A DNA stretch of 28,292 bases from a virus. The notes below the pieces were generated by a model. It was not told the DNA's origin, did not search any database, and was given only the letters and a program-made list of their open reading frames with translations. Position numbers and translations under genes: made by a program. Location: IMG/VR virus record IMGVR_UViG_3300032241_000707, positions 1 through 28,292 of that record; one strand, given 5' to 3'. The stretch's first letter is position 1; every line of letters starts with the position of its first letter. Of the stretch, positions 1-28,292 are shown piece by piece.

Positions 1-137
1 ACGTCTGCAATGCAGGCGAGGCGCTCTGCTGCGGCGACTGCTTCTGCAAAACGTTGAAGAGCAGGAGCATGAATATCTGCCATAAAATCCCCATATCCCG
101 CTACTCGCGCCATCTTGATGATGTCGTCATTGGTCAT
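1..137 (-). CDS. Small phage protein of the DDIIxMAR type (3' end off window)
   Basis: The reading frame starts with an ATG that overlaps the stop of the 83-aa gene upstream (ATGA arrangement) and stays open to the window edge, giving 45 codons. It begins MTNDDIIKMAR and continues with an alanine-rich helical stretch containing ALQRFAEAVAAAERLAC. Small proteins with this pattern (a DDEIIRMAR-like start, then an FAxLVAAAERxAC helix) are familiar from many tailed phages of Proteobacteria, but no function is known to me. It is the last visible gene of the leftward early operon and is translationally coupled to its neighbour. A 14-codon relic of the same N-terminus lies about 290 bases upstream. 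The identification rests on remembered family resemblance; the reading frame itself is well supported. Confidence 0.7.
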   Translation of the reverse strand, partial: MTNDDIIKMARVAGYGDFMADIHAPALQRFAEAVAAAERLACIAD

Positions 138-385
138 GGATTCCTCGCGTTGTATGCCCTCAAAAACGCCTCCAGCGACCTGTACCGGCGCCTACTACCG
201 TCGAACATATAGTGCGTCTTGCCAGCCCCCCAACCACCATATTCCGCGTCAGTGTTTATACGCTTAGTCACTAACAGCATCGTGATGTTGTGCTTTTCGT
301 TGATGTATGTTCTAACCGCCTCTTCCAAAGTCTGATACCCGCCGACATATTTGAAGCGCAGCCTCTGAAGCTCATCGAGTGTCAT
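134..385 (-). CDS. Hypothetical protein, 83 aa
   Basis: This 83-residue protein is not recognised. It starts with an ATG overlapping the stop of the 14-codon ORF upstream and ends in an ATGA overlap with the next gene, so it is coupled on both sides. The middle (about residues 20 to 45) looks like a mixed alpha/beta fold, and the C-terminal third is basic and aromatic, with GAGKTHYMFDGSRRRYRSLEAF. The GAGKT string resembles part of a P-loop but lacks the rest of an NTPase fold and is probably chance. Its GC content is visibly lower than that of the DNA polymerase and nuclease genes upstream, which suggests later acquisition. It is flanked by two copies of the same N-terminal coding motif, suggesting insertion next to or into the DDIIxMAR gene. 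Confidence 0.6.
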   Translation of the reverse strand: MTLDELQRLRFKYVGGYQTLEEAVRTYINEKHNITMLLVTKRINTDAEYGGWGAGKTHYMFDGSRRRYRSLEAFLRAYNARNP

Positions 386-426
386 GTGGACTCCCGTGCC
401 ATTTGAATGATGTCGTCGCGCGTCAT
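382..426 (-). pseudogene. 14-codon relic or leader peptide related to the DDIIxMAR gene
   Basis: A 14-codon ORF, MTRDDIIQMAREST, fills the space between the VRR-NUC gene and the 83-aa gene. Its ATG overlaps the nuclease stop and its TGA overlaps the next ATG, so ribosomes could pass through all three. Nine of its first eleven residues match the start of the gene at 137 (MTNDDIIKMAR). The simplest reading is a truncated duplicate left by recombination. A translated coupling peptide is also possible. Confidence 0.45.
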
Positions 427-749
427 TTCTCAGCCTTTAACCAAAGAGGAAACAGCGCGTCGATGCTGTCGGTGTGATCGATCACCATGACGCGTTGGCC
501 CATCTTGCGCATGCGCACGTGCTCACGCAGCTGGTGCTCATCGCACAGACGGCCTGGCGCCTTCAGCTCAACCCAGATCGTCTGTGCAGGCGATCGAGGC
601 CGACGAGCTGGTCCGATCGGGGGCAGCATCACCAGTCGATCTGGCGCACCGCGCCGTCCGATCCATTGCACCTTGCGCACCTCGCCGCCGAGCTCTTTGA
701 CCCGGCGAACGAGCGCGCCCTCGATGTCGCGTTCTTTCAGCGGGCCCAT
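423..749 (-). CDS. VRR-NUC domain nuclease
   Basis: This is a compact PDDEXK-type nuclease of 108 residues. The expected VRR-NUC pattern is visible: E10 in the first helix (ERDIEGALVRRVKELGG), then GAPDR with D37, then a strand WVELK with E61 and K63, and a downstream Q73 in the following helix. In phages, stand-alone VRR-NUC proteins are presumed structure-specific DNA nucleases acting in replication or recombination and often sit beside a polymerase and a helicase. The ATG at 749 is chosen because the motif begins just after it and because it overlaps the end of the small membrane-protein gene by 13 bases. No strong ribosome binding site is seen, so coupling to that gene is likely. A longer in-frame extension upstream would run through the membrane-protein gene and is not favoured. 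Confidence 0.85.
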   Translation of the reverse strand: MGPLKERDIEGALVRRVKELGGEVRKVQWIGRRGAPDRLVMLPPIGPARRPRSPAQTIWVELKAPGRLCDEHQLREHVRMRKMGQRVMVIDHTDSIDALFPLWLKAEK

Positions 750-907
750 ACGAGCACCGATGCGACAAGAATCAACGCGAGAAAAACCGCGAACCAGGCG
801 ACTGGCGCGCCGGCATGCGCTTGATCTGGTCGATCGATAGGATCGGCATCGCCACTGAACTGGCACTGACCCAGCGTGCGCGGCGTTACAAAATAGCTGT
901 CCTTCAC
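737..907 (-). CDS. Small single-span membrane protein, 56 aa (GTG start)
   Basis: Reading from the GTG at 907 gives 56 residues with a soluble N-terminal part of about 33 residues and a C-terminal hydrophobic segment (AWFAVFLALILVASVLVW), ending in a single Arg. This is a clear single transmembrane helix, probably N-terminus-in or C-terminal tail-anchored. A strong purine-rich ribosome binding site (AAGGGGG) lies directly before the GTG in the short gap after the DNA polymerase stop. The gene overlaps the start of the VRR-NUC gene by 13 bases. I do not recognise a family. Its position in the early operon, beside replication genes, could suit a membrane-tethering or host-takeover role, but nothing in the sequence proves this. 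Confidence 0.7.
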   Translation of the reverse strand: MKDSYFVTPRTLGQCQFSGDADPIDRPDQAHAGAPVAWFAVFLALILVASVLVWAR

Positions 908-920
908 GGTGCCCCCTTAG

Positions 921-2702
921 TTATCGAAACGCCGCCAACGCGCCAATCTCTTCCAGAATCGATTGCGTTTGACGGATGTAAAAGTCGACGTTGACGTCGT
1001 CGGGAAACTCGGCCGGCAGATCCATCAACGGGCGAGCGCCATCGGTGCCGGGCACCTTGTAGCCGTTGACCTGGTAGTTGATCGTTCCCTCGACGCCGAG
1101 CGCGTAGTACCAGCGCACGGCGCGGCCCAGCCGCTGGCCGCCCTTGACGGCGCCGCCCTTGACCGTGCGGATGCAAACGAACTGCCGAATGTCGCGGCAG
1201 GTGCGCACGGTTTGCTCGATCGACGTGCCGTGTTTCAACCAGGCGATCGCGGCTTGCACGCAGATCTCGGTTGTGGGGTTCTTTGCCAAGCTCGCGCTGG
1301 CGTAGGCGCCCTTGACCTTGTGCCCGCAGTCGGGCTTGATCGCGATGTAGTTGTTCACGTCGCGCGAGTAGATCGCGCTGTACGCGGTCTCCTCGGTCTC
1401 AAACCCGGTGCGCTGCTCCCAATCGGCAATGATCTGCTCGACCTGGTACTGGTTCTTCGCGCGGATCACGATGCCGTCGGTGTTGGCGCTCACGACCTGG
1501 ATGCCCGACTGTTCAAGCGCCTCGATCAGCATCAGGAGCGCCAGCTGCCCGGTGATGGTCACCTGGATCAGCAGCTGCGGGCTGTAGAGCTTGCTGTACT
1601 TGCTGCCGAACTTGCCAAACGATCCATTGACGACAATCTTCAGTACGTCAGCGGTCACCCTGTCGCCAGCTCGTTTGGCGGCCAGGCGGCGGTCGACGAT
1701 GCCCTGGTAGACGCGGGTGAACGCCGCGCCCATGTTCGCGGGCGCCAGGCCGAGCTTGAGGATGATGTTGGGGTAGTAGCTGGCCACATCGCGGTCGACC
1801 AGTACGTACTCGTCGTCGGCCTCGATCGCCTGGGACTGCTCGCTCGAGTGCAGGCCACCGATGCCGAGCCGGTAGCGCCCAGCGCCGATATCGACCGCCT
1901 GGCCGTGCAGGCACGGCGGCTCGACGATCGACCCGTTGTCGCGCACCACAAACTCGGCCGCGGCGATCTCGGCGAGCTTGTCCTGCAGCATGGCCGACTG
2001 GAACCGGATGACGGAGGGCACCTGAAAGCGCACCACGGTGCCGGCGTCGACGTCAAGTCGTTCGATTTTCTTGGCCGCCAGCCTCTCGATTTCGGCAACA
2101 ATCACGGCCTCAGCGATCTGAGCATCGCTCTTGGACCGCAGGTCGATGCCGTACTGCTCACTCATCTGCTCGCGCAGATGGATCTGCGGCAGCAGGCGCC
2201 GATACAGCTCGAGCGTGGTCAGCAGGTCGTTGCGGTTGTACTCAAGCACCTGATCCATCTGGTCTGATGTGAGTTTGTCGTCGTGATCAAACGGCAGGTC
2301 CTGCATGCGCTGGCAGTGCATGCGGCCGCCGTAGATCTTCAGGCTCGCCACGCCAGGCGCGACCTCGATCAGGTCAATGTGATCGACCTTCGGCACCTTG
2401 CAGCCGTACATGTCCTCGAACTGCCAGGCCTGCAGGTTGCGGTGGATGATCATGCCGGCCGCGAGCTTGATCTGAGCGCAGGTCGCACCCTTCAACGCAT
2501 ACGCAGTCATCGGCAGATCGAAGTGCGAGCCGTTGAACGTCACCAGCTGGTGCTTGCGCAAGATGCGGCGCAGATGCTCAACGTCCAGCGGCGAGTCATC
2601 GCGAGATTCGACCGCCAAGTATTTGCCGGTCTCGACGTGCAGGAACCCGGCGAGGAAATAATTGCCGAACGTCTCGACGTCGAAAATGAGTGCAGGTTTC
2701 AT
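921..2702 (-). CDS. Family B DNA polymerase with 3'-5' exonuclease
   Basis: This 593-residue protein is the replicative polymerase of the phage. The exonuclease half shows Exo I (FDVETFG, D8/E10), Exo II (FNGSHFD, N57 to D62) and Exo III (YNRND, Y155/D159). An IGGLHS stretch near 281 matches the linker between exonuclease and polymerase domains. The polymerase half has motif A (RDVASYYPNII, D305), motif B (KIVVNGSFGKFGS, K355 onward) and motif C as ANTDG (D409). Motif C lacks the first Asp of the usual DTDS, while the second, catalytic Asp is kept. The size is close to that of the protein-primed phi29-type enzymes, but no terminal-protein gene is evident. The ATG lies only about 10 bases beyond a terminator-like hairpin and has no clear ribosome binding site, so expression may be attenuated. 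Confidence 0.92.
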   Translation of the reverse strand: MKPALIFDVETFGNYFLAGFLHVETGKYLAVESRDDSPLDVEHLRRILRKHQLVTFNGSHFDLPMTAYALKGATCAQIKLAAGMIIHRNLQAWQFEDMYGCKVPKVDHIDLIEVAPGVASLKIYGGRMHCQRMQDLPFDHDDKLTSDQMDQVLEYNRNDLLTTLELYRRLLPQIHLREQMSEQYGIDLRSKSDAQIAEAVIVAEIERLAAKKIERLDVDAGTVVRFQVPSVIRFQSAMLQDKLAEIAAAEFVVRDNGSIVEPPCLHGQAVDIGAGRYRLGIGGLHSSEQSQAIEADDEYVLVDRDVASYYPNIILKLGLAPANMGAAFTRVYQGIVDRRLAAKRAGDRVTADVLKIVVNGSFGKFGSKYSKLYSPQLLIQVTITGQLALLMLIEALEQSGIQVVSANTDGIVIRAKNQYQVEQIIADWEQRTGFETEETAYSAIYSRDVNNYIAIKPDCGHKVKGAYASASLAKNPTTEICVQAAIAWLKHGTSIEQTVRTCRDIRQFVCIRTVKGGAVKGGQRLGRAVRWYYALGVEGTINYQVNGYKVPGTDGARPLMDLPAEFPDDVNVDFYIRQTQSILEEIGALAAFR

Positions 2703-2710
2703 GGATTCTG

Positions 2711-2739
2711 AAAAAAGCCCCCAGGCTTTGGCCTGGGGG
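2711..2739 (-). terminator. Rho-independent terminator or attenuator ahead of the DNA polymerase
   Basis: A perfect 9-bp stem (CCCCCAGGC paired with GCCTGGGGG, 4-base loop) is followed, in the leftward direction, by C and six Ts. It sits between the SSB stop and the polymerase ATG. A second weaker CCGCGG inverted repeat (2743 to 2748 and 2758 to 2763) lies just upstream in the transcript. Confidence 0.85.
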
Positions 2740-2777
2740 AAACCGCGGCGGGGTTGACCGCGGGAGGAGCCACTCGG

Positions 2778-3344
2778 TTAAGCAAAATCGTCGGCGCCCG
2801 CGACTTCTTCCTCGAACTCGTCACTGTCGGCAGGCCGGGTTCCCCCGAAGGTTTCGCCGTCGCGCATGAACTGCAGGCCACGCAGCGTGCAGTTGATGCG
2901 CTTGCCGTAGCCGTTGTCCTGGGCCCAGAACTCGAGCGAAAAGTTGTAATAGGCGCCGCTGTAAATGCGCCCATCCGTTTCGATCAGGGGCGACCGATCG
3001 GGGCCGAATACGCCAGGCCGTGCGTTCTGCTTGGCACTGGCGCTGACGTAGTAGTTGCCAGGAAAGCCTTCGTAATTCAGCTTCTCGTCGCCCTCGTGCA
3101 GCGCGACCTTGCCGGTCTTGTACAGGCCCTGCAGAATGCCCTGCGCCTTGTCCTTCCACTTCTCCTTGGCCACGGCGTCGATCGTGCTGCGGATTTCGGC
3201 AAGCTGCGGATGGTCGGGCTCAATGATGGCGGTGGCGCCGTATCTCGGATCGCCCTCACCGTTGACGGTGCTGGGCTCGAACACGTTCAAAAACGCGCCG
3301 CGGGCGTTTTTGAGCATGACGCGACCGATGGGTTGGTTTTGCAT
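2778..3344 (-). CDS. DUF2815 single-stranded DNA-binding protein
   Basis: This 188-residue protein matches the DUF2815 phage ssDNA-binding family, which is thought to have an OB fold like T7 gp2.5. Typical features are the NARGAFLNVFEP opening strand, the central block NYEGFPGNYYVSASAK, and the GRIYSGAYYNFSLEFWAQDNGYGKRINC strands that form the presumed binding surface. The C-terminus is strongly acidic (DSDEFEEEVAGADDFA), as in other replication SSBs whose tails recruit polymerase and helicase. An AAAGG ribosome binding site precedes the ATG. It lies directly downstream of the DUF2800 nuclease (12-base gap), the usual neighbour of this family in phages, and ahead of the polymerase but separated from it by a terminator-like hairpin. 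Confidence 0.88.
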   Translation of the reverse strand: MQNQPIGRVMLKNARGAFLNVFEPSTVNGEGDPRYGATAIIEPDHPQLAEIRSTIDAVAKEKWKDKAQGILQGLYKTGKVALHEGDEKLNYEGFPGNYYVSASAKQNARPGVFGPDRSPLIETDGRIYSGAYYNFSLEFWAQDNGYGKRINCTLRGLQFMRDGETFGGTRPADSDEFEEEVAGADDFA

Positions 3345-3356
3345 GTCGGGAACCTT

Positions 3357-4628
3357 TCAGTTGATAGCGGTCAGGTCGGTGAAGTCCTCGGCCACCGGGG
3401 TGACCGCAAGGGCGGGGCGAGGATCGGAAGCGGGGGCGACGTGCGCCTTGCCGTCGGATTGGGTGATGAGCTTCTGCAGGCGCGCCCATTGGCGCTGGCC
3501 GATGGCGCCGGCCTTGAGCAGCTTCTCGGCCGAGGCCGGGCTGATCAGCGACAGGTCGTACATCTGGTCTTTTGTCAAGCGCAAAGACTTGAGCACCGCC
3601 TCGACGTCGGCGGGCTTGTCCCATCGGCGCTGACCCTTCTTGCCGGGCACAAGCTTCCAGCCGGGCACGGCTGCGCCGTCGCGCAGGCGGCGCTCAGCCT
3701 CGGCGCGCACCACTTTGCACCAGCCCTCGATCAGGTCGACCTGGGTCAAAGCGGCGGCGAGCCAGTCGACGGGCGAATGCTCATCGGGCAATGAAACAGC
3801 GGCCTGCTCAAACTCCTCGGGGCTGGCCGGCGTAAACCCAAGCACCGTTTCCGCGACGTCGGCACGCAGCGCCGGGCAGCTTGAGCGGGCGGTGCAGAAC
3901 TTGCACTGCTTCTCGCCAGGCCGCAGGAACTGGTCGGCCCAAGTGGTGGCACCTTCAGACGCATCCGGGTAGGTCGACTCGGCCAACAAGCACCGGCACA
4001 CCGCCTCGCGGGCGTGAACCTGGCCCCACTCCAGCAGCTGCTGCACGCTGCAGTCCCACTCGGACGGCTTGCGGCTGATGCGCGGCTGGCTAATGACCAT
4101 GCGCACGCGCTCCCACTCAACCAAGTCGCCCATCTCATGCAGGGCGCCCAGCGCGTAGGCGCTCATCTGCGGGTTGCGCTCGGCGCTGACCTCGAACCCC
4201 CTGCCGTGCTTGTAGTCGATGACGATGATCTCGGCCTGGGACGGCTTGAGCACCGCGACGTCCAGCGTGCCCCAGGCGTGGTCTTCGGTGACGCCCAGGT
4301 GGGTCGAATAGTTCACCCGGCGATCGACCAGCAGCGTGTCGTCGGGCTGCATGATGTCGCGCACGTAGTCGATGCAGACCTGCACCGCCTCGGCCATGTC
4401 GTCGTCGACGGTGAACGCGTGGTCATCGACCGCGATCGTCTGGCCGATGTAATCGGCAGCGTTGCGGCCTTCCTGCAGGGCGCGCGTGAGCACTTCATGC
4501 GCCGCGGTGCCCTCGGCGGCGTAGATCGAGCTCGACGACGGCTTGTCGCGCTCCATCACGTGCGAGCCCGCGCAGAGCATGCGCTGCTCGAGTCGGCTCG
4601 GTGCCCATAGGCTGTGTCCGGTGGGCAT
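3357..4628 (-). CDS. DUF2800 Cas4/RecB-like PDDEXK nuclease
   Basis: The 423-residue protein has the full RecB/Cas4-like nuclease layout. It has a GTAAHE helix (H44), GTLD with D123, VIDYK with D138 and K140, and the QxxxY helix (NPQMSAYA, Q154/Y158). One N-terminal Cys (C19) and three C-terminal cysteines (C242, C245, C251 in KQCKFCTARSSC) match the four ligands of a 4Fe-4S cluster in this superfamily. The role is probably DNA end processing during phage replication or recombination, paired with the DUF2815 SSB next to it. The ATG at 4628 has a good GGAGG site and follows the upstream stop by four bases. An in-frame open stretch continues to 4817 but runs through the upstream gene and is not coding. 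Confidence 0.88.
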   Translation of the reverse strand: MPTGHSLWAPSRLEQRMLCAGSHVMERDKPSSSSIYAAEGTAAHEVLTRALQEGRNAADYIGQTIAVDDHAFTVDDDMAEAVQVCIDYVRDIMQPDDTLLVDRRVNYSTHLGVTEDHAWGTLDVAVLKPSQAEIIVIDYKHGRGFEVSAERNPQMSAYALGALHEMGDLVEWERVRMVISQPRISRKPSEWDCSVQQLLEWGQVHAREAVCRCLLAESTYPDASEGATTWADQFLRPGEKQCKFCTARSSCPALRADVAETVLGFTPASPEEFEQAAVSLPDEHSPVDWLAAALTQVDLIEGWCKVVRAEAERRLRDGAAVPGWKLVPGKKGQRRWDKPADVEAVLKSLRLTKDQMYDLSLISPASAEKLLKAGAIGQRQWARLQKLITQSDGKAHVAPASDPRPALAVTPVAEDFTDLTAIN

Positions 4629-4632
4629 GGTG

Positions 4633-5043
4633 TCAGTCCTCCAGCGCAGCCAGCACGAGCGCGTAGCAGGCCGCCAGGTCGTCGTTCTGAACCTCTTTGC
4701 CAGCCTTCGCGCCGAACTGGCCAAGGATCTCAAGCGCCTTGACTTTGTTGCGGGCGGCGAGCTTGACGATTGCATTGCTGACGGTCGGGCGGTCGACAGG
4801 CAACACCTGACCAACATCAGAACGGGATGCGGCAGACTGCGACGGGGTCGTCGGCGTCGTCGCAGCTGAGGCCGGGGCTGCGACAGATGCGGCAGCGGGG
4901 CTCGTCTCGGGGTCGCGGATCTCGGGCTTCATCCGGCCCCGCAAAGTAGGGCGCTCGGCGGCTTCCTGCTGGACGGCGTGCATCGCCGCCAGAACCGCGA
5001 CGAGCTGCTCTTGGGTGTTCAGGGTGATGGTCATGGGAAACAT
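4633..5043 (-). CDS. Hypothetical early protein, 136 aa
   Basis: Not recognised with confidence. Residues 1 to 45 look helical and charged. Residues 46 to 75 form a low-complexity Ala/Thr/Ser/Pro linker. Residues 82 to 136 form a second helical unit (VSNAIVKLAARNKVKALEILGQFGA, then CYALVLAALED). Small C-terminal helical modules of this kind are common in phage proteins encoded next to DUF2800/DUF2815 genes, but that is a remembered resemblance. The start at 5043 has a GAGGA ribosome binding site six bases upstream. A second ATG three codons later has none. The gene lies nine bases after the preceding stop and four bases before the nuclease start, so it is firmly in the operon. Confidence 0.7.
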   Translation of the reverse strand: MFPMTITLNTQEQLVAVLAAMHAVQQEAAERPTLRGRMKPEIRDPETSPAAASVAAPASAATTPTTPSQSAASRSDVGQVLPVDRPTVSNAIVKLAARNKVKALEILGQFGAKAGKEVQNDDLAACYALVLAALED

Positions 5044-5052
5044 GCGTTGTCC

Positions 5053-5274
5053 TCAAAAAGGTGCGTCGGGAAACTGGGAAAGGTCGGGCCTGCGAGACAC
5101 CCGGCGCCGCTGCCGCGTCGGCCGCGGCTTGCCGCGGAACGTCGGGAACGGCCACTCGTCGGGTGCGGGTTCGTCGTCCAGATCGTCCAGCTCGGGGGTG
5201 CGAGGATCGGCCGGGTGGCCGGTGCAGGGGCCCCAGGTCTCGCTGTCGCCGGGGCCGTACTGTGTGATGGCCAT
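5053..5274 (-). CDS. Hypothetical early protein, 73 aa
   Basis: A 73-residue unrecognised protein. The first half is acidic and proline-rich (DPRTPELDDLDDEPAPDEW) and the second half very basic (RGKPRPTRQRRRVSRRPDL), so it is probably largely disordered. It is kept as a gene because it fits exactly between its neighbours, with nine-base gaps on each side, and uses the same strand as the rest of the operon. The ribosome binding site is weak (GAG in GAGTAACCGAC). A function cannot be suggested. Confidence 0.55.
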   Translation of the reverse strand: MAITQYGPGDSETWGPCTGHPADPRTPELDDLDDEPAPDEWPFPTFRGKPRPTRQRRRVSRRPDLSQFPDAPF

Positions 5275-5283
5275 GTCGGTTAC

Positions 5284-5496
5284 TCAGGCCAGCGCGTTAA
5301 CTTCAAGCCAGGCCATGTCGTTGCATTGCTCCTGAGCTTCCACCGCTTCGCGCTTGGAGTAACCGGCCGCGATCATCGATTCGCGAAAAAAGCGGTTGGC
5401 CTTGGCACGGCGGCCGCGGCGGCCGCGCTGCGCATAGACGGCGTAGATGGCGACCAGCTGCGCGACAAGGGCGTCTTGGCGTTGGATGAGGGTCAT
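5284..5496 (-). CDS. Hypothetical early protein, 70 aa
   Basis: A 70-residue basic, helical protein. An N-terminal helix (TLIQRQDALVAQLVAIYAVYAQRG) is followed by an arginine patch (RRGRRAKANRFFRES) and a C-terminal helix with GYSKREAVEAQEQCNDMAWLE. It is not recognised; the basic patch could contact nucleic acid. The ATG at 5496 is preferred over a frame that stays open to 5682 because the extension overlaps the membrane-protein gene and the promoter. The gap to the upstream stop is two bases, so translation is probably coupled. Confidence 0.65.
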   Translation of the reverse strand: MTLIQRQDALVAQLVAIYAVYAQRGRRGRRAKANRFFRESMIAAGYSKREAVEAQEQCNDMAWLEVNALA

Positions 5497-5498
5497 GG

Positions 5499-5630
5499 TC
5501 AGAACCCCGCAGCGGTGACGAAGACCTCGATAAGGCTTTCTGCAGTGGCGATCACCGCCACCACAAACGCCACGGTGAGGGCGGCATCCAGGTCGGGATG
5601 GCGGGCGTGCAGCCGTTTGAAGCGGGTCAC
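5499..5630 (-). CDS. Small single-span membrane protein, 43 aa (GTG start), first gene of the leftward operon
   Basis: The frame from the GTG at 5630 encodes 43 residues: a basic, soluble N-terminus (TRFKRLHARHPDLD) followed by a hydrophobic segment (AALTVAFVVAVIATAESLI) and a short tail. This is a likely transmembrane helix with the positive side inside. An AAGGAG site lies six bases before the GTG. The gene starts about 44 bases after the predicted transcription start of the early promoter, making it the first product made. No family is recognised. First-made small membrane proteins in temperate phages often alter the host envelope or exclude other phages, but that is only inference here. 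Confidence 0.68.
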   Translation of the reverse strand: MTRFKRLHARHPDLDAALTVAFVVAVIATAESLIEVFVTAAGF

Positions 5631-5664
5631 GTTGGGCTCCTTGTTGGTGTGCTTGCGAAAACTC

Positions 5665-5729
5665 ACAAGTCATTACAACCATCCTACAACCCGGAACTTG
5701 TACCCGTCAACAAGTAAAAACAAACAAGT
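5665..5729. promoter_or_regulatory. Left operator array (ACAAGT-type sites)
   Basis: Hexamers ACAAGT or ACTTGT occur at 5665, 5696, 5710 and 5724, with related ACAACC at 5675 and 5686. The sites at 5696 and 5710 form a perfect inverted repeat, ACTTGT N8 ACAAGT, overlapping the -35 box. The first four starts are spaced 10 to 11 bases apart, close to one helical turn. The same hexamer recurs at the right operator, so these are probable repressor/Cro sites. Confidence 0.65.
5681..5710 (-). promoter_or_regulatory. Leftward early promoter (PL-like)
   Basis: Read leftward, a -35 TTGACG (5705 to 5710) and a -10 TAGGAT (5681 to 5686) are separated by 18 bases, placing transcription start near 5674. 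It drives the operon beginning with the 43-aa membrane protein. Operator-like ACTTGT/ACAAGT sites overlap both hexamers, fitting repression by the neighbouring HTH protein. Confidence 0.65.
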
Positions 5730-5746
5730 TGGTGGCCGTATGCAAT

Positions 5747-5771
5747 AAAAAACCCGCCACACGGGCGGGTT
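5747..5771 (-). terminator. Rho-independent terminator of the repressor gene
   Basis: An 8-bp stem (AACCCGCC paired with GGCGGGTT, 5-base loop) is followed leftward by a run of six Ts. It lies 18 bases after the repressor stop codon and before the leftward early promoter, so it isolates repressor transcription from the early operon. Confidence 0.88.
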
Positions 5772-5789
5772 CGTTGGCGCTTGTATGCG

Positions 5790-6185
5790 CTAGTGCGAAG
5801 AATCGGAACGATGGCTATCAGGGGGCGAGGTGCTTTTTTCCGCAATTTTCTGCACGGCGTCGGCTAATGCCATTGCGGCGCGCGCAATTTCCTGAGCAGC
5901 TTGAGCCAGAGCGGAAAGGGGATCCGCATCAAAGTGACGATAGTTCATGGTTGTTTTGGAAGGAATTGATCGGCCGCCGACCATGCCGGCGACCACTTGG
6001 GCTGTCAACGACTGATCGCCAAACGCGTCAACGAGTGCACGCAAACGACTACTGCGAGGCACCGTTGACCCTTCCTCCCAGCTTGAGACAGCTTGCTGGC
6101 TGACCCCGATGCGCTTGGCCAATTCTTCCTGGGACAGATTTAGTCGATGCCGGTCGGCTGCGATGGATGCGCGTAATTCCTGCAC
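5790..6185 (-). CDS. CI-like HTH (XRE family) repressor, short form
   Basis: A 131-residue protein with an N-terminal Cro/CI helix-turn-helix: LSQEELAKRIGVSQQAVSSWEEGSTVP at about residues 17 to 43. The rest is a linker and an alanine-rich amphipathic helix (ALAQAAQEIARAAMALADAVQKI, residues 92 to 114) that could mediate oligomerisation, ending in a Ser/Asp-rich tail. The S24/LexA-type peptidase domain of classical CI proteins is absent, so RecA-stimulated self-cleavage is not expected. The GTG start at 6185 has AGGA about seven bases upstream. It is divergent from the Cro-like gene, monocistronic, and closed by its own terminator, which is the layout of a lysogeny repressor. An operator-like ACAAGT overlaps the start codon, suggesting autoregulation. 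Confidence 0.85.
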   Translation of the reverse strand: MQELRASIAADRHRLNLSQEELAKRIGVSQQAVSSWEEGSTVPRSSRLRALVDAFGDQSLTAQVVAGMVGGRSIPSKTTMNYRHFDADPLSALAQAAQEIARAAMALADAVQKIAEKSTSPPDSHRSDSSH

Positions 6186-6318
6186 AAGTTCTGTCCTCGT
6201 TACAACTGAAAGGTTGTGATCCCCACTCTATATCATGGAAATGCGTAAACCAAGCGTCGCTTGTAGAACTGGTGAGTCACTTGTAGACTCGCAAACACTT
6301 GTACAAACGGACTCTTGT
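6184..6318. promoter_or_regulatory. Right operator and divergent promoter region of the immunity switch
   Basis: The intergenic region between repressor and Cro-like genes holds ACAAGT at 6184, an ACAAC/GTTGT inverted repeat at 6202 to 6217, and CTTGT sites at 6260, 6280, 6298 and 6314 spaced 16 to 20 bases. Candidate promoters are a rightward TTGTAG (6261) with a 17-base spacer to TAGACT (6284), and a leftward -10 TATAGA (6227 to 6232) with a poor -35. The promoter hexamers are weak matches and tentative. Confidence 0.55.
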
Positions 6319-6326
6319 GTAAGTCG

Positions 6327-6551
6327 ATGAAAACCAACGAAAACGCAGTGACCTTGGCCATTCAGGCCGCGGGGTCCCAGGAGCGCCTTGCCGAGGCGTT
6401 GGGGGTGACGCAACAAGCGGTGAGCAGCTGGCGCCGACGCGGATGGGTGCCGTTGAAGCGAGCGGCGCAAATCGAAGGGGTCACCGGTGTGGCGCGATGG
6501 CGCCTGGTGCACCCGCGGATCGTGGAGGTTGTCTCAACCGAAGCGGCATAG
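6327..6551 (+). CDS. Cro/YdaS-like HTH regulator
   Basis: A 74-residue protein with a single helix-turn-helix, AGSQERLAEALGVTQQAVSSWRRRGWVP at about residues 14 to 41, followed by the ATGV-like segment (GVTGVARWRLVHP) typical of the Cro/YdaS small regulators of lambdoid-type switches. The ATG at 6327 is chosen because the domain starts right after it. An upstream in-frame TTG adds only four residues. The ribosome binding site is poor. The recognition-helix heptapeptide QQAVSSW is identical to that of the divergent repressor, so both probably bind the same operators. As first gene of the rightward operon it should act as the antirepressor-side Cro. Confidence 0.82.
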   Translation: MKTNENAVTLAIQAAGSQERLAEALGVTQQAVSSWRRRGWVPLKRAAQIEGVTGVARWRLVHPRIVEVVSTEAA

Positions 6552-6560
6552 GTCAACGAC

Positions 6561-7220
6561 ATGACCCAATCGCGCGGCATCAATCGCAAGAAGTGGCGCC
6601 CGAGTCAGGACGAGCTCGAGCTCGTGCGGCGTGAGTTTCCGACGATGCGCACGGCCGACCTGGCGGCGCGCCTGGGCGTTGCCTATCACCAGGTGGCGAA
6701 GCTGGCCGATCGGCTTGGACTCAGGAAGTCCGACGCCTGGTTGAACGGCGCGCAGGGCGGGCGCCTGGACGGTGTGCGCGGCATGGGCACACGCTTTCAA
6801 AAGGGCCATGTGCCCTGGACCCAGGGTCGCAAGGGTGTGACGTTCTCGCCCACGACGACATTCAAGCCTGGGAATAGGCCGACCAACTACATGCCCATCG
6901 GATCGTTTCGGATTGGCAGCGGCTACCTGCAGATCAAGCTCACCGATACCGGTTACCCGCCGCGTGATTGGGTCATGTATCACCGGCACGTCTGGGAGCG
7001 GGCCCACGGTGCGATTGCGGCCAGGCACGTGATCGTGTTTCGCGACGGGCGGCGCCGCACCGATCCAGCCGAGGTGACGCTCGAGGTCCTCGAGTGCATC
7101 ACCCGCGCCGAGCACATGCGCCGGCACACCTATCTCAAATACGGCGAATCGATTGCGCAGCTCGTGCGGCTGCGCGGTGCGATCACGCGCCAGATCAATC
7201 GGAAGGGCAAACAGGCATGA
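6561..7220 (+). CDS. HNH endonuclease-like protein with N-terminal HTH
   Basis: A 219-residue protein. Residues 11 to 60 form a homeodomain-like HTH (DLAARLGVAYHQVAKLADRLGL). A basic linker follows (FQKGHVPWTQGRKG). Residues 136 to 192 resemble the phage HNH domain: HRHVWERAHGAI (H141/H143), HVIVFRDG (H156), and EHMRRHTY (H185). The central Asn expected before the last helix is not obvious (TLEVLECITRAEHM where related proteins have a DNLELVTRAEHM-like stretch), so activity is uncertain. In phages such genes are either free-standing homing-type nucleases or regulators of packaging and replication. It lies nine bases after the Cro-like stop and ends in an ATGA overlap with the next gene. Confidence 0.75.
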   Translation: MTQSRGINRKKWRPSQDELELVRREFPTMRTADLAARLGVAYHQVAKLADRLGLRKSDAWLNGAQGGRLDGVRGMGTRFQKGHVPWTQGRKGVTFSPTTTFKPGNRPTNYMPIGSFRIGSGYLQIKLTDTGYPPRDWVMYHRHVWERAHGAIAARHVIVFRDGRRRTDPAEVTLEVLECITRAEHMRRHTYLKYGESIAQLVRLRGAITRQINRKGKQA

Positions 7221-7474
7221 GCACTCAGGACCTCACCGCATTGCGCGCGGCGCTCTTCGAGACCTTGCAGGCAGTCAAGTCGGGCGCAATCGACATCGAC
7301 AAGGCACGCGCAGTCAATGAGCTTGGAAAGACGCTGATCGATTCGGCCAAAGTCGAGGTGGACTATTTGCGCGTCACCGGTGGAGTCGAGAGCGCGTTCA
7401 TCGACACGGCGGTGGGCAACTCCAACCTGCCGGCCGGGATCACGGGAATCACACGGCATCGCCTGGGTGGCTGA
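7217..7474 (+). CDS. Conserved small phage protein, 85 aa
   Basis: The protein has an N-terminal helical half (LTALRAALFETLQAVKSGAIDIDKARAVNELGKTLIDSAKVEVDYLRV) and a flexible C-terminus. This pattern, with IDIDKARAVNELGKTLIDSAKVE, is shared by many small proteins located near replication genes of Proteobacteria phages; no function is established to my knowledge. Its ATG overlaps the stop of the HNH gene, so it is translationally coupled, and it is followed 17 bases later by the primase-helicase. A role as a replication accessory or loader is a guess from position only. Confidence 0.72.
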   Translation: MSTQDLTALRAALFETLQAVKSGAIDIDKARAVNELGKTLIDSAKVEVDYLRVTGGVESAFIDTAVGNSNLPAGITGITRHRLGG

Positions 7475-7491
7475 TCGGGAGGCTTACCGTG

Positions 7492-9471
7492 ATGGTTGCA
7501 ACGATTACTCATCTCGCCCATATCGATTGCCCCAGCGCGCTGCGCGACCTGCCAGCCTGGTTGTGCTGGCGGTTCGAGCCAGCGCCAGGCGGCGGCAAGC
7601 CGCGCAAGGTGCCCTACTACGCATCAGGCGGGCGCAGGAGCGGCGAGCAGGGCCGACCCGAGGACAGAGCCCAGCTCGTCACGTTCGACGCTGCCAGGGC
7701 GGCTGCAGCTCGCCGCCAGTTCGACGGCGTGGGGTTCGCACCGCTTGCCGATCTGGGCATCGTCGCGCTCGATTTCGATCACTGCGTGCTGGACGGCCAG
7801 GTGCACCCCACGGTGGCCGGGTTGCTTGCCGACACCTATGCCGAGTTCAGCCCCAGCGGCACGGGCGTGAGGGCGTTCGTTCGCGGGCAGCTGGGCAACG
7901 ACAAGGATTCGGCAAACCCTGACTTCGGCCTTGAGGTGTTCAGCTCGAAGGGCTTTGTCACCTTCACCGGCAACGTGCTGCCGGCCTGCGAGGTGATGGG
8001 CAACCAGGATGAGATCGCCCCAGTCGGCGGCGAGGTGCTGCGCCTGGTGCATGCACGCTTCCACGCTCGAGACGAGCGCGAGCAGGCGCAGACCGACACC
8101 AGTCGGGTGGGCCTGACCCGCGGCCAGGTCGACGAGATCCTCGACGCCTTACCCGGCGACCTGGATTACGACACCTGGGTGCAGGTCGGCATGGCGCTGC
8201 ACCACGAGCTCGGGCCCCAGGGCTTTCAGGTCTGGGACGAGTGGTCGAAACGGTCGCCCAAGTACGGCGGCCGGGCCTACGGCGCCGAGCGCTGGCGCTC
8301 CTTTGGCAAGGGCGATGCCGGCAAGCGAGTGGTCACTGCGCGCAGCCTGGTGCATCTGGGCCAGCAGCACGGCGTGCACGTGGTGCTCAATGCGCCGGCC
8401 AGCGCGAACGAGTTCGAGGCGCTGGTCGAGGAGGTTGCCGAAGAGGCGCAAAGCGAGGATGCGCCGAAGCGCTTGCGCTTCCAGCCGATCCCAGCCGGTG
8501 AGTTTGCCAGCCGGCCGGCGCCGGCTTGGATCATCAAAGGCGTGATTCCGCGGGCCGAGCTCGTGGTGCTGTTCGGTGAGTCGGGATCCGGCAAGAGCTT
8601 CATCGCGCTCGATCTCGCCGCCTGCATCGCCCGCGGCATCGACTGGCGCGGCCGGCGCACGCGGCAGGGCAGGGTGGTTTACATCGCGGCCGAGGGCTCG
8701 GGCGGTTTTCGCAACCGCCTGGTCGCCTACGCCCAGCATCACCAGGTCGAGCTTGCCGAGCTCTCGATCGACGTCATCGCCGACGCGCCCAACTTGCTGG
8801 TCAAGGACGATGCGCTGGACGTGGCGCGCGCCATCGGGCAGGCCGACGTGGTGATCGTCGATACCTTCGCCCAGGTCACGCCTGGCGGCAATGAGAATGC
8901 CGGCGAGGACATGGGCCGGGCGCTTGCGCATTGCAAGGGGATCCACCGCGTCACCGGCGCCCTGGTGATTCTCGTGCATCACTCGGGCAAGGATTCCAGC
9001 AAAGGCGCCCGAGGCTGGTCTGGCTTGCGCGCGGCTGCCGATGCCGAGCTGGAAGTGTCGCGCTTTCCCACCGGTCGGATGCTCAGAACCAGCAAACAGA
9101 AAGATGGCGACGACGACCAGGCGTGGGGCTTTGGCCTGGAGGTCGTATCGATCGGCATGGATGAGGACGGCGATGCGGTGACCAGTTGCGTGGTGACCGA
9201 CCAGTCGATGCCATCCAACAAACCGCTGCGCGAGCTCGGCGCCAAAGAACAGATCGTCATGCAGGTTGTGCAGGAGCTCGCCGCGGCCAAAGGTTTGGAT
9301 CCTTTGCAGGAGGCCGACATCGTTGTCAAAGCCGTCGAGCTGCTGACCAGTCCCATCGACGGTAAGCGCGACACGCGCCGCCAGCACGTCAAAAGAGCGC
9401 TGAAAAACCTTGCCCAGGGCGATGAGCCGCTGCTGTTTTTGAATCAGGACGGAACCGTCGATGTCGCGTGA
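7492..9471 (+). CDS. Bifunctional primase-helicase (AEP/PrimPol-like primase, PriCT_2, RecA-like helicase)
   Basis: A 659-residue replication protein with three parts. Residues 15 to 165 form an archaeo-eukaryotic-type primase: metal ligands in VALDFDH (D94/D96), the SPSGTGVRAFV strand, and LEVFSSKGFVTFTG (E148). Residues about 210 to 275 match a PriCT_2 domain (VDEILDALPGDLDYDTWVQ to ERWRSF). Residues 345 to 525 are a RepA/DnaB-like SF4 ATPase: Walker A GESGSGKS (362 to 369), Walker B VVIVDTF (D457), and VHHSGKDSSKGARGWSGL. A GGGAGG site precedes both a GTG (7489) and an ATG (7492); the ATG is used here. It supplies priming and unwinding for the polymerase encoded in the opposite operon. Confidence 0.9.
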   Translation: MVATITHLAHIDCPSALRDLPAWLCWRFEPAPGGGKPRKVPYYASGGRRSGEQGRPEDRAQLVTFDAARAAAARRQFDGVGFAPLADLGIVALDFDHCVLDGQVHPTVAGLLADTYAEFSPSGTGVRAFVRGQLGNDKDSANPDFGLEVFSSKGFVTFTGNVLPACEVMGNQDEIAPVGGEVLRLVHARFHARDEREQAQTDTSRVGLTRGQVDEILDALPGDLDYDTWVQVGMALHHELGPQGFQVWDEWSKRSPKYGGRAYGAERWRSFGKGDAGKRVVTARSLVHLGQQHGVHVVLNAPASANEFEALVEEVAEEAQSEDAPKRLRFQPIPAGEFASRPAPAWIIKGVIPRAELVVLFGESGSGKSFIALDLAACIARGIDWRGRRTRQGRVVYIAAEGSGGFRNRLVAYAQHHQVELAELSIDVIADAPNLLVKDDALDVARAIGQADVVIVDTFAQVTPGGNENAGEDMGRALAHCKGIHRVTGALVILVHHSGKDSSKGARGWSGLRAAADAELEVSRFPTGRMLRTSKQKDGDDDQAWGFGLEVVSIGMDEDGDAVTSCVVTDQSMPSNKPLRELGAKEQIVMQVVQELAAAKGLDPLQEADIVVKAVELLTSPIDGKRDTRRQHVKRALKNLAQGDEPLLFLNQDGTVDVA

Positions 9472-9497
9472 ACGTGCAAAAAACAGCGAACACGCAA

Positions 9498-9613
9498 TGC
9501 ACCACATGCACCACGACTGCACCGTGCACCGTGGTGCAAGTAAAAAACCGCATGTTTGCACCGCACCGCACCACGGGTCTTTAGACCGTGGTGCGTGGTG
9601 CAAACGGTGGTGC
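9498..9613. repeat. GCACC(A/G)C repeat array with strong inverted repeat
   Basis: About eleven copies of GCACC or its complement GGTGC, many as TGCACCAC, are packed into 116 bases between the primase-helicase and RHH genes. Copies on the left are mostly direct and those on the right mostly inverted. They fold into a long hairpin: TTTGCACC (9555) with GGTGCAAA (9597), and GCACCAC plus GGTC (9568 to 9579) with GACC plus GTGGTGC (9584 to 9594). It may be the operator of the RHH protein downstream or a replication iteron region. Confidence 0.7.
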
Positions 9614-9644
9614 GCAATTTTTTGCGGTGTTGAGGCCTGGCCAG

Positions 9645-9839
9645 ATGAACACGCGAAAAATTGCAGATAGACGTCGAGGTCGTCCGAAACTGGAACCGGA
9701 TGGCATGGTCGCCACGACCGTGAACCTCACGCGCGTGCAACAGATCCATCTGCGCAAGCTTGGCGGCTCGGCCTGGTTGCGCGTGGTGATCGCGCAGGCC
9801 ATTCGATCGATGGTCGGTGAGGACAAGAACAACGACTGA
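9645..9839 (+). CDS. Ribbon-helix-helix-like DNA-binding protein, 64 aa
   Basis: A 64-residue basic protein. The tail (MNTRKIADRRRGRPKLE) contains a GRPK AT-hook-like motif, followed by one beta strand (MVATTVNLT) and two helices (RVQQIHLRKLGG, SAWLRVVIAQAI). This strand-helix-helix order, with a conserved GGSAWLR turn, is typical of small phage RHH proteins that bind DNA as dimers. The ATG at 9645 has GAGG nine bases upstream. An in-frame GTG at 9588 lies inside the repeat array and is unlikely. RHH regulators often bind short repeats before their own gene, and the GCACC array sits just there. It may control the switch from early to late genes, an inference from position. Confidence 0.75.
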   Translation: MNTRKIADRRRGRPKLEPDGMVATTVNLTRVQQIHLRKLGGSAWLRVVIAQAIRSMVGEDKNND

Positions 9840-9878
9840 TTTTTCTATGGGAGAAATTCGCGCGTTTCGCGGATAGAT

Positions 9879-9909
9879 TCGGGCCTGTCTTTTTAGGGTT
9901 TCTGCCCGA
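9879..9909 (+). promoter_or_regulatory. Inverted repeat touching the ribosome binding site of the 47-aa gene
   Basis: TCGGGC (9879 to 9884) pairs with GCCCGA (9904 to 9909). The right arm runs into the GAGGAG ribosome binding site of the gene starting at 9923. The loop is long (19 bases), so stability is moderate. It could modulate translation. Confidence 0.3.
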
Positions 9910-9922
9910 GGAGCGAAACGAC

Positions 9923-10066
9923 GTGCCGCTGGTGAAGTCCACATCGAAACGGGCTTTCTCCGAAAACATTCGGCGCGAAGTCGCTGCGGGCAAACCGCAG
10001 AACCAGGCCGTGGCCATCGCGTACAGCGAAAAGCGCCAGGCCGTTAAAAAGGGCAAGCGCAAATGA
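9923..10066 (+). CDS. Small basic phage protein, 47 aa (GTG start)
   Basis: The frame encodes 47 residues starting from GTG as (M)PLVKSTSKRAFSENIRREV, then AAGKPQNQAVAIAYSEKR and a lysine-rich end (KKGKRK). This is the widespread phage micro-protein type, with the consensus KSxSKxAxxxNIxxE(M/V)xAGKPxxQAVAIA followed by a basic tail. Its function is unknown. An AGGAG site lies nine bases before the GTG. The stop overlaps the start of the GroES-like gene (ATGA). The gene is too short to show by length alone, but the family resemblance and spacing are strong. Confidence 0.85.
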   Translation: MPLVKSTSKRAFSENIRREVAAGKPQNQAVAIAYSEKRQAVKKGKRK

Positions 10067-10320
10067 CCGTCGGTGTTCGCATGATGCGCGATCGCATCCT
10101 GGTGCGCCCGTTGGATCGGGTGAAGAGCCAAGTGCTCGAGGTGATCTCCAAAGAGCGCCCGAACGTGGGCGAGATTGTTGCCGCCGGCCCTAAGTGCGAT
10201 GCGGTCAAGCCCGGCGACCTCATCCGCTTCGGTGAGTTTTCGTTTCCCGCGTACGAGCTCGATGGCGAGCAGTTTTTGATCCTTCAACAGGCCGACGTGG
10301 CCGGCGTTGTGGAGCAATGA
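10063..10320 (+). CDS. GroES-like co-chaperonin (Cpn10 family)
   Basis: The 85-residue protein aligns by eye with GroES: MRDRILVRP for LHDRVIVKR, GEIVAAG for GEVLAVG, VKPGDLIRF for VKVGDIVIF, and EQFLILQQADVAGVVE for the C-terminal EEVLIMSESDILAIVE. The mobile loop (residues about 17 to 34) is a few residues shorter than in GroES, with VLEVI where GroES has the GroEL-binding IVL. The segment between GEIVAAG and VKPGD is short, so the roof hairpin appears to be missing, as in T4 gp31. It probably replaces host GroES on GroEL to fold virion proteins, most plausibly the P22-like coat. It is translationally coupled to the 47-aa gene and lies just ahead of the packaging genes. Confidence 0.85.
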   Translation: MTVGVRMMRDRILVRPLDRVKSQVLEVISKERPNVGEIVAAGPKCDAVKPGDLIRFGEFSFPAYELDGEQFLILQQADVAGVVEQ

Positions 10321-10321
10321 G

Positions 10322-10516
10322 ATGGCTGCGTTCTACCTGCGCGTGATCGACGACGGCCAGGTGCGCGAGTTCAATGCGGACTCGGCAACTGGTCGCGAAT
10401 ATGAGGCCCTGGCAACGCTTTTGAGCGCTCCAGGCTATGCACCCAGCGCACCGGCCCATTCGCCCGCTCCTGCGCCTTCTGATGCGCCCGCAACGGCGCC
10501 TGCAAGCAATGGCTGA
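10322..10516 (+). CDS. Hypothetical protein, 64 aa, with Ala/Pro-rich tail
   Basis: The first 36 residues form a small folded unit (AAFYLRVIDDGQVREFNADSATGREYEALATLL). The last 25 are low complexity, built of Ala, Pro and Ser (APSAPAHSPAPAPSDAPATAP). The ATG at 10322 has GGAG seven bases upstream and follows the GroES-like stop by one base. A GTG upstream in the same frame would overlap that gene and is not preferred. The C-terminal end overlaps the next gene by eight bases. No family recognised. Confidence 0.65.
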   Translation: MAAFYLRVIDDGQVREFNADSATGREYEALATLLSAPGYAPSAPAHSPAPAPSDAPATAPASNG

Positions 10517-10892
10517 GGCATCTGTTTCCGTCCCGCAGAAATTGGGAGACGAGCCCTACAAGGTCGGCCCCGGCAAACCGCCGCTGCACACTCGATTTCA
10601 GCCTGGCAACAAGGCCAACCCTGGCGGCAAGCCCGTTGCATCGCGCAATTTTCTGCAGGCCCGTTTCCTCAAGGAGATGGCCGAGGACTTCGACAAGAAC
10701 GGCCGTCACGCCATCGTGCGCATGCGCGAGGAGCGCCCGAGCGATTACATCCGCGCCATTGCGTCGCTGATGCCCAAGGAGCTCGAGGTCAAGACGACCG
10801 CGATGGACGAGCTCACTGACGAGGCCCTGGACGCTGCGCTGGTCGCCGTGCAGGCGATCCTCGAGGCCCAAGGCGAGAAGGTGTCGGCGTGA
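10509..10892 (+). CDS. DUF5681-domain protein, putative terminase small subunit
   Basis: A 127-residue protein with the DUF5681 signature TRFQPGNKANPGGKP at residues 28 to 42. This is followed by a helical region (LQARFLKEMAEDFDKNGRHAIVRM, SDYIRAIASLMPKELEV) and a C-terminal helix. DUF5681 proteins are commonly encoded directly before large terminases and are taken as the small subunit or a DNA-recognition partner. The next gene here is the large terminase. The ATG at 10509 overlaps the previous gene by eight bases; the ribosome binding site is weak and coupling is likely. The terminase role is inferred from position and family habit. Confidence 0.68.
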   Translation: MAEASVSVPQKLGDEPYKVGPGKPPLHTRFQPGNKANPGGKPVASRNFLQARFLKEMAEDFDKNGRHAIVRMREERPSDYIRAIASLMPKELEVKTTAMDELTDEALDAALVAVQAILEAQGEKVSA

Positions 10893-10914
10893 GGCTCGAT
10901 TTTGCAAGTGCCGC

Positions 10915-10946
10915 TGTGGATAACCTGTGGACAACAGTTATTCACA
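10915..10946. promoter_or_regulatory. DnaA-box cluster, candidate replication origin
   Basis: Three 9-mers match DnaA boxes: TGTGGATAA at 10915 (complement TTATCCACA, perfect), TGTGGACAA at 10926 (TTGTCCACA), and TTATTCACA at 10938 (fits TTATNCACA). Starts are 11 and 12 bases apart, near one helical turn. They lie in the only sizeable gap of this region, between putative small and large terminase genes. Confidence 0.6.
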
Positions 10947-11020
10947 TGTGAGCTCACGTTATCTCATTGATTTATAAAGCTTTTTTGAAGCACTGCGTAT
11001 AACGTTCATTATGTCAACTT
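10947..11020 (+). promoter_or_regulatory. AT-rich segment between DnaA boxes and large terminase
   Basis: This stretch is markedly AT-rich compared with its surroundings. It starts with a GTGAGCTCAC palindrome (10948 to 10957), then holds TTGATTTATAAAG and a -10-like TATAAC at 10998. It could be an unwinding element for the adjacent DnaA boxes, a late promoter, or both. No convincing -35 or ribosome binding site for the terminase was found. Confidence 0.4.
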
Positions 11021-12619
11021 ATGCCGCAGCGCAGCAAAAACACTAAACCCCGCGCATCGTCGGCGATCATCGGCCAACTGCAGGGTGGCGTGGCCAATGT
11101 GACTGCTACAGATGGCACACCGGGGGGGCTGGGGGGTACCCCCGGGGGGTCCGCGGCCATGGGATTGGGCCCATCACCCATACGGCCGGAAATTCCGAAC
11201 GCCGAGGCCCTCCTCAAAGCGCTTCAGGCACAAGTCGCAAAGCGCCGTGCCGAGAACCAACTGCGCCATTACGCGCCCTATCCCAAGCAGCGCGACTTCC
11301 ACCAGGCTGGCAAAGCGCACCGCGAACGCCTGCTGATGGCCGGCAACCAGCTGGGCAAGACGCTGTCGGCCGGCGCCGAAATGGCCATGCACGCCACGGG
11401 GCGCTACCCCGACTGGTGGCAGGGCTACGTGTTCACCAAGGCCATGCCGTTCTGGGTGGCGGGGGTTACGGGCGAATCCACGCGGGACAACCCGCAGCGG
11501 ATCCTGTACGGCGCGCTGGGCCAGCCTGGCACCGGGATGATCCCGAAGGACGCGATCGCGGACGCAACGAACAAGCGCGGCATCCCCAACGCGCTCGACA
11601 CCCTGGTGATCACGCACGGGGGCGGGGGGGATGTTCAGGCGGGCGAGACGCTTATCGGGTTCAAGTCTTACGACCAGGGCCGGGAGAAGTGGCAGGGGCC
11701 GACCCTGGGTGCCGTCTGGTTCGACGAAGAGCCGCCCCTGGACATTTACACCGAGGGCCTGACGCGAACGAACGTTGCGATGGGACCGGTGCTGATCACG
11801 TTCACGCCTTTGATGGGCATGTCGGACGTGGTCAAGCGCTACCTGCTGGACACGGTGCCTGGCACGCACGTGACCAGCATGACGATCGAAGACGTCGACC
11901 ATTACACGGCCGAGGAGCGCGCCGCGATCATCGCGTCGTACCCGGCGCACGAGCGCGATGCGCGGGCTCGAGGCATTCCGGCGCTGGGCTCCGGGCGGGT
12001 GTTTCCGCTGGCCGAGGAGCTCATCCAGGTCGAGTCGTTTGACGTGCCGTCGCACTGGCCCCAGATCGGCGGCATCGACTTCGGCTGGGATCACCCGACC
12101 GCCTGCGTGCGCATGGCCTGGGACCGCGACAGCGACACGCTGTACGTAACCGCCGTGCATCGCGCACGTGAGCAGACGCCCGCGATGCTGGCGGCCTCGG
12201 TGCGCCCCTGGGGGGCCTGGTTGCCCTGGGCCTGGCCGCACGACGGGTTGCAGCACGACAAGGGCTCGGGCGAGCAGCTCGCCAGCCAGTACCGGCAACA
12301 GGGTCTGAAGATGCTGGCCGACCGGGCGACGTTCGAGGACGGCTCCAACGGCGTGGAAGCCGGCATCTTTGAGCTCATGGACCGCATGCAGACCGGGCGG
12401 TTCAAGGTGTTCCGGCACCTGACCGAATGGTTTGAAGAATTCCGCATGTACCACCGCAAGGACGGGCTCATCGTCAAGGTCAACGACGACCTGATGAGCG
12501 CCACGCGCTACGCGATGATGATGCGTCGGGCGGCTCGGGTGCGGGTCGATGAGAAGGTGCAGCTGATGCGTCGTCGGCTGCACGAGATGGCGCTGCCCGC
12601 GGGCGGGTGGATGAACTGA
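11021..12619 (+). CDS. terL: Terminase large subunit
   Basis: The 532-residue packaging motor ATPase-nuclease. Walker A is AGNQLGKT (107 to 114), Walker B is VWFDEE (D235/E236), and the coupling motif is ITFTP (about 260). The nuclease half starts with GGIDFGWDHPTA (D353), and a late acidic motif VNDDLMSATRYAM (about 488) supplies further ligands. It cuts concatemeric DNA and pumps it into the prohead through the portal encoded next. Residues 1 to 57 form a low-complexity, Gly/Pro-rich tail coded by long G and C runs (11122 to 11149). The ATG at 11021 lacks a ribosome binding site and follows an out-of-frame ATG at 11011. A start at 11159 (MGLGPSP) is possible and would remove the odd tail. 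Confidence 0.93.
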   Translation: MPQRSKNTKPRASSAIIGQLQGGVANVTATDGTPGGLGGTPGGSAAMGLGPSPIRPEIPNAEALLKALQAQVAKRRAENQLRHYAPYPKQRDFHQAGKAHRERLLMAGNQLGKTLSAGAEMAMHATGRYPDWWQGYVFTKAMPFWVAGVTGESTRDNPQRILYGALGQPGTGMIPKDAIADATNKRGIPNALDTLVITHGGGGDVQAGETLIGFKSYDQGREKWQGPTLGAVWFDEEPPLDIYTEGLTRTNVAMGPVLITFTPLMGMSDVVKRYLLDTVPGTHVTSMTIEDVDHYTAEERAAIIASYPAHERDARARGIPALGSGRVFPLAEELIQVESFDVPSHWPQIGGIDFGWDHPTACVRMAWDRDSDTLYVTAVHRAREQTPAMLAASVRPWGAWLPWAWPHDGLQHDKGSGEQLASQYRQQGLKMLADRATFEDGSNGVEAGIFELMDRMQTGRFKVFRHLTEWFEEFRMYHRKDGLIVKVNDDLMSATRYAMMMRRAARVRVDEKVQLMRRRLHEMALPAGGWMN

Positions 12620-12621
12620 CC

Positions 12622-14718
12622 ATGGCCTTTGACCCGAACGACGCCGTCGAGTTCCTGCGCTTGGTGACCGAGGTGGAGTCGATCAACCGGGCCTCGGGCC
12701 TGGAGGATCTCAGATTCTCCACGGGCGACCAGTGGCCCACCGAGGTGCAGCAGTCGCGCACACTCGAGTCCCGGCCGTGCCTGACGATCAACAAGATCGA
12801 CGCGCACATCCGGCAGATCACCAACGCCCAACGCCAGCAGCGCCCGCAGATCCGTGCGCACGCGCTGGATGCGGCCGCCTCCCCGCGCATTGCCGAGATC
12901 ATCACGGGGCTCACGCGGCACATTGAGATCAACTCCAACGCCGACCATGCGTATGACACGGCGTTCAACTTCCAGTGCCGGGTGGGCTGGGGTTACTGGC
13001 GGGTGGTGACCGACTACATCCGCGAGGACTCGTTCGACCAGGACATCTTTATTCGGGCGATCGACAACCCGTTCACGGTGTACTTTGACCCAAATTCGGT
13101 CGAGCCGGATGGGTCGGATGCCGAGACCTGCCTGATCACCGACCTGGTGCCGAAAAAGCAGTTCGAGCGGGAATACCCGGACGCCGAGGTGTCGGGCTTC
13201 CAGGGCAACGGCACGGGCGACGTGATGGTCGACTGGGTGACGCGCGAAGACATCCGCATTGCCGAGTATTTTACGATCGACCGCGTGCGCGACAAGCTGG
13301 TGATGCTGTCGGATGGCTCGACGATGTTCGCCTCCAACATGCCGCGCGGTGAGGTGCTGCGCATGCTGGGGCTCGAGGTCACCGGCGATCGCGACAGCTA
13401 CCGGCGCCGGGTGATGTGGCGCAAGGTGACGGCGCTTGACGTGCTCGAAGAGCGCGAGATGCGGGGCCGCTACATTCCGGTGGTGCCGGCCTACGGCGAC
13501 GTCGTGATGGTCGACGGAAAGCGCCTGAAATTCGGCATGGTGCGCTACGCGCGCGACCCGCAGATCATGTACAACTTCTGGCGCACCGCGATGACCGAGT
13601 CGGTTGCGATGGCGCCGAAGGCGAAGTGGCTGATGGCCGAGGGCCAGGACGAGGGCCACGAGAACGAGTGGGCGCGCGCCAACGTGAGCGCGTTTCCGAT
13701 CCTGCGCTACAAGCGCACCGACATCGATGGGCGCGAGGCGCCGCCACCCGTGCGGCTGCAGCCCGAGCCGCCGCCGTCGGGGGCGATGGAGGCCGCAGCC
13801 GCGATCTCTGCGGACCTGCAGGCGGTGCTGGGCATGTACGACCCGCAAATGGGCAAGCCCTCGGGGCCGAAGAGCGGGGCGGCGATCCGCGCCGAGCTTG
13901 GCCAGTCCGAGACGTCGAATTTCCACTACTTCGACAACCTGACGCGGTCGATGAAGCACACCGGTCGGATCATCCTGGATCTGATCCCGCACGTGTACGA
14001 CCGCGAGCGCGTGGTGCGCATCATCGGCCCCGAGGGCAAGCCCGACCTGGTCACGGTCAACCAGCCTGGCCAGGAGATGAACGACGACGGCCAGCTGGTC
14101 GACAAGATCCTGAACGACGTCACGATCGGCACTTACGACGTGGTGATGGACACGGGCCCGTCGTTCAACAGCCGGCGCGCCGAGGCCGTCCAGGCGATGA
14201 CGATGCTGCTGCAGACCTCGCCCGATGTGTTCAAGGCGGCGGGGGATCTGCTTTTCAGGAACATGGACTTCCCCGGCGCCGAGGTCATCGCCGACCGCCT
14301 GGCGGCGGCCAACCCGCTGGCGCAGATCGACAAGCAGTCGGACATCCCGCCCAAGGTTCAGATGATGATCAAGCAGCTGCAGGCGCAGAACCAGCAGCTG
14401 CAACAGCAACTCCAGGCCGCGGGCACCGAGATCAAGTTCCGGCACGGGCTGGAAGAGATCCGGCAGGACGGCGAGACCCGACGCGAGCTCATGCGCCAGC
14501 ACGTCAAGGCGCACGACACCCAGGTGCGCGCCGCCGCGGAGGTCGAGCGCGAGCGCATCGAGGACGAAACTTGGCGACACGACATCCATGTCAAGGCTCT
14601 CACGGCGCAAAACGTCGAGGAGCTGCGCGGGATCGTTGCGTTGCTGGCCAAGCGGATGGATGCCGCGCAATTTGAGAACAAAGCGGCGCAAGGCGACCGC
14701 GAAATCGAGAGGGTTTAA
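12622..14718 (+). CDS. Portal protein, P22 type
   Basis: A 698-residue protein, near the 725 residues of P22 gp1. The N-terminal part (SINRASGLEDLRFSTGDQWP, then LTINKIDAHIRQITNAQRQQRPQI) is typical of the P22-type portal family. Residues about 560 to 690 form a long Gln- and Arg-rich helical region (KQLQAQNQQLQQQLQ onward), matching the C-terminal helical barrel seen in P22. It forms the dodecameric DNA gate at one capsid vertex and docks terminase and the gp4-like protein. The ATG at 12622 follows the terminase stop by two bases. An in-frame GTG at 12607 adds five residues and overlaps the terminase; it is less likely. Confidence 0.92.
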   Translation: MAFDPNDAVEFLRLVTEVESINRASGLEDLRFSTGDQWPTEVQQSRTLESRPCLTINKIDAHIRQITNAQRQQRPQIRAHALDAAASPRIAEIITGLTRHIEINSNADHAYDTAFNFQCRVGWGYWRVVTDYIREDSFDQDIFIRAIDNPFTVYFDPNSVEPDGSDAETCLITDLVPKKQFEREYPDAEVSGFQGNGTGDVMVDWVTREDIRIAEYFTIDRVRDKLVMLSDGSTMFASNMPRGEVLRMLGLEVTGDRDSYRRRVMWRKVTALDVLEEREMRGRYIPVVPAYGDVVMVDGKRLKFGMVRYARDPQIMYNFWRTAMTESVAMAPKAKWLMAEGQDEGHENEWARANVSAFPILRYKRTDIDGREAPPPVRLQPEPPPSGAMEAAAAISADLQAVLGMYDPQMGKPSGPKSGAAIRAELGQSETSNFHYFDNLTRSMKHTGRIILDLIPHVYDRERVVRIIGPEGKPDLVTVNQPGQEMNDDGQLVDKILNDVTIGTYDVVMDTGPSFNSRRAEAVQAMTMLLQTSPDVFKAAGDLLFRNMDFPGAEVIADRLAAANPLAQIDKQSDIPPKVQMMIKQLQAQNQQLQQQLQAAGTEIKFRHGLEEIRQDGETRRELMRQHVKAHDTQVRAAAEVERERIEDETWRHDIHVKALTAQNVEELRGIVALLAKRMDAAQFENKAAQGDREIERV

Positions 14719-14720
14719 CC

Positions 14721-15107
14721 ATGCCAGTCGTAACCAGTCAGAACCGCGAGAAATTTATCGCCAGCGAAATGGAGCGCCGTGCCGGCCGCGACATGCGCGC
14801 CGCCGAGCGCTACCACAACGAGGAAGGCCGGGCCGAGAAGGACGCCCTGCGCGATGAAGAGCGCGGGGAGAAGGACGAGCACGCCCGCCACGATCACGAG
14901 CGCAAGCAGGCTCACCGGCTAGCGGATCAGTGGCACGGCCTGCATACCGGCAAGCACGAGGACGTGACCAAGGACATGAAGCGCCATGAGGCCGTGCATC
15001 ACATGCACCGTCTGATGGGATCGTCGGGCGCTCCGAAGCCGGAAGCTCACAAGGTGCTGTCGAAGATGCTGGCTGGCATGTACGACAGCGAGAAAACAGA
15101 AGTCTGA
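14721..15107 (+). CDS. Charged hypothetical protein, 128 aa
   Basis: Almost the whole protein is charged helix, rich in Arg, Glu, Lys, Asp and His, e.g. MERRAGRDMRAAERYHNEEGR and HARHDHERKQAHRL. A His-rich stretch (KRHEAVHHMHRLMG) lies near residues 90 to 103. No membrane segment or known domain is visible. Its first residues (PVVTSQNREKFIASEM) resemble the start of the scaffold protein encoded next (PTVVTSDNATEFALARM). GAGGG precedes the ATG by six bases or so, and the gene starts two bases after the portal stop. The position between portal and scaffold suggests an assembly factor or minor head protein, without direct proof. Confidence 0.75.
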   Translation: MPVVTSQNREKFIASEMERRAGRDMRAAERYHNEEGRAEKDALRDEERGEKDEHARHDHERKQAHRLADQWHGLHTGKHEDVTKDMKRHEAVHHMHRLMGSSGAPKPEAHKVLSKMLAGMYDSEKTEV

Positions 15108-15157
15108 TTTTTATTCGGTCGCGAGATGGGCGCGCGGCCGGAGTAACAAGCCTGCTA

Positions 15158-15179
15158 CCGGTGGCTTCACCGGGTGTTT
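15158..15179 (+). terminator. Hairpin ahead of the scaffold gene, weak terminator or mRNA structure
   Basis: A 6-bp GC-rich stem (CCGGTG with CACCGG) closed by a GCTT loop is followed by GTGTTTT. The T run is short, so termination would be partial. It lies just before the scaffold ribosome binding site (GAGGG) and may set the ratio of scaffold and coat to portal and terminase. Confidence 0.4.
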
Positions 15180-15191
15180 TCGAGGGAAAAC

Positions 15192-16118
15192 ATGCCGACA
15201 GTGGTGACCAGTGATAACGCGACCGAATTCGCACTAGCGCGGATGGGTCTGCCTGCCGACGTTGTGGCCGATGATTCATCGGAGCCGACGGTCGACGCAC
15301 GTGCAGACAGCGCCGAGCAGGACGATCAGGAGGCCGCAGCACAGGACGATCAACACGATACCGATGATCGTGAGGAGAAGACCGGAAAGAAGGTCAATCC
15401 GAAAATCGAGCGACGGTTCTCTGAGCTGACGAAACAGCGCGAGGAAGCAAGGCGTGAGGCCGAGCGGATTCGGGCTGAGAAGGATGCTCTGGAGGCCCGG
15501 CTGCGTGAGTACGAGGCCAAACAGGCACCGGCTCGCCAGGAACCGCAGAACGACGCACCGAAGGCTGATGACGGCAAACCCACGCCCGATCAGTACACCG
15601 ACGCGTTCGAGTATGCGGAAGCCCTGGCGCAGTGGAGCGCCGAGCAGGCATTGCGTGCTCGCGACACGGTAGAGCAGGAGCGCAGGGCCGCCGAGCAGCG
15701 CAACCAGACCGTCAAGGCCTGGGAAAAGCGGGTCGAGGCTTTTCGCAAAGACATCGACGACTACGACGAGGTGGTGGCGTCGAGCACCGTGGCGGTATCC
15801 GACCAGGTGCGCGATGCGATTCTGGACAGCGACGTGGGCCCTCAGCTGGCCTACTACCTGGCCAAAAACCCCGACGTGGCCGAAGACCTGCGTAGCCGCT
15901 CGGTGATTTCGGCTCTTCGCGAGATTGGCAAGCTCGAGGCGAAACTGTCCGCTGAGAGTGTGGTTGAGAAGCCCGTGGCGAAACCCAGCAGAGCGCCTGC
16001 TCCGATCAATCCGATCCGCGCAACGCGACCGGTGGAATCGTTCGTCGATGGTGACGGCGAGTTCAACGGGACCTATGCGCAGTACAAGGAAGCCCGCATG
16101 AAGGGCCGGATCAAGTAG
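15192..16118 (+). CDS. Scaffolding protein, P22 gp8-like
   Basis: A 308-residue acidic and helical protein, close to the 303 residues of P22 gp8, located between portal and coat as expected. Residues 30 to 65 are Asp/Glu/Gln-rich. A coiled coil covers about residues 72 to 115 (RRFSELTKQREEARREAERIRAEKDALEARLREYEA). A second helical block is near 155 to 190. The C-terminus is basic (YAQYKEARMKGRIK), as in P22, where a basic helix-loop-helix binds coat protein. It directs procapsid assembly and exits through coat openings. The ATG at 15192 has GAGGG five bases upstream; an upstream in-frame TTG is not favoured. Confidence 0.82.
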   Translation: MPTVVTSDNATEFALARMGLPADVVADDSSEPTVDARADSAEQDDQEAAAQDDQHDTDDREEKTGKKVNPKIERRFSELTKQREEARREAERIRAEKDALEARLREYEAKQAPARQEPQNDAPKADDGKPTPDQYTDAFEYAEALAQWSAEQALRARDTVEQERRAAEQRNQTVKAWEKRVEAFRKDIDDYDEVVASSTVAVSDQVRDAILDSDVGPQLAYYLAKNPDVAEDLRSRSVISALREIGKLEAKLSAESVVEKPVAKPSRAPAPINPIRATRPVESFVDGDGEFNGTYAQYKEARMKGRIK

Positions 16119-16153
16119 GCACAACCCAAACCTGATACGACAAAGGAACGATT

Positions 16154-17413
16154 GTGGCCAATCAACTGTTGACCATATCCAAGATCACCAACGAAGCGTT
16201 GATGGTCTTGGAAAACGAGCTCGGCTTCACGGCTGAGGTTAACCGCGAATATGATGAGCAGTTCGGTATCAGTGGTGCCAAGATCGGGGCCACGGTCAAT
16301 GTTCGCAAACCGGGCCGATTTATCGGTACCACCGGTCCGAACCTGAACGTTGAGGACTTCTACGAGTCGAGCGTGCCCGTCACGCTGAGCACCCAGTTCC
16401 ACGTGGACACGAGCTTCACCACGCAGGACCTGGCGCTGTCACTCGACTCATTTTCAGACCGAGTGCTCAAGCCGGCCATCGCCGCCATCGCGAATAGGAT
16501 CGATAGGGACGGCCTAATGATGGCGAAGAACAACACCGCCAACATCGTTGGCGTGGCTGGTACCCCGCCCACCGGTCTGCTGACCTACCTGACCGCTGCT
16601 GCGTATCTCGACTCCGAGGGCGCACCGCGGGATGGCAAACGTGCCGTGGTCGTTGAGCCGTTCACCTCGGCCACGATCATCGACTCGCTGAAGGGCTTGT
16701 TTATCCCCCAGACGCAGATCGGTGAGCAGTACAAGAAAGGCCTGATGGGTCGCGATTCCGGTGGCATGAACTGGAAGCTCGACCAGAACGTGGTCGCCCA
16801 GACCTTCGGATCCTGGGCATCGACCGCCGGCACGTTGACGGCCAACACGCAGACCTTCTCGGGTGGCAACCTGACCTCGGGCTGGGCCTCGACCTCGACG
16901 ATCACGCTGACCGCATCGCAGACCGTCACCCTCAACCAGGGCGACGTGATCCAGATCGCTGGCGTGTACGCAGTCAACCCCCAGAACCGCCAGGCCTACG
17001 GCTCGAACAAACTGCGCAACTTCGTTGTGACGCAGTCGGTTACGGGCACGTCGCTGTCGGTGGTGGTGAGCCCCGCGATCATCACGGCTGGCCAGTTCCA
17101 GAACGTGACGGTCGGCTCGACCAGCGCGACCGCAACGGTGACCCCGTTCTCGATCGCCACCGGTACCGCCAACGCCGTCGTGTCGCCGCAGAACATCCTG
17201 ATGCACAAGAACGCGTTCACGTTGGCGATGGCCGACCTGGAGCTGCCCGAGGGCGTGCACTTTGCCGGCCGTGCAAGCGACAAGGAGCTGGGTCTGTCGA
17301 TTCGCGTGGTGCGTCAGTACACCATTAATAATGACTCCCTGCCAGCCCGATTGGATGTCTTATACGGCTGGGCTCCGTTGTACCCCGAGCTGGCTTGCCG
17401 AATCGCCGCCTAA
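16154..17413 (+). CDS. Major capsid (coat) protein, P22 gp5-like
   Basis: The 419-residue protein fits the P22 coat family (430 residues in P22). The N-terminal ITNEALMVLENELGFTAEVNREYDEQFG and GATVNVRKPGRF strands are typical of the family. The region about residues 230 to 345 is a beta-rich insertion with VTLNQGDVIQIAGVYAVNP, which aligns with MKRGDKISFAGVKF of the P22 I-domain. The C-terminal LPEGVHFAGRASDKELGLSIRVVRQYTINNDSLPARLDVLYGW is the closing HK97-fold segment. A GTG start is preceded by AAAGGA with six-base spacing. It builds the icosahedral shell with the scaffold upstream and may be a client of the phage GroES-like protein. Confidence 0.9.
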   Translation: MANQLLTISKITNEALMVLENELGFTAEVNREYDEQFGISGAKIGATVNVRKPGRFIGTTGPNLNVEDFYESSVPVTLSTQFHVDTSFTTQDLALSLDSFSDRVLKPAIAAIANRIDRDGLMMAKNNTANIVGVAGTPPTGLLTYLTAAAYLDSEGAPRDGKRAVVVEPFTSATIIDSLKGLFIPQTQIGEQYKKGLMGRDSGGMNWKLDQNVVAQTFGSWASTAGTLTANTQTFSGGNLTSGWASTSTITLTASQTVTLNQGDVIQIAGVYAVNPQNRQAYGSNKLRNFVVTQSVTGTSLSVVVSPAIITAGQFQNVTVGSTSATATVTPFSIATGTANAVVSPQNILMHKNAFTLAMADLELPEGVHFAGRASDKELGLSIRVVRQYTINNDSLPARLDVLYGWAPLYPELACRIAA

Positions 17414-17431
17414 TCGAAAGGAGAATCGAAC

Positions 17432-17854
17432 ATGGCATATACCAATCCGGGGCCGGCAATTCAGACCACGGCCCACCCGCAATCGGTCAACACCAACGGC
17501 GCGCTGCGTCTGTTGGGCGTTGCCCAGGGCATCAACCTGAACGCAACCGGCGACACGGTCATTCCGATCATCAACGCGTCGAATTACTCGATCGCCAACG
17601 TGGTCCTGACCAACGCATCGACCTCGCTGACCACCGCCGCTGCGGGCCTGTTCACGGCTTCTGGCGCAGGCGGCACGGCGATCGTGGCCAACGCAGCGCT
17701 GTCGGCTGCGACGGGCTCGACGGTGGTGTCGCAGCGTACGGTGGCTTCCACCGCGACGCTGACGACGCAGAACCTGTACTGGAACGTCGGAACCGCGCAG
17801 GGTGCCGCCGCCACTGGCGACGTGTACGTCTACGGCTACGACTTCTCGTTCTAA
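17432..17854 (+). CDS. Probable capsid decoration or cement protein, 140 aa
   Basis: A 140-residue, Ala/Thr/Ser/Val-rich, mostly beta protein without charged clusters, ending in VYVYGYDFSF. It follows the coat gene by 18 bases with a strong AAAGGAG site, indicating high expression. In BPP-1 and related podophages a jellyroll cement protein is encoded beside the capsid gene, and size and composition here fit such a role. This assignment is by position and composition and not by a clear motif. An alternative is a head fibre or trimeric spike component. Confidence 0.6.
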   Translation: MAYTNPGPAIQTTAHPQSVNTNGALRLLGVAQGINLNATGDTVIPIINASNYSIANVVLTNASTSLTTAAAGLFTASGAGGTAIVANAALSAATGSTVVSQRTVASTATLTTQNLYWNVGTAQGAAATGDVYVYGYDFSF

Positions 17855-17860
17855 GCGATA

Positions 17861-17886
17861 GGGGATGGGGCTTCAGCTCCGTCCCC
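17861..17886 (+). other. Strong intergenic hairpin without T-tract
   Basis: An 11-bp stem (GGGGATGGGGC with GCTCCGTCCCC, two G-T wobbles) with a TTCA loop lies after the decoration-type gene, and the following sequence is GCATAAGGAG, with no T run. It is more likely an mRNA processing or stability element separating the highly expressed coat genes from those downstream than a terminator. Confidence 0.6.
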
Positions 17887-17904
17887 GCATAAGGAGTTCT
17901 GAAT

Positions 17905-18255
17905 ATGCCAGGCACCATTTCCAGCGGCGGCAACGTGCTGTACAGCTGGCTGATCGTGGCCAACTTTACGCCCGTCTCCGTCGCGGCCAACACCACGGCA
18001 GAACAGTCGTTCAACCTGCCGGGTGCGCAGCTCGGTGATTTCGTCGACGTGTACTTTTTTGGCGCAACGCTGACCGGATCGACGCAGACCGCCGGCATCG
18101 GCATTGTGAACAACCGCATCTCGGCGCCTGGCGTGCTGCAGGTCGGCTTTGCAAACACGACTGCTGCACCGGTCACGCCGAACGCGGGCTATTACTACAT
18201 CTGCCTCAGCCGTCCCGAGGTGCCCGTCAGCCTGTTGCCGACAAACGCGTCGTAA
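17905..18255 (+). CDS. Putative minor virion protein, 116 aa
   Basis: A 116-residue beta-rich protein. It has NVLYSWLIVANFTPVSVAANTTAEQSFNLPG, then LGDFVDVYFFG and a central GIGIVNNRISAPGVLQVGFAN, and ends with YYYICLSRPEVPVSLLP. The alternating hydrophobic pattern suggests a compact beta sandwich. No family is recognised. An AAGGAG site lies eight bases before the ATG, just after the strong hairpin. The place between coat and tail-completion genes suggests a decoration, neck or head-fibre role. Confidence 0.62.
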   Translation: MPGTISSGGNVLYSWLIVANFTPVSVAANTTAEQSFNLPGAQLGDFVDVYFFGATLTGSTQTAGIGIVNNRISAPGVLQVGFANTTAAPVTPNAGYYYICLSRPEVPVSLLPTNAS

Positions 18256-18257
18256 TC

Positions 18258-18611
18258 ATGGCCATCACCACCGTGCTGCGGCCCATCGGGCCCACTACTG
18301 CGGTGTCGGTCACTGCGTCGTCGACGTCATCGGTGACTGTCACCGCGACGTCGAACGACGTGGCCGTCTTTGCCGCGTTTCTCAACACCGGCTCGGTGCC
18401 TGTGGCCGTGCAGCTGGCCCCAGGATCGCTGACCGCTCCGGCCGCAGTGCTACCGGTGGCGGGCACCCCGTCGACCGCGTTTCTGTTTCCCGCAAACATG
18501 ATCGAGCCGATCGTGCTGGCCACGCCCTCGCCGACGTTCAGTTTTACGGCGATCGGCACGGCCGCGGGTCCGTCGCTGCTTTACGTCACCCCGGTGGCTG
18601 CGCAGTCTTAA
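18258..18611 (+). CDS. Putative minor virion protein, 117 aa
   Basis: A 117-residue Thr/Val/Ala/Ser-rich protein that appears entirely beta (VSVTASSTSSVTVTATSNDVAVFAAF, then VPVAVQLAPGSLTAP). It starts two bases after the previous stop and has no ribosome binding site of its own, so coupling is likely. It ends immediately before the ATG of the gp4-like gene (TAAATG). Composition resembles the previous gene product, and the two may be structural partners. No family recognised. Confidence 0.62.
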   Translation: MAITTVLRPIGPTTAVSVTASSTSSVTVTATSNDVAVFAAFLNTGSVPVAVQLAPGSLTAPAAVLPVAGTPSTAFLFPANMIEPIVLATPSPTFSFTAIGTAAGPSLLYVTPVAAQS

Positions 18612-19343
18612 ATGACACAACCGATCGACATCATCACCAACGCGCTGACCAACATCGGCGCGCAGGCCATTGGCGAGCCGGTGGACGCGGGGCTGGCGAC
18701 CTTCGCGTTCAACAAGCTCAACAACATCCTGGATCGGTGGAGCAACGAAAATTTCATGGTGTACGCGATCAACGAGATTGCGTACACCATCGCGGGCTCC
18801 ACGACTTGGACGATCGGACCCACGGGGCAGATCGTCACGACCCGACCGCTCTCCATCAATTCGGCGTTTGTGCGCGTGACGACCAGCAACGGCCCGTTGG
18901 ACTTTCCGGTGGCCGTGATCAATGTCGAGCAATACGAGCTCATCGGCTTGAAGCAGCTGCCGGGTCCTTGGCCGCGGTCGGTGTACTACCAGCCGACGAT
19001 GCCCAACGGGGTGCTCAACTTCTGGCCCCTGCCGGCACAGGGCGAGATCCACCTGTTTTGTCAGACGCTCTTCAGCGCGTTTGTGACGCTGTACGACACG
19101 ATCAACTTCCCGCCAGGCTATGTGCAGGCGATGGAATGGACGCTGTCCGAGCAGATGCTGCCGGCGTTCGGGCGCACCGCGCAGGACCTTGTTGCGATGA
19201 TCAAGGTCAACGCGATCGAGGCCCGTGGCGCGGTCAAGCGGACCAACATGAAGCCGCTGCAGGTCGTCGAGTTCGATCAGATCCTGACGAGCATGGGCCG
19301 CGTCAAAGACGCCGGCTGGATTCTGTCGGGGGGCTTTCGGTAA
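18612..19343 (+). CDS. P22 gp4-like tail accessory / head-completion protein
   Basis: A 243-residue protein that begins MTQPIDIITNALTNIGAQA and carries FAFNKLNNILDRWSNENFMVYA, the helical signature of the P22 gp4-type family. A beta region (TTWTIGPTGQIVTTRPLSI) and a later block (PPGYVQAMEWTLSEQMLPAFG) follow. P22 gp4 is 166 residues, so this version is longer, mainly in the middle and at the C-terminus. It binds below the portal as the first head-completion ring after packaging, and P22 gp4 also has peptidoglycan hydrolase activity. The order portal, scaffold, coat, gp4, gp10 matches P22. The stop overlaps the next ATG (TAATG). Confidence 0.8.
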   Translation: MTQPIDIITNALTNIGAQAIGEPVDAGLATFAFNKLNNILDRWSNENFMVYAINEIAYTIAGSTTWTIGPTGQIVTTRPLSINSAFVRVTTSNGPLDFPVAVINVEQYELIGLKQLPGPWPRSVYYQPTMPNGVLNFWPLPAQGEIHLFCQTLFSAFVTLYDTINFPPGYVQAMEWTLSEQMLPAFGRTAQDLVAMIKVNAIEARGAVKRTNMKPLQVVEFDQILTSMGRVKDAGWILSGGFR

Positions 19344-20785
19344 TGCCCGAATTCGTCGGCTTTTGCGGGCCGGCGTATGTCGCGCCCTCGATTTACCAGG
19401 ATGCGCAAGAGTGCATCAACTGGTACCTCGAGATCGACCCGGTTAAGCCCGAAGGCGCCCGTGGCCGGGTCACGCTGTACCCGACCCCGGGACTGACCGC
19501 GTTGGTCACACCGGGGCCGCAGGCCGAGGTGCGTGCGCTGTATGTGCTGCCTGGCGGCTCGACCATGCTCGCGGTCGTGGGCAGCAACCTGTACACGATC
19601 AGTGCGAGCTTTGTTTCAACCAATGTTGGATCACTGGCCTCGAGCTCCGGCCGCGTGTCGATCACCGACAACAACGTGGCTGCATACGTGGTCGACGGCA
19701 GCAACAGGTACAGCTACACCATTGCCACCGGTGTATTCGCGCAGATATCGAGCAGCGACGGCGCTTTTACCGGTGGCGACGTCTGCGATTACGTGGACGA
19801 TTTCATCGTTTACAACGAGCCGAACAGCTACACCTGGGCTGCCACCAGCGCGCTGTCCACTGTCACCCCGGCGTTGAGCTTTGCCAGCAAGGACAGCTCG
19901 ACGGACAACATCGTGAGCCTCATCGTCGACAAGCGTGAGGTGATCCTATTCGGTGAAACCACCACCGAGCGCTGGATCAACGCCGGCAGCTATCCGTTTC
20001 CGTTCCAGCGCATTCCGGGCGTCAGCATTCAGCACGGCTGTGCAGCCAAATGGTCGGTTGCGCGACTGGGCGAGGATTTCGCCTGGCTGTCGCGCGACAC
20101 CCGAGGCCTGGGCGTCGTCGTGCAAATGGAAGGCTATCAGCCCAAGCGCCTAAGCACTCACGCCGTCGAAAACGATATCTCGAGCGGTGTGATCTCGGAT
20201 GCGGTGGCGTTCACCTATCAGGTGGCCGGGCACGAGTTCTACGTAATCAATTTTCCGACCCAGGACAAGACCTGGGTGTACGACCTGGCCACCGAGCAAT
20301 GGCACAAGCGCGCCTGGCGCGACATTAGCAACAGGTTGCATCGGATTCGGCCCAATGTGCACGCGTCCTTTCAGGGCTACAACGTGGTGGGTGATTGGGC
20401 CAACGGCACGATCTATCGGTTCGACCCGTCGAATTACACCGACAACGGTCAGACGATCCTGCGCTTGCGCAGGGCGCCTCACGTGACGACCGAGCTTGAC
20501 TGGACGTTTCACGAGTCGATTCAGATCCAGTTTCACCCAGGCGTGGGACTGCAGACAGGGCAGGGCTGGACCCCGTATTGCATGTTGCGGTGGTCCAACG
20601 ACGGCGGTGCCACGTGGTCAAACAGCTACAACGTGCAGATCGGCGCCGCCGGTCAGACAACGTGGCGCGCGATCAAAAAGGCGCTGGGGCGGGCTCGTGA
20701 TCGTGTCTACGAGGTGAGCATTACCGATCCGGTCTATGCCTCGATCATCAGCGTTAACCTTGACATCACCAAGGGGGCCTACTGA
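19343..20785 (+). CDS. P22 gp10-like packaged DNA stabilisation protein
   Basis: A 480-residue protein close to the 472 residues of P22 gp10. The start (PEFVGFCGPAYVAPSIYQDAQECINWYLE) and following TLYPTPGLTALVTPGPQ are characteristic of the phage stabilisation family. The rest is repeated beta structure typical of a beta-propeller, e.g. VYDLATEQWHKRAWRD near the centre and GGATWSNSYNVQIGAAGQTTWRA towards the end. It forms the hexameric hub below the gp4 ring, stopping DNA leakage and carrying the tail fibres or spikes. It is coupled by TAATG to gp4-like and by TGATG to the fibre gene. A long in-frame open stretch upstream from 18149 is non-coding. Confidence 0.88.
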   Translation: MPEFVGFCGPAYVAPSIYQDAQECINWYLEIDPVKPEGARGRVTLYPTPGLTALVTPGPQAEVRALYVLPGGSTMLAVVGSNLYTISASFVSTNVGSLASSSGRVSITDNNVAAYVVDGSNRYSYTIATGVFAQISSSDGAFTGGDVCDYVDDFIVYNEPNSYTWAATSALSTVTPALSFASKDSSTDNIVSLIVDKREVILFGETTTERWINAGSYPFPFQRIPGVSIQHGCAAKWSVARLGEDFAWLSRDTRGLGVVVQMEGYQPKRLSTHAVENDISSGVISDAVAFTYQVAGHEFYVINFPTQDKTWVYDLATEQWHKRAWRDISNRLHRIRPNVHASFQGYNVVGDWANGTIYRFDPSNYTDNGQTILRLRRAPHVTTELDWTFHESIQIQFHPGVGLQTGQGWTPYCMLRWSNDGGATWSNSYNVQIGAAGQTTWRAIKKALGRARDRVYEVSITDPVYASIISVNLDITKGAY

Positions 20786-22272
20786 TGGCCGGGAATCTGT
20801 ATTTCCCGCAGACCCCGATGCTGCAGCCCAACGGCTACGTGTCGAGGGAATGGCTTGCCTGGTTTCAAAACCCCCAAGTCAACAGCATCAATTTTCTAAA
20901 CCCGATCGGTTTTCTTTCGGGCGGCACTGGCCTATCGGCAACACCGCTGGCGGGCCAGCTGCTGATCGGCACCGGCAGCGGCTATACGCTCAGCACGCTG
21001 ACAGCAGGCGCGGGAATCACCGTCACCAGCGCGCCTGGCTCGATCACGATTGCCGGCAGCGGCGTGACCTCGGTTGCGGCCGGGACCGGCATAAGCGTGA
21101 GCTCCAGTACCGGCGCGGTCACGGTGAACCTGGCCAATACGGCGGTCACGGCGGCGAGCTACGGCAGCGCGTCGTCGGTGACGACGTTCACGGTCAATGC
21201 GCAGGGCCAGTTCACGGCGGCAGTCGACACGCCGATCAGCATCCCGGCGAGCGCGATCAACACGGCGATCCCGAACAGTGGTCTTGCCAACAGCTCGGTT
21301 ACGATCAACGGCAGCGCGGTGAGCCTCGGTGGCTCAACGACGGTTACGGCCAGCACCACAAGCAAGTTGACGTTTAACAACGGTGGCAGCGGTGTTGCGT
21401 CGGGTACATCGTTCGACGGTTCGTCGGCCTACACAATCAGCTACAACACGATCGGAGCAAGCCCGCTGGCCGGCAGTAGTAGCCTGACGACGTTGGGCAC
21501 GGTCACCACGGGAACGTGGAACGCTTCAACCATTGGCGTGGCATATGGCGGCACGGGTGCCACAACACTGACGGGCTATGTAAAAGGCAGTGGAACGAGC
21601 GCGTTGACCGCGGTTGCGTCGATTCCGAACACCGACGTGGCGGGCTTGGGCACGATGTCCACGCAGTCGGCCAGCAGCGTGGCAATCACGGGCGGCACGA
21701 TCAACGGAACGGCGATCGGGGGCACCACGGCGGCAGCGGGCACGTTCACCACGTTATCGGCCACCTCAAACGCCGTAGGATCAGTCACAGCAGCAACAGG
21801 CGGTTTGACGGCGGTCACGGCGGTTACAGGCTCGTTGACGCTTGCCACGGGCGGTTTAAACCTCGCCTCGCAGGTCATGGCGTCTGGGTCTGTCTGGCGG
21901 GTTGTGGCATATGGCACCTATGCGGCGGCCAGCTCTGCCAACGTTCGCGCGCTGACCATGGCGTGTTACTGGGGGTCATCGGCGCTCACGTCCGTGACCA
22001 CGGGCAACGTGCTGGCATCCACGGCGCAAACGACGCCTTGGCGCGTGGAGATGGAAATCAGCGGATCGAGCGCAACCGCTGCGTGGTGTACGTCGGTTCT
22101 TTCGGCGCAGGTCACATCCGCAACGATCCCATTTAATTACGTTGGAACGCCAACCTCGGTCACGGGCCTGACAACCACTTCAACCCTTGATTTTCGCGTC
22201 GGGCAAACGGGCACGGCCACCTCGGGCGATACCATCAACGTGCATTCGGTGACGATTGAAAGGATCAAATGA
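20785..22272 (+). CDS. Tail or head fibre-like protein, 495 aa
   Basis: The N-terminus (MAGNLYFPQTPMLQPNGYVSREWLAWFQN) probably docks onto the virion. Residues about 45 to 340 are low-complexity Gly/Ser/Thr/Ala beta repeats common in trimeric phage fibres, including LGTVTTGTWNASTIGVAYGGTGATTLTGYVKG and GTINGTAIGGTTAAAGTFTTLSAT. The C-terminal 130 residues, starting at VWRVVAYGTYAA, look like a separate beta-sandwich with few repeats and could bind a receptor or form a knob. The start overlaps the gp10-like stop (TGATG). A second, different fibre starts at 27450, so this may be a secondary fibre. Confidence 0.75.
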   Translation: MAGNLYFPQTPMLQPNGYVSREWLAWFQNPQVNSINFLNPIGFLSGGTGLSATPLAGQLLIGTGSGYTLSTLTAGAGITVTSAPGSITIAGSGVTSVAAGTGISVSSSTGAVTVNLANTAVTAASYGSASSVTTFTVNAQGQFTAAVDTPISIPASAINTAIPNSGLANSSVTINGSAVSLGGSTTVTASTTSKLTFNNGGSGVASGTSFDGSSAYTISYNTIGASPLAGSSSLTTLGTVTTGTWNASTIGVAYGGTGATTLTGYVKGSGTSALTAVASIPNTDVAGLGTMSTQSASSVAITGGTINGTAIGGTTAAAGTFTTLSATSNAVGSVTAATGGLTAVTAVTGSLTLATGGLNLASQVMASGSVWRVVAYGTYAAASSANVRALTMACYWGSSALTSVTTGNVLASTAQTTPWRVEMEISGSSATAAWCTSVLSAQVTSATIPFNYVGTPTSVTGLTTTSTLDFRVGQTGTATSGDTINVHSVTIERIK

Positions 22273-22318
22273 TGATTGCCCGAATGACAGTCCGCGTCGC
22301 AGCGCTGTAAGGATCGCG

Positions 22319-22768
22319 ATGACCACCGACATCAACCCCGTTCACGTCCCCAGCCGCGAGCAGATCGAGCGCTTGCAGGCGCACATGATCGGCATGCCAC
22401 AGGCCGAGCTCGACACCGAGCACTATTTCAGCGGCGGCATGTATTGCCGCAAGGTATTCCGCAAGGCCGGTACGCTCATCGTCGGCAAGGTTCACAAGGC
22501 CGATCACATCTTCATGTGCGCGCTGGGCGAGATCGCCGCGTGGTCTGAAAACGGCATGCGCGTGCTGCGGCCAGGCGATGTCATCGAATCCAAAGCAGGA
22601 ACCAAACGCGTCACGCTGGCGCTCACCGATGCCATTGGCGTGACCATTCATAAGACAGACAACATTGATCTGGACACTATCGAAGCCGAGCTGATCGAGC
22701 ACGACCCGACGGCGCTTTTTGATGCGCGCAACCAGATTATTGGATTGATTGAAGGGAAACCACTATGA
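22319..22768 (+). CDS. Cupin-like protein, 149 aa
   Basis: Residues 40 to 110 show a single cupin-like barrel: TLIVGKVHKADHIFMCALGEIAAW (H59, H63), then MRVLRPGDVIESKAGTKRVTLALTD. The usual metal-ligand set is incomplete, because the final His of motif 2 is replaced (AGTKRV where AGTxH is typical), so the barrel is probably structural. Such proteins are common among P22-like ejection/tail genes of Proteobacteria phages, but I know of no proven role. AAGGA lies five bases before the ATG. The gene ends in an ATGA overlap with the next one. A tiny 13-codon ORF (22269 to 22310) bridges it to the fibre gene. Confidence 0.72.
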   Translation: MTTDINPVHVPSREQIERLQAHMIGMPQAELDTEHYFSGGMYCRKVFRKAGTLIVGKVHKADHIFMCALGEIAAWSENGMRVLRPGDVIESKAGTKRVTLALTDAIGVTIHKTDNIDLDTIEAELIEHDPTALFDARNQIIGLIEGKPL

Positions 22769-23481
22769 CATGGGTCGTTACCGCAGTCGTCGGCGGTAGT
22801 GTAGTCAGCGGGCTGATCGGCGCGCACGCGGCTCAAAGTGCAGCCGACACCCAGGCCAATGCCGCGAACAACGCAGCTGCTACGCAGCTGCAGATGTTCA
22901 ACACGATCAACGACCAGAATGCGCCTTATCGCCAGGCGGGTCAGACGGCGCTAGGTCGACTGACGTCGATGACGTCGAACCCCAGCGACCCCAACTCGTT
23001 GACGCATAGGTTCAACACGTCGGATCTGAATGCCAACCTGGCGCCCAACTACGCGTTCATGCTGACGCAGGGCCAAGACGCGATAAACAATCAGAACAGC
23101 GTCTCCAACGGTTTGGTCAGTGGCAACGCGTTGAAGGGCCTTGAGGACTACACCCAGAACACGGCGCAAAGCGCATACCAGCAGGCGTTCAACAACTACA
23201 ACGCCCAGCAGACCAACATCTTCAACCGACTGTCGAACATTGCAGGCCTCGGTCAGACGGCCAATCAAACGACCGCCAACGCCGGCACAACGGCTGCGGG
23301 CAATGCCGGGTCTGCGCAGATGGCGGCGGGCGCCGCTCAGGCCGCTGGTACGGTGGGATCCGCGAACGCACTCACCGGAGGTCTGAGCAACGTCGGCAAC
23401 TATTACATGCTGAACAACCTGACAGGTGGTGGCGTGTTTGGCAATGGAAATTCGGCTTCGGCCAGCTCACTTTTTGGGTAA
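22765..23481 (+). CDS. Ejection protein, P22 gp7-like position
   Basis: A 238-residue protein with a hydrophobic, glycine-rich N-terminus (TWVVTAVVGGSVVSGLIGAHAA) that could insert in a membrane. A helical Ala/Gln/Asn-rich body follows (QSAADTQANAANNAAATQLQMFN, then QSAYQQAFNNYNAQQTNIFNRL), and the C-terminus is Gly/Ser-rich. This layout is typical of the small virion protein ejected with DNA in P22-like phages (gp7). It is the first of three genes in the order small, medium, large that matches P22 gp7, gp20 and gp16. It is coupled to the cupin-like gene by ATGA. Assignment is by layout and composition. Confidence 0.72.
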   Translation: MTWVVTAVVGGSVVSGLIGAHAAQSAADTQANAANNAAATQLQMFNTINDQNAPYRQAGQTALGRLTSMTSNPSDPNSLTHRFNTSDLNANLAPNYAFMLTQGQDAINNQNSVSNGLVSGNALKGLEDYTQNTAQSAYQQAFNNYNAQQTNIFNRLSNIAGLGQTANQTTANAGTTAAGNAGSAQMAAGAAQAAGTVGSANALTGGLSNVGNYYMLNNLTGGGVFGNGNSASASSLFG

Positions 23482-23485
23482 TGAC

Positions 23486-24985
23486 ATGCCGTTGACCATC
23501 CCTGACACCACCATCGCCACAAAAGTCGCCGTGCCGGATGGCATGACGACGCTCGGCAACCTGGTCAATACGGCCAGGGGCGCACAGGCTTACCAGCAGG
23601 CCCAAAAGCTCAATCCGATTCAGCTGCAGACGGCGCAGCAAGAGTTGACGCGCCTGCAGCAGCTCACGCCGCAGGAAGTCCGCAAGGCTGTTTCTGAAGC
23701 TAACGTTTCAGAAGGAACCGCGCAGCCTCGGATCACGTCGGCGCAGCAGGCTGCAGATCTGGCCACGGCCCAGACGCAGTCGGCTCATCTCAATCTTGCG
23801 AACCAAAAGGTCAACGCAGTCGCGGGTCGATTGACAAGCTTGATCAACAACCCGCTGATCCTTTCAGCCGAGCAAAACCCGCAGGCGGTCAACCCCGACC
23901 AATTGAAAGGACTGCTGCAGCAGTACGGATACGAGCAGGCCGATTCGCTCGGACTTCCGCGCCAACAGGCTGATCAACTGATCCAGCCTTACCTGGCTCA
24001 GGCGCAAAACCCTGCCGGCATGCGTCAGTTTTTGAAGGAAAAGCTGCTCGCCACGATGGACCAGGGTGCTCGGCTAAACGCAATGCAGCCCAGCGGAATC
24101 GCCATGAACAACGGCACGCAATTTAAAACTGTCTCGAACAACGAGTTCGGCGCGAATCCCGTGGGGACAACGCTTCCGGGCACCTCGGATGACGTGAAAT
24201 TGCCGCCTGGCCAGCAGCAAACGGTCGGTACGGACGCATCCAACAGGCCGATGGTCGTCATCCGCAGCCCGAACGGTCAGGTCACCGGCGTGTCTGGCGT
24301 GCCCATTATTTCGCGGGCCGGCAACACAACGCCGTTTTTCCCGCCGCCTGGCGAGACGCAAGACACGCTCAAGCAAATGAACGACATTCGGTCGGGATCG
24401 AACGCTGCAGCGTCACAGGCCCCCAGCCAAGCATTCAACGCCAACCAGATCATCAAATACGCAAACGCCGGCTTCACCGGCGGCTGGAAGGACTTTGCAA
24501 CCAAGGTTTTCGGCGGTGCGTTTGGTACTGGCGACACTGCCACCGAGACCCAACTGCTGGGTCACACAATCGCCCAGCAAACCGCATCGCTCGCGCAGCA
24601 GGCCGGCCTGGAAGGATCCGACGCAAAGGTGGCCCTAGCCGGCGAGATGACGGCCGACGGCAAGTGGACCAAGGACGCGATCATCAGCTCGTCGCGCGTG
24701 ATGCGTGCGATCGGGTCGACCGGCACGACGCTCTTTAACCAGGGCCTCGAGAACGCGGTCCAAAAGAGCGGCAACCCGTTTGCGATTCGCGATTTCCGCA
24801 ATCAGTGGGCGCAGGTCGCCAACGTAGACGGCATCCGACTGTACGACGCCATGCGTAATCGAGACGCCGACCCAGATGGCATCAAGCAGGTCGTCGACTC
24901 ACTGGGCGGTACGAAATCCCCGCGCTACCAGGCCGCGCTTTTCAGCATTGACCGAATGCGCGCCGTGATTCAAGGGGATCAGTAA
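23486..24985 (+). CDS. Ejection protein, P22 gp20-like position
   Basis: A 499-residue helical, Gln/Ala-rich protein, similar in size to P22 gp20 (471). Residues 30 to 110 form long helices (AYQQAQKLNPIQLQTAQQELTRLQQL), residues 140 to 200 further helices, and the centre around 210 to 290 is a Gly/Pro/Asn-rich linker. The C-terminal 200 residues are globular helical, with TQLLGHTIAQQTASLAQQAGLEGSDAKVALA. It should be injected into the host with the DNA to form part of the trans-envelope channel. The ATG at 23486 is chosen because the preceding in-frame residues overlap the previous gene. It ends in TAATG with the next gene. Confidence 0.72.
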   Translation: MPLTIPDTTIATKVAVPDGMTTLGNLVNTARGAQAYQQAQKLNPIQLQTAQQELTRLQQLTPQEVRKAVSEANVSEGTAQPRITSAQQAADLATAQTQSAHLNLANQKVNAVAGRLTSLINNPLILSAEQNPQAVNPDQLKGLLQQYGYEQADSLGLPRQQADQLIQPYLAQAQNPAGMRQFLKEKLLATMDQGARLNAMQPSGIAMNNGTQFKTVSNNEFGANPVGTTLPGTSDDVKLPPGQQQTVGTDASNRPMVVIRSPNGQVTGVSGVPIISRAGNTTPFFPPPGETQDTLKQMNDIRSGSNAAASQAPSQAFNANQIIKYANAGFTGGWKDFATKVFGGAFGTGDTATETQLLGHTIAQQTASLAQQAGLEGSDAKVALAGEMTADGKWTKDAIISSSRVMRAIGSTGTTLFNQGLENAVQKSGNPFAIRDFRNQWAQVANVDGIRLYDAMRNRDADPDGIKQVVDSLGGTKSPRYQAALFSIDRMRAVIQGDQ

Positions 24986-27438
24986 TGGCGACCGCAATGC
25001 TTGACGACTTCAGCTCCGACGCGATCAACGCTGCGGTCACCGGCAAGAGCAGCCGCGCACCGCCACCCAAGGGCAAGTTCGACCCGGCTGGCAGTTACGG
25101 CACGCCGGCCAAGCTGCTGGACAACCTGGAGGTCACTGAGAGCGGCGGCAACCCGTATGCCGTGAACGCGCAGACCAAGGCGGTGGGGGCGTATCAGTTC
25201 TTGCCCGAGACTTTGGCCGACATGCACCAGCGCGGCATCCAGTTCGACCCGTTCGACAAGAAACAAGCTCGAGCGGCGGCCGACTACTACATCAGCCAGT
25301 TGGCGCAGAAAAACGGCGGCGACTATCGCAAGGCGATGGCGGCGTATGGTGGGTTCGTCAACGCGGATCCCACGCAGTACGTGAACAAGGTCATGGCCGG
25401 CGTGGACGTCGCACCGCAGCGACCCCAGCAGGCCAGCAACGATCCGTTTGCCGATTTCAACTCGCAGGCGATCACGGCAGCGGTCAAAGGTACCGAGAAG
25501 CCCGAGCCGGCCGCCCAGCAAAACCCCCAGGATCTCAACGGCCCGATCACGACGCCGCTGTATCGGCCGCGCTCGGTGCAAAACCGAGAGGCCAACGGCC
25601 AGCCGTCGCGCTCGGCCACCGAGTTCCTGCGTCAGGAGGTGGTCATACCATCTGTCGCCTTGGCTGACACCATTCAGTCTGGAATCATGGCGCCGGTTGG
25701 AAGTGTCGCGTATGCTGCGGCGCGTCCATTTACGTCCGTTGAGAACGCAACCGCAATTCAGCGCGCGGTATCGGGTAACCCGCATTTGTTTGGCGATCTG
25801 ACGGGCCTGGCAAGCACGCCCGAATACCAGAAGGAAGCATCGCAGAGACTGATGGCGTTTGTCGGCGAGCACATGGGTGAGGGTGCCGACGCGATATCGA
25901 AAAAGACGGGCATTCCAAAAGCTGACGTCGAAAACACGATGCAGACCCTGATGGTGGCGGCAGGGTCCGCGGTCAAGCCCGTGGCGGGTGCCGTCAAGAC
26001 GGTGGCCACGCCGGTGGTCAATGCCGCAAAGACCGTTGGACAAAGCGTGCGCGAAGGCGTGTCGCTGCGCGACCAGTTGCAGCAGCAGTTCCAGGCGCGC
26101 AGGAACCCTGCCCAACCAGCACCTGCCACGCAAGGACCCACCCTGGGCCCGTCAGGCGGCTCTGCAGGCGTCAATCTCGACACGGTGGTGGCCAATGCTT
26201 CCCCCGAGCTGCAGCAGGCCTATGCCGCTGAAAAGGCATCCGGCAAGCCGCTAAACGCAACCGCAGTGCAACGTCACGTTCAAGCTGAGTCGTTGCCGGT
26301 TCCAGTGCGTCTGACCAAAGGGCAGGCGACCGACAACATCCATCAGCTGTCCGATGAATTCAACCGCCGCGGTCAAGTGCAGGCAATTGGCGACCGCCTG
26401 GCAGATCAGGGACAGGCGCTCAAGGAAAACCTGGATGCGATTCGCGAGCAGGCAGCGCCGGATGCGTTCCATACCAACCACGTCGACGCGGGCCAGTCCC
26501 TGATCGAAAACTATCTGAAGCACGACGCCGACGTAAACGCGGGCATCGATGCCAAGTACCAGGCGCTGCGCGATGCAAACGGCGGCGAGTTCCCGGTTGA
26601 TGCACCGGCGCTGTATCAGAACGTGCAGACGGCGCTCAAAAAAGAATTGCTGTCACACGACGCCCCGTCCAGCCAATTGCGCGAGCTGCAGCAGCTGGCC
26701 GAAAAGGGCAGCATGACGATGGAAGACTTCCTGAGCCTGCGTCGCAACCTGGGTAACATCGCACGCACCGCGCAGGAAGGCACGACGCGCCACGCTGCCT
26801 CGGTGATGATTGAGCAGATGGAAAATCTGCCGCTGCAGGGCGGGGCGGCAGAGCTCAAGCCGCTGGCCGACGCAGCTCGAACTGCTGCCCGGCAACGGTT
26901 CGATGCCCTGGCAGCGGATCCAGCCTACAAAGCTGCGGTCGAGGGTCGCGTTAGCGCCGACGACTTCATCAACCGATTCGTCGTCAAGGGTGCGAAAGCC
27001 GACGTCGAGCGCATGCGTCAGACGCTGGCCGACCAGCCTGGCGCCGATCAGACGATCGCCTGGGGCACGGTGGACTGGTTGAAGCGCCAGGCCGGTGTCG
27101 ATCGCGGCAACTTCCGACGCGACGGCTACATCAACTCGCTTAACAGCCTGCGCCCGAAACTCAACAGCCTGGTTGATCCGCGCACGGCCGAGCACCTGGA
27201 CAACCTCGGCCAGGTCGCCGATTACGTGATGGGGCAAAAGCCCGGCACGTATTTCAACAACAGCAACACGTTTGTCAGCACGCTCAGGGAGCACGGCGCG
27301 ACGGCGCTGGAAGGCATTGCAAACGTCAAATTGGGTGGATTCCCCGGGGGCACGATGGCCCGGCAGTTCCTGAACAAACGGAAAAACTCAAAATGGGCCG
27401 AGGACGCGTTGCAGCCTGGCGCTGGCATCACTGATTGA
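24985..27438 (+). CDS. Ejection protein with lytic transglycosylase domain, P22 gp16-like position
   Basis: An 817-residue protein. Residues 42 to 138 form a lysozyme-like transglycosylase: EVTESGGNPYAV with likely catalytic E52, then AVGAYQFLPET, and AMAAYGGF. The rest is largely helical with a hydrophobic Ala/Val/Gly region near 300 to 350 and long helices beyond 480. During infection it would open the peptidoglycan and span the periplasm with the two preceding ejection proteins. P22 gp16 is 609 residues, so this one is longer. A short motif is repeated on either side of the enzyme domain (DFSSDAINAAVTG at 8, DFNSQAITAAVKG at 158). The ATG overlaps the previous stop. Confidence 0.83.
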   Translation: MATAMLDDFSSDAINAAVTGKSSRAPPPKGKFDPAGSYGTPAKLLDNLEVTESGGNPYAVNAQTKAVGAYQFLPETLADMHQRGIQFDPFDKKQARAAADYYISQLAQKNGGDYRKAMAAYGGFVNADPTQYVNKVMAGVDVAPQRPQQASNDPFADFNSQAITAAVKGTEKPEPAAQQNPQDLNGPITTPLYRPRSVQNREANGQPSRSATEFLRQEVVIPSVALADTIQSGIMAPVGSVAYAAARPFTSVENATAIQRAVSGNPHLFGDLTGLASTPEYQKEASQRLMAFVGEHMGEGADAISKKTGIPKADVENTMQTLMVAAGSAVKPVAGAVKTVATPVVNAAKTVGQSVREGVSLRDQLQQQFQARRNPAQPAPATQGPTLGPSGGSAGVNLDTVVANASPELQQAYAAEKASGKPLNATAVQRHVQAESLPVPVRLTKGQATDNIHQLSDEFNRRGQVQAIGDRLADQGQALKENLDAIREQAAPDAFHTNHVDAGQSLIENYLKHDADVNAGIDAKYQALRDANGGEFPVDAPALYQNVQTALKKELLSHDAPSSQLRELQQLAEKGSMTMEDFLSLRRNLGNIARTAQEGTTRHAASVMIEQMENLPLQGGAAELKPLADAARTAARQRFDALAADPAYKAAVEGRVSADDFINRFVVKGAKADVERMRQTLADQPGADQTIAWGTVDWLKRQAGVDRGNFRRDGYINSLNSLRPKLNSLVDPRTAEHLDNLGQVADYVMGQKPGTYFNNSNTFVSTLREHGATALEGIANVKLGGFPGGTMARQFLNKRKNSKWAEDALQPGAGITD

Positions 27439-27449
27439 AGGATTAACCG

Positions 27450-28292
27450 ATGACAACGACTCTTTCCCCGTTGGCGGTCCAACGGTTCTACGACAACAAC
27501 AACAACCCGCTGGTCGGCGGCAAGCTGTACACGTACAGCGCAGGAACCACGACGCCTGCGGCTACCTATACCGACGCAACCGGGGCTACGCAAAACACCA
27601 ACCCGGTGATCCTGAATAGTCGCGGGGAGTGCAACGTCTGGTTGTTGTCTTCGCAGGCCTACAAATTCCTGTTGACTGACTCAGGCGGAAACACGATCTG
27701 GACGGTTGACAACATTTCGGTCAGTACCAATTACACGTTGCCGTACGTTGTCGACACGGGTGCGGTAAATTCGATTGTTCTGAACTACCCGACCAGCATT
27801 CTCACCAATTCGCTGACCGCCGGTCTAACCGTTCCGTTTAAGGTTGCCAATTCAAATACAGGATCGGCAACCATTACCGTAAAGGTTAACGGCACAGGCA
27901 TTGGCTCTGCGTCATTGCTAAACACCGACGGCTCAAGCTTGATTGCAAATGAACTCGTTGCTAACGGTTTGTACGTCGCAATGTACGACGGAACAAATTT
28001 TTATTTGGTTGGGGGTTCATCGGGTGAATTTACCAATCTAAATGTCATTGGCACTTTAACCGCTGCTAACGCGACGATTACAGGCCTGTTATCAGGGGCA
28101 ACTGCAGCGTTCAGTTCAGTTAATACGCCCAACACCTTTGGCTTCAAGAACCGCATCATCAACGGCGGCATGACCCTTGCTCAGAGGGCCACATCAGCCA
28201 CGGTCACGGCAGGCACTGGAGTGCCAACGGCATCGACCGGTTACCCGTGTGTGGATCGGTTCTTTGTTTACTCGACCGGCGCGAACGTCACC
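27450..28292 (+). CDS. Tail fibre/receptor-binding protein, N-terminal part (3' end off window)
   Basis: The frame is open from ATG 27450 to the edge (281 codons). Residues 5 to 95 form a well-known phage fibre attachment module: SPLAVQRFYDNNNNPLVGGK, then YSAGTTTPAATYTDATG, NPVILNSRGECNVWL and IWTVDNI. A Thr/Ser/Asn-rich beta region follows. Near residue 230 a new module starts with FGFKNRIINGGMTLAQRATS, common at the beginning of receptor-binding domains of phage tail proteins. AAGGA lies seven bases before the ATG. GC content drops from about residue 85, suggesting module exchange. In BPP-1 the receptor-binding protein at a comparable place is diversified by a retroelement; no such element is visible inside this window. 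Confidence 0.85.
   Translation, partial: MTTTLSPLAVQRFYDNNNNPLVGGKLYTYSAGTTTPAATYTDATGATQNTNPVILNSRGECNVWLLSSQAYKFLLTDSGGNTIWTVDNISVSTNYTLPYVVDTGAVNSIVLNYPTSILTNSLTAGLTVPFKVANSNTGSATITVKVNGTGIGSASLLNTDGSSLIANELVANGLYVAMYDGTNFYLVGGSSGEFTNLNVIGTLTAANATITGLLSGATAAFSSVNTPNTFGFKNRIINGGMTLAQRATSATVTAGTGVPTASTGYPCVDRFFVYSTGANVT

Follow-up and report, generated by a model that had tools for sequence, protein, structure and literature searches.

In phage P1, the Cre/lox system serves cyclisation and dimer resolution, and in phages of the P22 type the DNA is packaged by headfuls from pac, which is located in terS. The role of P1 Cre/lox in multimer resolution has been described (PMC10999674). With loxP beside pac, a tailed phage has a recombination site where packaging begins, well placed for circularisation of terminally redundant DNA and multimer resolution. 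The plasmid sites cer of ColE1 and psi of pSC101 contain a XerCD core and adjoining sites for accessory proteins, with a centre distinct from that of chromosomal dif, and the known IMEX use dif-like sites (PMC5357621). The locus analysed here, which lies between two terminase genes of a viral contig, was found to have the XerCD-type core and the distinct centre in common with cer and psi, and candidate accessory elements adjoin it; these resemble IHF and DnaA sites, and the locus is on a phage. It likewise places a candidate recombination site at a packaging locus as in P1, but it would depend on XerCD of the host where P1 supplies its own enzyme, and it is of the dif type, accompanied by IHF and DnaA elements.

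The window, that is the whole stretch of DNA that was analysed, comprises the 28,292 bases of a single viral contig with an average GC content of about 62%. Its genes were found to include those for a terminase and a portal of the P22 type and for a DNA polymerase, a ssDNA-binding protein and a primase-helicase of the phage's own, and a PF00589 profile search found no integrase in the 28-kb window. Profile matches identified a terS-like gene (10437..10892, plus strand; DUF5681 below the Pfam cut-off, phrog_8771) followed by terL (11021..12619, plus strand; Terminase_6N/6C), and, as part of the context, a P22-like portal gene (12607..14718, plus strand). The start of terL lies at 11021 or possibly at about 11159, where the alignment of its relatives begins, and codon statistics give no choice between the two starts. 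A Cpn10 (GroES)-like gene was present at 10063-10320, directly upstream of terS.

The gap between terS and terL was found to contain three DnaA boxes starting at 10915, 10926 and 10938, with steps of 11 and 12 bases and a span of 32 bases, as an earlier note on this DNA had claimed. Against a DnaA consensus taken from general knowledge, box 1 (TTATCCACA, 10915..10923, minus strand) is a perfect match and box 2 (TTGTCCACA, 10926..10934, minus strand) contains one mismatch; box 3 (TTATTCACA, 10938..10946) lies on the plus strand. Nowhere else in the window do three boxes fall within 40 bases, and dinucleotide shuffling reproduced such a cluster once in 200 whole-window randomisations and 9 times in 5000 local ones, in agreement with the opinion of that note that chance is an unlikely source. 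The boxes were followed by the presence of an AT-rich tract at 10947..11020 (34% GC over 74 bases); their placement between the terminase genes and next to an AT-rich stretch was thus borne out, and DnaA boxes lie beside an AT-rich candidate unwinding element as in a DnaA-dependent origin. The 11-base repeats were also considered as TerS-binding iterons, which was rejected because the TGTGGATAA unit occurs beside different TerS families, and this argues for a host protein. In a Microviridae genome (L190, MH572269; locus 1495-1522), a 22-base double DnaA box was identical to positions 10914-10935 of the window and was found to adjoin a sequence resembling a lone XerD half-site.

The interval described in the earlier note ended at 11012, inside a dif-like site of 28 bases that had been overlooked (10992-11019, ACTGCGTATAA-CGTTCA-TTATGTCAACT) and that starts 45 bases downstream of the boxes. 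The site contains a XerC half-site of 11 bp (10992..11002) followed by the central region CGTTCA of 6 bp (11003..11008) and a XerD half-site of 11 bp (11009..11019), all read on the plus strand. With the half-sites scored from general knowledge, 21 of the 21 scored arm positions were matched, and the two 11-bp half-sites show the partial dyad symmetry and the spacing, within 6-8 bp, of such sites. A degenerate dif pattern matched the window once, with 0 matches expected in window shuffles, and the same arm pattern was found in bacterial genomes mostly at one place per matching genome, as is the case for chromosomal dif. Viral contigs contained at least 120 matches with a spacer of 6 and 10 with the decoy spacer of 7. 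An imperfect inverted repeat of 16 nt, whose arms at 10982-10997 and 11025-11040 are 81% complementary, was found to flank the dif-like site.

Between the boxes and the dif-like site, an IHF-like site (AATCAATGAGATA, 10960..10972, minus strand) was found with one mismatch to WATCAANNNNTTR, the IHF consensus being taken from general knowledge. Its offset relative to the first base of dif is -32, a position at which IHF matches are found beside other viral dif sites, and a near-match of this kind occurs in 12.5% of local AT-rich 41-nt windows, which makes it weak when taken alone. A G/C tract (CCGGGGGGGCTGGGGGGTACCCCCGGGGGGT) was present at 11120..11150, and the neighbourhood of viral dif sites is enriched in runs of this kind. 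As FtsK-loading KOPS the tract gave some matches with inconsistent orientation, and this candidate was rejected. The gap would then be a composite host-factor module in which DnaA boxes and a probable IHF site accompany a dif-like target of the host's XerC and XerD recombinases.

The surroundings (within 150 bases) of 85 nonredundant viral dif sites, among the matches listed, were compared with a GC-matched control. An IHF consensus was found at 27 of the 85 sites (control 2.8, maximum 7) and a G or C run of at least 7 at 20 sites (control 0.4); at least one DnaA box was present at 7 sites (control 1.8, maximum 5) and at least two boxes at 3 sites (control 0.04). The IHF matches clustered in two zones, one 18-36 nt ahead of dif and the other 12-30 nt past it. 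Since the enrichment of IHF sites and G/C runs is strong and that of DnaA boxes modest, IHF and the G/C tract are general partners of the site and DnaA an optional one, and DnaA boxes were rejected as a general feature of viral dif sites. The TGTGGATAA boxes were located 23 times on the XerC side versus 4 times on the other side, a count to which two scans that required the XerC side had contributed; in the window the DnaA boxes and the IHF-like site are on the XerC side, and elsewhere the DnaA boxes are mostly so.

These counts bear on the reading of the gap as a DnaA- and IHF-dependent origin of the oriC or pSC101 type, with an AT-rich unwinding element and a dif-like site that would just resolve replicon dimers, which we consider improbable. 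Three phased boxes, a possible IHF site and an AT-rich tract are shared with such origins and stand in oriC-like order, and the primase-helicase gene lies 1.4 kb upstream; however, DnaA boxes are optional beside viral dif sites and absent from most related modules, the IHF spacing is tied to dif, the dif-like site is central, and a polymerase, an SSB and a primase-helicase are encoded by the phage itself. The cumulative GC skew rises through 11 kb, with no switch there, and turns near 16 kb, gene orientation being a confounder. The proposal of the earlier note that the gap carries a DnaA-linked functional element is plausible, whereas its origin-only version omits the strongest element, the dif-like site; an additional origin role may exist. 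Its alternative of a DnaA-controlled late promoter was dropped, as no promoter-like or terminator-like site was found by the scan, which for promoters covered the sigma-70-like kind in 10400-11400.

The module was found to recur in unrelated phages. Two scans of viral contigs for the TGTGGANAA box, in either orientation, on the XerC side and near dif gave 22 and 16 contigs. Because a box on the XerC side was a requirement of both scans, these contigs attest recurrence and not frequency. The order terS-module-terL was found in L133/L136/L140/L142, in L110 and in L174/L189, the module being reversed in the last pair, and the module was located close upstream of the terminase genes in L138/L144, L178, L130/L141 and L175-L183; the identity of TerS or TerL was profile-checked for a subset of the module contigs. 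The combination of DnaA boxes and dif at the same slot in unrelated phages is thus not noise. As in the lox-pac arrangement of P1, a recombination-type site adjoins the packaging genes, with terS on one side and terL on the other both in this window and in unrelated phages, the neighbouring pac being presumed. No description of dif sites at the terminase genes of tailed phages was found in the literature searched, most subscription papers being outside the search.

The scans without a box requirement gave, among the matches listed, 31 nonredundant dif-bearing contigs in which TerL was detected with PF03237. In 12 of these 31, the dif site preceded the TerL domain by no more than 1.6 kb, with 2.9 expected (P=2.5e-6), a generous test because dif sites are mostly intergenic; stricter nulls within the TerL-bearing loci gave P=0.018 for intergenic placement and P=9e-5 for AT-rich placement. 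Large phages often had dif far from terL, some cultured carriers also had it there, and most of the comparison contigs are metagenomic fragments. Paired dif-like sites about 75-105 bases apart were found in single contigs (L103, 959-1062; L108, 3272-3373; L137, 7601-7734), with DnaA boxes alongside in L103 and L137. DnaA boxes beside a dif-like site, together with a ParA-like gene, were also present in L131/L153 (Acinetobacter sp. A47, a contig of 74 kb), which is probably a plasmid.

Two sites undergo full exchange more readily when their centres match, and the dif centre of 70 Gammaproteobacteria genomes was found to be nearly always TGTATA, TATATA or close. A sampled host spacer was present in 0 of 17 terminase-adjacent groups, this window included, versus 21 of 63 other viral sites (Fisher P=0.004), the first dif scan, whose pattern fixed two spacer bases, being left out of these statistics. 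The centre CGTTCA of the window does not match the sampled Gammaproteobacteria spacers, although the dif spacer of its own host may differ from these. These results bear on the reading of the site as an attP of the IMEX type, at which host XerCD would integrate the phage at chromosomal dif, as in CTXphi, VGJphi, TLCphi, gokushoviruses and some non-tailed dsDNA phages. In common with those elements, the window contains a virus-borne dif-like site that would use host XerCD; no integrase was found in its 28 kb, and VGJphi integrates despite a partly different central region (PMC5357621). The sites described here differ in being linked to the terminase of tailed phages and in having centres unlike the sampled chromosomal dif, and phage genes flank both sides of the terminase-linked sites examined, with no integrated form among them. 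One strict IHF-dif pattern was found in 0 of 369 Gammaproteobacteria genomes, a test of low power with a pattern that gave just 10 viral contigs, and an integrase (PF00589) scored above the cut-off in 1 of 27 module records, most of which may be fragments. Integration at dif is therefore rather unlikely in our judgement, the more so as dif-like sites were also found in cultured rV5-like, Seurat and Barba phages, which are commonly considered lytic.

In Seurat, an IHF consensus was found to adjoin the dif-like site. The dif-like sites of KM236243, MK719705 and LR694610 (Seurat, Barba3A and an rV5-like phage) are non-coding. Three genomes named as Campylobacter phages (MG065646, MG065661 and MG065682) contained the same dif-like match as the rV5-like coliphages at a similar genome length and are possibly mislabelled. 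In L262 and L272, the dif-like site lies at or near the contig edge with TerL 16-18 kb away, and these may be tailed proviruses integrated at dif.

The earlier note had held that loss of the boxes in close relatives would count against its proposal, and such a loss was found: both the box cluster and the dif-like site were absent from 80 terL relatives, in the sequence available. In the relatives that were closely examined, terS and terL mostly abut or overlap. The module is therefore an addition in this lineage, and it is dispensable, since most phages with this TerL do without it. The site was also absent from the stretches read of MEP301, the Manatee Spring phages, BcepC6B and CF418P1. In phage C72C1, the stretch from terS to terL was found to contain a near-dif site, a AAGTCATTGA motif and C tracts, with no DnaA boxes. 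The absence from the 80 relatives, together with weak blastn matches to Acinetobacter plasmids over the AT-rich and dif stretch, would suit a relic or chance insertion that has no function today, such as a piece of a plasmid or of a filamentous phage; however, every arm position is intact, the context is module-like with an IHF-like site, boxes and a G/C tract, and the same slot is reused in unrelated phages, so that we hold this explanation to be very improbable.

The reading that we prefer, and to which the sequence evidence leads us to give an even chance, is that the gap module is a phage self-recombination site for XerCD of the host, to which IHF and DnaA would lend architectural help, and that it would circularise or monomerise the phage DNA near the start of packaging. 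After infection, or on formation of head-to-tail multimers, host XerCD would recombine two phage copies of the site, and terminally redundant DNA would be circularised or multimers turned into monomers. A site just downstream of pac would be present at both ends of a terminally redundant headful, as is loxP next to pac in P1. The task of ArgR/PepA and ArcA/PepA at cer and psi, bending and pairing the DNA, would fall here to DnaA and IHF. The carriers among phages considered lytic, phage C72C1, the spacers unlike those of the sampled genomes and the flanking of the examined sites by phage genes speak for recombination of one phage copy with another. Against self-recombination were weighed the weaker terminase association under the stricter nulls, the mismatch of the IHF-like site in the window and the normal need of dif-type sites for FtsK, and against its pac-linked version the cultured carriers with dif far from terL, which it leaves unexplained.

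A wider and more tentative proposal, which we would put somewhat below an even chance, is that unrelated tailed-phage lineages independently acquired a module of XerCD and IHF sites, sometimes DnaA boxes, and a G/C tract at the junction of their packaging genes. Such a module would be the host-recombinase equivalent of lox-pac, and its difference from chromosomal dif would be maintained to confine recombination to the phage's own DNA and leave the chromosome out of it. So far, phages that use XerCD have mainly been ssDNA and non-tailed ones with integration at dif; dif-like sites in viral contigs would not always be integration sites. If true, the proposal would add a host dependence to the phage cycle and a self-recombination in tailed phages that is linked to the packaging genes, with xerC, xerD, ihf and dnaA becoming testable host factors, and it would account for the circularisation or monomerisation of the genome in phages without an integrase or Cre.
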